A stretch of DNA of 64,000 nt from NCBI RefSeq assembly GCF_001306415.1, contig NZ_LDJX01000002.1, positions 708,425 to 772,424 of the forward strand, in the 5' to 3' direction. The notes under the pieces were generated by a model. It saw nothing but the letters and a program-made list of their open reading frames with translations, was not told where the DNA came from and ran no database searches. The position numbers were made by a program, and so were the translations under genes. This DNA comes from Croceitalea dokdonensis DOKDO 023 (GTDB lineage Bacteria; Bacteroidota; Bacteroidia; Flavobacteriales; Flavobacteriaceae). Below, in pieces: positions 1 to 64,000 of this stretch. Each line of letters starts with the position of its first letter. The stretch's first letter is position 1.

Positions 1-1
1 A

Positions 2-661
2 ATACCAAGTATTTCCTTTAGTTACTTTAACCCTAAGACCCAAAAATACGTCTCCTTAAACTCAGAAGAAATCGTAGTGGACGTGATGGAGGGACCTGAA
101 AGTGAATCCAACGGGGCCAATGTAATTGCAGGCAACCAAAAAATAGCAGTGCCAACGGGCAAACAGTTCCATTTTATAAAGACCAACCCCAACCTGAGCA
201 ATAGGGTTGCCAATCATTTCTTTGGGTCCACCAAATTCTACGGTCTGCTATTTAGCCCTTTATTGCTTATACCGTTGATTGTGGTGTACCGCAAAAAACG
301 TCTAAAGGACGATCAAGATGTAGAGGGCATGCGTCTTAAAAAAGCCAATAGACTTGCCAGGAAATACCTTTCCACGGCTAAAAAGGCCCTTGGCAATGAG
401 GACCAATTTTACGTAGCCTTGGAAAAAGCCCTGCACAACTACCTAAAAGCAAAAATAAAGATAGAAACCGCAGATTTTAGCAAGGACAAAATCATTGGGC
501 TGTTACAAGACAAAAAAGTGGAAAGTGCCACAACCGATCAATTTATAGCCTTGTTGAAGAATTGTGAAATGGCACGATACAGTCCGTTCACCAATGTCCA
601 AATGCAACAGGACTACGACAAAGCAAGTGAGGTCATTTCAAAAATGGATAAACAGCTATGA
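2..661 (+). CDS. batD: BatD-like protein, C-terminal part (cut by window edge)
   Basis: The reading frame is already open at the first complete codon, so the N-terminal half lies upstream of the window. What remains is the end of the exposed domain, one hydrophobic segment (around 235-290, FYGLLFSPLLLIPLIVV) followed at once by a basic stretch, and a charged helical cytoplasmic tail. This is the usual end of BatD, the oxygen-tolerance protein of the Bacteroides aerotolerance operon. The stop codon overlaps the batE start by four bases (ATGA type), which supports one operon. The family call rests on architecture and on the batE neighbour; the exact role of BatD is not established. Confidence 0.75.
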   Translation: MPSISFSYFNPKTQKYVSLNSEEIVVDVMEGPESESNGANVIAGNQKIAVPTGKQFHFIKTNPNLSNRVANHFFGSTKFYGLLFSPLLLIPLIVVYRKKRLKDDQDVEGMRLKKANRLARKYLSTAKKALGNEDQFYVALEKALHNYLKAKIKIETADFSKDKIIGLLQDKKVESATTDQFIALLKNCEMARYSPFTNVQMQQDYDKASEVISKMDKQL

Positions 662-1419
662 AAACTCTTTATATCCTAGGGTTATTGCTTTTGGCAAACG
701 TGCCGTTGTTTGCACAGAACAACACGCTTTTTGAGCGTGCTACGGAGGCCTATAATGCAGGTGAGTTCAACAAAGCCATAGAATTTTACGATACTATTTT
801 AAGCAATGGACAACACTCTGCCGCACTTTATTTTAACCTTGGCAATGCCTACTATAAACTTGGGGAAATAGGGCCAAGTATTTATTATTATGAAAAGGCA
901 CTTTTATTAAACCCATCAGATGCTGAAATAAAAAACAATCTGTCCTATGCCAATAATATGCGCCTTGATGCCATCGAGGCGATGCCAAAAACCGCTTTTG
1001 CCCGCTTTTATGAGGCAACGATACAACAACTTTCCTTTGATGGTTGGGCCTACCTTGCCGTGGCCATGATATTTTTGTTTGTGGCATGCTATGTAAGCTA
1101 TTACCTTATCAATTCTTCCACCTACAAAAGAATAACCTTTATCACCAGTTTATTTGCTATGGGTTTGTGCGCTGCCAGTATTTTATTTGCGTATCTACAA
1201 TATGAAAAATACCAAGCCAACAACCCCGCTATCATATTCTCTAGGGAGGTTACCATTACCTCTGAACCCAATGGGGATAGTGAACGTATTTTTGCGTTGC
1301 ACGAAGGCACCAAGGTAAATGTTGAGGAAAGCTTTGAGGATTGGAGAAAAATTAAAATAGCGGATGGCCAAACAGGTTGGTTGCCCGCAGACGCGATTAG
1401 GCTTTTGAAGGATTTTTGA
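658..1419 (+). CDS. batE: BatE-like TPR and SH3 domain membrane protein
   Basis: The 253-residue protein starts with a signal peptide ending near LFAQ. Tetratricopeptide repeats follow (about residues 25-105, with the pattern ALYFNLGNAYYKLG), then two membrane segments (about 128-150 and 160-182) and a C-terminal bacterial SH3 domain (about 195-250, ending GWLPADAIRLL). That order is typical of BatE, the last gene of the Bacteroidetes aerotolerance (Bat) operon, thought to support stress tolerance at the envelope. The start codon overlaps the batD stop. The next gene begins 75 bases later and is unrelated, so batE probably closes the operon. Confidence 0.85.
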   Translation: MKTLYILGLLLLANVPLFAQNNTLFERATEAYNAGEFNKAIEFYDTILSNGQHSAALYFNLGNAYYKLGEIGPSIYYYEKALLLNPSDAEIKNNLSYANNMRLDAIEAMPKTAFARFYEATIQQLSFDGWAYLAVAMIFLFVACYVSYYLINSSTYKRITFITSLFAMGLCAASILFAYLQYEKYQANNPAIIFSREVTITSEPNGDSERIFALHEGTKVNVEESFEDWRKIKIADGQTGWLPADAIRLLKDF

Positions 1420-1494
1420 TTCCTTCCCCATCTTCACTTATGGTACGGCTTGAGATTGGTGGAAACTTTGCTATCTTACGCCAAAGGAAATGCC

Positions 1495-2130
1495 ATGTTG
1501 CATTACAGCGAGATTCTTGAAAAAAACCGGAAGTGGGCGGCCGAAAAATTACGGCACAACCCTGCTTATTTTGATGAAATGGCAAAAGGGCAACATCCCC
1601 GTATCCTCTGGTTGGGCTGCGCAGATAGCCGCGTACCGGCCTCAGAAATCATTGGGGCAGAACCTGGTGACGTTTTTACCCATAGAAATATCGCCAATAT
1701 GGCCATCCATACAGACATTAATATGCTGAGTGTGTTGGAGTATGCCGTGAACAACTTACAGGTGCGTCATATCATTGTTTGTGGCCACTATGGATGTGGT
1801 GGCGTTAAGGCAGCGATGCAACACAGCACCGTAGGCTTTTTGGGCAAGTGGATAAGACATATCAAAGACATTTATTCTAAATATAAAGACGAGGTCAATG
1901 CAATCGAAAACGAGAATGCCCGTTGGGATAGGTTGGTAGAACTAAACGTAGTGGAACAAGTAACAGATTTGGCAAAAACCTCCATTGTACAATCAGCCTG
2001 GGAAAACGGACAATTTTTGGAAATCCATGGTTGGGTATATGACATTAAAACAGGGCTTGCCAAAGACCTGGACCTGTGCATGGGCGATAATTCCCAATTG
2101 GACGATATCTATCAAATACACCCGGATTAA
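1495..2130 (+). CDS. Beta-class carbonic anhydrase (first copy)
   Basis: This cytoplasmic zinc enzyme should interconvert CO2 and bicarbonate. The beta-class motifs are complete: CADSR (zinc Cys plus the Asp/Arg dyad) and, about 55 residues later, HYGC (His and Cys ligands). A TTG at 1450 is in frame, but I choose the ATG at 1495 because AAAGGA lies just upstream and the product (211 residues) has the usual family length and start. A SulP transporter begins 12 bases after the stop, so the two are probably co-transcribed. SulP and carbonic anhydrase pairs are generally read as bicarbonate uptake or pH modules. A second such pair lies at 5311-7727. Confidence 0.92.
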   Translation: MLHYSEILEKNRKWAAEKLRHNPAYFDEMAKGQHPRILWLGCADSRVPASEIIGAEPGDVFTHRNIANMAIHTDINMLSVLEYAVNNLQVRHIIVCGHYGCGGVKAAMQHSTVGFLGKWIRHIKDIYSKYKDEVNAIENENARWDRLVELNVVEQVTDLAKTSIVQSAWENGQFLEIHGWVYDIKTGLAKDLDLCMGDNSQLDDIYQIHPD

Positions 2131-2142
2131 CCACATATTCCT

Positions 2143-4008
2143 ATGTCCCAATTTTTTAGACACTTTCGCGGCGACCTTTTTGGGGGAATAACCGCCGGTA
2201 TTGTTGCCCTGCCCTTGGCACTTGCCTTTGGAGTAAGTTCTGGACTTGGTCCCAGTGCGGGGCTCTATGGCGCAATCTTCATTAGTATATTTGCTGCGCT
2301 CTTTGGTGGGACTCCTACACAAATCTCTGGACCTACCGCACCCATGACGGCGGTAAGCATGGTAGTTATTGCCACTATTCTTGCCTTGCACGATGGAGAT
2401 GTGCAAAAGGCGCTTCCTTATATTCTAGGTGTCTTTCTATTGGCCGGTCTCATGCAGATTGGTCTCGGTATCCTAAAATTGGGGGTTTATATTAAATATA
2501 TTCCCTACCCCGTGGTATCCGGTTTTATGACGGCCATTGGCATTATTATTCTGGTTACCCAATTACTTCCAGCGGTAGGCTATTATCCCAAAGAAGATGC
2601 TGCCTTTGTACAGCAGTTTATGTTGGAGGCAGAAGAAATTATTTTGGAAAATATTTTACGTGAGGAGGCCGGGGAGGGCATTTTGGTCATCGAGGATTTT
2701 GAAGAGACCCTAAAAAGGGCCCATGACATTACAGCGGCAGATAAGCTTAAGGAGGCAGAGGCACTAGCTGCAAAACAGGCTTCTGGCGTATTGGGCACCC
2801 TAAAGGTATTACCTAAGGCACTGGGCCAAATTATATGGCTGGAACTTGCCCTTGCCCTTGCCACAATTCTGATTATTTATGGGTTTAAAAAAATCACCAC
2901 CGCCATTCCCGGTAGTCTGGCTGCACTTATTTTGGTCTCTGGTATGGCTTATCTATTTGGGCTAGATTACAGAACCATAGAAAAAATCCCGGAAGGCTTG
3001 CCCGTATTTCAATCTACGATTTTTACGGCATTTGACGTTAATGAGCTTATGCCTTATCTATTCACGGCCTTTACCCTAGCGGTACTTGGTGCCATAGATT
3101 CCTTGCTCACCTCTGTAGTGGCAGATAATATGACCCGTACCAAGCATCAACCTAACAAAGAATTGATTGGCCAAGGCATTGGCAACAGCATTGCTGCCCT
3201 CTTTGGTGGAATTCCCGGTGCGGGTGCCACCATACGCACGGTAGTAAACATTAAGTCCGGTGGAAAAACAAGATTATCCGGAATCGTTGCTGGGATTTTG
3301 CTCCTCATGGTCCTTTTGGCCCTTGGGCCCATAGCGTCCCAAATTCCTGCTGCCGTGCTCGCAGGCATCCTAATTACGGTAGGCATAAATGTGATGGACT
3401 ATCGGGGTCTCAAAGCTATCCCTTTTTTGCCCAGGGATACCAAAATAGGTCCCTTTAGCATTAGTTCTGAGGTGGTCATTATGTTGGTAGTCGTGACCTT
3501 GGCTTCCTTTTGGAATTTGGTCTATGCCGTTGGCATTGGTTTGATCATTGCGTGCATCATGTTTATGAAAATCATTGGGGAATTGACTACCCGAAGGTCT
3601 GCGGTTAAAGTATTGGACGACAAATCATGGATGTTAAATACGCCTTTTCCCGTTGCACTTAAACATAAAGTTTTTGTCAAACACTTAAAAGGGCCCTTGT
3701 TTTTTGGATCCACCAATGAGTTTCAAAAATTAACGGAACAACTGCCCAACTCTGCCTCCGTTTTGATTATCAGACTAGGTCAAATGCAGTACATGGACCA
3801 ATCTGGGCTGTACGCCATGGAAGAAGTACTGCTCCAGCTCAAAACCCAAAAAATTACGGTACTGTTGGTCAATGTTTTGGAGCAGCCAAAATATATGATG
3901 GCAAAAGCCAGGATTATCCCCAAAACCATCCCTGAGTCCCATATTTTTCCCAATTTTAGTAGTTGCCTGTTTTGGATGGGTAAAAATTTAACCAGTGAAA
4001 ACCCTTAA
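2143..4008 (+). CDS. SulP family anion transporter with STAS domain, enlarged loop
   Basis: This 621-residue inner membrane protein opens with the SulP signature (GGITAGIVALPLALAFG), carries about ten further hydrophobic segments and ends with a cytoplasmic STAS domain (about residues 505-610, with MDQSG at the position of the regulated Ser). SulP proteins carry sulfate, bicarbonate or other anions; the adjacent carbonic anhydrase favours bicarbonate, but sequence alone cannot settle the substrate. Compared with the second SulP in this window it has about 60 extra, highly charged residues (about 148-213, rich in Glu and Lys) between two membrane segments. The extra loop may be regulatory or a contact site, which is inference. 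Confidence 0.88.
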   Translation: MSQFFRHFRGDLFGGITAGIVALPLALAFGVSSGLGPSAGLYGAIFISIFAALFGGTPTQISGPTAPMTAVSMVVIATILALHDGDVQKALPYILGVFLLAGLMQIGLGILKLGVYIKYIPYPVVSGFMTAIGIIILVTQLLPAVGYYPKEDAAFVQQFMLEAEEIILENILREEAGEGILVIEDFEETLKRAHDITAADKLKEAEALAAKQASGVLGTLKVLPKALGQIIWLELALALATILIIYGFKKITTAIPGSLAALILVSGMAYLFGLDYRTIEKIPEGLPVFQSTIFTAFDVNELMPYLFTAFTLAVLGAIDSLLTSVVADNMTRTKHQPNKELIGQGIGNSIAALFGGIPGAGATIRTVVNIKSGGKTRLSGIVAGILLLMVLLALGPIASQIPAAVLAGILITVGINVMDYRGLKAIPFLPRDTKIGPFSISSEVVIMLVVVTLASFWNLVYAVGIGLIIACIMFMKIIGELTTRRSAVKVLDDKSWMLNTPFPVALKHKVFVKHLKGPLFFGSTNEFQKLTEQLPNSASVLIIRLGQMQYMDQSGLYAMEEVLLQLKTQKITVLLVNVLEQPKYMMAKARIIPKTIPESHIFPNFSSCLFWMGKNLTSENP

Positions 4009-4084
4009 CTTTAAAACATAAGCTTCCCTGTCACCCATTTCAGGGCAATTCCTTAAATTTGACCGCCTGAAAGCCACCTAAAAA

Positions 4085-5104
4085 ATGATTGATACCTTAA
4101 AACAACATCTTGCGGAAGTGGAAGCCTTCACCACAGATTCTAAAGACGCCGTGGAAGCCTTCCGCATCAAATATCTTGGTAAAAAAGGATTGTTGACGGA
4201 CTTTTTTGCTGAATTCAAAAACATCCCCAACGAGCAGAAGAAGGAGTTTGGACAGGTAATCAACCAACTAAAAAACCTAGCAACGGAAAAAGTCAGTTCA
4301 TTAAAGGCACAGTTAGAACAACAGACTGCCAAAACAGGTCAGTTTGGAGACATGACCCGCCCCGGGGCTCCTATAGAAATTGGGGTAAGGCATCCTATTT
4401 CCATTGTAAAGAACCAAATCATAGATATATTCTCTAGAATAGGATTTAATGTTTCTGAAGGGCCAGAAATTGAGGATGATTGGCATAATTTTACTGCATT
4501 GAACTTGCCAGAATACCATCCGGCTCGGGACATGCAGGACACCTTTTTTATCCAAACCAATCCAGATATACTCTTACGTACCCACACCTCTTCCGTGCAA
4601 GTAAGGTATATGGAAGAGCACCAACCGCCCATCCGTACCATTTCTCCTGGCAGGGTATACCGCAATGAGGCCATTTCTGCCCGGTCCCATTGCTTCTTTC
4701 ACCAAGTGGAAGGGCTGTACATAGATAAGGATGTGTCCTTTGCTGACCTAAAGCAAACGCTGCAGTTCTTTACCAATGAGATGTTTGGAAAATCTAAAAT
4801 TAGGCTTAGGCCTTCCTATTTTCCGTTCACGGAACCCAGTGCAGAAGTTGATGTCTACTGGGGACTGGAAACAGAGACAGATTATAAGATGACCAAGGGC
4901 ACCGGCTGGTTGGAAATTATGGGATGCGGTATGGTAGACCCTAATGTACTTAAAAACTGCGGTATTGACCCGGAAGAATACTCGGGCTTTGCCTTTGGTA
5001 TGGGTATAGACCGTATCGCCTTGTTATTGCACCAGATATCTGACATCCGTTTATTGAGCGAAAACGATATCCGGTTTTTGGAGCAGTTTAAAAGTGCACT
5101 GTAA
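4085..5104 (+). CDS. pheS: Phenylalanine-tRNA ligase alpha subunit
   Basis: This is the catalytic subunit of the alpha2beta2 enzyme that charges tRNA-Phe. At 339 residues it has normal length. It shows the N-terminal coiled coil (about 1-90), class II motif 2 (around GRVYRNEAISARSHCFFHQ) and motif 3 (GFAFGMGIDRIALL). pheT is not adjacent, which is common in Bacteroidetes. The gene stands alone between two carbonic anhydrase/SulP pairs, with 76 bases upstream and about 200 downstream. Confidence 0.97.
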   Translation: MIDTLKQHLAEVEAFTTDSKDAVEAFRIKYLGKKGLLTDFFAEFKNIPNEQKKEFGQVINQLKNLATEKVSSLKAQLEQQTAKTGQFGDMTRPGAPIEIGVRHPISIVKNQIIDIFSRIGFNVSEGPEIEDDWHNFTALNLPEYHPARDMQDTFFIQTNPDILLRTHTSSVQVRYMEEHQPPIRTISPGRVYRNEAISARSHCFFHQVEGLYIDKDVSFADLKQTLQFFTNEMFGKSKIRLRPSYFPFTEPSAEVDVYWGLETETDYKMTKGTGWLEIMGCGMVDPNVLKNCGIDPEEYSGFAFGMGIDRIALLLHQISDIRLLSENDIRFLEQFKSAL

Positions 5105-5254
5105 GCCATTTTTAGCAAGGAAATCCTGTTTTTCTTGATATCATCACACAAAAACAAAGGTTGTATTCCCTTTTTTTCTTTGGCAACGGTTTCCCTATCA
5201 GCTAGATAAGCCAAGATTTAAGACAAATATAACAATTCCGTTCAAGGCTTATTC

Positions 5255-5303
5255 TTGTTAAACACCTCGGAGTGTTTAACTTTAGACACACTTAATTAAA
5301 CAC
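5255..5303 (+). promoter_or_regulatory. Promoter with inverted-repeat operator before the second carbonic anhydrase
   Basis: TTG (5255-5257) and TAACTTTA (5277-5284), 19 bases apart, fit the Bacteroidetes -33/-7 promoter with one mismatch in the -7 box. The spacer is filled by a perfect inverted repeat, GTTAAACAC (5257-5265), six bases, GTGTTTAAC (5272-5280). A third half site TTAAACAC lies at 5296-5303, just before the start codon. A dimeric regulator bound here would block the polymerase. The regulator is not known. Confidence 0.5.
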
Positions 5304-5310
5304 TAGACAG

Positions 5311-5997
5311 ATGGAAAAAATAAAAAAAGTCATTATCCTTGATGAAAATGACGCAACAGTAGAAGTAAAGCCCCTTATAGAAACGGTTCTCACCGCAGAG
5401 CAGCAGGCGGCATTGACACCGGACAGTGTTATTGAAAGCCTTAAAGCGGGCAATGAACGATATATTTCCAATGATTTGACGGCCAGAGATCACACGGAAC
5501 AAATCCGAAAAGCGACCAATGGACAATTTCCAAAAGCCGTGGTGCTCTCTTGCTTAGACAGCCGTGTTCCCGTGGAGGATGTTTTTGATAAAGGTATTGG
5601 GGATTTATTTGTTGGGCGCGTAGCTGGTAATTTTGTGAATGAAGACATGTTGGGCAGTATGGAATTTGGCTGCAAAGTGGCAGGATCCAAAGTAATTATG
5701 GTTTTGGGCCACGAACATTGCGGGGCTGTAAAAGCAGCCGTAGATGATGTAAAACTTGGGAATATTACCGCCATGCTAAGTAAAATTCGCCCTGTGGTGG
5801 AGGCAAGTGACTATGAGGGTGACCGCACATCAAAAAACGCTGAGTTTGTGCACCTAGTGTGTATCAACAACGTTTTAAATACTATGGAACAAATCCGTGA
5901 ACACAGTCCTATCCTTAAAGAAATGGAAGATAATGGCGAGATCAAAATCGTTGGTGGTGTTTATGATATGGATACGGGCAAAGTAGATTTTCTATAA
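5311..5997 (+). CDS. Beta-class carbonic anhydrase (second copy)
   Basis: This 228-residue protein has the beta-class motifs CLDSR and HEHC with normal spacing, so zinc binding and CO2 hydration are expected. It belongs to a different subgroup from the copy at 1495: it carries about 60 extra N-terminal residues and has EHCGAVKAA in place of YGCGGVKAA, so the two are not a recent duplication. No signal peptide is visible, so it should be cytoplasmic. A SulP transporter follows after 80 bases. The promoter region carries a striking inverted repeat. Confidence 0.92.
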   Translation: MEKIKKVIILDENDATVEVKPLIETVLTAEQQAALTPDSVIESLKAGNERYISNDLTARDHTEQIRKATNGQFPKAVVLSCLDSRVPVEDVFDKGIGDLFVGRVAGNFVNEDMLGSMEFGCKVAGSKVIMVLGHEHCGAVKAAVDDVKLGNITAMLSKIRPVVEASDYEGDRTSKNAEFVHLVCINNVLNTMEQIREHSPILKEMEDNGEIKIVGGVYDMDTGKVDFL

Positions 5998-6077
5998 GAA
6001 ACACCTTAATTTACCTTTGCTTTAAACACTGCGGTTCTTGCACATTAATTTTTAGTAACCAACTAAAACTTGTTTCT

Positions 6078-7727
6078 ATGGCTTTTTATGATACTAAATA
6101 TTTAAAGGGTGATATCACTGGTGGCCTTGTTGCCGGGGTGGTTGCACTGCCTTTGGCCCTTGCCTTTGGGGTACAATCTGGTTTGGGCGCAATTGCGGGG
6201 CTGTATGGCGCCATTGCGGTGGGTATTCTGGCCGCAATTTTTGGTGGCACCACCACACAGGCAAGCGGGCCAACAGGGCCAATGACCGTGGTTTCCGCCG
6301 CTTTGGTGGCCAGTGCCATTGAAGTTGCGGGCAGCCTCCAAGATGCCATGGGAATTATTTTATTAAGCTTTTTGCTCGGTGGGGCATTGCAGATAATTTT
6401 TGGCCTGATCAATATTGCGGGTTACATCAAATATTTCCCATACCCGGTTATATCTGGCTTTATGAGCGGTGTAGGTCTCATTATCGTCATTTTACAGATT
6501 GCCCCTTTCGTAGGGTTAGATTCAGCCAAATCCACCTTAAAAGTAATGGCAGATTTACCTCGTTTATTTACTGATTTTAATTGGCAGGCCTTAGTTTTAG
6601 GAGGAATGACGGTATTGATTTATTACCTGTTTCCAAAAATCACCAAAGCGGTCCCCAGTGCGTTGGTGGCACTCATAGCAGTTTCCATATTTGCCTATTT
6701 CATAGGATGGAACGTGCCCATCATTGGTGAAATTCCGTCAGGATTGCCCTCTTTACAACTAGAAGGTCTTTTTAGTATTGATAGTAGTGCTTATTTTTTG
6801 GTATTGGAATATGGTATGGTATTGGCCGTTCTGGGCTCCATAGATTCTTTGCTCACCTCGGTGATTGCGGATAATATGACCAAGACCAAACACAATAGTA
6901 ATCGCGAGCTGATCGGGCAAGGTATAGGCAATATGGCTGCGGCGCTTATTGGTGGAATTCCGGGAGCTGGGGCAACAAAGGGTACCGTGGTCAATATCAA
7001 TTCTGGCGGCCGTACTAGATTGTCAGGGGCGTTGCACGGTACTTTTCTTTTGGCCGTATTGTTGGGACTAAGTAGCTTGGCCGCCTATATTCCGTTGGCC
7101 GTTTTAGCGGGAATATTGATTCCTATTGGGTTTAAAATTGTGGATATTAAAGGATTAAAACACTTAAAGGTGGTGCCTAGGGCAGATGCCATTGTATTGA
7201 TCATTGTATTGCTTTGGACCACCTTTGGAAGTTTGATACAAGCCGTTGGTATAGGTGTTACCTTGGCCGCATTACTCTTTATGAAACGTGCCAGTGATAT
7301 TGGAGAAAAGGGAATGCAAGTGGGTACCTTGGCCGGTTTTGATGGTGAAAAACCATGGGAAGATGAAACGGAGTTCTATGACAAGTTCAAGGACCAAATC
7401 TATATCAAACATTTGTACGGGCCTTTGTTTTTTGGGTTTACCTCACACTTTCAGGAACAGGTAAAGAATGTGGGAAAAGAAATTAAGGTCTTGCTTATAA
7501 GAATGGACCGCGTTCCTTATATTGATCAATCGGGAATTTATGCGTTGGAAAATGCTATTTTAGATCTAACGCTTAACGGCATAAAAGTAGTAATTACCGG
7601 TTTGCAAGAGCAACCTAAAGATTTATTGGTTGATATTGATATTATCCCTGATCTTGTCCCAGAGTCACAAGTATTTTTATCTGTAGACGAGAGTTTTGAT
7701 TGGGTATCCAAAGAACTGAAAAGTTAG
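6078..7727 (+). CDS. SulP family anion transporter with STAS domain (second copy)
   Basis: The 549-residue membrane protein has the SulP start (GGLVAGVVALPLALAFG), about ten to twelve hydrophobic segments and a C-terminal STAS domain (about residues 435-540, containing IDQSG). It lacks the charged insert seen in the copy at 2143 and has the more usual SulP length. It follows a carbonic anhydrase, as that copy does, so bicarbonate is the likely but unproven substrate. The two SulP proteins are clear paralogues (shared stretches such as GSIDSLLTSV or its variant, and ADNMT.TKH) but have diverged well apart. Confidence 0.9.
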   Translation: MAFYDTKYLKGDITGGLVAGVVALPLALAFGVQSGLGAIAGLYGAIAVGILAAIFGGTTTQASGPTGPMTVVSAALVASAIEVAGSLQDAMGIILLSFLLGGALQIIFGLINIAGYIKYFPYPVISGFMSGVGLIIVILQIAPFVGLDSAKSTLKVMADLPRLFTDFNWQALVLGGMTVLIYYLFPKITKAVPSALVALIAVSIFAYFIGWNVPIIGEIPSGLPSLQLEGLFSIDSSAYFLVLEYGMVLAVLGSIDSLLTSVIADNMTKTKHNSNRELIGQGIGNMAAALIGGIPGAGATKGTVVNINSGGRTRLSGALHGTFLLAVLLGLSSLAAYIPLAVLAGILIPIGFKIVDIKGLKHLKVVPRADAIVLIIVLLWTTFGSLIQAVGIGVTLAALLFMKRASDIGEKGMQVGTLAGFDGEKPWEDETEFYDKFKDQIYIKHLYGPLFFGFTSHFQEQVKNVGKEIKVLLIRMDRVPYIDQSGIYALENAILDLTLNGIKVVITGLQEQPKDLLVDIDIIPDLVPESQVFLSVDESFDWVSKELKS

Positions 7728-7747
7728 GTTTTATTAAACCATAGCCT

Positions 7748-8143
7748 GTGAAAAAGGACATTGATATTCCCATAGCCAAAGAGGTTTATATTGCCATTGT
7801 CCAAGAATGGAACAAGGAATACCTGGACAAAAGCTGGAACGCCTATATCATTAACAACAGAACAACGCCCATTGAAATGGCGCTTGTAGTTTCCAAAGGG
7901 TATGATGGTGACCGTAAAACCTCAACCATGCGCTATGCATTTGGAGTGGTAAAAGCCAAAGGGTATGAAAAGATTGAAATGGTCACCGAGGATGTCCTTG
8001 GTTTAAACAATGAGTTTTTTGTCACTTACTATGCGGACGGTAAGCTCTATGAAAAGCGCTTTACATTCGCCAAAAATACTGTGAATACGGCAAACGCTAT
8101 AAAAATTCCGTTATTGGAGCTCAACGGTGTTTTTGCCAACTAA
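7748..8143 (+). CDS. Conserved small protein of unknown function
   Basis: This 131-residue soluble protein has a GTG start 20 bases after the SulP stop. I recognise the general type (small cytoplasmic proteins beginning MKKDIDIP, known across Bacteroidetes) but no function. It contains no obvious motif or membrane segment and is a mixed alpha/beta sequence. The short spacing suggests it is transcribed with the second carbonic anhydrase/SulP pair, but that is position only. Confidence 0.75.
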   Translation: MKKDIDIPIAKEVYIAIVQEWNKEYLDKSWNAYIINNRTTPIEMALVVSKGYDGDRKTSTMRYAFGVVKAKGYEKIEMVTEDVLGLNNEFFVTYYADGKLYEKRFTFAKNTVNTANAIKIPLLELNGVFAN

Positions 8144-8160
8144 ATTAATTGCCTAAACTA

Positions 8161-8613
8161 ATGACAAGGCGTTCTCTTTTTGCAGTTATCCTAGTGGTTC
8201 TTGGTGCTTGCCAAGATAAAGACGATGCTACGGACTGCGCCCTGGTAGATTGCGCTTTTCAGTCCTTCACGATTAAATTGTTAGGCCCAGAAGGGAATAA
8301 CCTCATTACCAATGGCACCTATGACCCCAAAGACATTACGGTCACAAAAAATGGGAAGCTCCTTTTTACCGGTTCCTCTTCCATGGACCGCATAACGTTT
8401 GAAATTCAGGGCAAAGTAGGACTGAACACTTATGAAATTCAACTTAGTCCAACGGAAACCGATACTTTGGTACTGTCATTATCTGGTGAAAATATAAGAA
8501 AAGGGTGCTGCGGTTTTGACTTCCCTATCGATTCCGTTTTATACAATGGTACAACGCCGGAGACCATAACGGAGGGTGATGTTTATTTTATGACCCTTAC
8601 CGTATTTAAATGA
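8161..8613 (+). CDS. Putative lipoprotein of unknown function
   Basis: The 150-residue product starts with a short lipoprotein signal (MTRRSLFAVILVVLGAC; lipobox LGAC with the Cys at residue 17). Four further Cys appear as Cys-x4-Cys near residues 25-30 and as a CC pair, so disulfides are possible. The rest looks like a small beta-sheet domain of about 120 residues. A TTG at 8149 is in frame, but the ATG at 8161 gives a cleaner signal peptide. I do not recognise the family. Expected location is the outer or inner membrane, facing periplasm or surface. Confidence 0.7.
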   Translation: MTRRSLFAVILVVLGACQDKDDATDCALVDCAFQSFTIKLLGPEGNNLITNGTYDPKDITVTKNGKLLFTGSSSMDRITFEIQGKVGLNTYEIQLSPTETDTLVLSLSGENIRKGCCGFDFPIDSVLYNGTTPETITEGDVYFMTLTVFK

Positions 8614-8882
8614 ATTTCTGGGGATGGCCCAATCACCACCTTCACCAAGGCTATCTGCCATATGATGCGCAAGTGCGCCATTCCGCTAACAACTGGTAAA
8701 ACTTCAAAAAACCAAAGAATTATGCTAGGGTTTTAACATTTTAGCTTAGAATACCTTAATAGTGGCCCTTTAAATCTGTTATATTGTTAATTTAACCCTT
8801 TGATTTTTATGGCATTACCATAGGATTTTAAAGAGCTCCCCTGTAATTTTAGAACTAATGCTAAATCAAAAAAACAACTCCT

Positions 8883-10076
8883 ATGGAATCGACAAAAATA
8901 AACAGAAGGGATTGGCTTAAAAGAGGCCTTCTCACCGCCGGTGGGATGATGGCCGCACCTTACGCCAGTTTTGCAGAAAGTACGGCTGCGCCCGTCATGC
9001 TAGATGTTCAAGGTAATGCAGTATACAGTCCTTTTTTTAAAGAGTACCTTATTGACGGGCTCAGGGAATTCCCGGTATTGGCTGCAAAACTGAATGCCAA
9101 TGAAAACCCCTATGGCCCCTCGCCAATGGCATTAAAAGCGCTAAAAAATTCCGCTTCTGGTGGCAATAGGTATGCTTGGAAAGAACTTTTTGAGCTTGTG
9201 GACAAAATAGCGGACTTTGAAGGGGTGGAATCAAAAAATATCATGATGGGGCCAGGCTCCTCAGACCTTTTGGAAAAAACGGCCATGGTGCTATTTATGA
9301 ACGGCGGAAACGTGGTTTCCGCAGACCCGGCCTATATGTCGCTCATTCGTGTGGCAGAAGCCGCAGGGGGTACATGGAAGCCTGTTCCTTTAAAGAAGGA
9401 TTGGTCCCATGACCTAGATGCCATGGAACAGGCCATTGATGCCGACACCAAATTGGTCTATATCTGTAATCCCAATAATCCAACAGGAACAATTACGGAC
9501 AGCAAAAAACTCTTGGATTTTTGTTCACGGGTGTCCGAAAAAGTACCGGTGTTTGTTGATGAAGCCTATCTGTGGTTCTTGGAAGATGGAGCAAAGCATA
9601 GTATGGTTTCTTTGGTCAATGAAGGCAAGGATGTCATCATTGCCAGAACATTCTCTAAAATTCATGGCATGGCAGGTCTTAGGGTTGGGTACGCGGTAGC
9701 ACAGGAAACCACATTGGACAAACTTCAAAAGATTACCCGTGCAGGAATGGGTATCTCTTACCCTTCTGTATTTGCTGCCATAGGTGCCATGGACGATACG
9801 GATTTTTTAGAAAGTTCCCGAACAAAAAATGCAGCATGCCGTGAATATGTATATCAAGAATTGACCAAAATGGGCATCCCGTACGTGCCTTCCGCTACCA
9901 GCTTTATGATTTTCCCCATTGAAATGGAGGGCAAAGACTTTCTTCAGAAAATGACAGACCAAAAAGTAGGGGTCCGTGCCTTTGAGTTTATGGGCAAAAA
10001 ATGGTGCCGCGTTAGCATGGGCACCATGGATGAAATGAAGTTGTTCACCGCAGCACTTTCCAAAGTCCTTGCATAA
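8883..10076 (+). CDS. HisC-like PLP aminotransferase with Tat signal
   Basis: This 397-residue fold type I aminotransferase resembles histidinol-phosphate aminotransferase (NPNNPTGT near residue 198, ARTFSKIHGMAGLRVGY with the PLP Lys near residue 258). Unlike ordinary HisC it begins with a twin-arginine export signal: NRRDWLKRG followed by a hydrophobic stretch ending ASFA. It should therefore be folded with its cofactor in the cytoplasm and then exported to the periplasm. No other histidine biosynthesis gene is nearby, so a role in histidine synthesis is unlikely. Its substrate is unknown. A permease gene follows immediately. Confidence 0.85.
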   Translation: MESTKINRRDWLKRGLLTAGGMMAAPYASFAESTAAPVMLDVQGNAVYSPFFKEYLIDGLREFPVLAAKLNANENPYGPSPMALKALKNSASGGNRYAWKELFELVDKIADFEGVESKNIMMGPGSSDLLEKTAMVLFMNGGNVVSADPAYMSLIRVAEAAGGTWKPVPLKKDWSHDLDAMEQAIDADTKLVYICNPNNPTGTITDSKKLLDFCSRVSEKVPVFVDEAYLWFLEDGAKHSMVSLVNEGKDVIIARTFSKIHGMAGLRVGYAVAQETTLDKLQKITRAGMGISYPSVFAAIGAMDDTDFLESSRTKNAACREYVYQELTKMGIPYVPSATSFMIFPIEMEGKDFLQKMTDQKVGVRAFEFMGKKWCRVSMGTMDEMKLFTAALSKVLA

Positions 10077-10077
10077 G

Positions 10078-11208
10078 ATGATGGAAATAGGCTTTGAAAA
10101 GACGTTGGTTTTTTTGGTTTTCATCCTTCTTGGCATGGTTTTGAAAGTAAAATTCAAATCTCCGCAAGAAGTCAACGGTATCAAAAAAATAATTCTAAAC
10201 CTTGCCCTTCCAGCGACTATTTTTATCGCCTTATTGGGCATCCAAATAGAAATAAGTCTTTTGCTTTTGCCTCTAATGGCATTGGCATTGAACCTTTTCC
10301 TTTTTTTGGTTACCCCATTATTACTCCCGCTGGTGGGTGTAAACAAAAACACCCCTACATACAGAACAGCAAGATTATTAATTCCGTCATTGGCGCCTGG
10401 GCTTTCCTGCTTTCCATTTGTACTTGAATTTCTGGGGGAGGCCTACGTGGCCAAAGCAGCCATGGCAGACTTGGGCAATAAGGTTTTTGTGCTCATTGTC
10501 CTTTATTTAGTGGCCATGCATTGGTATTATGCCAGAAACCAAGAAAAGCAGACAGGCGGTAGGGCTAAATTAATGTCCTTGCTCAAAACCCTGGTTACGG
10601 AGCCGGTGAATATTTTCATTGGTTTGGCCCTGCTTCTCCTACTTTTAGGATTCCATATGGAGTCATTGCCTTTTGTTCTAAGCAATACGTTGTCCAAATT
10701 GAGCCTTATGATGACGCCATTGGTACTCTTGTTTATAGGGATGGCCGTAAAAATCAAAAAACATCAATTTGTACAGATACTTTCCTTATTGCTATTGCGT
10801 GCAGGTTTCGTATTCTTAATTACAGCTGTTACAGTTTTAATCTCTGGCCTATCCGTACAAAATGACGTTCTACTTCTGCTCTCATTTGGTTTGAGTGCCT
10901 GCAGTTTTTGGCCTTTTGCCCACTTATCTTTAGTAGACGGATGGGAACTGGAAAAGAAAGCAAAAACTTTTGACAGCAACTATGCCGTTGCCATTTTAGC
11001 GCTCTCCTTGCCACTTTCCACCATTTTGATATTGGCCGTTTTAAATAGTGGTAGCGTACTAAACTCATGGACAACTATTTTAATGGTGGGTTTACTTCTA
11101 CTATTGCTTGGCACTTTTGTGCCCTTGCTCAAGTTCCTTTCAAAAAAGATTTTAAAAATGGGGCTTTCCACCAACAAAATGGAATCAGCGACAACGGAAA
11201 GGGTTTAA
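10078..11208 (+). CDS. AEC-like permease
   Basis: This roughly 376-residue protein has about ten hydrophobic segments arranged in two similar halves, as in auxin efflux carrier (AEC) family permeases. It has no signal peptide and a basic C-terminus. An in-frame TTG at 10069 overlaps the aminotransferase stop, but the ATG at 10078 or 10081 is more likely. The tight junction indicates co-transcription with the exported aminotransferase, so it may move a substrate or product of that enzyme. That link is inference from position. Confidence 0.65.
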   Translation: MMEIGFEKTLVFLVFILLGMVLKVKFKSPQEVNGIKKIILNLALPATIFIALLGIQIEISLLLLPLMALALNLFLFLVTPLLLPLVGVNKNTPTYRTARLLIPSLAPGLSCFPFVLEFLGEAYVAKAAMADLGNKVFVLIVLYLVAMHWYYARNQEKQTGGRAKLMSLLKTLVTEPVNIFIGLALLLLLLGFHMESLPFVLSNTLSKLSLMMTPLVLLFIGMAVKIKKHQFVQILSLLLLRAGFVFLITAVTVLISGLSVQNDVLLLLSFGLSACSFWPFAHLSLVDGWELEKKAKTFDSNYAVAILALSLPLSTILILAVLNSGSVLNSWTTILMVGLLLLLLGTFVPLLKFLSKKILKMGLSTNKMESATTERV

Positions 11209-11504
11209 TTCCATGATGGTGATGGGTACCAACTGTTTATGGATAATTTTACACCCCATTAAGCAACGGAACCAAAGCTTACACTATTTAGATGTAGGTA
11301 AGGGAACTCATGATTCTGGTAATATTCAAAAAAGAGGTTTTAGTAATGTTGTCGCCGAAAGCAAAAGTTTAAGCAATTCCCAACCGGAAAAATATGCTGA
11401 AAAATGACATGACGACACCGTTCAGTTTTTCAAAAAAAAAAATGAGGAATAAACCTTTTAGATGGGCTTTATTGTTTTAAGCGTAATACTAGAAATTGTT
11501 GATT
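11209..11504. other. Spacer without recognisable gene
   Basis: This is about 296 bases of AT-rich sequence between convergent genes. A 64-codon open frame at 11213-11407 on the plus strand has no homology that I recognise and poor amino acid composition, so I do not call it. A run of eleven A lies near 11432, but I see no convincing hairpin. Confidence 0.5.
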
Positions 11505-11984
11505 TTAGGGGTTCCATTGGTTAAAAGGTGTTTGGCTTAATTGTGAATTATAATACTTAATTTGTCCGGTCACTTCTGCCCCTAGCCAACTCGGTTTTTC
11601 AAAGGGTTCATCCTCATGTTGGAGTTCCACTTCCGCAATCACCAAGCCTTTGTTATCCCCCAAAAATTCGTCCACCTCAAAAACATGCCCTCCAAAGCAA
11701 ACCGCATAGCGGTATTTTTCCAAAATTCCAGGTTCGCATAGATCCATCAAATGGGTCGCCTCTGCCAAGGAAATCTCTTTCTCCCACTCAAAACGTGTGG
11801 TTCCAGAGGCATTCCCCTTTCCTTTAATGGTAAGGTATCCTTTATCAGCCTTTATCCTTACCCGTACGGTACGGTCGGGGTGGGTGTTTAAAAACCCTTG
11901 TACAATTCTAGTTTTAGCGGTAGCGTCCAGTTTATAGGCCTCGGACGTCACCAAAAACTTCCGTTCAATTTCTAGATGCTCCAT
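11505..11984 (-). CDS. CYTH domain protein (inorganic triphosphatase or adenylate cyclase-like)
   Basis: The 159-residue protein begins with the CYTH signature ExExK (EIERKFLV) and continues with the alternating charged strands of the triphosphate tunnel fold (TVRVRIKADKGYLTIKGKG, TRFEWEKEI). Single-domain members of this length are mostly inorganic triphosphatases that hydrolyse tripolyphosphate with a divalent metal. Some relatives are class IV adenylate cyclases, and I cannot separate the two here. It diverges from dinB, with only 27 bases between the start codons. Confidence 0.85.
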   Translation of the reverse strand: MEHLEIERKFLVTSEAYKLDATAKTRIVQGFLNTHPDRTVRVRIKADKGYLTIKGKGNASGTTRFEWEKEISLAEATHLMDLCEPGILEKYRYAVCFGGHVFEVDEFLGDNKGLVIAEVELQHEDEPFEKPSWLGAEVTGQIKYYNSQLSQTPFNQWNP

Positions 11985-12011
11985 CCATCTAAATATAGCC
12001 TAAATTTGAAT

Positions 12012-13112
12012 ATGCCTTTTAGTTTTCCACTCAGAAAGATAATTCATGTAGACATGGATGCCTTTTATGCGTCCGTGGAACAACATGACCATCCAGAATT
12101 ACGGGGCAAGCCTGTGGCCGTTGGGGGAGGCTCAAAAAGAGGGGTAGTTACCGCTGCAAGCTACGAAGCCAGAAAATTTGGGGTACGCAGTGCCATGAGC
12201 GGCATTATTGCACAGCGTAATTGCCCAGAGCTTATTTTTGTAAAACCACGATTTGACCGTTACAAGGAAATTTCGCAACAAGTAAGGAACGTTTTTTTTG
12301 AGTTTACTGATTTAGTGGAACCCTTATCCCTGGATGAGGCCTATTTAGATGTGACGGAAAACAAAAAAGGAAATCCATCAGCAACGCTCATCGCTCAGGA
12401 AATACGCAAAAAAATACTGGTTAAAACGGGACTAACGGCCTCTGCGGGAATATCAATAAATAAATTTATTGCCAAAGTTGCAAGCGATTATAACAAACCC
12501 AACGGGCAAAAAACGGTAAACCCAGAAGAGGTCATCCCATTCTTGGAAGCATTGGACATCAGAAAATTTTATGGTGTAGGTAAGGTTACCGCAGAAAAAA
12601 TGTATCAGTTGGGCATCTTTACGGGGCTAGATCTAAAATCCAAATCCTTGGAATTTTTACAAACCCATTTTGGTAAAAGTGGGCGTTATTATTTTGATGT
12701 GGTGAGGGGTATTCATTTGAGCCCTGTAAAACCACATCGAACACCAAAATCTGTGGGTGCGGAACGGACGTTCAGCGAAAACTTAAGCAGTGAGGTCTTT
12801 ATGTTGGAACGCTTGGAGCATATTGCCCATGAACTGGAACGTAGACTGCTCAAAAATAAGGTGGCAGGCAAAACGATAACTTTAAAGATAAAATACAGTG
12901 ATTTTACCCTACATACCAGAAGCAAGACCCTACCCTATTTTGTAGCTAGTAAAGAATTGATTTTAGAAACCGCAAAAGAGCTGTTGTACCAGCAAGAACT
13001 GGAAAATTCCGTGCGCCTTTTAGGTATTTCCCTTGCCAATCTCAATACGGAGAAAAGAAAAAAATTAGTAGATGACGCCCCTGTTTTGGTGCAGTTAAAA
13101 TTTGACCTTTAG
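12012..13112 (+). CDS. dinB: DNA polymerase IV (Y family)
   Basis: This is a translesion DNA polymerase of 366 residues. Y-family landmarks are the first metal site DMDAFYASVE (about residues 13-22), the second SLDEAYLDVT (about 107-116), a helix-hairpin-helix region (FYGVGKVTAEKM) and the little finger domain after residue 240. The start at 12012 places the catalytic motif at the usual distance; the in-frame ATG at 11976 would overlap the divergent CYTH gene. I see no SOS-box-like palindrome in the very short shared upstream region. Confidence 0.95.
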   Translation: MPFSFPLRKIIHVDMDAFYASVEQHDHPELRGKPVAVGGGSKRGVVTAASYEARKFGVRSAMSGIIAQRNCPELIFVKPRFDRYKEISQQVRNVFFEFTDLVEPLSLDEAYLDVTENKKGNPSATLIAQEIRKKILVKTGLTASAGISINKFIAKVASDYNKPNGQKTVNPEEVIPFLEALDIRKFYGVGKVTAEKMYQLGIFTGLDLKSKSLEFLQTHFGKSGRYYFDVVRGIHLSPVKPHRTPKSVGAERTFSENLSSEVFMLERLEHIAHELERRLLKNKVAGKTITLKIKYSDFTLHTRSKTLPYFVASKELILETAKELLYQQELENSVRLLGISLANLNTEKRKKLVDDAPVLVQLKFDL

Positions 13113-13114
13113 GA

Positions 13115-13567
13115 CTAAATGGCTTTTAATGACACGGTAACCGTCCAAATGATCAATGATGAGAAAAATATGCCAACCGCATTGGCCATAAAAGCTTTCT
13201 TTCTTTCTATCCCAAAAAGGTAGGCCGCTATGCTCCCCGCATAAACACCGGTACCCGGCAAAGGAATCATAACAAAAATGGCCAACCCAAAAAAACCAAA
13301 TCTTTTAATTTTGTCACCGGTGCCCAGTTTGGCCCTTTTGGCTACCCAAACTGCCGCTTTTTTATAAGGCCTCCATTTAATCAGTCCTTTATTGACATGG
13401 TCCAAAAAGAAAAACATGATGGGAAAGACCAAGAGATTTGCCAGAAAACAGGTGATAAAAACCAAATAACTGTTCACCCCTTGCGCTATCCCATAGGGTA
13501 TGCCCACCTTAGATTCCCCAAATGGGGAAAGGCTCCAAAGAATGGCTGTTATTAAGTCTAATATCAC
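13115..13567 (-). CDS. Small multidrug export-like membrane protein (COG2426 type)
   Basis: The 150-residue integral membrane protein has about four hydrophobic segments. Its start (LSPFGESKVGIPYGI) and the loop MIPLPGTGVYAGSIAAYLFG are characteristic of the family called putative small multidrug export protein. The name is historical; transport has not been well shown. It is convergent with dinB, with two bases between the stop codons. Confidence 0.75.
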   Translation of the reverse strand: MILDLITAILWSLSPFGESKVGIPYGIAQGVNSYLVFITCFLANLLVFPIMFFFLDHVNKGLIKWRPYKKAAVWVAKRAKLGTGDKIKRFGFFGLAIFVMIPLPGTGVYAGSIAAYLFGIERKKAFMANAVGIFFSSLIIWTVTVSLKAI

Positions 13568-13688
13568 ACGAATCTTTTTGCTAAACTACGTTTGAAAACA
13601 ACGTGGCACAGCCAAGAAAACGCTAAAAGTTCACAAATTATTTTTAATGCCCCAACTATTTTTAAAATAGATGAAAACCATCTTTATC

Positions 13689-13723
13689 TTTGGCAGACAG
13701 ACCGGTCTTAACTATATTTGGTT
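13689..13723 (+). promoter_or_regulatory. TetR gene promoter with palindromic operator
   Basis: TTTG (13689-13692), 20 bases, then TATATTTG (13713-13720) is a textbook Bacteroidetes -33/-7 promoter. The perfect palindrome AGACCGGTCT (13699-13708) sits in the spacer. It resembles operators of several TetR-family repressors, so autorepression is likely. The -7 box ends three bases before the ATG at 13724, which predicts a leaderless or nearly leaderless transcript. Confidence 0.65.
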
Positions 13724-14311
13724 ATGGCAAAAACCAAGGTTAAAACACGTATTTTGGACGTAGCGGCCAAGCTCTTTTACACCAATGGATACAATGCTAC
13801 GGGCATTAATGAAATTATTGCAAAAGCTGAGATCGCCAAAGCTACGCTTTACCATCATTTTAAATCCAAAGAAGCTATTTGCCTTGCCTATTTAGAGCAA
13901 AGGCACAGCACCTTTATAAAGGGGCTAAAGGTGTATGTAAAAGAAAGACCCACGGGACGTTTGCAACTACTGGCCATTTTTGACTATTTGCGTGAAATGT
14001 ATAGAAATGACGAATTTTTTGGATGCTGGGCCATAAAGACATTTTGTGAATTGCCACAGGACAATACTCAAATTGTTGCACTCATTCAAAAACAGAAAAA
14101 AGAACTGCTTTTCTTTTTAGGTGAGGTGGTTGGTGAAAATCTAAAAAACCTATCCATTGCAGAAACGGAAAAAATCTCTGGTGGCCTATATATGCTCTAT
14201 GAAAGTGCCATTACGGAAAGCCATTTACACAAGGATGATTGGCCCATACATTTGGCAAGAAGCATTGCACCTTCCCTGTATGGCAATGCCATTGAAAAAA
14301 CAAAAACCTGA
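13724..14311 (+). CDS. TetR/AcrR family transcriptional regulator
   Basis: This 195-residue repressor has the TetR N-terminal helix-turn-helix (about residues 10-55, ending ATLYHHFKSKEAI) and a divergent helical ligand-binding part. An in-frame TTG two codons upstream lies inside the -7 box, so I take the ATG at 13724. The promoter contains a 10-base palindrome between its two elements, which fits autoregulation. No efflux pump is adjacent on the same strand, so other targets are unknown. The stop codon is embedded in a hairpin (14307-14337). Confidence 0.9.
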   Translation: MAKTKVKTRILDVAAKLFYTNGYNATGINEIIAKAEIAKATLYHHFKSKEAICLAYLEQRHSTFIKGLKVYVKERPTGRLQLLAIFDYLREMYRNDEFFGCWAIKTFCELPQDNTQIVALIQKQKKELLFFLGEVVGENLKNLSIAETEKISGGLYMLYESAITESHLHKDDWPIHLARSIAPSLYGNAIEKTKT

Positions 14312-14337
14312 AAGCAACCCAAAAGGGTGCTTTCAGG
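14307..14337 (+). terminator. Hairpin at the end of the tetR-like gene
   Basis: CCTGAAAGCAACCC (14307-14320), AAAA, GGGTGCTTTCAGG (14325-14337) pairs along 13 bases with one bulged A. It includes the TetR stop codon. There is no T-run downstream, so it may be a stability or convergent-transcription hairpin rather than a classic intrinsic terminator. Confidence 0.55.
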
Positions 14338-14365
14338 CTAATTAAACCTTTAGAACTACTCCTAC

Positions 14366-14773
14366 TTACTTTACGATAAGTAGATTATCGGTACTAGTGG
14401 GGTTAAGCGGACAAAAATACACATACTCCCCTTTTGTTAAGGTTGTTGGTTGGGAAGTCTCACTTTTGTCAGTTCCCACTGGTGCCGTGACATAAGCGGT
14501 TTTTATGTGGTTTTCTGGCTTGCTTAAATCGTCCCCTTTGCGGACCAAAACAAATCCAACATTATGATCCACCCCGTTATTGGCAACCTCAAAAATATAG
14601 GTGCCCGCATTTACCGTGACGGACTTTTGGGTAAACTCCCCGGCAGTTTGTTCCAAGGAAATTATGTTAACCTGGTCAGCGGCAGCCATCATGGCGTCTT
14701 TCTTCATCGTTTGTGCATTGGTGTAAAGCACCGTTGTTAATGTCATTGCAATTAATGTGATTACTTTTTTCAT
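14366..14773 (-). CDS. Secreted cupredoxin-like protein with incomplete copper site
   Basis: The 135-residue protein has a signal peptide (ending TNAQ) and a single cupredoxin-type beta-sandwich. The motif VDHNVGF supplies a His and YFCPLNPT supplies a Cys, as in plastocyanin-like folds. The second His and the Met that normally follow the Cys are absent, so type I copper binding may be lost or altered. It lies 33 bases downstream of an AhpD-like gene on the same strand and is probably the last gene of that small operon. The location should be the periplasm. Function is unknown. Confidence 0.65.
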   Translation of the reverse strand: MKKVITLIAMTLTTVLYTNAQTMKKDAMMAAADQVNIISLEQTAGEFTQKSVTVNAGTYIFEVANNGVDHNVGFVLVRKGDDLSKPENHIKTAYVTAPVGTDKSETSQPTTLTKGEYVYFCPLNPTSTDNLLIVK

Positions 14774-14806
14774 GATTTCTGTTGTTATGTATTATTACAT
14801 TATGGG

Positions 14807-15355
14807 TTATACAATAGCGTTTTCTAATGGTTGTACTACCGGAAAATCCACGGGTACGTCCGTAGTCCGGTGCAAATAGTTAGAGATGGTCTTATCCCCA
14901 ACTAGAACAATGGTGTCCACAAGGTTTTCCTTAGTCCATCCTTGGGCAAAGAAATTTTCCAAAACCGCCGCATCGGTTTTACCGCGTTTCTCCGTAATAT
15001 TCTTTGCAAGTTTGGCCAATGCGTCCAGTTTGCTGTCAAATGAAGCCCCACCAGCTCTTAGCTCCACTATCTGTTGGTCATTAAACCCATTCATCTTGCC
15101 TATGGCCGTATGGGCAGATAAACAGTAAATACATTGGTTAACCTCGCTCACGGCCAGGTTGACCACCTCTTTTTGCTTGGCGCTCAACGAGGTTTTGGCA
15201 TTGGCAAGATTAAGATAATTACCAAGTGCGTTCTCTGAATGTGCATAAGTGGCATATAGGTTAGGTACAAACCCAACGGCATTCTCTAGGGTATCAAAAA
15301 TTGCTTGGTTGTTGCTGCTTACTTCTTCTCTTTTGGGTACGTTAATTGTGCTCAT
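14807..15355 (-). CDS. Carboxymuconolactone decarboxylase/AhpD-like protein
   Basis: This 182-residue all-helical protein carries the AhpD-type redox motif: Glu and CxxC followed by His (SEVNQCIYCLSAHTAIG, about residues 92-108). Such proteins use the Cys pair for peroxidase or thiol-disulfide chemistry. The motif argues for a redox role rather than lactone decarboxylation. It sits between a small Cys/His-rich ORF upstream and a secreted cupredoxin-like gene downstream, with an AraC regulator further upstream on the same strand, which suggests an inducible stress or detoxification operon. Confidence 0.85.
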   Translation of the reverse strand: MSTINVPKREEVSSNNQAIFDTLENAVGFVPNLYATYAHSENALGNYLNLANAKTSLSAKQKEVVNLAVSEVNQCIYCLSAHTAIGKMNGFNDQQIVELRAGGASFDSKLDALAKLAKNITEKRGKTDAAVLENFFAQGWTKENLVDTIVLVGDKTISNYLHRTTDVPVDFPVVQPLENAIV

Positions 15356-15375
15356 GTCTTACTTATTTTAATTAA

Positions 15376-15534
15376 TTATGAATTTGTGATAAACGGTTTC
15401 TCTGCATCACAATAAAAATCATGATGGTGCTTCTGTTCACAATGTTGTGTTGCGGAGAAGATTTTAAGGTCTGTATGATAAGGACCCCTAAAGATTTCAA
15501 TAAGGTTGAAAATTGATTTTTCTGCTATGTTCAT
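15376..15534 (-). CDS. Putative small Cys/His-rich protein (52 residues)
   Basis: An ATG-initiated frame of 52 codons ends 20 bases before the AhpD-like start. Its C-terminal half holds HCEQKHHHDFYC, a cluster of two Cys and four His that could bind a metal. I do not recognise a family. Support is its position at the head of a same-strand cluster and the clustered Cys/His residues; against it stands its small size and the absence of a clear ribosome binding site. It could also be a regulatory leader peptide. Confidence 0.38.
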   Translation of the reverse strand: MNIAEKSIFNLIEIFRGPYHTDLKIFSATQHCEQKHHHDFYCDAEKPFITNS

Positions 15535-15636
15535 GTGGTATTGTTTTTAATTACACAGCAAAAATGGCACAATAGTTCTCGCAGGTGTTAGGCCTTACTT
15601 CCCGACTACTTGCAGATATTTCCCTAACGTACGTTT

Positions 15637-16473
15637 TTAAATGGATTCTCGGTACTGGGAGGGTGATTTGGTGGTCATTTTTTTAAAAAAACGACTAAAA
15701 TGGGCAGGGTCATTAAACCCAAGTTCAAAAGCAATTTCCTGATTTTGCTTATCCGTAAAATGTATGAGGCGTTTGGCCTCAAGTACCAAACGCTCCAATA
15801 TGATTTTTTGTGGGGATTTTTGATTATAAATGGCAAAAAGATTGGATAAGGTCTTAGGTGATTTAAACAGGAGCTCTGCATAATCAGCCACTTTTCGTTT
15901 TTCTTTATAGTGCATATCCACTAAATAATTGAACTTACGTATGACCTCTATTTGGGCATTGTCCAACTTTTTTACCTCTAGCTGCTCTTTGGCCAAACGG
16001 GTGGCAAGGATAATAAATCGCTTCAGCAACATTTGTAGCATATCTCCCTGTATGGTATCAGGTGTCCCAAATTCCTCTAAAAAAATATCATACAACAGGT
16101 TAAATCTTTGTAAGTTCTTATCCTGTAAGCTTACGACCGGAAGATGCTGGGTGCCAAAAAAAAGGATACCATTACAGGATACCTCACTATCATGGTCAAC
16201 GATACAATAAAATTCCCTGTTAAATAAAATTGCGGTGATGGGCAAATTTGTGCTTTTAAAAGAAACGTGCTGTAAATAAGTGGTTGTTATAATTTGATTG
16301 GGAAGCAAGGAGGCGTGCACGTTGTCAATAACTATGTCCAAGGGGGCCTTGTTCCTGTTCCATAAAAATTTAATTGTGGAATCAACCAAGGGAAAGTGTT
16401 CCTCGTCCTCTTTAAAATTATCCGAAATACCAAAAAGCGAACCTAATGTAGCGTCGTAAAACTTGAATCTCAT
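15637..16473 (-). CDS. AraC family transcriptional regulator
   Basis: This 278-residue regulator ends with the double helix-turn-helix AraC domain (about residues 180-278, including NQEIAFELGFNDPAHFSRFFKK). The N-terminal 170 residues form a sensing domain I cannot assign. The ATG at 16473 is preferred to an in-frame TTG two codons upstream. It lies directly upstream of, and on the same strand as, the small Cys/His ORF, the AhpD-like gene and the cupredoxin-like gene, so it probably controls them. An AraC activator placed next to its target operon is common. Confidence 0.9.
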   Translation of the reverse strand: MRFKFYDATLGSLFGISDNFKEDEEHFPLVDSTIKFLWNRNKAPLDIVIDNVHASLLPNQIITTTYLQHVSFKSTNLPITAILFNREFYCIVDHDSEVSCNGILFFGTQHLPVVSLQDKNLQRFNLLYDIFLEEFGTPDTIQGDMLQMLLKRFIILATRLAKEQLEVKKLDNAQIEVIRKFNYLVDMHYKEKRKVADYAELLFKSPKTLSNLFAIYNQKSPQKIILERLVLEAKRLIHFTDKQNQEIAFELGFNDPAHFSRFFKKMTTKSPSQYRESI

Positions 16474-16624
16474 ACCCAAAAATATTCCATTTTCCCTGTA
16501 TTGGTTGGTTTATTCTGTTTATTCTTACAGGAGATAAGTCATGATTTTGTCAAAAACTTTTCAACAGAAATGTTAAGGCTTGTTATAAATTTCAGTACCA
16601 TGTTTTCTTTTCATAGTATTGAAC

Positions 16625-17146
16625 ATGGAAGAAATGAAGCATTACGACAAAGCGGCTAATAAATTTTATGCCAATTTAAATATAACGGAGTTGCCTTTGG
16701 CGGGCTGGGACGTATTTTCAAAATTCTTTTCCAAGGTGTGTGAAAGCCTACAAGATATTAATATATTAAAGGGTATTTCACATGAGCAGGCCTGGCAAAC
16801 AGTGGTTCCCTTTGAAAAGGAAGTGTTAAAAAAGAAGCATATTATTGTAGTGACCGATGCCAAGTTAAATATTGTTCATGCTACCCAAAATATATATGAT
16901 ATGAATGGGTACAGACCAGAGGAAATTGTGGGTCAAAAGCCTAAGATATTCCAAGGTGAAAAAACCTGTAAACACACCGCCCAGAGAATCTCTAAAGCAG
17001 TGAGAGAGCTTGAGTCCTTTGAGGCCACGATTTTGAATTACAGAAAGGATGGCTCTACCTATAATTGTTGGATAAAAGGTACTCCTATCTACAATAGAAA
17101 GGGTAAGGTAGTCAATTTTATTGCTTTTGAGCGGGAAGTTGCCTAA
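16625..17146 (+). CDS. Single PAS domain protein, LOV-like but without the reactive Cys
   Basis: The 173-residue protein has about 70 N-terminal residues of unknown fold and one PAS domain (about 72-173). The domain resembles LOV photosensors in several places: GQKPKIFQG at residues 103-111 aligns with the LOV GxNCRFLQG motif, followed by NYRKDGS and TPIYNRKGKVVNFIAFEREV. The flavin-binding Asn-Cys pair is replaced by Lys-Pro, so ordinary photochemistry is not expected. There is no output domain, so it may act through protein contacts. It is transcribed divergently from the AraC gene. Confidence 0.8.
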   Translation: MEEMKHYDKAANKFYANLNITELPLAGWDVFSKFFSKVCESLQDINILKGISHEQAWQTVVPFEKEVLKKKHIIVVTDAKLNIVHATQNIYDMNGYRPEEIVGQKPKIFQGEKTCKHTAQRISKAVRELESFEATILNYRKDGSTYNCWIKGTPIYNRKGKVVNFIAFEREVA

Positions 17147-17148
17147 TC

Positions 17149-18591
17149 TTAAAAATTACAGGTTTCTATTTCCGTTACCCTAAGTGTGTTCACCATTCCC
17201 TTCTCTTTTATGGGCATGGCTGCCAAACTAATTAACATATCCCCCACATCAAGAAATCCTTTCTTACAGGCTATTTGGTTTACATCATCTATGGTCTCAT
17301 CCGTGGAAACGTAGCGATCGTAATAAAAGGCCTTTACCCCCCAAAGTAAGTTTAATTGTGTAAGGATACGTTTGTTTGATGTGAACACCAAGATATGGGC
17401 ACTAGGCCTCCAAGCAGAAATTTGAAAAGCCGTGTAACCACTGTTGGTTAGGGTGGATATTGCTTTTGCCTGAATTTCATTGGCCATTAAAGCGGCATGA
17501 TAACAAACGGATTTTGTGATATATCTCTTTGTTTTAATGTGGGGTGGTGTTTGCGGTACGTTAATTAAGGTAGAACCTTCAACACTACTTAGAATACTGG
17601 TCATTTTTTCAATCACCTCTACAGGGTAGTTTCCTACGGATGTTTCACCGGAAAGCATCACGGCATCCGCACCATCCATCACGGAGTTGGCCACATCATT
17701 TACCTCTGCCCTGGTTGGGGTAAGACTGGTAATCATCGTTTCCATCATTTGGGTTGCGATGATTACGGGTATCCTTGCTTTTTTTGCCCTAAGTACCAGT
17801 TGCTTCTGTATCAAGGGAACCTCTTGGGCAGGCACCTCAACACCCAAGTCGCCCCTAGCCACCATTAGTCCATCACAATAGGCAACAATCTTATCAATAT
17901 TCTCTACGGCCTCCGGTTTCTCAATCTTTGCAATGATGGGAATTTTGTGCTCTGAGTGTTCCTTTATCAGGTTTTGTAGGTCTATTAAGTCTTGGCTAAA
18001 ACGCACAAAAGACAAGGCAATCCAGTCCACATCCTGACCAATGGCAAAAATGGCATCCTCAATGTCCTTTTCCGTTAAGGCCGGTAAGGAAATATTGGTA
18101 TTTGGCAGGTTTACCCCTTTTTTTGACTTTAAGGGCCCTCCTTGTATCACCTTGGCCCTGACTTCGTTCTCCCCATTGGTCTCCACAACCTCAAACATTA
18201 GCTTTCCATCATCCAATAGAATACGCTCGCCAGCCTTTACATCCCTAGGAAATTGTTCGTAGTTCATGTAAACCCGTTCTGCGCTACCCTCAAAAGGTTT
18301 GCCCGTTGCAAAGGTTATTTCATCACCTGGTGCAACTACCACCTCACCACCCATAACACCAACGCGTAATTTAGGTCCTTGAAGATCAGCTAGGATGGCG
18401 GTGTTTACATCCAACTCATTGTTGAGTTCACGTATTAACCCAATGCGCTCTGCAACATCATCATAACTGGCATGGGAAAAGTTGATCCTGAATACATCTA
18501 CCCCGGCCAACATCATTTTTCTTAATACTTCTTTCTTACTTGTGGCCGGCCCTAGGGTGGCTACAATTTTCGTCTTCTTCTTCGTTGGCAT
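17149..18591 (-). CDS. pyk: Pyruvate kinase
   Basis: The 480-residue enzyme makes pyruvate and ATP from phosphoenolpyruvate and ADP. Features include the N-terminal KIVATLGPAT, the catalytic region IPIIAKIEKPEAVENID, MVARGDLGVEVP and MDGADAVMLSGETSVGNYP, then the C-terminal allosteric domain. Length is normal. It is separated by one base from the IPExxxVDY gene upstream and ends a conserved flavobacterial cluster (acpP, fabF, rnc, IPExxxVDY, pyk). A PAS protein gene converges with its 3' end, only two bases away. Confidence 0.97.
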   Translation of the reverse strand: MPTKKKTKIVATLGPATSKKEVLRKMMLAGVDVFRINFSHASYDDVAERIGLIRELNNELDVNTAILADLQGPKLRVGVMGGEVVVAPGDEITFATGKPFEGSAERVYMNYEQFPRDVKAGERILLDDGKLMFEVVETNGENEVRAKVIQGGPLKSKKGVNLPNTNISLPALTEKDIEDAIFAIGQDVDWIALSFVRFSQDLIDLQNLIKEHSEHKIPIIAKIEKPEAVENIDKIVAYCDGLMVARGDLGVEVPAQEVPLIQKQLVLRAKKARIPVIIATQMMETMITSLTPTRAEVNDVANSVMDGADAVMLSGETSVGNYPVEVIEKMTSILSSVEGSTLINVPQTPPHIKTKRYITKSVCYHAALMANEIQAKAISTLTNSGYTAFQISAWRPSAHILVFTSNKRILTQLNLLWGVKAFYYDRYVSTDETIDDVNQIACKKGFLDVGDMLISLAAMPIKEKGMVNTLRVTEIETCNF

Positions 18592-18592
18592 A

Positions 18593-19057
18593 TTAGAAAA
18601 TTAAATTTTTTTTTGACTTTAAACTATTGGCTTCCATCTGCTGTGCGGTAGCTACTTTGTCAATGGAATTTAATGCGGCTACCAAGGTAGGAAGCACACT
18701 TTGGTCTTCCGATTCTATCTTTAAAAAATAATCAAAAAGCTTTCTTTCCTTCACCAGATAATGGGTGCGTTCCCCGGAAACTTCTGAAAACAGGTCTGTT
18801 GGCTGTAATGTCTGTTCCTTTTTGGCAACATTGGCTACCAGCGCATAGTACCTATCGTACAACGTATCATTCCACTCAAAAATTGGGAAATCCAACCCAT
18901 TGAACGATAAATCCATTTCCGCCCTTGTTAACCGCAAGCCTGCCGCTTTATTTATATGGTATGCCAAGCTATAACCCTTGAGATTACAACGAATTGCCAC
19001 AAGCATGAAATCATGGTCGTAAAGCGATACGGCTATTTTATGCGTTGTTACCATCAA
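18593..19057 (-). CDS. IPExxxVDY family protein
   Basis: This 154-residue protein matches a flavobacterial family found between rnc and pyk. Recognisable features are the early segment LVAIRCNLKGYSLAYHINK, a central PIFEW, the name-giving region here written LVKERKLFDYFLKI, and the C-terminal LKSKKNLIF. The IPE and VDY residues are not conserved literally. Function is unknown; constant linkage to pyk and rnc suggests a housekeeping role. A second Met lies one residue downstream. Confidence 0.8.
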   Translation of the reverse strand: MMVTTHKIAVSLYDHDFMLVAIRCNLKGYSLAYHINKAAGLRLTRAEMDLSFNGLDFPIFEWNDTLYDRYYALVANVAKKEQTLQPTDLFSEVSGERTHYLVKERKLFDYFLKIESEDQSVLPTLVAALNSIDKVATAQQMEANSLKSKKNLIF

Positions 19058-19166
19058 ATTTTGCGAATTGTAAATATAATTGTAATCCCCAAATTAGCCT
19101 AGCTAATTACTTGGATTAGCGTTTTTATCCTTCACGAAAACGTTGTAGTTTTTCCTCAACCCTGAT

Positions 19167-19904
19167 TTAAGAGTCTTCCATGTGGCGTTGCAATGCAAAA
19201 TAGGCTCGTTTGGAAGCCTTTTCTTCCGCTTTCTTCTTGGACGTTGCCCGTGCCTTTGCCAAGATACGCTCACCAATAGTCAGCTTTACCGCAAAGTGTT
19301 TTAGGGCATCGTTGCCGGTGTCTTCATAAACATCATAGCAAAAGGTCTTTTTTTGCTTTTGGCACCACTCTATGACCAAGCTTTTGTAACTGATTACCTT
19401 ACCTTCCAACTGTTCAATATCCACGTATGGCTCTATTACTTTTTCATGGATAAATTTTTCGCAATACTTATAACCCCTATCCAGATAAATGGCACCGACC
19501 AAAGCTTCAAAAACATTGCCGTGGATGTTTTCGCCAAAATGGGATTTAGGAATTCTGCTTTCTACATGTTTTAGCAAATCTAAGTCTTTACCAAGGGCGT
19601 TTAGATGCTTTCTGCTTACAATTTTAGAACGCATTTTGGTTAGGTAGCCCTCATCCCCCGCTGGTACCGCTTTGTAAAGATGCTTTGAGATGATGGTACC
19701 CAACATGGCGTCACCCAGGAACTCTAAGCGCTCATAATTCATGGGATTGCCCTCCGTATCCCGCTTATTGACGGAACGGTGCAAGAATGCCTTTTTATAC
19801 ACTTTAAGGTCTTTTGGCTTAAACCCCAAAATTGATTTCATTCCCAAAAAAAAATCCCCATCCGATTTCGGATGGGAATTAAATATTTTAGGAGAGAATT
19901 TCAT
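19167..19904 (-). CDS. rnc: Ribonuclease III
   Basis: This 245-residue double-strand-specific RNase has the signature NYERLEFLGDAMLG (about residues 58-71), the second acidic site in EALVGAIYLDRGY and a C-terminal double-stranded RNA binding domain (about 170-240). It processes rRNA precursors and structured mRNAs. It starts 12 bases after the fabF stop, so the pair is very likely co-transcribed. Confidence 0.96.
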   Translation of the reverse strand: MKFSPKIFNSHPKSDGDFFLGMKSILGFKPKDLKVYKKAFLHRSVNKRDTEGNPMNYERLEFLGDAMLGTIISKHLYKAVPAGDEGYLTKMRSKIVSRKHLNALGKDLDLLKHVESRIPKSHFGENIHGNVFEALVGAIYLDRGYKYCEKFIHEKVIEPYVDIEQLEGKVISYKSLVIEWCQKQKKTFCYDVYEDTGNDALKHFAVKLTIGERILAKARATSKKKAEEKASKRAYFALQRHMEDS

Positions 19905-19916
19905 TTACGCCCGTTT

Positions 19917-21167
19917 CTAGTTTATTTTTTTAAAGACTACACAGGCATTATGTCCGCCAAACCCAAAGGTATTACTCATCGCTACATTGACCTCTCTTGC
20001 TTGGGCCTTGTTCAAGGTAAGGTTCAATGACGGATCAATGTTTTCATCTACCGTGGTATGGTTAATAGTTGGCGGAACCAGACTGTGCTGCATGGCCAAA
20101 ATAGAGGCTATGGCCTCTATGGCACCAGCTGCGCCCAATAAATGGCCGGTCATTGATTTTGTTGAATTGATATTGATATTGGGGGCGTGGTCCCCAAAAA
20201 CCTTGGAGATGGCCTTTAATTCCGCAACATCTCCCAGGGGGGTAGACGTTCCATGGGTATTGATCGCATCTACGTCTTCCGGTTTTAATCCTGCATTTTC
20301 CAAGCAGTTTTCCATCACCTTAACCACACCGATGCCTTCCGGGTGTGGTGCCGTCATGTGATAGGCGTCACTGGAGAGACCGCCACCAACCACTTCTGCA
20401 TATATCTTTGCGCCCCTGGCCTTTGCATGATCATACTCTTCCAATATCAAGGCTCCCGCACCTTCCCCCAAAACAAAACCATCTCGGGTGGCATCAAAGG
20501 GTCTGGAGGCCGTCTCCGGGCTTTCATTTCTGGTAGACAGTGCGTGCATGGCATTGAACCCACCCATACCTGCTATGGTAACCGCTGCCTCACTACCACC
20601 GGTAACCACAACGTTACAGTGTCCCAAACGAATATAGTTCAAAGCATCTATCATGGCATTGGCAGAGGATGCACAGGCAGAAACCGTGGTATAATTGGGA
20701 CCCATAAAACCATGTTTAATAGAAATATTTCCCGGCGCAATATCGGCGATCATCTTAGGAATAAAGAAAGGGTTAAAGCGTGGTGTCCCGTCACCAGCGG
20801 CAAAGTTCATCACCTCATTTTGAAAAGTTTCCAAACCGCCAATACCTGCTCCCCATACAACGCCTACTTTAAATTTGTCCACTTTGTCCAAGTCTAGCCC
20901 GGAATCTGCAATGGCTTCATCAGAAGATACCAGCGCATACTGTGCAAAACGATCTAATTTTCTTGCTTCTTTCCTATCAAAAAAATTAAGGGGGTCAAAA
21001 TCCTTAAGTTCGCAGGCAAATTTGGTCTTGAACTTATCAGTATCGTAGTATGTAATTGGGGCAGAACCACTTTTACCGTTTTTAAGGCCCTCCCAATAGG
21101 ATTGTAAATTGTTCCCTATAGGTGTTAAAGCGCCTAGACCAGTTACGACAACACGTTTTAATTGCAT
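19917..21167 (-). CDS. fabF: 3-oxoacyl-[acyl-carrier-protein] synthase II
   Basis: The 416-residue condensing enzyme elongates acyl-ACP chains. The Cys-His-His triad is visible in VSACASSANAM, NTHGTSTPLGD and STKSMTGHLLGAAGA. It lies downstream of acpP, but a terminator-like hairpin (21298-21333) separates them, so part of the acpP transcript probably stops before fabF. The spacer also contains an inverted repeat (21220-21239) that may be an operator. Confidence 0.97.
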   Translation of the reverse strand: MQLKRVVVTGLGALTPIGNNLQSYWEGLKNGKSGSAPITYYDTDKFKTKFACELKDFDPLNFFDRKEARKLDRFAQYALVSSDEAIADSGLDLDKVDKFKVGVVWGAGIGGLETFQNEVMNFAAGDGTPRFNPFFIPKMIADIAPGNISIKHGFMGPNYTTVSACASSANAMIDALNYIRLGHCNVVVTGGSEAAVTIAGMGGFNAMHALSTRNESPETASRPFDATRDGFVLGEGAGALILEEYDHAKARGAKIYAEVVGGGLSSDAYHMTAPHPEGIGVVKVMENCLENAGLKPEDVDAINTHGTSTPLGDVAELKAISKVFGDHAPNININSTKSMTGHLLGAAGAIEAIASILAMQHSLVPPTINHTTVDENIDPSLNLTLNKAQAREVNVAMSNTFGFGGHNACVVFKKIN

Positions 21168-21219
21168 AGAATTCCTATTTTAACCTACTTGCTCAAAAAA
21201 AAATTCGAGATTTAATCCT

Positions 21220-21239
21220 TTACAACACCCAGGTTGTAA
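21220..21239. promoter_or_regulatory. Inverted repeat upstream of fabF
   Basis: TTACAAC (21220-21226), six bases, GTTGTAA (21233-21239) is a perfect 7-base inverted repeat 53 bases upstream of the fabF start codon. The size and symmetry suit a dimeric regulator of fatty acid genes, but no regulator is identified. Confidence 0.3.
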
Positions 21240-21290
21240 TCGTCTTAAATACTTTACGGGCATTTGCCAAAGTGGTTTACCCAATGAATT

Positions 21291-21333
21291 TAAAAAAAAT
21301 TATCCATGCGGAGCGCTTACCACATGGATAATT
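21291..21333 (-). terminator. acpP: Intrinsic terminator or attenuator between acpP and fabF
   Basis: Read on the minus strand, an 11-base stem (21333-21323 paired with 21308-21298) encloses a 14-base loop and runs straight into a tract of T (the A run at 21292-21299). It lies 28 bases after the acpP stop. A partial terminator here would allow much more acpP than fabF mRNA, as acyl carrier protein is needed in excess. Confidence 0.75.
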
Positions 21334-21360
21334 AATAATCTTTCCTAAGATAACATAAAA

Positions 21361-21594
21361 TTACTTTGCTTCTTCTATATAGCTGATTGCCTGACCTACA
21401 GTAGCAATATTTTCTGCTTGGTCATCAGGAATTTGAATATCAAATTCTTTCTCGAACTCCATGATGAGTTCTACAGTGTCCAGTGAATCTGCACCTAAAT
21501 CGTTGGTAAAACTGGCTTCAGAAACAACTTCATTTTCATCTACACCTAATTTATCAACGATGATAGCTTTAACTCTTGATGCAATGTCTGACAT
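21361..21594 (-). CDS. acpP: Acyl carrier protein
   Basis: The 77-residue acidic protein has the phosphopantetheine attachment motif [12 protein letters not shown] with the acceptor Ser at about residue 37. It carries growing acyl chains for FabF and related enzymes. Terminator and promoter elements on both sides suggest strong separate expression. Confidence 0.98.
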
Positions 21595-21625
21595 AATAAT
21601 ATCGGTTTTTAAAATTTAATCTCGG

Positions 21626-21633
21626 CAAAAATA
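21626..21633 (-). promoter_or_regulatory. acpP: Putative acpP -7 box
   Basis: On the minus strand this is TATTTTTG, an exact TAnnTTTG box 32 bases upstream of the acpP start codon. I see no clear -33 element at the expected distance. Confidence 0.4.
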
Positions 21634-21751
21634 TAAAACTTTGGATTAATTACACTATTTGTCGATAAAATGTGCTGTAAATAACGGTTTTATCTGTAGA
21701 GCCCCTATCTTAGTTGCCGTTGATTAAGGTGTAAAAATTCCTAAGCATCCC

Positions 21752-22324
21752 ATGAAAAAAATTATCATTTTAGCCTCTGGTTCCGGTTCCAACGCCGAGA
21801 ATATCATCACCCATTTCAAACATAATCCCAATATTACCATAGCTGCCGTTTTAACCAATAAAAAAACTGCTGGCGTCCTGGAACGCTGTCAGCGTTTAAA
21901 GGTACCTACATTAGTATTTGACAGGGAGGCTTTTTACCATTCAACCTTGGTTCTTGACGTTATTGCCTCACAGGAACCGGCACTTATTGTATTGGCCGGC
22001 TTTTTGTGGAAAATCCCTCAAAGTTTTATCGATAGGTTTCCAAACCAAATAATTAACATCCACCCAGCGCTATTGCCCAAATATGGAGGAAAGGGCATGT
22101 ACGGGCACCATGTGCACAAGGCCGTAAAAGATCATGCAGAAACAGAAACGGGCATTACCATACACTATGTTAATGAACACTATGATGAAGGAGCGATCAT
22201 TAAGCAGGAAAACGTAGCGGTTTTACCATCGGACAGTGTGGATGACATTGCCAAAAAAGTACATCAGCTAGAGCAGGCACATTTTCCTAAAGTCATTCAT
22301 AACTTATTGGTTTCCCATGGGTAA
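21752..22324 (+). CDS. purN: Phosphoribosylglycinamide formyltransferase
   Basis: This is the folate-dependent third step of purine synthesis. The 190-residue protein has the N-terminal ILASGSGSNAENI and the catalytic region INIHPALLPKYGGKGMYG with its Asn and His, and the third catalytic residue in NEHYDEG. It overlaps the RNase H gene by eight bases, which shows tight coupling. A PurF-type gene lies 1.6 kb downstream. Confidence 0.95.
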   Translation: MKKIIILASGSGSNAENIITHFKHNPNITIAAVLTNKKTAGVLERCQRLKVPTLVFDREAFYHSTLVLDVIASQEPALIVLAGFLWKIPQSFIDRFPNQIINIHPALLPKYGGKGMYGHHVHKAVKDHAETETGITIHYVNEHYDEGAIIKQENVAVLPSDSVDDIAKKVHQLEQAHFPKVIHNLLVSHG

Positions 22325-22952
22325 GAAGCAAAAATTTTATGTGGTTTGGAAAGGTAAACACCCAGGCATTTTTGAAACTTGGGATGATTGCAAAGCGCAA
22401 ATAGAGGGATTTAAAGGAGCGGAGTACAAATCTTTTGCCACATTCAAAGAGGCAAAAAAGGCTTTCAACAGCAATTATTTGGAATTTAAGGGCAAAACAA
22501 AGGAAAGGCCTACCCTAACACCAGAAGAATTATTGAAAATTGGGGAACCCAATATGCACAGCATTGCCGTTGACGCAGCCTCAAGTGGCAACCCGGGGGT
22601 CATGGAATATCAGGGAGTGGACACCAAAACCAAAAAAAAACTTTTTAAACAAGGCCCCTTTAAAGAAGGTACTAATAATATTGGGGAATTTTTGGCGCTG
22701 GTTCATGGTCTTGCTTTTTTAAAACAGCACAAAAGCGATCGAATCATTTATTCAGATTCCAGGATTGCCATTGGCTGGGTACACAAAAAAAAATGTAAGA
22801 CCAAACTACAGCCAAACGCCAATAACAAGGATGTTTTTGATTTGATCCAAAGAGCGGAGAAGTGGCTAAAATCCAACCGTTTTAATACCCCAATCGTTAA
22901 GTGGGAGACCAAGGCATGGGGTGAAATTCCAGCGGACTTTGGGAGAAAATAG
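22317..22952 (+). CDS. rnhA: Ribonuclease H with N-terminal viroplasmin domain
   Basis: The 211-residue protein has an N-terminal RNA/DNA hybrid binding domain (about residues 5-48, FYVVWKGKHPGIFETWDDC) and an RNase HI catalytic domain (about 75-211). The four acidic residues lie in AVDAAS, NNIGEFLAL, YSDSRIA and PADFG. It degrades RNA of RNA:DNA hybrids. The start overlaps purN by eight bases. This two-domain form is common in Bacteroidetes. Confidence 0.93.
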   Translation: MGKKQKFYVVWKGKHPGIFETWDDCKAQIEGFKGAEYKSFATFKEAKKAFNSNYLEFKGKTKERPTLTPEELLKIGEPNMHSIAVDAASSGNPGVMEYQGVDTKTKKKLFKQGPFKEGTNNIGEFLALVHGLAFLKQHKSDRIIYSDSRIAIGWVHKKKCKTKLQPNANNKDVFDLIQRAEKWLKSNRFNTPIVKWETKAWGEIPADFGRK

Positions 22953-22990
22953 TTGGGTAAATAAAAGTATATTTGCAGCAAAATTAGGTG

Positions 22991-23917
22991 ATGGGTAAAC
23001 TTCTTATCGTTGGCACAGTAGCTTTTGACGCTATTGAATCCCCTTTTGGCAAAACGGACAAAATATTGGGCGGTGCTGGCACCTTTATTGGTTTGGCGGC
23101 GTCTAAATTTGAGGTGGACCTTGGTCTGGTTTCTGTGGTAGGTGATGATTTTCCGCAGGCGTACCTAGATATATTGACCAATAAAAACATCAATATAGAC
23201 GGGGTAGAAATCGTTAAGGGCGGAAAAACCTTTTTCTGGAGTGGCAGGTACCACAACGATATGAATACCAGGGACACCTTGGTAACCGAGCTAAATACTT
23301 TGGCAGACTTTAATCCTAAAGTGCCAGATGCCTATGCAGACGCAGAAATTGTGATGTTGGGTAATTTACATCCTGGCATTCAACTTAGTGTTATCCATCA
23401 AATGAAAAAACGACCAAAGCTCATCATTTTGGACACCATGAACTTTTGGATGGATAACAGCCTGGAAGAATTACTGACCGTCATCAAGGAAATTGATGTC
23501 ATTACCATAAATGATGAAGAGGCGCGGCAGCTCACCAATGAGTATTCCTTGGTAAAAGCTGCTGAAAAAATACACCGTATGGGGCCTAAATATGTGGTCA
23601 TCAAAAAAGGGGAGCATGGTGCATTGCTGTTTCATGACAAGCATATTTTCTTTGCCCCTGCACTTCCATTGGAAGAGGTGTTTGACCCAACCGGTGCGGG
23701 GGACACCTTTGCAGGTGGCTTTGCGGGATATTTGGCAGCAACGGCACATATTTCTTTTGAAAATATGAAGAATGCCGTGATACATGGGTCCAATCTGGCA
23801 TCGTTCTGTGTAGAAAAGTTTGGGACCGAGCGCATGCAAACGGTTAGCCAACAAGAAATTGAAAAAAGACTGCATCAATTTAAGACATTGACGCAATTTA
23901 ATATTGAGTTACCATAA
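22991..23917 (+). CDS. PfkB family carbohydrate kinase
   Basis: This 308-residue sugar or nucleoside kinase has the N-terminal GG-type motif (ILGGAGTFIGLAAS) and the C-terminal signature DPTGAGDTFAGGFAGYL with the catalytic Asp. The substrate cannot be read from sequence; the position between purN/rnhA and a PurF-type gene is compatible with a ribose or nucleoside substrate. The ATG at 22991 is chosen over the GTG immediately before it. A strong terminator follows the stop. Confidence 0.88.
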   Translation: MGKLLIVGTVAFDAIESPFGKTDKILGGAGTFIGLAASKFEVDLGLVSVVGDDFPQAYLDILTNKNINIDGVEIVKGGKTFFWSGRYHNDMNTRDTLVTELNTLADFNPKVPDAYADAEIVMLGNLHPGIQLSVIHQMKKRPKLIILDTMNFWMDNSLEELLTVIKEIDVITINDEEARQLTNEYSLVKAAEKIHRMGPKYVVIKKGEHGALLFHDKHIFFAPALPLEEVFDPTGAGDTFAGGFAGYLAATAHISFENMKNAVIHGSNLASFCVEKFGTERMQTVSQQEIEKRLHQFKTLTQFNIELP

Positions 23918-23923
23918 CCTTAC

Positions 23924-23945
23924 GCCCTGTGTTCAGGGCTTTTTT
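23924..23945 (+). terminator. Intrinsic terminator after the PfkB kinase gene
   Basis: GCCCTG (23924-23929), a four-base loop and CAGGGC (23934-23939) are followed by six T. It ends 14 bases before the PurF-type start codon, so that gene needs its own promoter or read-through. Confidence 0.8.
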
Positions 23946-23958
23946 ATTCGTACAAACT

Positions 23959-25857
23959 ATGAGCGATGCCATAAAACATGAATGTGGAATCTCATTGATT
24001 CGATTATTAAAACCGTTGGAGTATTACAAAGAGAAGTACGGCACCGCATTCTATGGGGTAAACAAAATGTACCTCATGATGGAAAAACAACACAATCGCG
24101 GTCAGGATGGTGCCGGGTTTGCCAGTATAAAATTGGACATGCAGCCCGGAGAAAGATATATGAGCCGTGTCCGTTCATGCCAGCAACAACCCATACAGGA
24201 TATTTTTAAGCAAATAAATGACCGTATCAATGCTGCCATCGCGGATGCCCCGCAGCTATGGGACGATGTTGCTAGACAGAAAAAAGAAATTCCCTACATA
24301 GGTGAGCTGCTCCTTGGTCATGTACGTTACGGAACCTTTGGAAAAAACAGTATTGAAAGTGTCCACCCTTTTCTTAGGCAAAACAACTGGATGCACCGCA
24401 ACCTTATTGTGGCAGGAAATTTTAATATGACCAATGTAGATGAACTCTTTGGGAATTTGATTGAGCTGGGCCAGCATCCCAAGGAAATGGCAGATACCAT
24501 AACGGTGATGGAAAAGATTGGTCACTTTTTGGATGATGCCGTTGCCAAAATCTACAAACAGATTAAAAAAGAAGGTTTCAATAAACGCGAGGCCTCACCC
24601 ATTATAGCAGAACGGCTAAATGTGGCCAAGGTGCTCAGAAAAGCAGCTAAAAATTGGGACGGCGGATATGCCATGGGCGGACTCTTAGGTCACGGCGATG
24701 CTTTTTTATTAAGAGATCCTGCAGGCATTAGGCCCAGTTACTATTACAAGGATGATGAAATTGTAGTGGTGGCATCAGAACGGCCAGTGATTCAGACCGT
24801 ATTCAATGTTGCCTATGAAGAGGTTAAGGAACTGGACCCGGGCAAGGCCATTATCATCAAAAAAAATGGCAAAGTTTCCTTTGAGGAAATACTAAGTCCA
24901 ACCGAAAGAAAGGCATGTTCTTTTGAACGCATCTATTTTTCCCGTGGCAGTGATAAAGAAATTTACAAAGAGCGCAAAATGCTGGGGAAACTTGTTTTTC
25001 CTGAAATTCTTAGGGCGATAGACAACGACATTGAAAATGCGGTATTCTCCTATATCCCCAACACTGCGGAAACCTCCTTTCTGGGAATGGTTAGGGAAGC
25101 GCAAAATTATTTGAACCGTAAAAAAGAAGACCAGATATTGGCATTGGGGCCTAAGATTACCAAAGAAGAACTTCACCGCATCCTAGACGTGAGGCCCAGA
25201 ATTGAAAAAGTGGCCATTAAAGATGCCAAACTACGGACGTTCATTACACAAGACAATAGTAGGGACGACCTAGTGGCCCATGTTTATGATATTTCCTACG
25301 GTTCTGTTAAACCAGAAGATAACCTTGTCATCATAGATGATAGTATTGTACGGGGAACCACTTTAAAAAAGAGTATTTTGAGAATGCTGGATCGCCTCAA
25401 CCCTAAAAAAATTGTGGTTGTTTCCTCTGCGCCCCAAATTAGATACCCGGATTGTTATGGTATTGATATGGCAAAACTAGAAGACTTTGTTGCTTTTAAA
25501 GCAGCATTGGCACTACACAAAGAAAGGGGAACGGAAAAAGATATCGAAAAAATTTACAACAAATGTCTGGGCCAAGTAAAATCCAAGGATAAAGATGTAA
25601 TCAATTATGTGAAAGAATTCTATGCGCCGTTCACAGCTATTGAAATTTCAAAAAAAATAGGCGAAATCCTAAGTCCACCGGATATTGGTGCCGAAGTGGA
25701 AATCATATACCAAACCATAGAAAATTTACATATGGCTTGCCCACACAATTTAGGGGACTGGTATTTTACCGGCAACTATCCTACCCCAGGTGGGAATAAG
25801 GTGGTCAATAGGGCTTTTATTAATTTCTTTGAAGGAAAAAATCAAAGGGCATATTAA
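23959..25857 (+). CDS. purF: Amidophosphoribosyltransferase-type enzyme, long form
   Basis: The N-terminal glutaminase domain begins with Cys at residue 9 after a short propeptide (MSDAIKHE), as in class II amidotransferases, and has HNRGQDGAGFAS and VRYGTFG. The C-terminal half has the PRPP loop VIIDDSIVRGTT. At 632 residues it is longer than ordinary PurF (about 470-510), a variant known in Bacteroidetes. I expect it to form phosphoribosylamine from PRPP and glutamine. The ATG at 23959 is preferred; an upstream in-frame GTG lies inside the preceding terminator. Confidence 0.85.
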   Translation: MSDAIKHECGISLIRLLKPLEYYKEKYGTAFYGVNKMYLMMEKQHNRGQDGAGFASIKLDMQPGERYMSRVRSCQQQPIQDIFKQINDRINAAIADAPQLWDDVARQKKEIPYIGELLLGHVRYGTFGKNSIESVHPFLRQNNWMHRNLIVAGNFNMTNVDELFGNLIELGQHPKEMADTITVMEKIGHFLDDAVAKIYKQIKKEGFNKREASPIIAERLNVAKVLRKAAKNWDGGYAMGGLLGHGDAFLLRDPAGIRPSYYYKDDEIVVVASERPVIQTVFNVAYEEVKELDPGKAIIIKKNGKVSFEEILSPTERKACSFERIYFSRGSDKEIYKERKMLGKLVFPEILRAIDNDIENAVFSYIPNTAETSFLGMVREAQNYLNRKKEDQILALGPKITKEELHRILDVRPRIEKVAIKDAKLRTFITQDNSRDDLVAHVYDISYGSVKPEDNLVIIDDSIVRGTTLKKSILRMLDRLNPKKIVVVSSAPQIRYPDCYGIDMAKLEDFVAFKAALALHKERGTEKDIEKIYNKCLGQVKSKDKDVINYVKEFYAPFTAIEISKKIGEILSPPDIGAEVEIIYQTIENLHMACPHNLGDWYFTGNYPTPGGNKVVNRAFINFFEGKNQRAY

Positions 25858-25939
25858 ACCATAAAACGACAAAATATTGCGCTTTATCGATGTTTTTAAC
25901 ACTTAAGCGGTTTTTTAACAAGTTGATGGTTACTCAAAC

Positions 25940-25947
25940 TATATTCG
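25940..25947 (+). promoter_or_regulatory. Putative -7 box of small RNA copy 1
   Basis: TATATTCG differs from TAnnTTTG at one base and lies seven bases before the conserved block. A TTG at 25922-25924 is closer (15 bases) than usual for a -33 element. Confidence 0.4.
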
Positions 25948-25953
25948 GACCAT

Positions 25954-26028
25954 ACCATAGCATAAGTAGGTTAAGTTCATGGTAAGATTTGGGGCAAAAA
26001 AGGTGGAGACTTCTCCACCTTTTTTATT
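25954..26028 (+). ncRNA. Small RNA gene, copy 1 of a three-copy tandem family
   Basis: A 41-base block beginning ACCATAGCATAAGTAGG (25954-25994) recurs twice more in this spacer. It is followed by a perfect hairpin (25996-26025) that ends in a T-run. A -7-like box lies just upstream. Promoter, invariant 5' part and terminator together predict an RNA of about 75 bases. CCAT and ATGG near the ends of the block could pair. I do not recognise the family. A short frame starting ATG inside the block (MVRFG...) is an alternative reading. Confidence 0.65.
25996..26028 (+). terminator. Terminator of small RNA copy 1
   Basis: A 13-base perfect stem, AAAAAAGGTGGAG with CTCCACCTTTTTT, encloses a four-base loop (26009-26012); the 3' T-run forms the U tract. 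Confidence 0.8.
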
Positions 26029-26325
26029 TTAACCTTCTTTTTCCCTTCCAAAGAATGGTCACAAGAAACCAAAAGGTAACATTAGATTATCCGCTGGACG
26101 GATAAGAATCCACCCAATAATCCGAACATGGATAGCGCTGCCCAGATAAAATTCTTCACAGTTGTGGTATTTAACTACTTAGGTGCTTTTTAAATATCCA
26201 GAGGCACATGTAAAAAATTGTAGGAAATCATTGTAGGTTACATGGGTATAAAAATACATTGTTACCATTTACCGCTTTTAATGGGGTTTTATCTAAAACT
26301 GCAACTGCCTACACCAGCTTTGCCA

Positions 26326-26333
26326 TACATTTG
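26326..26333 (+). promoter_or_regulatory. -7 box of small RNA copy 2
   Basis: TACATTTG is an exact TAnnTTTG match, four bases before the conserved block. No clear -33 TTTG is seen. Confidence 0.55.
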
Positions 26334-26337
26334 GAGA

Positions 26338-26408
26338 ACCATAGCATAAGTAGGTTAAGTTCATGGTAAGATTTGGGGAAGAAGGCGGACTATGTCCGCC
26401 TTCTTTAT
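26338..26408 (+). ncRNA. Small RNA gene, copy 2 of the tandem family
   Basis: The same 41-base block (26338-26378) is identical to copy 1 base for base, then diverges completely into another perfect hairpin (26379-26405, stem GAAGGCGGAC/GTCCGCCTTC with a three-base loop). Identity that stops sharply at the hairpin while the hairpin itself is preserved only in structure is strong evidence for a transcribed RNA with an interchangeable terminator. Predicted length is about 70 bases. Confidence 0.7.
26379..26408 (+). terminator. Terminator of small RNA copy 2
   Basis: A 12-base stem (26379-26390 with 26394-26405) and three-base loop end in TTCTTTATG, a weak T-tract. Confidence 0.7.
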
Positions 26409-26501
26409 GTTTGAAAACCAACACTTTATCGATGAAATGCACATTTTTGGATTTTGCCTCCTCCTCTTCCAAACAAAATAAATGTTAAAATTTCTTTGTT
26501 A

Positions 26502-26530
26502 TTTGCCACAATACCAGTAATTTAGTTTTG
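26502..26530 (+). promoter_or_regulatory. Promoter of small RNA copy 3
   Basis: TTTG (26502-26505), 17 bases, TAGTTTTG (26523-26530) fits the Bacteroidetes promoter; the conserved block begins at the next base. Confidence 0.6.
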
Positions 26531-26606
26531 CCATAGCATAAGTAGGTTAAGTTTATGGTAAGATTTGGGACGAAAAGGGTAAGTTAATTCTTACCCTTTT
26601 CTATTT
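26531..26606 (+). ncRNA. Small RNA gene, copy 3 of the tandem family
   Basis: A 39-base block (26531-26569) matches copies 1 and 2 except for one C to T change (TTCATGG to TTTATGG). That change would lengthen the possible CCAT/ATGG pairing to CCATA/TATGG, so it does not harm the putative structure. It is followed by a third, unrelated perfect hairpin (26572-26601). Predicted length is about 75 bases. Confidence 0.7.
26572..26606 (+). terminator. Terminator of small RNA copy 3
   Basis: A 12-base perfect stem, GAAAAGGGTAAG with CTTACCCTTTTC, has a six-base loop (26584-26589) and is followed by TATTTT. Confidence 0.75.
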
Positions 26607-26630
26607 TCAGATATTTTAGAAATTAGGACA

Positions 26631-26656
26631 AAAAAAATGCGGCAAAAGCCGCATTT
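26631..26656 (-). terminator. sodA: Intrinsic terminator of sodA
   Basis: AAATGCGGC (26635-26643), AAAA, GCCGCATTT (26648-26656) is a 9-base stem. On the minus strand it runs into the complement of the A run at 26631-26637, giving a U tract. It lies about 20 bases after the sodA stop. Confidence 0.85.
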
Positions 26657-26677
26657 GTTCTTTGGGTTTATTGACCC

Positions 26678-27286
26678 TTATTTATGGGCAGCAAAGTGCT
26701 TGCTAACCTTATCCCAATTGATGACATTAAAGAACGCGCCAACATAATCAGGTCTTCTATTTTGGTAGTTTAAATAGTAAGCGTGCTCCCAAACGTCCAA
26801 ACCTAAAATTGGTGCACCTTCACAACCAACGCCTGGCATAATGGGATTGTCTTGATTAGGGGTGGAACAAACCTCTAACTTTCCGCCTTTGTGCACGCAC
26901 AACCAAGCCCATCCGGAACCAAACCTTGACCCCGCGGCAGCACTGAACTTTTCTTTGAATGCATCAAAAGAACCAAAGGAAGCATTTATGGCCTCTGCCA
27001 ATTCTCCGGTTGGGTTTCCTCCGCCATCTGCGGACATCACCTCCCAAAATAAGGCATGGTTATAAAAACCACCTCCATTGTTTCTCACCGCGCCATTGGA
27101 CATATCCAAATTGGAAAGAATATCAACAATATCCTTACCTTCCAACGCTGTGCCCTCAATAGCTGCGTTAAGTTTGGTCGTGTATCCATTATGATGCTTT
27201 GTATGGTGAATTTCCATGGTTCTTGCATCTATATGTGGTTCCAATGCGTCATAGGCATAGGGTAATTTAGGCAATTCAAAAGCCAT
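26678..27286 (-). CDS. sodA: Superoxide dismutase, Fe/Mn type
   Basis: This 202-residue cytoplasmic enzyme dismutates superoxide. The four metal ligands are visible: His in EIHHTKHH, His in FYNHALFW, and Asp and His in [19 protein letters not shown]. The metal (Fe or Mn) cannot be fixed by eye. It has its own terminator and a likely promoter, so it is monocistronic. Confidence 0.95.
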
Positions 27287-27321
27287 ATTATTTTGTTTTA
27301 AAGGTTAATAATAACATTAAA

Positions 27322-27329
27322 CAAAAATA
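27322..27329 (-). promoter_or_regulatory. sodA: Putative sodA -7 box
   Basis: Minus-strand TATTTTTG matches TAnnTTTG, 36 bases upstream of the sodA start codon. No convincing -33 element is seen. Confidence 0.4.
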
Positions 27330-27400
27330 CTTATTTAACATATAAAATCGTAAAAAGATATGTTAACAGAATTGTAAGAATGCGTACTTTGCAGTAAAAG

Positions 27401-30400
27401 ATGTTGGGCGGTTCAAGTTTTCAGATTTACAATGCTTCTGCGGGTTCTGGTAAGACTTACCAGCTCACCAAAAATTACCTAAAGATCATTTTGGGGTCCT
27501 CTTCATTTACCCCTTTTAGACAAATTTTGGCCCTTACCTTTACCAACAAAGCGGTTGCTGAAATGAAACAACGGATTTTAGATAGTTTGTTTACCTTTTC
27601 ACAAACCACCGACACACCATCTTCCTTGTTTAACGAAGTTTCCAATGATTTAAACCTGGCCCCAAATGAACTACAAGAAAAAGCAAAACGGTTGCTAAAA
27701 GTGCTGCTGCACAATTATTCGTATTTTGAGGTATCTACCATTGACAAATTCAACCATAAACTAATAAGAACCTTTGCCCATGACCTTAAGCTAGAACAAA
27801 ACTTTGAGGTGGAACTGGACCAAGACCTCCTGCTCAACCAAAGTGTTAATAGGGTATTGAGCAAGGCTGGCAAGGATGCACAGCTTACCAAAGCCCTTCT
27901 GGATTTTTCCCTGGAAAAGATAGACAATTTTAATAGTTGGAATATTACCCGCGACCTTGTGGACATAGGGAAAATCCTTTTTCAGGAAAATCATGCCCAG
28001 GCATTGGACGAACTTGGGGACAAAAAGATTTCCGAGTTTACCACAGCAAAAAACGCTGTTAAAAAACGAATGGAGGCCTATGGAAACCGCATGGTAGAAT
28101 GCGCCAATGCATCCTTGGAATTAATGACCGCCAACCAGCTTGTCCCTGCGGACTTTTACCAGTCTTGGTTCCCCAATTTTTTGCAAAAAGTGGCGGCCAA
28201 GGATTTTGACATAAACTTTAAGGCCAAATGGAAACAAGATTTAGAAAACGCCACCCTGTACACCAAAACCACCAAAGATGCCATTAAACAAACCATTGAT
28301 GGTTTACGATCAAGCTTTGTTGCAAACTTCAATAGTTTAAAAGATGCTTTTACCCATTACACTTTCTTGGCAAAGGCCTACAGGAGTTTTCTGCCCTTGA
28401 CCTTGATCAATGAACTCCGATATGAACTAAAACAATTACAAAAGGAGGAAAACCTGTTGAGCATATCAGAATTCAATGCCATCATTTCCAAAGAAATTAA
28501 AAATCAACCCATCCCCTTTATCTATGAGCGTCTGGGCGAAAAATACCGTCATTATTTTATAGACGAGTTTCAAGATACCTCCATAAAACAATGGCAAAAC
28601 CTGGTGCCACTGATCGCGAATGCCTTAGAGGGAGAGGATGAACAGCGGCAAAAAGGGTCATTAATGTTGGTAGGCGACGTAAAACAAGCCATTTACAGGT
28701 GGCGGGGTGGGGAGGCGCTTCAATTTTTAGAGTTGTCCAACGGAAGGCAGCAGCCCTTTATGGTTGCCCCTGACTTTTTTAGGCTCAACCACAACTGGCG
28801 CAGTTACAGCACTATTGTTTTATTCAACAATTCATTCTTCACCCATATTGCAAACAAACTGGGAAACAGTGAATACCAAGAGCTCTACAAACTCGGCAAC
28901 CAACAATTGCCCAACCCAAAGCAGGGTGGTATGGTCCATGTACAATTCCTGGAAGAGGATAAGCAGGCAGAAACACATCCCCATTGTTTGGAGACCCTAA
29001 AACAGATACAAAAGTTGATAGCCCATGGAGCTGCCTTTACGGATATTTGTGTATTGGTACGTGACAACAAAAAGGCCCTGCTGCTGGCAGACTATCTAAG
29101 CCAAGAGCATATTCCCGTGGTATCCTCAGAGGCCTTACTTTTAAAAAGTAGTCCAGAGGTGAATTTTATCATCCACCTTTGCTATTATCTAACAGGGACC
29201 GACAAGCAATACCATGCTTTTGCCATGTTGGAGTTCTTAAACGGTTCTAGTAGCTTAAATCATGATGACATCGTAAAAAAACTCCATTCTTTTGAGGGGT
29301 ATCTCCAAGAAAACTATCAGGTTGACACCAATCAGCTTAAATGGCAGGGGATGCTAGATGTTGCGGAGCTGGCCATTAAACGGTTTAAACTCGCAGAAGA
29401 ATCCAATGCTTTCCTTAATTTTTTTGTGGACAGTATTTTTGACTTCAATAAAAAACAGCAGGGCTCTGTAGCTAGTTTTTTAGATTATTGGGAGCTTAAA
29501 AAAGATAAACTTGCCATTGCCGCTCCAGAAAAGACCAATGCCGTACAGCTCATGACCGTGCACAAATCCAAAGGTTTGGAATTTCCTTTTGTCATTTCTC
29601 CATTTGCCGACACCATAATCAACGATGCCAAGAAAGCGGATAACATATGGGTGCCAGTGAATGCTGATACATTTCAGGGATTTAATTCCATCATGATGAA
29701 AGCAAATGAGAGCATCGCTGAATATTCACCTGAGGTAGATGCCGCCTACACAAAAGAGACTCATGCCTCAGAACTGGACGATTTCAATGTTTTGTACGTG
29801 GCTATGACCAGGGCTGTACAAGGGCTTTTTGTAATTTGCAATACCCCTAAAAAAGCAAGCTTCAGCTACGCCTCACTACTATCGGACTACGTAGGGCAAC
29901 AGCCCAATTTTAACGCTGAGCAGGGCTGTTTTATCCTAGGTGACCTGCCCAAGGGAACAACGCAGGCCCCTTTTCAAGACGCTACCATGGGTATACCTTA
30001 TATATATACCACCAAGACCAAGTATAGTTTTAGACATATTTCCGCGGTAGCAGTTGACCCCGATGCAATGCAGACTGAAGCTGCCCAACGAGGCGAAATA
30101 CTCCACGCAGCACTTGCAAAAATAACGGACATAACCAACGTGAAACTGGCTGTGGATTGGTTAAACGCACAAAAGCAGCTTACGGAGGCAGAAAAAACCT
30201 TTTTTAAAAAACAAGTAGACCAAGTGATTTACAACAAAACGCTGGCACCTTACTTTTCAGAAAGCGCGGTGGTTTGGAACGAAAAGGATATCATTTCCCC
30301 GTCTGGAAAAATATACCGGCCAGACCGGGTGGTTTTCTTGGATGAAAAAGCTACGGTCATCGATTACAAAACAGGGACGGTATCCCAAAAACATGAAGAA

Positions 30401-30502
30401 CAGATAACCTCATATGCCCAAATTTTAGGACAAATGGGGCATATTGTAGAAAAAAGTATTATTGTTTATATTGATAAAGAGATTAAAACAACAGTGATTT
30501 AA
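27401..30502 (+). CDS. addA: AddA-like UvrD/RecB helicase-nuclease
   Basis: The 1033-residue protein has helicase motifs in order: Walker A ASAGSGKT (residues 10-17), Walker [10 protein letters not shown] (about 392-400), [26 protein letters not shown] and [10 protein letters not shown]-terminal PD-(D/E)XK nuclease follows (RGEILHAAL, then [19 protein letters not shown]). This is the layout of AddA, the helicase and nuclease subunit for double-strand break repair. The probable AddB partner is at 33231, not adjacent. kbl starts two bases after the stop. Confidence 0.85.
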
Positions 30503-30504
30503 CT

Positions 30505-31698
30505 ATGTACGGAAAACTTAAAGAACATCTACAGGCAGAACTTGCGAGTATAGAAGAGGCAGGATTATTTAAAAAGGAGCGCATCATCACTTCGCCCCAA
30601 GATGCCGTAATAAAAATAAGTACGGGTGAGGAAGTCATTAATTTTTGTGCCAACAACTATCTTGGGCTCTCTTCCCATCCAGAGGTCATTAAGGCTGCTA
30701 AGGATACTTTGGACTCGCATGGTTTTGGCATGTCTTCCGTCCGTTTTATCTGCGGAACGCAGGATATCCATAAGGAGCTGGAAGCCAAGATTGCAGATTT
30801 TTATCAAACCGAGGATACCATATTATACGCTGCGGCCTTTGATGCCAATGGTGGTGTGTTTGAGCCATTGTTGACTCATGAAGATGCCATTATATCAGAT
30901 TCTCTAAACCATGCCTCTATCATAGACGGGGTAAGGCTTTGCAAGGCCAAGCGTTACCGCTATGCCAATAATGACATTGCAGACTTGGAACAACAACTAA
31001 AACAAGCCAATGAGGATGGAGCGCGTTTTAAGATCATCGTTACGGATGGGGTCTTTTCCATGGACGGAAAACTCGCCCCCCTGGACAACATTTGTGATTT
31101 GGCAGAAACTTATGACGCCTTGGTCATGATAGATGAATGCCATGCGACGGGTTTCATAGGCGAAACGGGCCGTGGCACCTTGGAAGAGATGGGGGTCATG
31201 GGTAGAATTGACATCATTACCGGAACCTTGGGCAAGGCACTGGGCGGCGCCATGGGCGGATATACCACCGGAAAAAAGGAAATCATAGAAATCCTAAGGC
31301 AACGATCAAGGCCGTATCTGTTTTCCAACTCTCTTGCCCCTACCATTGTTGGGGCATCCATCAAGGTTTTTGAAATGCTAAAATCCGATACAAGCCTGCG
31401 GGACAAACTGCACGAGAATACCAGATATTTTAAAGATGGGATGACCAAAGCGGGCTTTGATATCATTGAGGGGGAATCTGCCATTGTTCCCGTAATGCTT
31501 TACGACGCAAAACTATCCCAACAAATGGCAGATATGTTGTTGGAGAAGGGCATCTACGTCATTGGTTTTTTCTATCCGGTAGTACCCAAAGAAAAGGCCA
31601 GAATACGAGTACAACTCTCCGCAGCACATACCAAGGAACATTTGGATAAGGCCATAGCAGCTTTTATTGACGTTGGACAGACCCTAAAAATCGTTTAA
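30505..31698 (+). CDS. kbl: Glycine C-acetyltransferase (2-amino-3-ketobutyrate CoA ligase)
   Basis: The 397-residue PLP enzyme of the alpha-oxoamine synthase family acts in threonine breakdown, cleaving 2-amino-3-ketobutyrate with CoA to glycine and acetyl-CoA. Motifs include [16 protein letters not shown] near the start, [19 protein letters not shown] and the PLP Lys in GTLGKALGG. tdh is not nearby. The two-base spacing behind the helicase suggests shared transcription, although the functions are unrelated. Confidence 0.93.
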
Positions 31699-31746
31699 CT
31701 GTTTTAAAAAATCCATGAAATACACAGAAAAAAAAAGAAAATTGAT

Positions 31747-31777
31747 TTTGTTAATAATTCTTAACAACTTACATTTG
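31747..31777 (+). promoter_or_regulatory. Promoter of the ompA-like gene
   Basis: TTTG (31747-31750), 19 bases, TACATTTG (31770-31777) is an exact Bacteroidetes promoter. Transcription should start near 31783, giving a leader of about 28 bases. Confidence 0.75.
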
Positions 31778-31810
31778 CAGCTGATAAACACTTAAACAAA
31801 AAATTTTAAC

Positions 31811-33169
31811 ATGAAACATCTTAGCAAAATTTTAGTTGTTGCATTAATGGTGTTAGGCTTTAACAACCTACAAGCACAAGACGAAAACAATCCTTGGCAG
31901 TTTGGTTTTGGTGTAAATGCAATTGACGTTTACCCAACTAACGACGCATCGGCTTCTTACCCAACCGGGGCATTGTTTGATGAGTATTTTAATGCGAACG
32001 ACCACTGGAACATTATCCCTTCTATCTCATACGTGAGTGTATCTAAATACATTGGGGATGGTTTCTCTGTAGGTGCAAGAGGTTCTTTAAACCGTATATC
32101 TAAATTAGGGGACGTAGCTGTTGATGATTTATCGCACTACGCAATAGATGGTACCATCAAATACAACATCCTTAAAAGCACCAAACTTGATCCTTTTGTT
32201 GAGATAGGTGGTGGTTATACTTGGGTTGATGAAATTGGTGCCGGTACCGTTAACGGTGGCCTTGGTTTAAACTACTGGTTTAATGATAACATTGGTTTCA
32301 CTGTCCAAACACAGTACAAGCACGCTTTTGAAGATTATGGAGTAAAACATTTTCAGCACTTAGCAGGTCTTAGCATCAAATTTGGTGGTACGGATACTGA
32401 CGGTGACGGCATCTACGATAAAGACGATGCGTGTCCAGAGGTTGCTGGTCTTGAGGCCTTTAACGGTTGTCCAGATTCTGACGGTGATGGTATAGAGGAT
32501 GGAAAAGATAGCTGTCCTGACCAAGCTGGTTCTAAAGAAATGAACGGTTGTCCTGATGCTGATGGTGACGGAATTGCTGACAAAGATGATGCTTGTCCAA
32601 ATGAGGCTGGTACAGCTGCACTAGCCGGTTGTCCTGATGCTGACGGTGACGGTGTTGCTGACAAAGACGATGAATGTCCTAACGAAGCAGGTCCTGCTGA
32701 AAACAAAGGATGCCCTTGGCCAGATGCTGATGGTGACAGTGTTCTTGACAAAGATGACCAGTGTCCACAAGTTGCTGGAACTGTAGCCAACAACGGTTGT
32801 CCTGAAGTAACTGAAGAAGTTCAAAAGCAATTAAATGATTATGCTAGAACTATCTTATTTGATACTGGTAAAACATCCATCAAAGCAGAATCTACAGGTG
32901 TCATGGTGGATATCATCCAAATCTTGAATGAGTACCCAACCGCTAAATTCACTGTGGAAGGCCATACAGATAGCGTAGGTAGTGCTAAACTTAACCAATC
33001 ACTTTCTGAGAAAAGAGCTAACGCCGTTAGGGACTTCTTGGTAGAAAAGGGAATTGGTGCAGATAGGTTGTCTGCCATAGGATATGGTGAAGAAAAGCCA
33101 ATCGCTACCAACAATACCAGAGCTGGTAGAACACAAAACAGAAGGGTTGAAATCAACTTAGTGAAATAA
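31811..33169 (+). CDS. OmpA family outer membrane protein with thrombospondin type 3 repeats
   Basis: The 452-residue protein has a signal peptide (ending LQAQ), an N-terminal beta-barrel of about 170 residues, five calcium-binding thrombospondin type 3 repeats (about 195-335, DxDGDGxxDxxD...CP pattern) and a C-terminal OmpA peptidoglycan-binding domain (about 345-450, [10 protein letters not shown] and NRRVEI). It links the outer membrane to the cell wall. A consensus promoter and a strong terminator make it an isolated transcription unit, probably highly expressed. Confidence 0.95.
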
Positions 33170-33189
33170 GTTTAAGTATTTATATCAAT

Positions 33190-33216
33190 AAAAGCCCCGA
33201 CCAAGTCGGGGCTTTT
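33190..33216 (+). terminator. Intrinsic terminator of the ompA-like gene
   Basis: AAAAGCCCCGA (33190-33200), five bases, TCGGGGCTTTT (33206-33216) is an 11-base stem followed by further T. Confidence 0.9.
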
Positions 33217-33230
33217 CTTTTTTATACCCG

Positions 33231-35981
33231 ATGCAAAGTTTTTTATCCCAAGTAGCCAAGCACCTTATTCAAAACCATCCCCAGTTAGATGGTCTTGTGC
33301 TTGTATTACCTAGCAATAGGGCCGCAACGTTCTTGAGCAATGCCTTATCCAAGGCCATTAGCAAACCTATGCTGCTTCCAAGACTGCTAAGTATTGAAAC
33401 TTTTATTACGGAACTTTCTGCCCTACAACCCACCACGCCCCATGAACTGCCCATTCACCTATATGACGCCTACCTTAGTTTAAACCCAGAGCCTGCGGCC
33501 AAATACTTGGAGTTTTTAAGTTGGGGACAAACGCTCCTTAATGATTTTGATGAAATAGACCGTTACCTCACACCGCACAACCAATTATTCGACTACCTGA
33601 CTGCGGCCGATGAAATTAAATCTTGGTACTTAAAGCCAAAAAACCAAACCCCTTTGGTACAGCAGCATTTTAATTTTCTTAGGGAGCTAAAAGGGCTTTA
33701 CCATACCTTGGAACAAAAACTGGATAAAGATAACCTAGGATACCAAGGAAAACGGTACCGCCAAGCTGTGGCTAACCTCCCGACTTATCTGGAGGACAAC
33801 CCCAGACTCCATTATGGATTTATTGGATTCAATGCCTTCAATACGGCAGAGGAAACCATCGTAAAGAAACTATTGGAAGCCGGGACCATTACCTTGTACT
33901 GGGATTTGGACCCCTATTTTAAGCCCGATGGAATACACGATGCCAATTATTTTATCAAAAACCACACTAAAAAATGGGACACCGCTACCGCTGCCCACTG
34001 GTTCTCCGCAGATGATTCCTATCTATCGGAAAAAAACATACAAATAACAGGTGTGCCAAAAAATAGCAGTCAAGCCAATTATGTTGGTTCCCTGTTGCAC
34101 CAACTTTCGGAGGAGATTGCCGCGGCTCCCGTTGCCCTTGTCCTTTCTGATGAATCCCTATTGCCATTGGTTCTGCATGCCATTCCAAAAACCGTGGAGA
34201 ATATTAATGTAACCATGGGCTATCCTTTGGGCAATACAGAAAGTTTTCAACTAATCCATCAACTACTTGCCCTGTGCAGCAGAAGCTCCCGTTTGGCCTT
34301 CACCCGTCAGGAGATGCAAACCTTATTTTCCAACCCCTTTTTCCAATCTTACGTCAACCAACGGAATGCATCTGGTAGTGCATATATTTTAAATAGAATA
34401 CAACAACAAAACTATAGCAGTTTAACCCGCCAGCAACTTGCGGATTTATTGCCCAATTCCTTGGAGGCACTGCGGCTCTTTATAGTCGAGCAAATACCAA
34501 AAACAGCCTCGTTCATTGGCCTTTTAAAAAACCTCATCACGCATTTGGGCCCAAAGTTTAAGGCTGATGGGAATACCTTGGAAGTACAGGCCCTGCAAAC
34601 CATTACAACCATTCTTGACACCTTCCAGGATATTACAGAGAAAAAGAATTACCTACAACTATTGGCCAACAGCGAACCCCTTTTCCATGCGCTATGTAAG
34701 AACAAGTCTCTTGATCTTAAGGGAAACCCCTTTAAAGGGCTACAGATCATGGGAATGCTGGAAACCCGTTGTTTGGATTTTGAAACCGTCATTATTATGT
34801 CCGTCAATGAGGGTATCCTCCCCGCCGGGAAAACTCAGAATTCCTTTATACCACTTGATGCTAAAATTGAATTTGGACTGCCTACCTATAAGGAGAAGGA
34901 TGCGGTCTACACCTATCACTTTTACCGGTTGCTCCAACGTGCCAGACAGATATTCATTACCTACAATACAGAGACAGATGTGCTAGAGGGTGGGGAAAAG
35001 AGCAGACTTATTGCCCAGCTCCTTACCGATGAAAACATCAATCCCTACATTACCCATACCATATCTTCCCCAGACATACCGATTACCCCAACAAGCATGG
35101 TGCACGTTCAAAAAACGGAAGGCTTGATTACTGCCCTTACGGAATTATGTGAAAGTGGTCTGTCCCCCACCTCCCTCAGCACTTATATTGAAGACCCTTA
35201 CGCCTTTTACAAAAGGTATATCCTTAACATTGATGAACCACAGCCGGTAACCAATACCATTGCCCCAAACTTGTTCGGCACCATTATTCATGATACTTTG
35301 GAAGAACTGTATGCCCCTTTTTTAAACAAACGTTTAACCGCCGACCAACTTAAAAAAACCAAAGAGGACGTAAACCGGGTCGTTCAAAAACAATTTGCCA
35401 AAACCTACTCGGACAGTTCCATAGACCACGGACAAAATTTAATTGTGTACCAAGTCCTTGTAAGATATATTCAAAACCAACTAGATTATGAAATACAACA
35501 GTGCCAAAAACATGACATAGTACTTCTTGGCCTGGAACAGAAACTTGAGGCGTTCTTAAAGGTTCCTGGATTGGATAAAACCATAAAAATTAAAGGAAAA
35601 CTAGACCGTGTGGATAGATACGATGGCCATATTAGAATTTTGGATTATAAAACGGGTAACGTTCTTTCTTCCAATGTCCTGATCAGTTCCTTTGAGGAGG
35701 TAGTTACCCAAAAACAAAAAAACAAAGCGTTCCAACTTCTCTGCTATGCCCTCATGTACTCTAAAACAATGGGAAATCAACCCCTTTTGGCCGGTATCAT
35801 TCCAATAAAAAATATGGGGAACGGTATTCTCCAATTTGCCCTAAAAACTTCTGGAAAACCTTCCAATAGAAACCCCATTATTGACCAACAGGTTCTGGAC
35901 CAATTTGAAGAAGCCCTAATTGGTCTCATTAGGGGTATGTTTAATTCCAAGGAGAACCTTATAGCATCGGCGGATACGTAG
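33231..35981 (+). CDS. addB: AddB-like helicase-fold nuclease
   Basis: The 916-residue protein starts with an inactive-looking UvrD-type region (LVLVLPSNRAATFLSNAL) and ends with a RecB-family PD-(D/E)XK nuclease (LFGTIIHDTLEELY, then KGKLDRVDRYDGHIRILDYKTG). This fits AddB, the second subunit of AddAB. I see no Walker A and no obvious four-Cys iron-sulfur cluster as in Bacillus AddB. AddA lies 2.7 kb upstream beyond kbl and ompA, an unusual separation. Confidence 0.8.
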   Translation: MQSFLSQVAKHLIQNHPQLDGLVLVLPSNRAATFLSNALSKAISKPMLLPRLLSIETFITELSALQPTTPHELPIHLYDAYLSLNPEPAAKYLEFLSWGQTLLNDFDEIDRYLTPHNQLFDYLTAADEIKSWYLKPKNQTPLVQQHFNFLRELKGLYHTLEQKLDKDNLGYQGKRYRQAVANLPTYLEDNPRLHYGFIGFNAFNTAEETIVKKLLEAGTITLYWDLDPYFKPDGIHDANYFIKNHTKKWDTATAAHWFSADDSYLSEKNIQITGVPKNSSQANYVGSLLHQLSEEIAAAPVALVLSDESLLPLVLHAIPKTVENINVTMGYPLGNTESFQLIHQLLALCSRSSRLAFTRQEMQTLFSNPFFQSYVNQRNASGSAYILNRIQQQNYSSLTRQQLADLLPNSLEALRLFIVEQIPKTASFIGLLKNLITHLGPKFKADGNTLEVQALQTITTILDTFQDITEKKNYLQLLANSEPLFHALCKNKSLDLKGNPFKGLQIMGMLETRCLDFETVIIMSVNEGILPAGKTQNSFIPLDAKIEFGLPTYKEKDAVYTYHFYRLLQRARQIFITYNTETDVLEGGEKSRLIAQLLTDENINPYITHTISSPDIPITPTSMVHVQKTEGLITALTELCESGLSPTSLSTYIEDPYAFYKRYILNIDEPQPVTNTIAPNLFGTIIHDTLEELYAPFLNKRLTADQLKKTKEDVNRVVQKQFAKTYSDSSIDHGQNLIVYQVLVRYIQNQLDYEIQQCQKHDIVLLGLEQKLEAFLKVPGLDKTIKIKGKLDRVDRYDGHIRILDYKTGNVLSSNVLISSFEEVVTQKQKNKAFQLLCYALMYSKTMGNQPLLAGIIPIKNMGNGILQFALKTSGKPSNRNPIIDQQVLDQFEEALIGLIRGMFNSKENLIASADT

Positions 35982-36692
35982 TTATTTTAAATCCGGTCTG
36001 GTTGGTCTCACTTCTATTTTGCTGGGCAGTGTTCTTGGATGCATCAGTAGTAAATCGATCACCAACTTGCCAATATCCTCTGGTTGTATTTTCCAAGCGT
36101 CCTTTTCCGATGGCTCATTGCCATTAAAATAGGTAGCTACGGAACCGGGCATGATCGTGGTTACCTTAATTCCATATTTGCGCAAATCCAACATCGCCGC
36201 CTGCGTAAAGCCAACCACCCCAAATTTTGTGGCATTATACCCAGCGCCACTAGCAAAAAAGTTGGTTCCCGCCAAGCTGGCCAGGGTCATATAGTACCCT
36301 TTAGAGGCCTTTAAGGCTTCCATGGCAGCCTTTAGGGTATAAAAGGCCCCTGTTAGGTTGGTTTGGACCATTTGGTTCCAGTCTTCCACCTCCATCTGGT
36401 CCACTGGTGCAAAATGCCCTACGCCCGCATTGGCCAATACAACATCCAGCTTTCCCCAAGTATCTATGATTTTATTTACAGCCGTTACTTCGTTTTGGAA
36501 GTTGGTGACATTAGATGTAATGCCCAAAACTGAACCCTTGTTTCCCAAACGCTCCACTGCCTTCCCAACGGCATCCTGGTTTCTTCCACTTATGGCAACT
36601 TTCATCCCCATTTGCAGTAAGGATTGTGCTACCCCATAACCAATTCCCTTAGTCCCGCCCGTGATATAGGCCACTTTTCCTTTTATATCCAT
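35982..36692 (-). CDS. Short-chain dehydrogenase/reductase
   Basis: This 236-residue NAD(P)-dependent enzyme of the classical SDR type has the cofactor motif TGGTKGIGYG (residues 11-20), NAG in VLANAGVGH and the catalytic YNATK with an upstream Ser (TLASLAGT). The ATG at 36692 starts one turn before the Rossmann fold; the longer frame upstream runs into the divergent kinase promoter. The substrate is unknown. Its stop codon adjoins the addB stop. Confidence 0.9.
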   Translation of the reverse strand: MDIKGKVAYITGGTKGIGYGVAQSLLQMGMKVAISGRNQDAVGKAVERLGNKGSVLGITSNVTNFQNEVTAVNKIIDTWGKLDVVLANAGVGHFAPVDQMEVEDWNQMVQTNLTGAFYTLKAAMEALKASKGYYMTLASLAGTNFFASGAGYNATKFGVVGFTQAAMLDLRKYGIKVTTIMPGSVATYFNGNEPSEKDAWKIQPEDIGKLVIDLLLMHPRTLPSKIEVRPTRPDLK

Positions 36693-36782
36693 ATCAAATC
36701 GTTTAAAACCAAAAATAATATGCCTTAACCCTAAAAAAATCTTAATTTCCAAATATTATTGTATTCGATTTACGTTATCCCA

Positions 36783-37850
36783 ATGATTCACATTAAAGCA
36801 CCGGCACGGGTTTGTCTATTTGGTGACCACCAAGATTATTTAGGATTGCCCATTATTGCATGTGCCATTGATAGGCATATAACCCTTAATGCCCATCCCA
36901 ACGAGGCCTCAGAACTCTGTATCCGTTTTTTGGACATTGACCAGAAGAGACAGATTCCCGTTCCCTATCTCTTCCATAATTACCATCCAGAAGATACGTT
37001 GCTAGCTGCTTTAAAAGTATTGCAGAGATACAACTGCGCTCCGGACAAGGGCTATGATATCACCATCAGTGGGAACATTCCCATTAACGCCGGTCTCTCA
37101 AGTTCCTCCGCTTTGGTCATATGTTGGGTCGCCTTCCTTCTAAAAGCTTTTGGTGGGCCTTTGCAGTATAATCAAGAATTTATTGCCAAAATAGCTTATG
37201 AGGCAGAGGTAGTGGAGCAAAATAGCCCTGGCGGTAAAATGGACCAATACAGCATTGCATTGGGCAATATCATCTATTTGGAAACTACTGGTAACAACGC
37301 CTACCGTACCTTTCCCCACAAATTGCCGGGATTGGTGATTGGCGAATCTGGCATTCCCAAAAATACCTTGGGCCTATTGGCGGAAAAACGCCAAATGGCC
37401 CTTGAAGCGCTCGAATTTCTTAAACAGGATGCTATTCTTTTTGATGTAAGAAAGGTTGATGCGGCATCCATCAGCAGCTATCTGGATGCATTGCCACGTA
37501 AATTAAGGCCCTATTTTAACGCTGCCGTGGGAAACTACCTTGTTACCCAAAAAGCGCTTTTGGAAATGGAAAAGAACGAATTGGACTTACCAACTATTGG
37601 CAAATTAATGACAGAACACCACACTTTTTTGGAAAGGGATTTAAAAATTACCGTACCTAAAATTGATGCGATGATACGCGCGGCACTCCAATACGGTGCC
37701 TATGGTGCCAAAATTGTAGGCTCTGGTGGTGGTGGGTGCATGGTTGCGCTGGTTCCCCAAGGGAAGGAAAATGCCATTATTGAACATCTTAAAAATTTGG
37801 GAGCTACCGATGCCTATACGGTGGCAGTCTCAAATGGTATAACCCTATAG
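36783..37850 (+). CDS. GHMP family sugar kinase (galactokinase-like)
   Basis: The 355-residue kinase shows all three GHMP motifs: APARVCLFGDHQDYLGLP near the N-terminus, GLSSSSALV (about residue 103) and GAKIVGSGGGGCMVAL (about 305). Motif 1 has FGDHQDY in place of the galactokinase IGEHTDY, so the substrate is probably not simple galactose. A nucleotidyltransferase starts three bases after the stop, so the pair probably makes a sugar-1-phosphate and then its nucleotide form. The ATG at 36783 aligns best with the family; the TTG upstream is not used. Confidence 0.82.
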   Translation: MIHIKAPARVCLFGDHQDYLGLPIIACAIDRHITLNAHPNEASELCIRFLDIDQKRQIPVPYLFHNYHPEDTLLAALKVLQRYNCAPDKGYDITISGNIPINAGLSSSSALVICWVAFLLKAFGGPLQYNQEFIAKIAYEAEVVEQNSPGGKMDQYSIALGNIIYLETTGNNAYRTFPHKLPGLVIGESGIPKNTLGLLAEKRQMALEALEFLKQDAILFDVRKVDAASISSYLDALPRKLRPYFNAAVGNYLVTQKALLEMEKNELDLPTIGKLMTEHHTFLERDLKITVPKIDAMIRAALQYGAYGAKIVGSGGGGCMVALVPQGKENAIIEHLKNLGATDAYTVAVSNGITL

Positions 37851-37853
37851 ACC

Positions 37854-38726
37854 ATGGTCAAACATCTTATTATCCTAGCAGGAGGTGCATCTTCCAGGAT
37901 GAAGCAAAACACACTGGAAACCTCTTTGTCCAAAGACACCCTTAAACAAGCCAATACCCGAAACAAGGGATTGATTGAAATAGGGGAGCAAAACGTTCCC
38001 TTCCTTCATTATCTGTTATACCACGTAAAAAAAGCTGGATTTGCGTCCGTTTACATTGTGATTGGCGAAACGGACACCCTTTTCCAAGAAGTATACGGGA
38101 ACAAGGATCAAAACAACACCTTTAAAGGGCTACGTGTTTCTTTTGTAAGGCAATATATCCCAAACGGAAGAGCCAAGCCTTATGGGACCGCAGATGCGGT
38201 CTTTCAGGCCTTGGAACAGTACCCACATTTGCAGACCTCTACCTTTGTGGTGTGCAACTGTGACAATCTTTACTCCCTGCAAGCATTCAAAAACCTCAGG
38301 GAAACGCAAGCGCAAAACGCCTTAATGGGCTATGACAGGGACAACTTACAATATCCTTTGGAGCGCATTGCAAGGTTTGCCTTAATGAAGATGGATAATC
38401 ACGGTTTTCTGCTGGATATAGTAGAAAAACCGTCTCCCATAGAGACGGATCATTTTTATGACGCCGCAGGAAAGCTCAGGGTTAGCATGAACATTTTTAA
38501 GTTTGACGGGCAATTATTCTACCCTTTTCTAAGGGACTGCCTCGTGCATCCAGAACGTAACGAAAAAGAACTTCCTACGGCATTATTGAATATGGTGGGA
38601 GAACATCCAAAAAGTGTAAAGGTAATTCCGATAGCGGAGCATGTCATTGATTTAACCAGTAAGGACGATATTTTAAATGTTGATGCCTATTTAAAAACGC
38701 AATTTCCGCATGGGTTGGATTGGTAA
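37854..38726 (+). CDS. Sugar-phosphate nucleotidyltransferase-like protein
   Basis: The 290-residue protein has the nucleotide-binding start LIILAGGASSRM of the NTP_transferase fold, a later VVCNCDNLY (metal site) and a VEKPSP segment typical of sugar-1-phosphate nucleotidyltransferases. It follows the GHMP kinase by three bases, so both should act in one activation route. The sugar and nucleotide are unknown. A 35-residue insertion rich in Lys and Asn follows the glycine loop. Confidence 0.78.
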   Translation: MVKHLIILAGGASSRMKQNTLETSLSKDTLKQANTRNKGLIEIGEQNVPFLHYLLYHVKKAGFASVYIVIGETDTLFQEVYGNKDQNNTFKGLRVSFVRQYIPNGRAKPYGTADAVFQALEQYPHLQTSTFVVCNCDNLYSLQAFKNLRETQAQNALMGYDRDNLQYPLERIARFALMKMDNHGFLLDIVEKPSPIETDHFYDAAGKLRVSMNIFKFDGQLFYPFLRDCLVHPERNEKELPTALLNMVGEHPKSVKVIPIAEHVIDLTSKDDILNVDAYLKTQFPHGLDW

Positions 38727-38847
38727 TGCCTTAAGCTGTTTATGCTGAAGCTTTTTCCAGGTTAAGCGTATTCCCATAGCGCAAATCACGCCCTAAACCA
38801 GCTCAGGTAATATGAGCAAGGGACACTACTTTCAAAAGCAATTTTTT

Positions 38848-39663
38848 TTACCACATCTCCCTGTATAAGCTTTTGAAAAAATTATAACGGTGGTTGACTA
38901 TGGCCGTGAGGTCTGGGTTTGTTGTTTTGGCAAATTGCGAAAGGGACAGGGCCTCTTCTTTTTGTTTCCCCAAAATCTCAAAAGTGATGGGGCTACCATA
39001 AAAAATATCCTTTAAAAGACTTTTGTTTATTCGTTGAAATTCACTCATCTGCTCGTCAGGCTCAAATTGAGCCACCACAATCTTTGATTTCCAAATCTTG
39101 GCCAGTTCTATGAAAAGTCCAAGCTCCCTTCTTTTAAAGGCCCTTTTGAAATTGGTTGAAAATAGGATGCGAGTAGGTTTTCTGAAAGTGTTTTCCTTTG
39201 GGACTACCAAAATGGGAACGCCTTTTACCTTTTTAAGGACATTGAGCACAAAACGACCCATGAACACTTCATGGATTGCCATTGTCCATTTAGTCTGCAT
39301 GATGATGGCATCTATTTTTTCAGCCACCAAAATTTTGTTCATTTCTCCTGGCAAAGTGATGGGCGTGGTACCTATTGTAAATTTATGGTCAGATTTTCTA
39401 TTGTTGTGAATAAACCTCATTAATAGCTGTTCCATTATCACCTTATTACCCTCAGCAGAATCCGTTGGCCTAACCTGCGCACCTTTTGAGTTTATAGCAC
39501 CTTCCAAAATACCAACAATATGAAAGTGGGCAGGCGAGTTCTGAAACAATAGCCTAGAGTAAGAAACGGAACACCATGTGTTCTCCACAGGATTGATGGG
39601 TATCATTAGCTTTTTCAAAATGTGCTCATTTGAAGTTGCTTTGCCTAGAATAAATGTATTCAA
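38848..39663 (-). CDS. Universal stress protein family, tandem-domain type
   Basis: The 271-residue protein appears to be two UspA-like domains. The first ends with KKVKGVPILVVPK, where a canonical UspA would carry the glycine-rich ATP loop; that loop is degenerate here. The second begins at KPTRILFSTNFKRAF. This places it in the non-nucleotide-binding or divergent group common in Bacteroidetes. It is cytoplasmic, of unknown role, and not linked to an operon. Confidence 0.7.
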   Translation of the reverse strand: MNTFILGKATSNEHILKKLMIPINPVENTWCSVSYSRLLFQNSPAHFHIVGILEGAINSKGAQVRPTDSAEGNKVIMEQLLMRFIHNNRKSDHKFTIGTTPITLPGEMNKILVAEKIDAIIMQTKWTMAIHEVFMGRFVLNVLKKVKGVPILVVPKENTFRKPTRILFSTNFKRAFKRRELGLFIELAKIWKSKIVVAQFEPDEQMSEFQRINKSLLKDIFYGSPITFEILGKQKEEALSLSQFAKTTNPDLTAIVNHRYNFFKSLYREMW

Positions 39664-39745
39664 TTAGGTCATTACTTTTTTAAAAATATGATGTGACCCC
39701 AAGTAGTTTTGGTGTATCAATAACATAACCCATTTGAATTAAGAA

Positions 39746-40045
39746 ATGAAAACACTTTTAATTGCTTTGAGCACAATTTTGGCCGTAGCTACCACACAGG
39801 AGGTGGAAACAATCACTGCAACCTTTAATGGCTACGAGGATGGTATCTTTTATTTTGAGGATAGCGAAGGTTACAATTTGGAATTTGAACAGATTGATGA
39901 TAAGGCCTTGCAAAAATTTGACTTGGTTTCAGAAGACTTCAACGGAAAAACATTTAAGATTTCCTATACTTCGGAAACAGATTTGGACGAGGAGGGCGAG
40001 GAAATTTCAATAAGTAAAATCGTAGATTTAAAATTGATCAAGTAG
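39746..40045 (+). CDS. Small secreted or periplasmic protein of unknown function
   Basis: The 99-residue protein has an N-terminal hydrophobic segment (MKTLLIALSTILAVATTQE) that could be a signal peptide, then an acidic domain of about 75 residues with alternating strands (FNGYEDGIFYFEDSEGYNLEF). I do not recognise the family. It has its own terminator and appears monocistronic. Confidence 0.7.
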   Translation: MKTLLIALSTILAVATTQEVETITATFNGYEDGIFYFEDSEGYNLEFEQIDDKALQKFDLVSEDFNGKTFKISYTSETDLDEEGEEISISKIVDLKLIK

Positions 40046-40049
40046 GACC

Positions 40050-40078
40050 AAAAAAGGCACTTAAAACGTGCCTTTTTT
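40050..40078. terminator. Bidirectional terminator between convergent genes
   Basis: AAAAAAGGCAC (40050-40060), seven bases, GTGCCTTTTTT (40068-40078) is an 11-base stem with a T-run on both strands. It serves the small secreted protein gene and the five-gene operon ending at 40084. Confidence 0.85.
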
Positions 40079-40083
40079 AATGC

Positions 40084-41136
40084 CTATACCCCAAGCCCGT
40101 TTTTAAGGTTGGGATACATTGTCCCATTTCTGATAACAACCATTCCAGCAAAAGGGTCCTGTATAAAATCAAGGTGTCCATCTAAATCTGCATAGCCAAT
40201 GTTAGGGCGCGATAGGGCAAAATGCAGCCCAGCGGATATTCCCAAACCGCACTCATCCAAACAGCCTACCATTACTTGTAGGCCTGCTGCTTTGGCCACG
40301 GAATTGATATGCATACCTTCGCGGATACCCCCAACCTTCATCAACTTAATATTGACCATGTTGATCTGTTCCTTTCTTGCCAATTCATAAACGTCATCCA
40401 AGGTTTTAATGCTTTCGTCAGCCATAACGGGCAACGCTACAGCTTTGGAAATGGCCCCCAATAATTTGGCCTTGTCCACGGCGCTAGGCTGTTCAAAGAT
40501 TTCAATATTGGCATTTTTGGTTTCCTTAAAAAATTTTATGGCACGCTCAAGATCATAGCCTTGGTTGGCATCAAAACGTAATTTAATATTTGGGTGGACT
40601 TCAAAAATTTTATTGACCTTTTCAATATCCTCGTCAACGCTTAGACCACCCTTTAGTTTTAAGACGGTAAAGCCTTGCCCCACAAAATCCGAAGCCTTTT
40701 TAAGGGTGTCTTCCAAAGGTAAAATGCCAATGGTTATACTGGTAGGAATAAAAGTGCGGTAGCCCCCTAAAAATTGGTATAATGGCACCCCCATTTTCTT
40801 TGCGGCAATATCCAAAAGGGCCATATCCACCATGGCCAACGCAGAAGATTTCTTATTAAACAATACGGCCAATTCTTGTAGCAGTCTAGAAGTGTCCAGA
40901 GGGTTTTTATCCCTTAAAAAAGGGATGATAATTCCTTTGATATTGTTCTCTACCTCCGCAAAAGACTCTTGTGTAACTTCTTGGTCCGGAGCGGCACAAC
41001 CGTAGCCTACAATATTGGTGTCCGTCTCTATTTTCAATATAAAATTAACTGCCCTATCCACGGTCTCATAAGCAATGGTGTACGGTTCCGTAAGCTTTAG
41101 GTCTAAGCGCTCATAACTAACATGGGTTATTTTCAT
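40084..41136 (-). CDS. Dipeptide epimerase-like enolase superfamily enzyme
   Basis: The 350-residue enzyme has the muconate-lactonising subgroup residues: KLK at 160-162, metal ligands D189, E215 and D240, and K264 on the other face of the active site. A DLD motif at 317-319 matches the DxD that in L-Ala-D/L-Glu epimerases holds the dipeptide amino group. The expected reaction is epimerisation of an acyl or dipeptide substrate. It is the last gene of a five-gene operon; its ATG overlaps the creatininase stop by one base. A DUF1611 gene in the same operon makes it comparable to DgcA, the N-acyl-glutamate epimerase. Confidence 0.85.
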   Translation of the reverse strand: MKITHVSYERLDLKLTEPYTIAYETVDRAVNFILKIETDTNIVGYGCAAPDQEVTQESFAEVENNIKGIIIPFLRDKNPLDTSRLLQELAVLFNKKSSALAMVDMALLDIAAKKMGVPLYQFLGGYRTFIPTSITIGILPLEDTLKKASDFVGQGFTVLKLKGGLSVDEDIEKVNKIFEVHPNIKLRFDANQGYDLERAIKFFKETKNANIEIFEQPSAVDKAKLLGAISKAVALPVMADESIKTLDDVYELARKEQINMVNIKLMKVGGIREGMHINSVAKAAGLQVMVGCLDECGLGISAGLHFALSRPNIGYADLDGHLDFIQDPFAGMVVIRNGTMYPNLKNGLGV

Positions 41137-41927
41137 TAGTACCGTTTTTGATAAAGGTCTTCCAAAGGGGTGTTTTTAATGGATTCCACAAAGTGGACCA
41201 TGTTCTTGATCATAACGTCCCAAAGTCTTTTCCCTTTGTCCGCGGTTGCCTTGGTGGCATCTCCCATAACGCCACTCTCCGAAATTTTACTGGTGCGCAC
41301 GTACCAACTAACGCCACGTTTGTTGTCAAAGTCCAGAAAATTGCTCCCAAAGGATAGGGTGGCATCCACAGCTTTGTCCATTTGGACCAATTCTGGCCGT
41401 AATGCCAAACTGGTACTTGTCTCAATTTCACCGGCATGGGCGTCATTTGGGGTAGCTATCATAGCGCTAACATCTACATCACTGGTCTCTCCTGTGTCCA
41501 CACAGACAAATATTTTGGCGTCCCGATTAATCATTTGGGCGGCATAACTTAAGGTGGGTGCATTATCCCCATGGCCATTAAGGATAATGATTTTCTTCAC
41601 CCCATTTTTAGCCAAGCTCATCCCAAGATCGTACACAAATTTTGATAGGGCTTCATTGGTTACGCTCAATGTTCCTTTAAAATCTTCATGATGATATGAA
41701 ACCCCAAACGGAATTGCAGGCAACACCAAAGGCTTAGGTTCTTGGCAGGCTTTGGCAACTTCAAAGGCCATATACTTGGCGTCGTAATAATCAATATCTA
41801 CCGGAAGGTGTGGGCCGTGCTGTTCTATTGCACCACAGGGCAAGATTACCGTATCAACAGTTTTAAGGTATGCTTCAATCTCTGGCCATGTCTTTAACGC
41901 CCAGAGAAAACTATATTTTTTTGTCAT
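41136..41927 (-). CDS. Creatininase family amidohydrolase
   Basis: This 263-residue metal-dependent amidohydrolase has the family ligands: Glu and His in PCGAIEQHGPHLP, Asp in VDIDYYDA, His in NGHGDNAP and Glu in AHAGEIETS. Members hydrolyse creatinine, formamidopyrimidines or peptide precursors, so the substrate cannot be inferred. It overlaps the QueC-like gene by 17 bases and the epimerase by one, so the three are translationally coupled. I expect it to act on an amide made or modified by its neighbours. Confidence 0.85.
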   Translation of the reverse strand: MTKKYSFLWALKTWPEIEAYLKTVDTVILPCGAIEQHGPHLPVDIDYYDAKYMAFEVAKACQEPKPLVLPAIPFGVSYHHEDFKGTLSVTNEALSKFVYDLGMSLAKNGVKKIIILNGHGDNAPTLSYAAQMINRDAKIFVCVDTGETSDVDVSAMIATPNDAHAGEIETSTSLALRPELVQMDKAVDATLSFGSNFLDFDNKRGVSWYVRTSKISESGVMGDATKATADKGKRLWDVMIKNMVHFVESIKNTPLEDLYQKRY

Positions 41928-43434
41928 TTTTTTGTTTTAAAGGATAATAGGCTGCTTCAAAAGCTAAATCTTCAAATGCTATGTCGTGCCATTTCTTGTC
42001 TTTTTGTTTTGAAATACCGACTGAATATTGGTTCGATATTTCCATTAGTTTTTTGCGGATATGTTTTGGTATATCTTCCAACTTGCTGCGTTCATTGTCA
42101 AACCGTAGCTTCATAATTTGCGGATGGGGCTTTGCCAATCTTTGGGTATGTGCGTTCTTCGGAAGTTTTCCCTTTGCTACCAACAAATGGTATAAATGTG
42201 CGACATCACTGCCAATTTGTTTCACACTTTGTTCACTCAGATTTTTTAAAGCTTGTGCTATTTGTACGTCACTATAGCCACAACGTTTGGGGTCTTCATC
42301 CAAAGCGGTCAACATACCCACGATGCGACGGCATTTTTCACACTTCCCACAAGGTAACATCCTTCTGTTTTCTTCATGCGCTGCATGACAGGACACTTGT
42401 TGTCTTTGCAGCTCTGGATAGCGTTTGACCAACACTTTTAGAATCAAAAGTTCTGAAAGGCTACGAAGAATGGAATACTGATTCATGTTCCATCCTTTTT
42501 TATGATAATAGCGGGTTAAAGCATTGTCAAAATATTTGCTTTGGTCGTACAGCGCATGGTAATGGCTGATTCCATTGCAATTGCCCTTTACCGTGGTATC
42601 AAATTCGTTTCCAATCAAAATATTGCCAAGCCGTCTCTTTCTTGCTATGGGCAGTACCCCGAACAAGAAAACGGCCACGGTCCAAAGACGGATGGGATAT
42701 ATATCTGCCCTGATATTTTGAAAATTTTCTTTAATGAAGGGCATTTGTCTCACCATCCAATTAAAAATACGGTCACTGTTGCACCAAGGTTTTGCGGTAT
42801 TTGGCTCTATTTCTTTAAAATGGTTGTGTGCGTTAACCGCAGTAAACCAATGCCGCCCACTTTCGTTAATGAACACGGGATGGGCCACTCCAATCTCATT
42901 GATAATCCCGTAGGTCAATAAACTGTCCTTACCGCCGCTGCTCAAGATAGCGTATTCATTATCCAGGGTTGTTGCATTTTCCTTTTGTACTTCCAGATTT
43001 GAAAACGGATACCCATCAAAAATGACCTCCGCTGCCGTATATCGTTCCTTCTTTTCAACCTCTAAAGCATCAAAAGGAGGTTTCAAAAATTGATTTTTGG
43101 ACAGAAATTTGTGCACCAAGATTTCTCTTGAGGTATTTTCCAGCATATCCAACAAAAAACGTTGGTCCGTTGCATCAAACAAACCTTCAAAAACCATCCT
43201 TTTACAAAACATGCCATAGTTTAAGGCCACCTGGGATACCATCATGGAAGCAAGATTTACATCTGCCGGTTCTTTTTTGTTGAAGTAAGGTTGGTCATAA
43301 CTATAGATCAACTCCTTGGCGACGACATTGCCGTTGGCATGGGTCAACGAATAGGTTGCCCTTACCCGCTTGGGCTCTATTATGAGCTGGTGAACCTTTA
43401 GTTCCTTAAACACCACCAAATCTGACTGTGTCAT
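41911..43434 (-). CDS. QueC-like ATP pyrophosphatase with extra N-terminal domain
   Basis: The 507-residue protein has the N-type ATP pyrophosphatase loop SSGGKDS at residues 165-171 and a later four-Cys cluster (C349, then C362-x2-C365-x2-C368) like the zinc site of QueC. QueC activates a carboxylate with ATP and adds ammonia. About 160 N-terminal and 130 C-terminal residues are extra, and no queuosine genes are near, so it is not the canonical QueC. In this operon it may activate a carboxyl group of an amino acid or dipeptide. It starts one base after the DUF1611 stop. Confidence 0.75.
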   Translation of the reverse strand: MTQSDLVVFKELKVHQLIIEPKRVRATYSLTHANGNVVAKELIYSYDQPYFNKKEPADVNLASMMVSQVALNYGMFCKRMVFEGLFDATDQRFLLDMLENTSREILVHKFLSKNQFLKPPFDALEVEKKERYTAAEVIFDGYPFSNLEVQKENATTLDNEYAILSSGGKDSLLTYGIINEIGVAHPVFINESGRHWFTAVNAHNHFKEIEPNTAKPWCNSDRIFNWMVRQMPFIKENFQNIRADIYPIRLWTVAVFLFGVLPIARKRRLGNILIGNEFDTTVKGNCNGISHYHALYDQSKYFDNALTRYYHKKGWNMNQYSILRSLSELLILKVLVKRYPELQRQQVSCHAAHEENRRMLPCGKCEKCRRIVGMLTALDEDPKRCGYSDVQIAQALKNLSEQSVKQIGSDVAHLYHLLVAKGKLPKNAHTQRLAKPHPQIMKLRFDNERSKLEDIPKHIRKKLMEISNQYSVGISKQKDKKWHDIAFEDLAFEAAYYPLKQKNDKKI

Positions 43435-44508
43435 TTATTTGATATGTTTTTTTAACAGTGCGATTAAGGGTTCTGCTCCAAACTTAAGGACGTCAAAGGC
43501 GGGGATGCCCGTTTCCTTTTCCAAAGCCTCGCAAGCAGGTAAAATTTCGTCATCGGTCATGTTCTCGTGGTTTACGGTAATGGCAATGACCTTTTTTCCA
43601 GAGATAACCTCAATGGCCTGCACCTGTTGGTTGATGGGATGCATGGGGTATCCCGGAAAACCATCATATTCCAAGCGCTTTGGAGCATGCTGCAAAATGA
43701 CAAAATCTGGTCTCCCGGCAGCCAAAATCTCAAAACCTCCGGGGTAGGCCGGGTTCATTAAACTGCCCTGACCTTCTATGATGATGACATCTGGTTGTTC
43801 ATTTTTATAGGCACTTACCACGGCATGTTCAATTTCTCCGGAAACAAAATCGTTAATACAGCTATCCATGACCATGCTGTATTTGGCACCCTGCATCCAT
43901 GCCGTTTGGCCGGTCCCGATCATTTCTGCCTTTACGCCAGCTTTTCTAAAGGCATGGACCAATATCCAGGCCGTGGTACGTTTGCCCAAGGCGGAATCCG
44001 TTCCCAAAACTGCCAATTTTAAACAATCTACCTTTTCAATTTCCCCCGTAAAAAAATGCAGTTGGTCCCGATCTGGGGTTTTTCTGATGTCCCTAATGGT
44101 ACAGCCGTTATCAAATGCCAATTGGACCAAGATCTTGTCATTGGTCAAAAAATCATGCAAGCCACTATCTACGTTCCAGCCCATCTCAAGGGCATTTTTT
44201 ATGGTTTCTTTAGCGACTTTGGGTAGTCGCCCTCCATCAGGGGCTAAACCAATGACCAAATATTTTGGATGGATGCCTGCATTGTTCAACTTCTTCACCG
44301 CCTCAGAAAAACTCCTAAAAATGAGGATCTGGTTTGGCTTTCCGTCCAGCACTTCCCCCGCATCCATTCCTGTGTAATTACTGTCTATGACCCCAACCAC
44401 TTCATATCTTTCCGTAAAACGTACCAGTCCGTGGGCAGTTTTTCCGTTAGGTGTATTAAACGCACCCTCGCAATAGACAAGGGCTTTTCCATCGATTGAT
44501 TTTTTCAT
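43435..44508 (-). CDS. DUF1611 P-loop protein (DgcN-like)
   Basis: The 357-residue protein has an N-terminal Rossmann-like part and a C-terminal P-loop domain with GTDSALGKRTT at residues 169-179, and a later GQGSLMNPAYPGG. DUF1611 proteins paired with an enolase-type epimerase were described as DgcN, an N-acyltransferase for D-glutamate, in marine bacteria. The same pair occurs here, separated by two other genes. I consider an acyl transfer or amino acid modification likely, but the assignment is by family and context. Confidence 0.75.
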   Translation of the reverse strand: MKKSIDGKALVYCEGAFNTPNGKTAHGLVRFTERYEVVGVIDSNYTGMDAGEVLDGKPNQILIFRSFSEAVKKLNNAGIHPKYLVIGLAPDGGRLPKVAKETIKNALEMGWNVDSGLHDFLTNDKILVQLAFDNGCTIRDIRKTPDRDQLHFFTGEIEKVDCLKLAVLGTDSALGKRTTAWILVHAFRKAGVKAEMIGTGQTAWMQGAKYSMVMDSCINDFVSGEIEHAVVSAYKNEQPDVIIIEGQGSLMNPAYPGGFEILAAGRPDFVILQHAPKRLEYDGFPGYPMHPINQQVQAIEVISGKKVIAITVNHENMTDDEILPACEALEKETGIPAFDVLKFGAEPLIALLKKHIK

Positions 44509-44599
44509 TTGATTAAAAATTTTAGCCTACCACGCATAGGCCATTAAAAATTTGTGATTTGTTGGACCACTCCATACCATGGTACTCTTCTGGATTTGT

Positions 44600-45661
44600 T
44601 TAATTTTTTGCAGTGACCACCGCCACATAGCGATCGGGTTCAAAGTTTTGTTTGGCATCCAGCTCTAATAAGGCAATAAGGCCTGCGGTGGACGCCGGTA
44701 AAATACGCATCCCCTCTTTTTTTAGTAGCAGGCTGGTCATGCGCCTCATTTTCTGGTCACTGATATTATAGGCTTCCCCATTAGACTGCCTAAGGGCATA
44801 GAGGGCCTCATCCCCATCAAAACTATGCCAGTTTATCAAAGGCTCATTGTACTTTGTTTCCCTGATTTTCTCTGGCAAAAGATCTTGGCACTGGTCCAAG
44901 CCCAAGGTAAACGATTGGATAATGGGGTTCTTTCGGGTCGAGCTTGCGGCTATCATTTTAGGAATGCGAAAAATCTTTCCCCTTTTATATAAACCTGCAA
45001 ATCCGCGATAGATGCCTGCCAATAAGGTACCATTGGATACGGGCACCGCGCAATATTTAGGGGCATCACCCAATTCATCAACAATTTCGTGGGCTATCTG
45101 TGCATAGGTCTGAATCTGTAGTGCGGTATTCGCTCCGCCAGGATTGGCGTCATACCATTCATTGGTCTTGGCCAAAACACTACTCTCCTGTACTACTTTT
45201 TCATAGTCGCCATGTAATAACAAAATTTCCGCCCCTAGGGATTCCATTTCTTGGCCACGTTCTGTGTGGTACGTTTTTGGAATTGCGATAATGCATCGTA
45301 GACCCGCCAAATTTGCGGCCAAGGCCACGGCCACCCCATAATTGCCACAGGTGGCCAAACAGATGGTGTCAAAACCCCTTCTTAAGGCATCATAGACTTG
45401 GGCAAAGGCAATACGGTCTTTTTGGGTTCCGGTAGGGTTATCCCCCTCATATTTGATGTATAGCTGTCTGATATCAAATTCCCGTTCCAAGGATTTTGCC
45501 CGGGTAAGCGCAGTATCGCCAATCTCTATATTGATGATGTCCTCGTAAGATTCCAACCGATCCACCAACGGTTTGGAACCATCCTTTACAAAATCGCTCA
45601 GTGCCTTACTTTCGGACGAGACTTTGGTTTCGGCGTTTTTTACGCCATCTTTAAGAATCAT
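44600..45661 (-). CDS. PLP-dependent enzyme of the threonine synthase-like family
   Basis: The 353-residue fold type II enzyme has the PLP Lys in GDNPTGTQKDRIA (about residue 82) and an ATCGNYGVAVALAANLAG loop for the cofactor phosphate. In true threonine synthase the motif is usually SFKDR; TQKDR here suggests another substrate, for example a beta- or gamma-elimination or replacement on an amino acid. It is the first gene of the operon that continues through the DUF1611, QueC-like, creatininase and epimerase genes, with 91 bases before the next. Confidence 0.75.
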   Translation of the reverse strand: MILKDGVKNAETKVSSESKALSDFVKDGSKPLVDRLESYEDIINIEIGDTALTRAKSLEREFDIRQLYIKYEGDNPTGTQKDRIAFAQVYDALRRGFDTICLATCGNYGVAVALAANLAGLRCIIAIPKTYHTERGQEMESLGAEILLLHGDYEKVVQESSVLAKTNEWYDANPGGANTALQIQTYAQIAHEIVDELGDAPKYCAVPVSNGTLLAGIYRGFAGLYKRGKIFRIPKMIAASSTRKNPIIQSFTLGLDQCQDLLPEKIRETKYNEPLINWHSFDGDEALYALRQSNGEAYNISDQKMRRMTSLLLKKEGMRILPASTAGLIALLELDAKQNFEPDRYVAVVTAKN

Positions 45662-45732
45662 AGGTTTTACGAAGTGAAACTAAAAGTTAAGGGGAATTCC
45701 CCAATAAAGATGCATTCCTATTCTAGACTGAT

Positions 45733-46560
45733 CTATTTCTTTATGATTTTTGCCTTATCATCCAATTGGTGTAGCGCTATTTCAGGGTTGCCATATACAT
45801 AAATGGTACTCTTCCCCTTTGCATTTACCCCTAGGTTTTGAGCGGCGCGCACATAGACATCAGCGGTATTCCCTGAGGCCAGTTCGGCAGTTTTTGCACG
45901 CATGTTGCGGGCATTTAATTTAGATGCCCTAGCTATGGTGTAATCTGCTGTGGTAGCATCCCCCTCTACGTCCAATTCTGCCGCATCCTTTAGGCCAACC
46001 GTTATGGTATTGGTATTGAGCGTTCCTTTTAAATTGCTTTTGTCATTAAGGAAGACCCTGGATGATTTGGCTATGGCAGAAAATGTTCCTGTCGCATTTT
46101 GGTTTAGTTCAATGTCCAACCCATCTGTGACCATCTCCATTTCAAATGTAGAACGGTCAAACCCCATAATGGAAATCTGATCCGATGTAAAACGCCCCTC
46201 GCCAATTACTTTGGCATCATCCTTTATCATTAATTCCTGAAGTTGCACCACGGTAAGATGGATAGCTAACTTTTTGCTCTTGGTAATTTGATTGGTGGTG
46301 AATATTTTAAGGGTGCCCTCAAAAACGTCAAAACGGATGCTATTGTGAAGATTGGCATCGGCATTAAGGCTATAACCATTGGATGTTCCTTGGGAGATAG
46401 TGACCTGCAGTCCGTCCGCTACCTCAACCTTGGTAAAGTCTTGATGAATTTCCTTAAGGAGTAAAACAACGTTTTTGTCTCCCTCAATTTTAGGTTTTTT
46501 TGAAGCCGAAATTGACAAGGTCATTGCCATGGTCAACAATAAGCTAATATTCTTTTTCAT
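45733..46560 (-). CDS. Exported DUF2807 (GIN domain) protein
   Basis: The 275-residue protein has a signal peptide (MKKNISLLLTMAMTLSISA) and a right-handed beta-solenoid-like DUF2807 domain with regular alternation (LTVVQLQELMIKDDAKVIGEG). These periplasmic or surface proteins are frequent in Bacteroidetes and often sit beside sigma factors; their role is not established. The ATG at 46560 gives the signal peptide. It lies 61 bases after the 57-residue protein gene and is probably part of that sigma factor operon. Confidence 0.82.
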   Translation of the reverse strand: MKKNISLLLTMAMTLSISASKKPKIEGDKNVVLLLKEIHQDFTKVEVADGLQVTISQGTSNGYSLNADANLHNSIRFDVFEGTLKIFTTNQITKSKKLAIHLTVVQLQELMIKDDAKVIGEGRFTSDQISIMGFDRSTFEMEMVTDGLDIELNQNATGTFSAIAKSSRVFLNDKSNLKGTLNTNTITVGLKDAAELDVEGDATTADYTIARASKLNARNMRAKTAELASGNTADVYVRAAQNLGVNAKGKSTIYVYGNPEIALHQLDDKAKIIKK

Positions 46561-46621
46561 TTGATATATCCTTTTATAGTATTGATACACCACAAATAAA
46601 AAAGGTCACCGTTTTACCTAG

Positions 46622-46795
46622 TCAATGTTCTTTTAATTTAAAAAAATTGACCAAGGCACCATAAAGCTTGGTGTTGAAGATGCCTGAAAGGGCTTTGCCC
46701 CTTTTTATGTCCTCTATTTTTGATATGATATCCTCCTTGGTTTCCATAGGAGGTTCTTTTACAGTTTCTATTTTCTTAAAAATATTTTTAGCCAT
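46622..46795 (-). CDS. Small protein (57 residues) coupled to a sigma factor
   Basis: The ATG shares one base with the sigma factor stop (TAATG), which implies translational coupling. The product starts MAKNIFKKIETVKEPPMETK and continues with a charged helix-rich stretch and an amphipathic C-terminus (GALVNFFKLKEH). It has no Cys cluster and no membrane segment. Position and coupling suggest a partner or regulator of the sigma factor, perhaps an anti-sigma-like function, which is inference. It is short but the frame is clean and well placed. Confidence 0.7.
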   Translation of the reverse strand: MAKNIFKKIETVKEPPMETKEDIISKIEDIKRGKALSGIFNTKLYGALVNFFKLKEH

Positions 46796-47388
46796 TATAC
46801 TATGGAATTGTAGGTTTTGATCACTTTTAACTTAGCTCGGTTCAATCGCATTTTAACGGCACTTTCACGGACACCCAATAAAGCCTCAATTTCTTTTATG
46901 GGTGTATCATCTTGGTATTTTAACAATAACAAGGCCTTGTCCTCCGGTGCTATCTTATCTAGGGCAAGTTTTAATTTTTCTGAATCCAAACCATTCATTT
47001 CTTCAATGTCCACGTCCTCGTCTGCCGCTTCTTCCTTTAGTTTTTTATCCAGTTTCTTGTCGTCACTACCAGACTTTTTCCTGTCCCGGGTGACGTAATT
47101 GGTACAAAGATTATAGGTCACCACGTACAACCACGTAGAAAATGCCGCTTTATCTGGGTTATAACTTTTAAGTTTTAAATAGGCCCGCAAAAATACATCC
47201 TGCACCAGATCTTTGGCCTCGTCGGGGTTTTTGACAAAACTGTAGCATTTATTGTATACCTTAAGGGAGTACCTTTCGTACAAATATCCATACAGGATGG
47301 GCTCGCCGTCTTGCACAATTATTCTAATGAGTTCTTCATCCGTTAGGTCTTTATGGGAACGGTTATTATTTGGTTCTTTATTTGGCAT
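46795..47388 (-). CDS. RNA polymerase sigma factor, ECF type
   Basis: This 197-residue sigma-70 family member has region 2 (about residues 30-100, including DEAKDLVQDVFLRAYLKL and FSTWLYVVTYNL) and region 4 (about 135-190, with IKEIEALLGVRESAVKMRLNRAK). An acidic linker of about 25 residues (EEAADEDVDIEE) lies between them. It should direct a stress or envelope regulon. The ATG at 47388 is chosen; an upstream in-frame Met adds 15 residues without known counterpart. The coupled 57-residue protein and DUF2807 gene follow. Confidence 0.92.
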   Translation of the reverse strand: MPNKEPNNNRSHKDLTDEELIRIIVQDGEPILYGYLYERYSLKVYNKCYSFVKNPDEAKDLVQDVFLRAYLKLKSYNPDKAAFSTWLYVVTYNLCTNYVTRDRKKSGSDDKKLDKKLKEEAADEDVDIEEMNGLDSEKLKLALDKIAPEDKALLLLKYQDDTPIKEIEALLGVRESAVKMRLNRAKLKVIKTYNSIV

Positions 47389-47493
47389 ACTACTTCTAAT
47401 GCGTTCCCTAAAAGTAACAAAGAAAACGTACATGTCTTTGGCCTTTTTTTGGTGTTAGGTATTTAGGAATTATGGTTGATGTCCGTTCTGCAA

Positions 47494-47763
47494 CTACAAA
47501 CGGAAGATTTTCACCCATTCGATAAAAATCAATTTCCTATTGGGTTTGGGTTCCGGAATGTTGCCTGCAGCGGTGAATTTGTAAAGGTAACTTCTAGATA
47601 TGCTTGTATAGTCACAGGTTTCATCAAAGGTGAGTACCTCTTTATTGGCAATCAACAGTCTATCCAAACGGTCTAGCCTTTTGCGTATTAAAATAGTGTC
47701 CGTTTTGTTTCTTTTTAGGGATTTGAAATGAACAAAAGTGCTTTGTATTCTTTTGGAGAATTC
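47494..47763 (-). pseudogene. Relic of an HTH_17 (excisionase-type) DNA-binding gene
   Basis: The minus-strand frame has no ATG, GTG or early start, yet encodes a clear winged-helix motif of the excisionase/HTH_17 kind: RLDRLDRLLIANKEVLTFDE, then TCDYTSISRSYLYKFT and AGNIPEPKPNRKLIF. Intact relatives continue through an aromatic, acidic tail; here the frame ends after IEWVKIFRL. A TTG at 47667 could start a 57-residue form. I read it as a decayed gene, probably left by a mobile element or a lost operon. It is easy to miss because no normal start exists. Confidence 0.6.
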
Positions 47764-48184
47764 TTAGGATAAAGTTAATAGAGGGGAAATGGCAAAGCTC
47801 GTTTACTGACAGTTTATTTTTTACAAAATATTGCTATCCAATTACTCATGCCAAACCAATAAAAATAGAAGCAAATAAATACGGATCATTTTATTTGGTT
47901 TCAAAACATATCGAACCGTACCATTGTAAAAATGTAAAAAACCAAGGATTTTAGAATTATGAACAATTGAAATTAATATGATGGACTACCAAGGAAATGG
48001 AAAGGATTATACAGATTGGAAGATAAATGCAATCCGATATTTTGAAGGCTTTATCACCAATACACAATTATATACTATCCTTCATGACAAATGTCCTAAT
48101 AGTACTATCATAATTTATGTAAACTTCATTTCTTGTAGTTCACTTTAGGTTCATTACATGGATTTCATCACTTATCCTATATTA
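47764..48184. other. Spacer of about 420 bases, no supported gene
   Basis: The stretch is AT-rich. A plus-strand frame of 56 codons (47978-48148) has an ATG but no recognisable family, and I do not call it a gene. I see no promoter or hairpin of note. Confidence 0.45.
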
Positions 48185-49498
48185 CTACAATTGGTTGTCC
48201 GAATTTTTAATCTTAGGTTTTCCAAATTTCCCCACAGATTTGGCCACTAAGATAGCAACCATGGAATCTCCTGTTACGTTTACCACCGTGCGGCACATAT
48301 CTAACGGGCGGTCTACCGCAAAAATCAAAGCGAGGCCAATAGCCAACTTATCGGCAGGAAAACCGATAGCCTCCAAAACAATGACCAACATTACCATACC
48401 GGCACCTGGCACGGCAGCGGAACCTATGGAGGCCAATAATGCGGTAAATACAATGGTCAATTGATCAGGAAAAGTCAAATCAAATGCCAAAGCTTGAGAA
48501 ATAAATACTGCAGCCACTCCTTGGTACAAACTAGTTCCGTCCATATTTACCGTGGCCCCTACCGGCAAAACAAAGCTAGAAACCTCCGCATCTACTCCAA
48601 TATGCTCTTCCACACGTTCCATAGTTACAGGAAGTGTTGCAGCGCTGGAACTTGTAGAAAACGCCAATAACTGAGCGGGGCTGATTTTAATTAAAAACTT
48701 CAACGGATGGTAACCCGTAAAAAAAGAAATTATAACACAGTAAAATAAGACCATTAAAAGCAGTCCCAAAAGAACTACCCCTGCATATTTTAAAAGGGCC
48801 AATAATAAATCGGGGTCGCTGGAGGAAACAACAACACTTGCCAATAGCGCAAAAACCGCAACGGGTGCGGTGAGCATAATTAAATCGACCATTTTTAGAA
48901 CTACATCGTTTAAAGAGTTAAAAAACTTCTTTAATGGTTTTGCCCTTTTTTGGCCCACCAACAACATGGAAATTCCTAGAAATATGGTAAAAAAAATGAC
49001 TTGTAACATCAGGCTATTATCACTCATAGCATATACAGCATTGTCAGGGACCATTTCCTCTAAAAACTGTAAAGGGCCGCGCTCCTTTTGCATAGACGCC
49101 TCTGCCAATTTTGATGTAACTCCGCTGTCACCGGAATAGGTGTCTACCAATTTTGATATTGTATCCGCCGGAATAGCCACGCCAGGTTGGATTACATTTA
49201 CCAATACCAGACCAATAGTAATGGCAACTAAGGTAGTACCCATATAAATTGCCATAGTACGTAAACCAATACTTCTAAACTTGGAAATATCCTTTAAATC
49301 TGAAACACCTTTCACCAAAGACGCTAATATTAAAGGTATCGCAATCAGCTTTAAAAGCTTTACAAAGATAGTGCCAAGTGGCCGAATCCAATCTGCAACA
49401 AACTGCTCTCCCCAGTCTAGTTGGTTCATTGCAAAACCAAATAGCACACCGGCAATCATTCCTATTAAAATCTGCCAATGTAACTCTAGTTTTTTCAT
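48185..49498 (-). CDS. Dicarboxylate/amino acid:cation symporter
   Basis: The 437-residue membrane protein belongs to the DAACS (sodium- or proton-coupled glutamate/aspartate/dicarboxylate) family. Signatures include the Ser-rich loop STSSSAATLPVT, VGATVNMDGTSLYQG, and DRPLDMCRTVVNVTGD near the end. Eight hydrophobic segments are expected. The start at 49498 gives MKKLELHW; a longer frame lacks support. It lies 92 bases downstream of an M1-type peptidase gene on the same strand, so it may import glutamate or aspartate released by proteolysis. Confidence 0.93.
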   Translation of the reverse strand: MKKLELHWQILIGMIAGVLFGFAMNQLDWGEQFVADWIRPLGTIFVKLLKLIAIPLILASLVKGVSDLKDISKFRSIGLRTMAIYMGTTLVAITIGLVLVNVIQPGVAIPADTISKLVDTYSGDSGVTSKLAEASMQKERGPLQFLEEMVPDNAVYAMSDNSLMLQVIFFTIFLGISMLLVGQKRAKPLKKFFNSLNDVVLKMVDLIMLTAPVAVFALLASVVVSSSDPDLLLALLKYAGVVLLGLLLMVLFYCVIISFFTGYHPLKFLIKISPAQLLAFSTSSSAATLPVTMERVEEHIGVDAEVSSFVLPVGATVNMDGTSLYQGVAAVFISQALAFDLTFPDQLTIVFTALLASIGSAAVPGAGMVMLVIVLEAIGFPADKLAIGLALIFAVDRPLDMCRTVVNVTGDSMVAILVAKSVGKFGKPKIKNSDNQL

Positions 49499-49590
49499 GT
49501 TTTGCTTGGAGTCGGAGTGTAATATGAATCGAAGTAGGCCCAATATGTTGGACACGTTACTAACCTTATTTATTTCTGCTTATAAAGCGA

Positions 49591-51516
49591 TTATTTTTCC
49601 AATACTACACTGTTGTTATCCTCATCTACATCAGGGAAGGCATCGGTAATAAGCTTCACAGAAATTAAATTGTCTACATCAGGAATTTGTATTTTATTAT
49701 TTTTATCTCCCGATACCCATATTTCGGGTGATTTTCTTAAGGTTTTAATCCTATTGTTCGCATAGTTTAATTGTATAACTACTGGTACTGGGAAGCCACC
49801 TACATTTTCAAGTACCAGATGGTCTTCTTCCACTGTTTTTACCGCTACATCTGCATAGCCGTAACCAAACACCCATTTATTCCAAAACCAATTTAAATTT
49901 TGACCACTGACATCATTGAACGTGAACATAAAATCATAGGGGGTAGGATGCCTATTTGCCCATCTTGATAGATATTCTTTTAAACATTTTTTAAACAGCT
50001 CTTTCCCCAACAAACTTTCCAAGGCCATATACATAAAAGCAGGTTTGCGGTATGATTGCTGAAAATGCATATTTCTTACCACCATGTAGTTTGATGGACT
50101 GAACAATGGTGTTTCCCCTTGTTGGCCAGCACTTCTCTCGTAACTGCGAATGGTACGTTTCAATTCATAATTTTCGAACTCCGTGCCACGATACAAGTGT
50201 TGTCCGAATTTGATGGTCAAGAACGTTGCCCAACCTTCTTCCATCCAAGAGTATTTAACCTCATTTATACCCACCCAGTGTGGTAGGTAGGTATGGGCCA
50301 ATTCATGAAAGGTCATGTGGTTGTTACTGATCTGCCGTTTAGAAAACCCATTGTTGGCCATCATGGGGAATTCCATACCATCAAATTCTGGAACGCCAAT
50401 AAATGTGGTAAAATTGGAATAGGGGTAAGTTACTCCCGGTAAATCCTTGGATAAAAAATGAAGTCCTTTTTCTTGAACCGTCAATAAATCATTAAGATAT
50501 GGCTCATCCTTGACATCATAGACAATGTTTGAGGCGATAGGCTTTTTCCCGAGCTGGACCGTATTTGCTACCCATTTAAAATTGTTGGATACCCCAAAGC
50601 CAAAATCCCGTACATTTTTGGCATGGTACACCCATGTGGTTTTGGCCTTGGATATTGGGTTTTTACTCCCGTCCAGAACTACCAGTTTATCCGTACTGGT
50701 TTTTATGTTACGATAGGCCAATAGTTCTTGTGGGTTCAATACTTCCTCGGCATTTTCTAGATTGCCCGTAGCAAAAATATAGTTGCCCTTTGGAACCATT
50801 ATTTTTACTTTATAATCTGCAAAATCGGTATAACACTCTTGTGCTCCGGTATACTCATTTTTATCCCAGCCGTCTATATCATCATACACCGCTATCTGCG
50901 GGTACCAATAGCCAAAATAGGCACTTTCCTTGTCGTAAGCCCCAATTTTGTTCACGTAGACCGATGGCATTTCCGTCTCCCATTCCATAAACAGCTCGGT
51001 TGTTTTATTTGGTAAAATTGGAGTGGTTAGCTCTAGGGTGATAAAGGTGGAACTACGCTCTACGGTAATCCTATTTTCCTCTTTTGACTGTTTGGTAGCG
51101 TGCGCCAGATTGCTGACAGCGGTATTTTTATCTAAGGCCACCTGCTCGCTATTGACCTTTAGGTTGGTAATGATCATGCCGTCCGTTAAATTCGTTAAGG
51201 GCATTTCATTGGCGCGTACCGCACCCTTCTTATAATGGTTTGCATACTGTCTTATGACAATTTGATCCAAACTATCAGGACTGTTGTTGTGATACGTTAT
51301 GGTCTGTTTTCCCTTCAATTTCCAAGTACCGGGAAATACTTCGGCATTAATATCGTAACTGCTAAAATTCTGCCAGTACTTTGTTCCGGGCGTACCGTCC
51401 AAGGAGCGGCTGTTTAGCCTATATGCCTTCTGGAATTCCAGAGGCATGTAGAGATGTTCTTGACCATATATGGCCAAGGATAACAAAATTGTAACAAGTA
51501 TGCTTAGGTTTTTCAA
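49591..51516 (-). CDS. Secreted M1 family metallopeptidase
   Basis: The 641-residue protein has a signal peptide (ending AIYGQ) and a gluzincin domain with HELAH (about residue 395) and a Glu 18 residues after the second His (WMEEGWATF). It has no canonical GAMEN exopeptidase motif that I can see, only a GMEFPMMANN region at that position, so specificity is uncertain. It should be an extracytoplasmic aminopeptidase acting on peptides. It starts 26 bases after the M43-type gene. Confidence 0.88.
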   Translation of the reverse strand: MKNLSILVTILLSLAIYGQEHLYMPLEFQKAYRLNSRSLDGTPGTKYWQNFSSYDINAEVFPGTWKLKGKQTITYHNNSPDSLDQIVIRQYANHYKKGAVRANEMPLTNLTDGMIITNLKVNSEQVALDKNTAVSNLAHATKQSKEENRITVERSSTFITLELTTPILPNKTTELFMEWETEMPSVYVNKIGAYDKESAYFGYWYPQIAVYDDIDGWDKNEYTGAQECYTDFADYKVKIMVPKGNYIFATGNLENAEEVLNPQELLAYRNIKTSTDKLVVLDGSKNPISKAKTTWVYHAKNVRDFGFGVSNNFKWVANTVQLGKKPIASNIVYDVKDEPYLNDLLTVQEKGLHFLSKDLPGVTYPYSNFTTFIGVPEFDGMEFPMMANNGFSKRQISNNHMTFHELAHTYLPHWVGINEVKYSWMEEGWATFLTIKFGQHLYRGTEFENYELKRTIRSYERSAGQQGETPLFSPSNYMVVRNMHFQQSYRKPAFMYMALESLLGKELFKKCLKEYLSRWANRHPTPYDFMFTFNDVSGQNLNWFWNKWVFGYGYADVAVKTVEEDHLVLENVGGFPVPVVIQLNYANNRIKTLRKSPEIWVSGDKNNKIQIPDVDNLISVKLITDAFPDVDEDNNSVVLEK

Positions 51517-51542
51517 ATGACAGGAAATGGTTTACTTACGGT

Positions 51543-52472
51543 TCAAGGTTCAATTAAATACGCTCTTTCATTCTCCAAGACCGAAATCATTTTTTCTATT
51601 TGCTGTGGTGAGAACCTTCTTCTGCATAAGTTTCCAGCCTCGTCCGTACCGGCCCATTGTGTCATAAAATTTAAGGTATCTGGATTGTAGCGGTCGCCAT
51701 TGGCATCAGTTTCTGTACCTACATAATCACAAGTTGGTTCTGCTATGTTACTGTCATTTAGGTCTGGAGAAGCAGGGGTATCACAGATTTTATCCCCTGC
51801 CACCTCACAATTAGACCCGTCAACTAACTCAACATTTCCATCCGCATCCCTAAAATCATCATCTGTATGGTAAAGACCCAAATAATGACCTATTTCATGT
51901 GTAGGAGTTGCGGTATTTTCAATTTCAAATGCTGATGCACTTAATTTTAAGTTGTTTCCCTCATCAGGAAACAAGGCCGTAGCGCCTAGGGTTCCCGTTA
52001 TTACACCATTTTCCCTATTGCCAAGTTCAAAAAAGTAAAAAATGTTCAAGGCTGTATCGTCCTCAAAACTTCTAAGTACCCTGTTTTCCCTAAAATCATC
52101 CTGTTTAACAAATTGCTCGTTCCATTGGGTATTGTCTACAAATTGAATGCTCTTGGTGAAGAACTCTACCTCTGCGGATTCAAAATTTGAATTTATATCT
52201 TGCATAACTTTGGCTATCCGTTCTTCGTCTACTGCCGGGTTGCCCCCTTGGTCCGTTCTAGAAATATGGTGTACTACCGCTATTCTTAGAAATCCAGGAG
52301 TAGGTTCGTCCATATCGCCGGTACCCATATCATCATCCCCGGTGGCATCAGGTTCCATTTCTTCCTGCGATTCTTCCTCAAAATCCCTGATTACTGGACC
52401 ATTGTTACTGCTGCAAGCGGTAAGCATAAGTATTAGAATACCCATTACCGGATATAGTTTAATTATTTTCAT
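51543..52472 (-). CDS. Lipoprotein metalloprotease, M43 (pappalysin/cytophagalysin) type
   Basis: The 309-residue lipoprotein (lipobox LTAC, Cys at residue 20) has an acidic Gly/Asp-rich linker and then a metzincin domain: HEIGHYLGLYH with zinc ligands at about 192, 196 and 202, a downstream CDTPASPD segment and the Met-turn NFM. M43 enzymes are secreted endopeptidases. It lies two bases after the HETVH gene and 26 before the M1 gene, so it belongs to the SusCD-linked protease set. Confidence 0.88.
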   Translation of the reverse strand: MKIIKLYPVMGILILMLTACSSNNGPVIRDFEEESQEEMEPDATGDDDMGTGDMDEPTPGFLRIAVVHHISRTDQGGNPAVDEERIAKVMQDINSNFESAEVEFFTKSIQFVDNTQWNEQFVKQDDFRENRVLRSFEDDTALNIFYFFELGNRENGVITGTLGATALFPDEGNNLKLSASAFEIENTATPTHEIGHYLGLYHTDDDFRDADGNVELVDGSNCEVAGDKICDTPASPDLNDSNIAEPTCDYVGTETDANGDRYNPDTLNFMTQWAGTDEAGNLCRRRFSPQQIEKMISVLENERAYLIEP

Positions 52473-52474
52473 TT

Positions 52475-53329
52475 CTACGTTTTAGAATTGTTTTCTTCAA
52501 ATAGCTTTTTTAGAAATTTAAGTCGGTTCGGAATATTTGTCCTTACCCAGTCCTCCACATTCTTATTCAAACGTCCAGGATAATATATCATGGCATAGGC
52601 AAAAATGGCGGATTCCGCCAAATCCTCCTTTTCAGGTTTGCTTTGGGCATACTCTGTAATAAATGTTACATCCTTTTCCTGCGCCTGTTTCCATTCCTTA
52701 CTTTTTGCGTGTGCCAAATCAAAGGCAACATGCACCGTTTCATGAAAAACCGTTTCTTCCAAGTCATTTGTACTGATACGCGCGTCCATATTCTCTGAAT
52801 ACAGTACAAAAAAACCGCCAGCATCCTCGGCAAACGCATTGGAATCCCCTTTGTGCAGTATTACATGTGAAAGTTTATTTCTCATATAAAGCGGTAATTT
52901 GCCTAGTCTGCCACTAAGTTTTTGGGCATACTCCTTAGCAGCATTACTGGTGCCAAAACTACTGTGTGCCCAAATTTCTACTGGATTACCTGCAGTAAAA
53001 TTGGCTTTGAAGATAAAAGCGCCATTATCCATAAGGTCCCCGGTATCACTACCAGGCATTTCCCTAGTGCCCCGCTTTAAATAATCAAGATTTTTGAAGG
53101 CGTCCGGGTCCTGTTCTGTTATAAAATCAATATCCGTTGCCGTAATTGAAGTTCTGTAGAGTGGCTTGTTGGTTTCTTTAAGCTCGCTTATGGTCTCTTT
53201 CAAGGGATTACTGTTAGCAGCGGTATTTGCCTCTTGTCCCCGCTCTTTACAATTAGTGGTCACCAAAATAATGAGCAGAACCATCAAGGCGCGCTTTACT
53301 AGTATTTCCGTGCTGTTAATACTACTCAT
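52475..53329 (-). CDS. Exported protein with HExxH zinc motif
   Basis: The 284-residue protein has an N-terminal hydrophobic segment ending at Cys 27 (an imperfect lipobox, TTNC) and a zinc-type motif HETVHVAFD at about residues 196-204. Downstream Glu residues (EDLAESAIFAY) could supply the third ligand. The family is not one I recognise, so peptidase activity is likely but unproven. The ATG at 53329 lies one base after the stop of the upstream lipoprotein gene; an upstream in-frame ATG would overlap that gene by 50 bases. Confidence 0.72.
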   Translation of the reverse strand: MSSINSTEILVKRALMVLLIILVTTNCKERGQEANTAANSNPLKETISELKETNKPLYRTSITATDIDFITEQDPDAFKNLDYLKRGTREMPGSDTGDLMDNGAFIFKANFTAGNPVEIWAHSSFGTSNAAKEYAQKLSGRLGKLPLYMRNKLSHVILHKGDSNAFAEDAGGFFVLYSENMDARISTNDLEETVFHETVHVAFDLAHAKSKEWKQAQEKDVTFITEYAQSKPEKEDLAESAIFAYAMIYYPGRLNKNVEDWVRTNIPNRLKFLKKLFEENNSKT

Positions 53330-53330
53330 A

Positions 53331-55031
53331 TTATAATGATTCAAAGAATACCGATCCGGTAGTCTGGTTGCCCCCAGCATCTGTCAACGTATATTCGGAT
53401 AGTTCTATAAAACCTTCGGCAGGGGAGTAACTACCAAAAGCGGTAAAGGTGTATTCTGTATCCGTTCCATCTACTGTACAGGTAAATGATGCGTTTTCAA
53501 TAATAATCTCTGCACCATCCTCTTCTGCACCTAAGAACACCTCAATCTCTACAGTATTGCCACAACCCAAGTTCAGAAAATCACCGGACAGTAAAAAATC
53601 CCCACAGCCTTCGCCAGCCGTAAAACTGGCATTGCCGAAACGTTCGGTTCCATTTGTATTTACAATGGTATTGTAGGTACCCTCAAAGCTATTCTGGGCG
53701 CAATCATCACCTTCTTCATCTTCGCCCCCATCTTCACCGTTGCCGTTGGAAAATTCAAAAAAGATTTCACCATTGGAGGTGTTTCCATTAGAATCGCTCA
53801 AGGTAAATTCGTTAAGCTGTAAAAAGCCCTCCGCTGGGGAATATTCACCAAAAGCATTAAAGGTATATTCTATGTTTTCCCCACTTTCCAAAGTACAGGT
53901 AAAGCTTGCATCTTCTATAATTATCTCTGAACCATCTTCCTCTGCCCCAAGAAAAACATTGATTTCAAAATCGTTGCCACAACCTAAATTCAAAAAGTCC
54001 CCAGAAAGCACAAAATCATTACAACCGTCCTCTTGTTGTGTCAATAGCGCATTTCCAAAATCTTCGTTGCCGTCTATGGTAATGATGGTATTGTATTCCC
54101 CTTCAAAAGAATCCAGAGTACATTCCTCTTCCTCATCTCCTTCGTCATCCAAACTCCTAATATTCAGCGTGCCCTCAATTTCCCCATCGGGAGTGGTCAT
54201 GATATAATTCAACTCCAACCTACCTAATTCCCCTTGGTAGGTTCCGTTTCCTGAGACGGTAAATTGAGTGGTTTCCGTACCATCCTCGGAAAGGCATTCA
54301 TAGGTGGTAAGGTCTACTGTAATGGTTCCTTCGGAGGAGTCAGTATCATTAGGTGTAAATAGAAATGGAATAGCTACATCATCATTGAAACAGCCTTGGT
54401 TAAAAATACCTCCGCCATTAAAAACATAGACGCCGCAATCCGTTCCTATTTCCCCAAGGGTAATCCCCTCACCATTAATGGAATCTATAGTTCTAAGTTC
54501 TCCCAGAAAATTAGACTGGTCAAAATTTAGGTTACATGCTAAATAGGGGTCGGTTCCATTGATAAATTCATCTATGTTTGAAACAAGGTCCCCGTCACAA
54601 TCCGCAGCGCCCCAAAGTTCATTTTCTGAATTAAATGCCAAATAACCAGGTTCCTGCAAAGGAACACAAGGGTCATTAGGTTCTGGGTCCATAAAGTCCG
54701 CCACGCCGTCCCCATCAGCATCCTGCATGTTTTCATCCAAGTAGGGATTTCTTCTTTTATCCTCAAACTCGGCTCCGTTGGTTACGCCGTCACCGTCACA
54801 ATCTGCTCCCGCCCAACTGGCATTAAATACATTAAATCCTGTATAGGCCATCTGCTGTAAAGGTAGACAAGGGTCATTGGGAGCCTCATCGGCACTATCC
54901 AATACTCCATCTCCATCCGTATCTTTTGCCTCGCTCAAAAAACGCTCTGCGTCCTCTTCACAAGAAGTGGTCATTATGAGCATAGAGGTCATGGCCAATA
55001 ACAGCAAGCCCAGTCTAGATAAATTAGTCAT
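53331..55031 (-). CDS. Repeat lipoprotein with thrombospondin type 3 and tandem C-terminal domains
   Basis: The 566-residue lipoprotein (TTSC, Cys at residue 24) has two pairs of Asp-rich calcium-binding thrombospondin type 3 segments ([18 protein letters not shown]), then a domain (about 180-305) homologous to the C-terminus of the next gene upstream, then two tandem copies of another 125-residue domain (about 308-433 and 440-566; both have SFEG.YNTI and SGDFLNLGCGN). It probably sits on the outer membrane surface. Function is unknown; as part of a SusCD locus it may bind substrate. Confidence 0.78.
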   Translation of the reverse strand: MTNLSRLGLLLLAMTSMLIMTTSCEEDAERFLSEAKDTDGDGVLDSADEAPNDPCLPLQQMAYTGFNVFNASWAGADCDGDGVTNGAEFEDKRRNPYLDENMQDADGDGVADFMDPEPNDPCVPLQEPGYLAFNSENELWGAADCDGDLVSNIDEFINGTDPYLACNLNFDQSNFLGELRTIDSINGEGITLGEIGTDCGVYVFNGGGIFNQGCFNDDVAIPFLFTPNDTDSSEGTITVDLTTYECLSEDGTETTQFTVSGNGTYQGELGRLELNYIMTTPDGEIEGTLNIRSLDDEGDEEEECTLDSFEGEYNTIITIDGNEDFGNALLTQQEDGCNDFVLSGDFLNLGCGNDFEINVFLGAEEDGSEIIIEDASFTCTLESGENIEYTFNAFGEYSPAEGFLQLNEFTLSDSNGNTSNGEIFFEFSNGNGEDGGEDEEGDDCAQNSFEGTYNTIVNTNGTERFGNASFTAGEGCGDFLLSGDFLNLGCGNTVEIEVFLGAEEDGAEIIIENASFTCTVDGTDTEYTFTAFGSYSPAEGFIELSEYTLTDAGGNQTTGSVFFESL

Positions 55032-55075
55032 ATTCCTATTTTTTTATAATTCAAAAATGTTTATCCTGCCCATTG

Positions 55076-56251
55076 TTAATCTAATGGCCTGATAATCAAT
55101 GTTCCAGATATGGTCTCGTTTTCTTCAGTGGTAATGGTATACGTAAGTTCAACAGTACTGGCACTACCGCTATACGTTCCAAAACCTTCTACCGTAAAGT
55201 TTGTGGAAGTTGTTCCATCCTCTGAAAGACAGGAATAAGTTGTAGCGTTGACAGTAACCGTTCCATTAGAGGAATCGGGAGCGTTGGGTTCAAAGAAGAA
55301 TGGAATCTGCACATCCTCGTTAAAACAGCCTTGGTTGAATATACTGCCTCCGGTAAAAATAAAGGTTCCACATTCTTCACCAATTACACCTATGGTTACT
55401 CCTTCTCCATTGTTGCTATCTACAGTCCTTAATTCCATTTCAAAGTTTTCCAACTCAAAATTTAAAATCTCATTACAAGGAAGGTCCGGTTGTGGGTATG
55501 GTGAATCCCCGTTAGCGAGCTCATCTGCGTTGGGAATACCATCGCCATCACAATCTGCAGTTGCCCAAATTTCATTTTCAGAATCAAACCCTACGTAGCC
55601 TTGAAATTGTTCTGGAATACAGGGGTTGTTGGGATCAACATCTTCATCATCCCTTACACCATCACCATCTGCATCTCCAATTAAAGATTCATTTAGATAG
55701 GGGTTTGTATCATTACTAAACTCATCAAAATTGGAAATCCCATCGCTATCGCAGTCTGCCGCACGCCATGCGGTATTGAAAGGATTAAAACCCGTATAAG
55801 AGACATCTTGTAAAGGGAGACAGGGGTCGTCCGGGGCACTGTCATTACTGTTTTCAATACCATCGCCGTCTGGGTCGTTTAAATTTCTTAGGATGGTCAC
55901 CTTAGAAATTTGGAAGCTATTTTGCTTTCGTACCTCTACTTCAAGATTTACCTCATTAACACCCGGCGAATTGAATACCTCTGGATTTGAAACAATAATT
56001 TCGCCAAACCGTATGCCAAGGGTCACACTATTTTGAGGGGTCTGGGAAATAAGGGAATATGTTACCTCGCCCTCACTGGAATTACCCCTCAGGAAACCAA
56101 GGGTGTCCAACTCTTGAACCACCACTGGGGCATTAATGGTAAAATCTTCTGTGCTAACCAATACATTGGCAGCACCACTATCCGTATCGTCACAGGAAAG
56201 ATAAATGAAGAGGCCAAAAACTACGGCCATTATTTTGTATGTTGTTTTCAT
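55076..56251 (-). CDS. Repeat lipoprotein, paralogue of the downstream gene
   Basis: The 391-residue lipoprotein (YLSC, Cys at residue 20) has an N-terminal domain with VVQELDTLGFLRGNSSEG, Asp-rich thrombospondin type 3 segments (DPDGDGIEN, DADGDGVRD) and a C-terminal domain of about 125 residues starting near PCNEI. That domain is plainly related to the one at residues 180-305 of the next gene (shared IFNQGCFN and CLSEDGT). It likely faces outside and may bind substrate with SusD. Spacing is 44 bases to the next gene and 22 from susD. Confidence 0.78.
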   Translation of the reverse strand: MKTTYKIMAVVFGLFIYLSCDDTDSGAANVLVSTEDFTINAPVVVQELDTLGFLRGNSSEGEVTYSLISQTPQNSVTLGIRFGEIIVSNPEVFNSPGVNEVNLEVEVRKQNSFQISKVTILRNLNDPDGDGIENSNDSAPDDPCLPLQDVSYTGFNPFNTAWRAADCDSDGISNFDEFSNDTNPYLNESLIGDADGDGVRDDEDVDPNNPCIPEQFQGYVGFDSENEIWATADCDGDGIPNADELANGDSPYPQPDLPCNEILNFELENFEMELRTVDSNNGEGVTIGVIGEECGTFIFTGGSIFNQGCFNEDVQIPFFFEPNAPDSSNGTVTVNATTYSCLSEDGTTSTNFTVEGFGTYSGSASTVELTYTITTEENETISGTLIIRPLD

Positions 56252-56273
56252 AGTTTTAAAAATTTCGCGTTCG

Positions 56274-57683
56274 CTAGTCTCTTGGGTTTTGCTCTATTTC
56301 CGGATTGGCGTTAATATAGTTCTGAGCTATGGGAAAGGCCCAATTAAGACTGTTAGGTGCAATAGTCACCGTTTCACCCCTAAAGGAACGGGTTACGGTA
56401 ATCTTTTCCTCATCAAATCTGTTATAGCGCTTAATATCAAAAGTTCGCAGCGTACTTGGTGCTTTTTCCCGTCTAATCTCATCTTTTACAAAAGCCAAAA
56501 GCTCGGCTTCGTCGGTAATTTGCACCGGAGTATAGGTCCCAGTTTCAAATCGATTTTCCCTAAGGGTGTTCAGGGCATCATTAGCCGCTTGTATGTTACC
56601 AAGTCTTGCATTACATTCTGCCAACATCAAATATAGATCAGACGTGGTAAGGGACACATTGGAGTTGTCGTTGGTTCTATGGGCCACAAGTACAGGATCG
56701 TCTATTTCTGCAAAAAAATAGGTTCTTGCATCTGCAAACCATCGCCTTCTTAAATCGGTTTCGTCATAAAGTGCGATGAACTCTGGATCAGCAACAACGG
56801 TAAAACCACCAGAATCCTTGAACCATAGCAGTTGCGGGTCTTCTACCGCCAAAGGATATACCAAGACGTTGGCGTCCCTTGGATCTTCTTGATCCAGATT
56901 GATGTTTCTTAATGTATTCTTTATCTGAAGTGCGTTGTTTACGGCGTTCAAAGCCTCTTCATACCTGCCTTGATATAGCAACACACGGGCAAGAAAGGCT
57001 AGAGCACCCACCTTGGAAGGCCTAAAACTTAGGTTTGCAGGTTGTGTATCCGGGAGGGCGTCCAAATTCTCCGTAATGTCCGTAAGGATCAAATCATAGA
57101 CTTCTGCCACCGAAGCCCTAGTGAGATCCAAGCCTTCCAGCTCAATTCCCTCCCTAATAGGAACGCCTAGATCCGTATTGGCATTAGCCGGATCATAATG
57201 CACACTGTAGATATTGACCAAATTAAAGTAGGCAAATGCACGATGTAGGCTTGCATCTGCCCTTAGCTCCGCAATTTCCTCTGGACTTGCATCGATTACC
57301 CGTTCCAGCCCATCCAATACCACATTGGCTACATAAATCTGATTGTAATAACGTATCCAAGTATTATCATCTCCATTCTCCGTTGATATCTGATCTCTAA
57401 AAAAATAAACATTGAGCTGTTCCGGACTTATTCCAAAACTGGTAACTACTTGCTCTGAAATCCTGTAATTGTCACTAGCCAGAATGTTAAAGTCATGATG
57501 GCCACCAAAACCTTGGGTAAAGTTTACGTTTGGGTCTGGTTCTACCTGATCTAGGAGCGCTCTAAAATCTTCAATTTTTGAAGGTATAACCTGCCCTTTT
57601 GGCTCAAATTCCAAGAAGTTTTCCCTAGTACACCCAATCAACAAAATGGACAGTACTAATGCTATAATTGCTGAAGTTCTCAT
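56274..57683 (-). CDS. SusD/RagB family nutrient-binding lipoprotein
   Basis: The 469-residue lipoprotein (LIGC, Cys at residue 18) has the SusD tetratricopeptide-like helices (LRADASLHRAFAYFNLVNIY, RVLLYQGRYEEALNAVNNAL) and a C-terminal RagB/SusD domain ending in YINANPEIEQNPRD. It forms the lid of the SusC transporter and binds glycan, peptide or other oligomers. It starts 11 bases after susC. The neighbouring proteases suggest peptide substrates. Confidence 0.93.
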   Translation of the reverse strand: MRTSAIIALVLSILLIGCTRENFLEFEPKGQVIPSKIEDFRALLDQVEPDPNVNFTQGFGGHHDFNILASDNYRISEQVVTSFGISPEQLNVYFFRDQISTENGDDNTWIRYYNQIYVANVVLDGLERVIDASPEEIAELRADASLHRAFAYFNLVNIYSVHYDPANANTDLGVPIREGIELEGLDLTRASVAEVYDLILTDITENLDALPDTQPANLSFRPSKVGALAFLARVLLYQGRYEEALNAVNNALQIKNTLRNINLDQEDPRDANVLVYPLAVEDPQLLWFKDSGGFTVVADPEFIALYDETDLRRRWFADARTYFFAEIDDPVLVAHRTNDNSNVSLTTSDLYLMLAECNARLGNIQAANDALNTLRENRFETGTYTPVQITDEAELLAFVKDEIRREKAPSTLRTFDIKRYNRFDEEKITVTRSFRGETVTIAPNSLNWAFPIAQNYINANPEIEQNPRD

Positions 57684-57694
57684 AAACTGCTTCT

Positions 57695-60600
57695 TTAAAA
57701 GGTTGTAGTAAGGTTAAGACTGAAAGTTGGGGGGATGGGTATTAAGGGGCTAAAAGGATCGACATCCCATTTATTGAAGTTCCAAACCTTTAAATTATCG
57801 GCTTGCAGGCTAACACTAAAGTTTGTCATAGATAATTTATCCACGAGTTCCTTAGGGAATTGATACGTAAAATTTACCTGTTGTAATCTTATATTAGTGG
57901 CATCATCTGTGTTTCTGTCAGATTCATCCAAATACAGATATAGTGGGGTTGACGTTTCCTGTGGAGACGTTACCCGGGGTACATCGGTCAATAGTTCATC
58001 GCCTGGCTGTTGCCACCTGCTGACAAAGTCACGAGGCACATTGGTTGGGAAGAACCGCGGATCATAATTTTGACTGAACCTGAACCTGTTGCCACCAGAA
58101 TAGGTAGTAAGCACCCTTAATGAAAAGTTTTTATAGGTAAAGGTATTGGTAAGGGAGCCTGTTCTATTTGGCGACCTAGATCCTTCATTTCTCAATGCTT
58201 CAACAGCACCAATATCACCACCAACCTCAACTATTTCATTGTTTTCATTAAAAAAAGAAGGGTTGCCGTTTCTGTCTAGTCCAGCGTACCTAAAACTAAA
58301 AAAGGTGTCTACCGGTTCCCCTACCACAAAAGCGTTTGCATCTGTTTGGGTAAAGAGAAATATTTCGCCAGGATTACTCTCATCAACACTGGTAATACGG
58401 TTCTCATTTTGACTGTAGAGAATTCTCATATCGTACCTAAAATCCGCCTTATCCACAACAATTAGCCCCAAGTCTACATCAAAACCCCTGTTAAACAGCT
58501 CAGCCACATTTAAGAAAGATGATTCTAGCCCCAACGTTGGGCTAATGTTACGCCGGGCCAATAAATCTTCACTTTGCCTGTCATAATACTCTACATTACC
58601 ATAAATTCTGCCATTGGCCATAGAAAAATCCAGACCCAAATTCAAGATCTTTGTTTTTTCCAAGCGTAAGGTTGGGTTGGGCGGATTGGCAATGGTGAGG
58701 TAATTGTTTAAAAAGCTTCCTTGATCGCGTCCTTGTCTTGCTACCAAGAACGGAGATGTGTTCCGATCTACGTTACCGCCAGAACCATAGGTCCCCCTCA
58801 AATTCAGATTTTGAAAAAAGCCCGAATTAAAAAAGTCCTCATTGGTCAAATTCCATTTTAGGCCCACGGAAAAAAGAGGGATGTTCCTAAACTCATCAGA
58901 AGCGCCAAATAGATTGGTGTCATCCAACCGCATACTCCCGGAGATGGTATATCTACTATCATAACTATAAGCGGCATTACCATAGTAGGACAAGAACCTG
59001 TTTTCATTGAAAAGTACGGTAGACCCCGGGTTAATTAAATTTTGTCCATCAAAAATAGGACTGGCGTATCGGGTATTAAAGTTAGGTTGGTTAAAAATCA
59101 AACTTTGATCATCATAGCCAAATTTGCGATCACTGTTAAATTCTGTTATTTGTTTTCTCACCTCATATCCAGCTATTGCATTGATATTGTGTTGGCCATC
59201 ATTCAAGCTTTTTTCATAATTTACCTGTGCCCTAAAGGTATTGTCCAGCGAACTTCTGGAATCGGTATCCAAAATAGAACCTACGGGCACCGGATTTTCA
59301 ATAACTTGGCCATTCTCATCTACCTGAGAGAAAAAATTGACTTGATTTCTTGTAAAAAAGGTGTTTTCATTAAAAAGCTCCCTGCCAAGATTGGTATTGT
59401 ACAAATACTGATAACTAAGGTCTACATTAAGTCCATCAGCAATTTTATAGTTTAATCCGGTCTGAATACGAATGTCCGTAATGGTTGAGGTATCTTCGTT
59501 ATTGTCCGATTCCTGTTTTAGGTTAAACGTCCATGGGTAAGGATATCCCCTGCGTTGCGCCAATTCTGAACTTTCAATGTTGACACCGCCTAACATGGGC
59601 AGATAATTGCCGTTATCATCAACAATCCGTTCAAAAATGGGAAAGTTAAAAAGGTAATCTATTGGCCCCGTACCTATTCCGTTCTCATCCTTGGTATGTG
59701 AAATATTGGAAGAAAACCTGGCTTGTAGCTTATCCGTTAATTTGTAATTTGCCGTAACGTTCAATATGTACTGATCTGATCTATCATTTACAATTTCACC
59801 CCTGTTTTGATTGTAAACTAGGGAAGAATTAATATTGTACTTCTCACCTCCGGCGGAGATTCCAAGGTTATATTGGTTCCAAATACGTTGTCTCATAAAG
59901 AGCCTGGAGTATTCTTCCCGCCCATCATTGTTTCTTAGGGCATTGATTCTGGCATCTGCCGTGGCAATATCGATATCACCTCGCTGAAGGCGCAGCATGG
60001 TTTCCCTTACGGAATTCGTTTGAAATAATGAAAATTGATCTAATTCACCACCGAAGAGGTCACGCTCCTGCGAAAATTCACCAAAATTGAACAGCTCCAA
60101 TTGATAGTCTACTTGGTCGCTAGGGTCCGCAAAGGGCGCGCTAAAAATATCTCTTTTTAAGGTTACGGCAGAATTCACGGAAAGACTTACGGATAACTTT
60201 TCCTTGTCCGTACCTTTTTTAGTGGTAATCAAAATAACCCCATTTGCGGCACGTATTCCCCATATAGAGGTTGCGGCTGCATCTTTTAGGATGGTTATGG
60301 TCTCCACATCGTTTGGATTGATCGTACCAAACCCACCAGGAATGGCAAAACCATCCACAACGACCAAAGGCTCCGTGGTAGCATTTATGGAACTACGTCC
60401 CCTAATGACCAGGCCTATGTTGTTCTTTTCTTGAATGAAGGGGTCAAATTGTACCCCTGGTGCCTCCCCAATAATTTTTGAAATAATATTCTGATCAATC
60501 TTTCGCTCTAGTATATCGGTATCAATGGTAGCGATAGATCCGGTGGCGCGCTCTTTACTGATTTTTTGATACCCAGTAGAAACAACGTCAACACCGGACA

Positions 60601-60973
60601 ATTCAAAACTTGACGTAACCATCACCACATCATAGGAAGTTCTCTCATCCACGGTTATCTCCACATCCTCAAAACCAATAAAAGAAAATTGTAATACATC
60701 TCCAGGTTTGGCCGGAATACTATAATTGCCATCAAAATCACTTGTTACCCCACGGGTGCTGCCCTTTATGATAATGCTTACACCCAATAATGGAACCCCA
60801 GTTTCATCTGTTACCACCCCTTGAACATTTTGTTGCGCGCCTTCACCATGCCGTAACAAATTGGCCAAGTCTGCTTTGTTTGCCTCTGTTCCCAAACCGT
60901 ATAAAGAAAATTTACCACAAAAGAGCAACACTATAAAAGGTGTTGCCAAAAAATACCGGAGATTACTTTTCAT
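57695..60973 (-). CDS. SusC/RagA family TonB-linked outer membrane transporter
   Basis: The 1092-residue beta-barrel has a signal peptide, an N-terminal carboxypeptidase-regulatory-like domain (about 52-130, GVVTDETGVPLLGVSI), a plug (ITILKDAAATSIWGIRAANGV) and a barrel ending with the terminal Phe (LNLTTTF). It imports substrate captured by SusD using TonB energy. It is the first gene of a minus-strand operon with SusD, two repeat lipoproteins and several peptidases. Upstream lies about 360 bases of AT-rich DNA. Confidence 0.95.
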   Translation of the reverse strand: MKSNLRYFLATPFIVLLFCGKFSLYGLGTEANKADLANLLRHGEGAQQNVQGVVTDETGVPLLGVSIIIKGSTRGVTSDFDGNYSIPAKPGDVLQFSFIGFEDVEITVDERTSYDVVMVTSSFELSGVDVVSTGYQKISKERATGSIATIDTDILERKIDQNIISKIIGEAPGVQFDPFIQEKNNIGLVIRGRSSINATTEPLVVVDGFAIPGGFGTINPNDVETITILKDAAATSIWGIRAANGVILITTKKGTDKEKLSVSLSVNSAVTLKRDIFSAPFADPSDQVDYQLELFNFGEFSQERDLFGGELDQFSLFQTNSVRETMLRLQRGDIDIATADARINALRNNDGREEYSRLFMRQRIWNQYNLGISAGGEKYNINSSLVYNQNRGEIVNDRSDQYILNVTANYKLTDKLQARFSSNISHTKDENGIGTGPIDYLFNFPIFERIVDDNGNYLPMLGGVNIESSELAQRRGYPYPWTFNLKQESDNNEDTSTITDIRIQTGLNYKIADGLNVDLSYQYLYNTNLGRELFNENTFFTRNQVNFFSQVDENGQVIENPVPVGSILDTDSRSSLDNTFRAQVNYEKSLNDGQHNINAIAGYEVRKQITEFNSDRKFGYDDQSLIFNQPNFNTRYASPIFDGQNLINPGSTVLFNENRFLSYYGNAAYSYDSRYTISGSMRLDDTNLFGASDEFRNIPLFSVGLKWNLTNEDFFNSGFFQNLNLRGTYGSGGNVDRNTSPFLVARQGRDQGSFLNNYLTIANPPNPTLRLEKTKILNLGLDFSMANGRIYGNVEYYDRQSEDLLARRNISPTLGLESSFLNVAELFNRGFDVDLGLIVVDKADFRYDMRILYSQNENRITSVDESNPGEIFLFTQTDANAFVVGEPVDTFFSFRYAGLDRNGNPSFFNENNEIVEVGGDIGAVEALRNEGSRSPNRTGSLTNTFTYKNFSLRVLTTYSGGNRFRFSQNYDPRFFPTNVPRDFVSRWQQPGDELLTDVPRVTSPQETSTPLYLYLDESDRNTDDATNIRLQQVNFTYQFPKELVDKLSMTNFSVSLQADNLKVWNFNKWDVDPFSPLIPIPPTFSLNLTTTF

Positions 60974-61333
60974 AATAGTATTATTCGTTTATTGCTTTTT
61001 ATTTTTCAACCAAGGACGTCTTTAGACCAAGATATTTGGTTGGTACGCGACCTTGGCCCACATCGGATCCAGTTGAAACAATACCATAGATTTCCGTCAA
61101 TCTACAAAGACTAAAAGCTTTAATTTTTACTCTAAATTTAGTTGGAAATCAAAGGAATTGAAAGGTTAAAGCATGTCTATATAGCTCTTTTTTCGCTGAA
61201 ACATTTTTTTTATCCACTTAAAAAAGTGGAATCCACGATTACAGGAAAATCATTTTTACATGAACTGTTGCCCATTATAGTGGGCTTGGCCTTTTCCATG
61301 CTGCGGGATACAAAAAAACATAATCCTATATCA
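60974..61333. other. Upstream region of the susC operon
   Basis: This 360-base spacer holds no supported gene. A plus-strand 67-codon frame (61142-61345) runs into the ridA end on the opposite strand and has no recognisable family. A TAGTCTTTG element on the minus strand near 61105-61113 resembles a -7 box with one extra base. A short inverted repeat ACCAA/TTGGT lies near 61026-61040. The susC promoter probably lies here. Confidence 0.4.
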
Positions 61334-61762
61334 TCATTTAACTGATGCTACCATGGTAATTTCTACAGCTGCATTAGAGGGTAAAGTAGCAACGCCTATT
61401 GCGGCTCTTGTACCTATGCACTGGATGCCCAATTGCCCCTTTAAAAAGTTTGAGGCATAATCAGCCACTTGGGCGTGCTTTTCAAAACCTTGTTCTGCGT
61501 TTAGGTAAACATTGAGCTGCAATATCACATCAATATGTTCATGGCCCTGCAGACAACCGTTGGCTGCGGATAGTGCGTTCGTAGTTGCCAATACCACCGC
61601 ATTTTTATAGGTCTCTATTGGAGTATCCAACAAAATTTTTCCCTTAAACTGTAAAATGCCTCCTTTTCTTGGGGTCATACCCGCAGTATAAATAATAGTA
61701 CCATGCCTTACTGCTGGCTTATAATTTCCCTGTGGTATAACCTTACCTTCAATACTGTCCAT
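61334..61762 (-). CDS. RidA family protein
   Basis: The 142-residue protein belongs to the YjgF/YER057c/UK114 family, which includes enamine/imine deaminases that clear reactive intermediates of PLP enzymes. The Arg in GTRAAIGVATLP is at the conserved position and VEITMVASV closes the fold. It starts at the base after an aminotransferase stop, and that pairing is functionally sensible. It is cytoplasmic and should form trimers. Confidence 0.88.
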   Translation of the reverse strand: MDSIEGKVIPQGNYKPAVRHGTIIYTAGMTPRKGGILQFKGKILLDTPIETYKNAVVLATTNALSAANGCLQGHEHIDVILQLNVYLNAEQGFEKHAQVADYASNFLKGQLGIQCIGTRAAIGVATLPSNAAVEITMVASVK

Positions 61763-62986
61763 TTATTTCTTGTAGATTTCAACCATTTTTACAATCCGAT
61801 GTGCCGCCCCAACCGCAGCACTGTGGTCCTGTGAAAAGTTTAACCGTATACTATTGGTGAATTGGGGTGCAAATTCAGTTCCTGGCGTAACAATGACCTT
61901 GGCTTGAAATCTCAATAGGCGCGTAAATGTCCCTAAATCCACTACAAGTTTTGGTAGCTTGGGGAAAAGATAACTGCCCGCCTGTGGCGTAGCGGTTGGT
62001 AAATCTGCATTCCTAAATATCCTTAAAAGGTCATCCCGTATAGCCTCATGATCTGCTATCCTTTTCTCCATCCAACCGGAGGGCTCTGCAAACCACGTAT
62101 TTAACGCGGCTTGATTGTAACCCGCAGCACGTAAAGACACAATGGCCTGCAACCTTTCCATTCGTTCTATTATTGCCGCTGTCCCAAATGCCACGCCCAA
62201 ACGGAAACCACTTAGGGATTCTGTTTTTGAAGGACCCATAATCGTAATCAAGTTTTTGGGAGGCGTTGCACAAGAGCGCAGATGCGTATACTCCTCTCCA
62301 CTATATAACATACGGGAATATAATTGATCTACTATTACGGTAGTATTGTATGCGGTAGCCAAAGAGGCAATGGCCTTAATCGTCTTGGAAGAATATACGT
62401 ACCCTGTGGGATTATTGGGGGTTGAAAATACCAAAACCTCGGTACCCTGGTTAAAAGCCATCTCAAGTGCGTTTAGGTCAATCCCGTTTGTAGCGGTCTG
62501 GCCTTGGTAACGCAAAGGAATGGGCATAAGCTTTCCGCCAAAAAAACTGACTAGTTTTCTATTGGCAAAATAATCTGGCTCTACCACGGCGACCTTAGTG
62601 CCTGAGGTCACTGTTGCCCCGAGGGCCAAAAAGAGGGCTCCTTGGGTTCCTGGGGTAATGATCAATTCATTTTCCGCGGATAATGCGGCACCCGTAAATT
62701 TTTCTAGGCGACCAGCGAGGTTTTTTCTTATCTGGGCATCACCACGATACTCCGTATAGGCTTGTTCCCCGCCAACGGCATAACCATTTTGCCAAGCTTC
62801 CAAAGCACCGGGTGTTGGCTCAAATGCATTTACGTCACCGTGGGAAAAATCAACGGGAATACCATCAAGCATTTCTCCACGGACCAATGTTTTTAAATCT
62901 CCCGTGCTTTGCCGCACTTCTTGTCCTGGCGCATTTTCTGCCTCAAGAGTTTTGAACTTTCTGTCCAAGGTATCCATGTTGCTCAT
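61763..62986 (-). CDS. Fold type I PLP aminotransferase
   Basis: The 407-residue enzyme has class I/II aminotransferase features: FSTPNNPTGYVY near residue 192, VDQLYSRMLY and the PLP Lys in GPSKTESLSGFRLGV. The substrate is unknown. It lies upstream of ridA with no spacer, and a Lrp/AsnC regulator is transcribed divergently 115 bases away. I infer that the regulator senses the amino acid that this enzyme metabolises. The frame also contains an in-frame Met at residue 4. Confidence 0.88.
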   Translation of the reverse strand: MSNMDTLDRKFKTLEAENAPGQEVRQSTGDLKTLVRGEMLDGIPVDFSHGDVNAFEPTPGALEAWQNGYAVGGEQAYTEYRGDAQIRKNLAGRLEKFTGAALSAENELIITPGTQGALFLALGATVTSGTKVAVVEPDYFANRKLVSFFGGKLMPIPLRYQGQTATNGIDLNALEMAFNQGTEVLVFSTPNNPTGYVYSSKTIKAIASLATAYNTTVIVDQLYSRMLYSGEEYTHLRSCATPPKNLITIMGPSKTESLSGFRLGVAFGTAAIIERMERLQAIVSLRAAGYNQAALNTWFAEPSGWMEKRIADHEAIRDDLLRIFRNADLPTATPQAGSYLFPKLPKLVVDLGTFTRLLRFQAKVIVTPGTEFAPQFTNSIRLNFSQDHSAAVGAAHRIVKMVEIYKK

Positions 62987-63076
62987 AAGTCAATATTGTG
63001 CTTCAAAAATAAGTGGTGTTATAGCTATAATAAAACTGATTCTATTGTTAAGTCGTAATTTATTCGTGGAAAAAAT

Positions 63077-63095
63077 GTTTATTTTGTAAATAAAC
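63077..63095. promoter_or_regulatory. Palindrome before the Lrp/AsnC gene
   Basis: GTTTATTT, TGT, AAATAAAC is a perfect 8-base inverted repeat ending seven bases before the start codon. Its AT-rich symmetric form suits an Lrp/AsnC dimer site, so it may be an autoregulatory operator and may also act on the divergent aminotransferase. Confidence 0.45.
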
Positions 63096-63101
63096 TATCG
63101 A

Positions 63102-63518
63102 ATGGTTGACGATATTGACAAGAAAATCCTGCAAGAGCTAAAGGACAATGCCCGTATTTCCTTTGCAAACCTGGCCCGGGAAATTAATCTATCTCCCTCA
63201 GCGGTGCGGGAAAGAGTCCAAAAAATGGAAGACCTGGGCGTCATTCAAAACTACGTTGTCCAAACAGACAACAAAATGCTTGGCTATGATTTAGAAGCAT
63301 TTATCCTTATTAAAGTATTTCCCGGAAAACTAAAGCATGTTATACAAAGCATAACTGAATTCCCAGAAATTACAGAGGCACATCGCATCACTGGAAATCA
63401 GAATATACATTTAAAAGTTTTAATTAAAGATCAAATACATCTTCAGAAACTATTGGATCAGTTAATGGATTTTGGTGATACAAATACTTTTTTGATTTTA
63501 ACACGCATTGGGGATTAA
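63102..63518 (+). CDS. Lrp/AsnC family transcriptional regulator
   Basis: The 138-residue protein has the typical N-terminal helix-turn-helix (DDIDKKILQELKDNARISFANLA, SPSAVRERVQKMEDLGVI) and a C-terminal RAM effector domain (about 65-138, IKVFPGKLKHVIQSI). It probably responds to an amino acid and controls itself and the divergent aminotransferase/ridA pair. Confidence 0.93.
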   Translation: MVDDIDKKILQELKDNARISFANLAREINLSPSAVRERVQKMEDLGVIQNYVVQTDNKMLGYDLEAFILIKVFPGKLKHVIQSITEFPEITEAHRITGNQNIHLKVLIKDQIHLQKLLDQLMDFGDTNTFLILTRIGD

Positions 63519-63960
63519 GTATTTTCTATGTTGTGAATTTAGATTATGGCAATTAATATACTATTGCTAATGGAAATCATAGTTAAAACAAGCGGTAGAT
63601 TAAAAGAAGACCATCATTAGTAAGGAACAAAGCAAGACTTTTTTTAATTAAACGTATGGATTCAACTTTTGCAACACTCCAATTTTAAAACTGGGAAGGA
63701 AGTTGTAGGGTATTAAGTCAGTGTTTTTTTGATGGAACTAGCCTTAAATAGTAAAGAAGTGTCAAGATTTATGCTGGTTTTACCAACTAACACCAAACTC
63801 TATTTAAATCTGTTTTGCATGCAAATTGCGTGCAAATGAAAAAAGCTTTAAAAGTCAATAAGTCTTTAAGCCATGTAAAAATTATAAGAACATATCGCCC
63901 CAAAGCTTCGGGGAACTGGTAGCCTTTTACGCAGCTCAAATTTCAAATTTGGCATCCGCA
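63519..63960. other. Right-edge spacer without supported gene
   Basis: About 440 bases of AT-rich DNA hold no credible gene. It contains a palindrome TTTGCATGCAAA (63814-63825) followed by the near-copy TTGCGTGCAAA, forming an 11-base tandem repeat, and an imperfect palindrome CCCCAAAGCTTCGGGG near 63898-63913. Their role is unknown. Confidence 0.5.
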
Positions 63961-63992
63961 AAAAACAAAAAAGCCTCCACATCTGTGAAGGC
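63961..63992 (-). terminator. Intrinsic terminator of a minus-strand gene beyond the window
   Basis: On the minus strand an eight-base stem (63992-63985 with 63980-63973, one T-G pair) encloses a four-base loop and runs into a U tract from the A runs at 63961-63972. The gene it ends lies past position 64000. Confidence 0.65.
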
Positions 63993-64000
63993 CTATGATT

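Follow-up and report, generated by a model that had tools for sequence, protein, structure and literature searches.

The three repeats found between a purF-type gene and sodA are probably genes of a small RNA of about 75 nts that would pair in trans, at two sites, with short mRNA leaders and block the translation mostly of surface-exposed lipoproteins and secreted proteins. They lie in the window, the whole stretch of 64,000 nts of Croceitalea dokdonensis DOKDO 023 that was analyzed, and the array and its two neighbors comprise the following features (TSS, transcription start site; bits, score of the covariance model).

23929..25857, + strand: purF-type gene with a glutamine amidotransferase domain (Pfam), the usual upstream neighbor
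25940..25949, + strand: -7 box of copy 1, weak or shifted (TATATTCG at 25940-25947; TATTCGGA at the canonical -12 to -5)
25954..26029, + strand: predicted sRNA copy 1 (class A); predicted TSS A25954; 94 bits; fold -24.1 kcal/mol, z -3.9
25966..25972, + strand: seed 1 of copy 1, GTAGGTT (apical loop and two stem bases), antisense to AACCTAC before start codons
25986..25994, + strand: seed 2 of copy 1, GATTTGGGG, predicted single-stranded, antisense to CCC(A/G)AATC in leaders
25996..26025, + strand: terminator-like hairpin of copy 1, arms of 14 nts
26326..26333, + strand: -7 box of copy 2, TACATTTG
26338..26410, + strand: predicted sRNA copy 2 (class B); predicted TSS A26338; 80.3 bits; fold -27.8 kcal/mol, z -5.0
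26379..26405, + strand: terminator-like hairpin of copy 2
26495..26498, + strand: -33-type TTTG box of copy 3, within the conserved upstream region of class C
26518..26525, + strand: -7 box of copy 3, TAATTTAG
26530..26606, + strand: predicted sRNA copy 3 (class C, UUUAUGG variant); predicted TSS G26530; 86.7 bits; fold -24.1 kcal/mol, z -4.1
26572..26601, + strand: terminator hairpin of copy 3, also flagged by the terminator scan
26678..27286, - strand: sodA (Fe/Mn superoxide dismutase), the usual convergent neighbor

As a preliminary description of this DNA had it, a 39 nts block (CCATAG...TTTGGG) occurs three times in the window, at 25955-25993, 26339-26377 and 26531-26569, and the only difference among the three is a C-to-T change at 26554. 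With up to 3 mismatches, the 34 nts core was found 3 times in the window and 0 times in 100 shuffles. In the genome from which the window is taken, a 38 nts pattern with up to 3 mismatches gave 3 matches and no further copy, and a 75 nts query found, beyond the array, nothing better than E 0.07 except the complement of the hairpin itself. A terminator-like hairpin follows all three copies, in agreement with the preliminary description, but a mechanical terminator scan flagged only that of copy 3; in copies 1 and 2 the U-run lies largely inside the terminator stem. The statement that the three hairpins share no sequence was too strong, as array positions have their own recurring terminator types across genomes, with arms that are often GG(Y)GGA-like.

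A TAnnTT(T/A)G box was found at -12 to -5 relative to the +1 purine in the position-specific composition of 352 unique copies. Since this spacing equals that of the Flavobacterium psychrophilum sigma-A box TAnnTTTG (-12 to -5, in the part of PMC9723704 covered), the purine before CCAUAG was taken as the predicted start; transcription of the purF-sodA RNA and its start site are thus predictions made from sequence. The invariant block opens with this purine (55% A and 45% G in 351-352 unique copies), and TAnnTTn followed by G or A stands at the expected distance in 278 of the 352. The -7-like box described upstream of each copy is good for copies 2 and 3 and poor for copy 1, where TATATTCG lies two bases upstream of the canonical place, held by TATTCGGA. 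The copy 1 box is the weakest of the array and carries C where nearly all of 351 compared copies have T; its promoter may be weak, or its start may be two bases upstream. In 80 class C copies about 50 upstream bases are strongly conserved, and the upstream region of class B has a conserved pattern other than that of class C.

Conservation sets in at the predicted first base of the transcript and tapers off into the terminator. Among the 352 unique copies, which were gathered at up to 4 mismatches and are therefore biased toward conserved ones, GTAGGTT (seed 1) is present in 351, ATTTGGG (the core of seed 2) in 351 and both intact cores in 350, and the cores are likewise intact in more diverged copies. 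For all three copies of the window the predicted fold consists of a 5' hairpin with a GUAGG loop, an unpaired stretch with AGAUUUGGG and the terminator, the predicted single-stranded segment between 5' hairpin and terminator being GAUUUGGGG. No two-sided covariation was seen in the proposed CCAT/ATGG stem: substitutions in the hairpin either affect one side only (A-U/G-U) or disrupt a pair, and in no case do the two sides compensate each other, so that the 5' hairpin is compatible with the data and not proven by them. Conservation had been said to end where only structure matters; the conserved sequence itself appears to be functional, as it holds both seeds. The block is invariant at all codon positions and variability lies beyond it, from which we infer that it is hardly coding. 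Judged from the sequence, the gene has its own promoter and terminator and no conserved ORF, as a trans-acting sRNA should. Combined, the limits of conservation, the conserved order of copies described below and the boxes at a fixed distance support the earlier proposal of a transcribed RNA family with redundant copies.

The 38 nts pattern (up to 3 mismatches) was found in 101 of 299 genomes of the family, that is in 84 of 236 genera, and its reversed control in 0. A covariance model (R1), made from 44 of the 349 copies that could be extracted, was applied to 46 genomes chosen among family genomes lacking a 38 nts match: 40 gave matches with E 1e-12 or better and 6 gave none. Among 295 genomes drawn from the class and searched with stricter filters, strong matches came from six genomes, all of the same family; neither the 3 other family members nor the 286 genomes outside the family had a strong match. 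Ten weak matches outside the family (E 0.003-0.009, in nine genomes) were taken as chance because their 3-kb loci contain neither purF nor sodA. Carriers among the matches listed include Maribacter, Zobellia, Arenibacter, Flagellimonas, Robiginitalea, Eudoraea and Kordia. Five genomes of a single genus, probably Flavobacterium, carry more diverged copies that retain GTAGGTT and ATTTGGGG. Going by these matches, the block is a family-wide element of Flavobacteriaceae. Against 4227 Rfam families, the window gave 0 matches at gathering scores; a permissive threshold gave 46 weak ones. The best of these, on hairpin stretches, is STnc40 of enterobacteria (32.5 bits, gathering 45), and the list also contains FopS (RF04319; 20.2 bits, E 1.9, gathering 56) and BTnc005 of Bacteroides (18.1 bits, gathering 174.8). 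In the portions covered of a literature that includes PMC9723704, PMC11697453, PMC5395568 and PMC5069720, this RNA was not found described.

A set of 154 loci, in which many are clipped at the end of the fetched stretch and the locus of the window is counted several times, comprises 111 flanked by both purF and sodA, 26 with purF only, 12 with sodA only, 1 with fabF and sodA and 4 with neither. In the latter (L022, L117, L121 and L156), copies of the RNA gene stand without purF or sodA in the fetched stretch and are probably stray copies elsewhere in the genome. Although these 4 of 154 loci lie apart, a dispersed repeat without neighboring promoter and terminator, the case that would have spoken against an RNA gene, is not what was found. 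Among the matches listed, 86 loci in which both neighbors were found have arrays of 1 (24 loci), 2 (6), 3 (32), 4 (16), 5 (6) or 6 copies (2), and class A comes first and class C last in 52 of the 56 arrays with at least 3 copies. The order is A-B(n)-C, the classes being set by terminator and promoter, and the median spacing of copies is 206 bases. One copy in the array of Maribacter antarcticus (L057) has a damaged seed 2 (ACATGTGTG) and is possibly a decaying paralog. The array of the window is A, B, C with a doubled A-B gap: copies 1 and 2 (gap at window positions 26060-26330) are 384 bases apart, roughly double the typical distance, as though an intervening copy had disappeared. A decayed fourth copy in this gap was sought with the covariance model on the + strand and rejected, nothing scoring above 7.5 bits.

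The usual location between purF and sodA raises the question of an action in cis on either gene, by attenuation, 3' end processing or antisense pairing with the convergent sodA mRNA. This we regard as very improbable, given that most copies have their own promoter-like box, that 1 to 6 copies stand between the same neighbors, that 4 of 154 loci have neither of them and that the complement of seed 1, TTAACCT, is present in only 3 of 136 sodA leaders, for which sodA was also rejected as a target.

The preferred reading, pairing in trans, starts from the observation that the reverse complement of the 5' half and loop of the hairpin ends in ATG. The exact antisense of seed 1, TAACCTACTTATGA, was found at 46 places spread over 36 of the 299 family genomes, compared to 19 for its reversed control. 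In 247 genomes of the class it occurs 2 times, once in the genome of the window and once outside the family (reversed control 15), so that the 240 class genomes not of the family account for a single occurrence; as base composition differs between family and class, the contrast between these counts is not a pure test. The sole site outside the family (L327) also starts a long ORF. An ORF of at least 100 codons begins at 21 of the 45 distinct sites in the family, and 20 of the 45 are start-like (limited open frame upstream) with an ORF of that length, compared to 29 of 922 background YTTATGR sites (Fisher 2e-16). Eight further sites open short ORFs, five of a 22-residue type and three of a 29-42-residue type. 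The 22-codon ORF, MKN(I/L)KRI...KIF(F/L), begins at the exact seed-1 complement in L334, L342, L347, L382 and L287 and seems likely to be an unannotated gene for a hydrophobic micropeptide. The G-U variant of the site (TAACCTATTTATG followed by A or G) has start-like long ORFs at only 4 of 21 fetched sites. The pattern TAACCTAYTTATGD is unusable as a count because the RNA genes match themselves when T follows ATG; 40 sites with A or G after ATG were fetched among the matches listed, two of the genome of the window included.

Ten target products were analyzed with Pfam, of which 8 have families and 2, among them the lipoprotein of the window's genome, have none. The families are PAS-histidine kinase, CAP lipoprotein, Big_9 lipoprotein, Ig-like (DUF1573), LytTR response regulator, Por secretion tail, esterase-like (BD-FAE) and laminin-G. 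With N-termini judged by eye for the label of lipoprotein, the predicted targets are mostly surface lipoproteins and secreted proteins.

In the genome of the window, the two closest matches beyond the array both have a predicted start codon as their exact end, that of a lipoprotein-like gene (contig C14, start near 30777; predicted duplex -29.3 kcal/mol) and that of a PAS-histidine kinase (contig C13; -25.4 kcal/mol). A third candidate is a lipoprotein-like gene on contig C1, the start codon of which pairs with the 5' end of the RNA (predicted duplex -30.2 kcal/mol). The median predicted duplex of sodA leaders, which were cut 5 bases shorter than the targets, is -10.9. Loose patterns gave no excess in this genome: 14 matches (3 being the array) vs 36 in the control for a 17-mer with up to 3 mismatches, 37 vs 49 for a 14-mer with up to 2 mismatches, and 114 vs 153 for CCCRAAN{3,26}ACCTAY. 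Inspection of 18 of 32 two-mismatch sites of the 14-mer revealed no start-like ORF of at least 60 codons, one site lying inside a longer frame. Only close matches therefore count, and the regulon found in this genome is small, with three candidates.

Many of the starts with a seed-1 site have, upstream, CCCAAA(T), which is complementary to GAUUUGGGG. CCAAA lies at most 26 nts upstream in 15 of 21 long-ORF sites vs 1 of 24 others (Fisher 3e-6), an enrichment that is partly post hoc as seed 2 was first spotted in the fetched leaders. A gapped pattern that combines the two seeds matched 59 times, in 57 of 299 genomes, vs 16 times for the control. Orthologs of the lipoprotein of the window's genome were then considered: 25 loci (its own included) in 21 of 149 genomes, the others being 28-53% identical to it. 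Each of the 21 genomes has 3-6 copies of the RNA by the 38 nts pattern, a tie between lipoprotein and multicopy array that may reflect one clade. Among the 25 leaders, CCC(A/G)AAT is present in 18, the seed-1 core in 17, both in 15 and neither in 5, while both motifs together were found in 0 of 136 leaders of sodA, the one gene used as control. One site is missing in L396, L398, L399, L401 and L410, and both are missing in L400 and L413 (doubtful starts), L417 and L418 (distant paralogs) and L409 (T where others have A or G). Predicted duplexes of 21 of the 25 leaders have energies lower than the 5th percentile of the sodA set (135 leaders), and these 21 also beat or tie at least 190 of 200 shuffles. 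Complementarity to unlinked mRNAs thus exceeds chance and is conserved in orthologs, except for the loose patterns in the genome of the window.

The two leader motifs, CCC(A/G)AAUC and AACCUAC, could also be recognition sites of a protein or of the ribosome whose match to the RNA is a coincidence, the RNA having another function. AACC is indeed present in 40 of 136 sodA leaders, and lipoprotein leaders share more upstream similarity, with what looks by eye like an ECF-type promoter. The motifs are, however, antisense to the two most conserved segments of the RNA and stand in antiparallel order, and the single exact seed-1 complement in 240 class genomes outside the family comes from a group without strong match to the RNA; we find such a coincidence quite unlikely. 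The variable position of CCC(A/G)AAT is A in 12 leaders and G in 6, and as this variation lies opposite a U of the RNA and allows G-U pairing, it points to RNA pairing and not to a protein site. As for the promoter, in L394-L416 (A/G)CAATA, at least about 17 bases and CGTT are seen some 40-95 bases upstream of the lipoprotein start; a regular expression for this ECF sigma promoter-like pattern matched only 4 of 25 leaders, and the resemblance is a remark by eye, not a result.

Both invariant segments thus have antisense counterparts in the correct antiparallel order, CCC(A/G)AAUC and then AACCUAC(UUAUG) at the start codon, and in the model of pairing in trans each RNA would start at the purine before CCAUAG and fold into the hairpin with the GUAGG loop. 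Seed 1 (the loop, up to CAUAAGUAGGUUA once the hairpin opens) would pair with UAACCUACUUAUG, the AUG of which would be the start codon; seed 2, the unpaired tail GAUUUGGGG, would pair with CCC(A/G)AAUC, some 5-15 nts upstream. Pairing across or just before the start codon would exclude the ribosome and translation would fall; the copies would differ mainly in their promoter, so that one RNA could answer several signals. The redundant regulatory RNA proposed in the preliminary description is thereby supported, the antisense matches to start regions supplying candidate targets and a proposed mechanism. A larger claim, to which we give an even chance, is that the RNA is a family-wide master repressor of the flavobacterial surface, acting as a loop-and-tail clamp on entire leaders of 30 nts, at two sites of which one takes in the start codon, with the separately regulated promoters of A-B(n)-C all feeding the same RNA and its dose summing several signals.

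CsrB-type RNAs bind and titrate a protein, and this RNA could mainly do the same, for instance with an RRM or cold-shock protein, the antisense matches being secondary. The near-total invariance of the hairpin and the several near-identical copies would fit, and FopS RNAs are themselves bound by RbpB (PMC11697453, in the part covered). A sponge, however, predicts neither ordered exact complements of two segments at start codons nor a variation that preserves G-U pairing, and titration as the main function is in our view unlikely. With pairing in trans as the preferred mechanism, an RNA nearly invariant over much of the family, a predictable locus, predicted targets and orthologous leaders make the mechanism testable.

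Few base-pairing sRNAs have been studied in Flavobacteriaceae. The literature search found Rfp18, and candidate sRNAs of F. columnare are reported (PMC5395568, in the part covered). Rfp18 and the other Rfp RNAs of F. psychrophilum are, like this RNA, conserved non-coding RNAs of the same bacterial family; in the part of PMC9723704 covered, Rfp18 is linked to protease expression and its pairing region is described as the third stem-loop, for which it is probably another RNA.

The Proteobacterial sibling sRNAs Qrr, OmrA/B and AbcR are encoded redundantly, by tandem or paralogous genes that have one seed in common and a promoter each, and are generally Hfq-dependent. Redundant copies, shared seed and separate promoters are common to them and to the RNA described here, and we know of no sequence relation between them.

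The closest parallel is FopS of Bacteroides. According to the part of PMC11697453 covered, FopS resembles this RNA in being multicopy, with a conserved 5' part and a variable Rho-independent terminator, in its Bacteroidota sigma-A-type promoters, in the AGGUUAA that the FopS seed and the seed of this RNA have in common and in the complementarity of the seed to mRNAs of envelope proteins around the start codon, the latter being predicted for this RNA; the tested FopS target is a SusC transporter. Pairing at start codons of envelope mRNAs is, for the RNA described here, found by sequence only. Homology of the two was rejected, the local alignment to the FopS seed consensus being equalled by 273 of 2000 shuffles and, for the diverged type, by 581 of 2000. 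The 5' part of FopS is unstructured, whereas this RNA has a predicted 5' hairpin-loop seed and a tail seed and is single-stranded only behind the hairpin; FopS genes lie, in the part of that source covered, in several genomic contexts, whereas this RNA has one main locus. It is very likely, as a prediction, a start-codon antisense repressor that functions like FopS without belonging to that family. If so, Bacteroides and flavobacteria would both use antisense pairing at start codons, through RNAs without significant sequence similarity.
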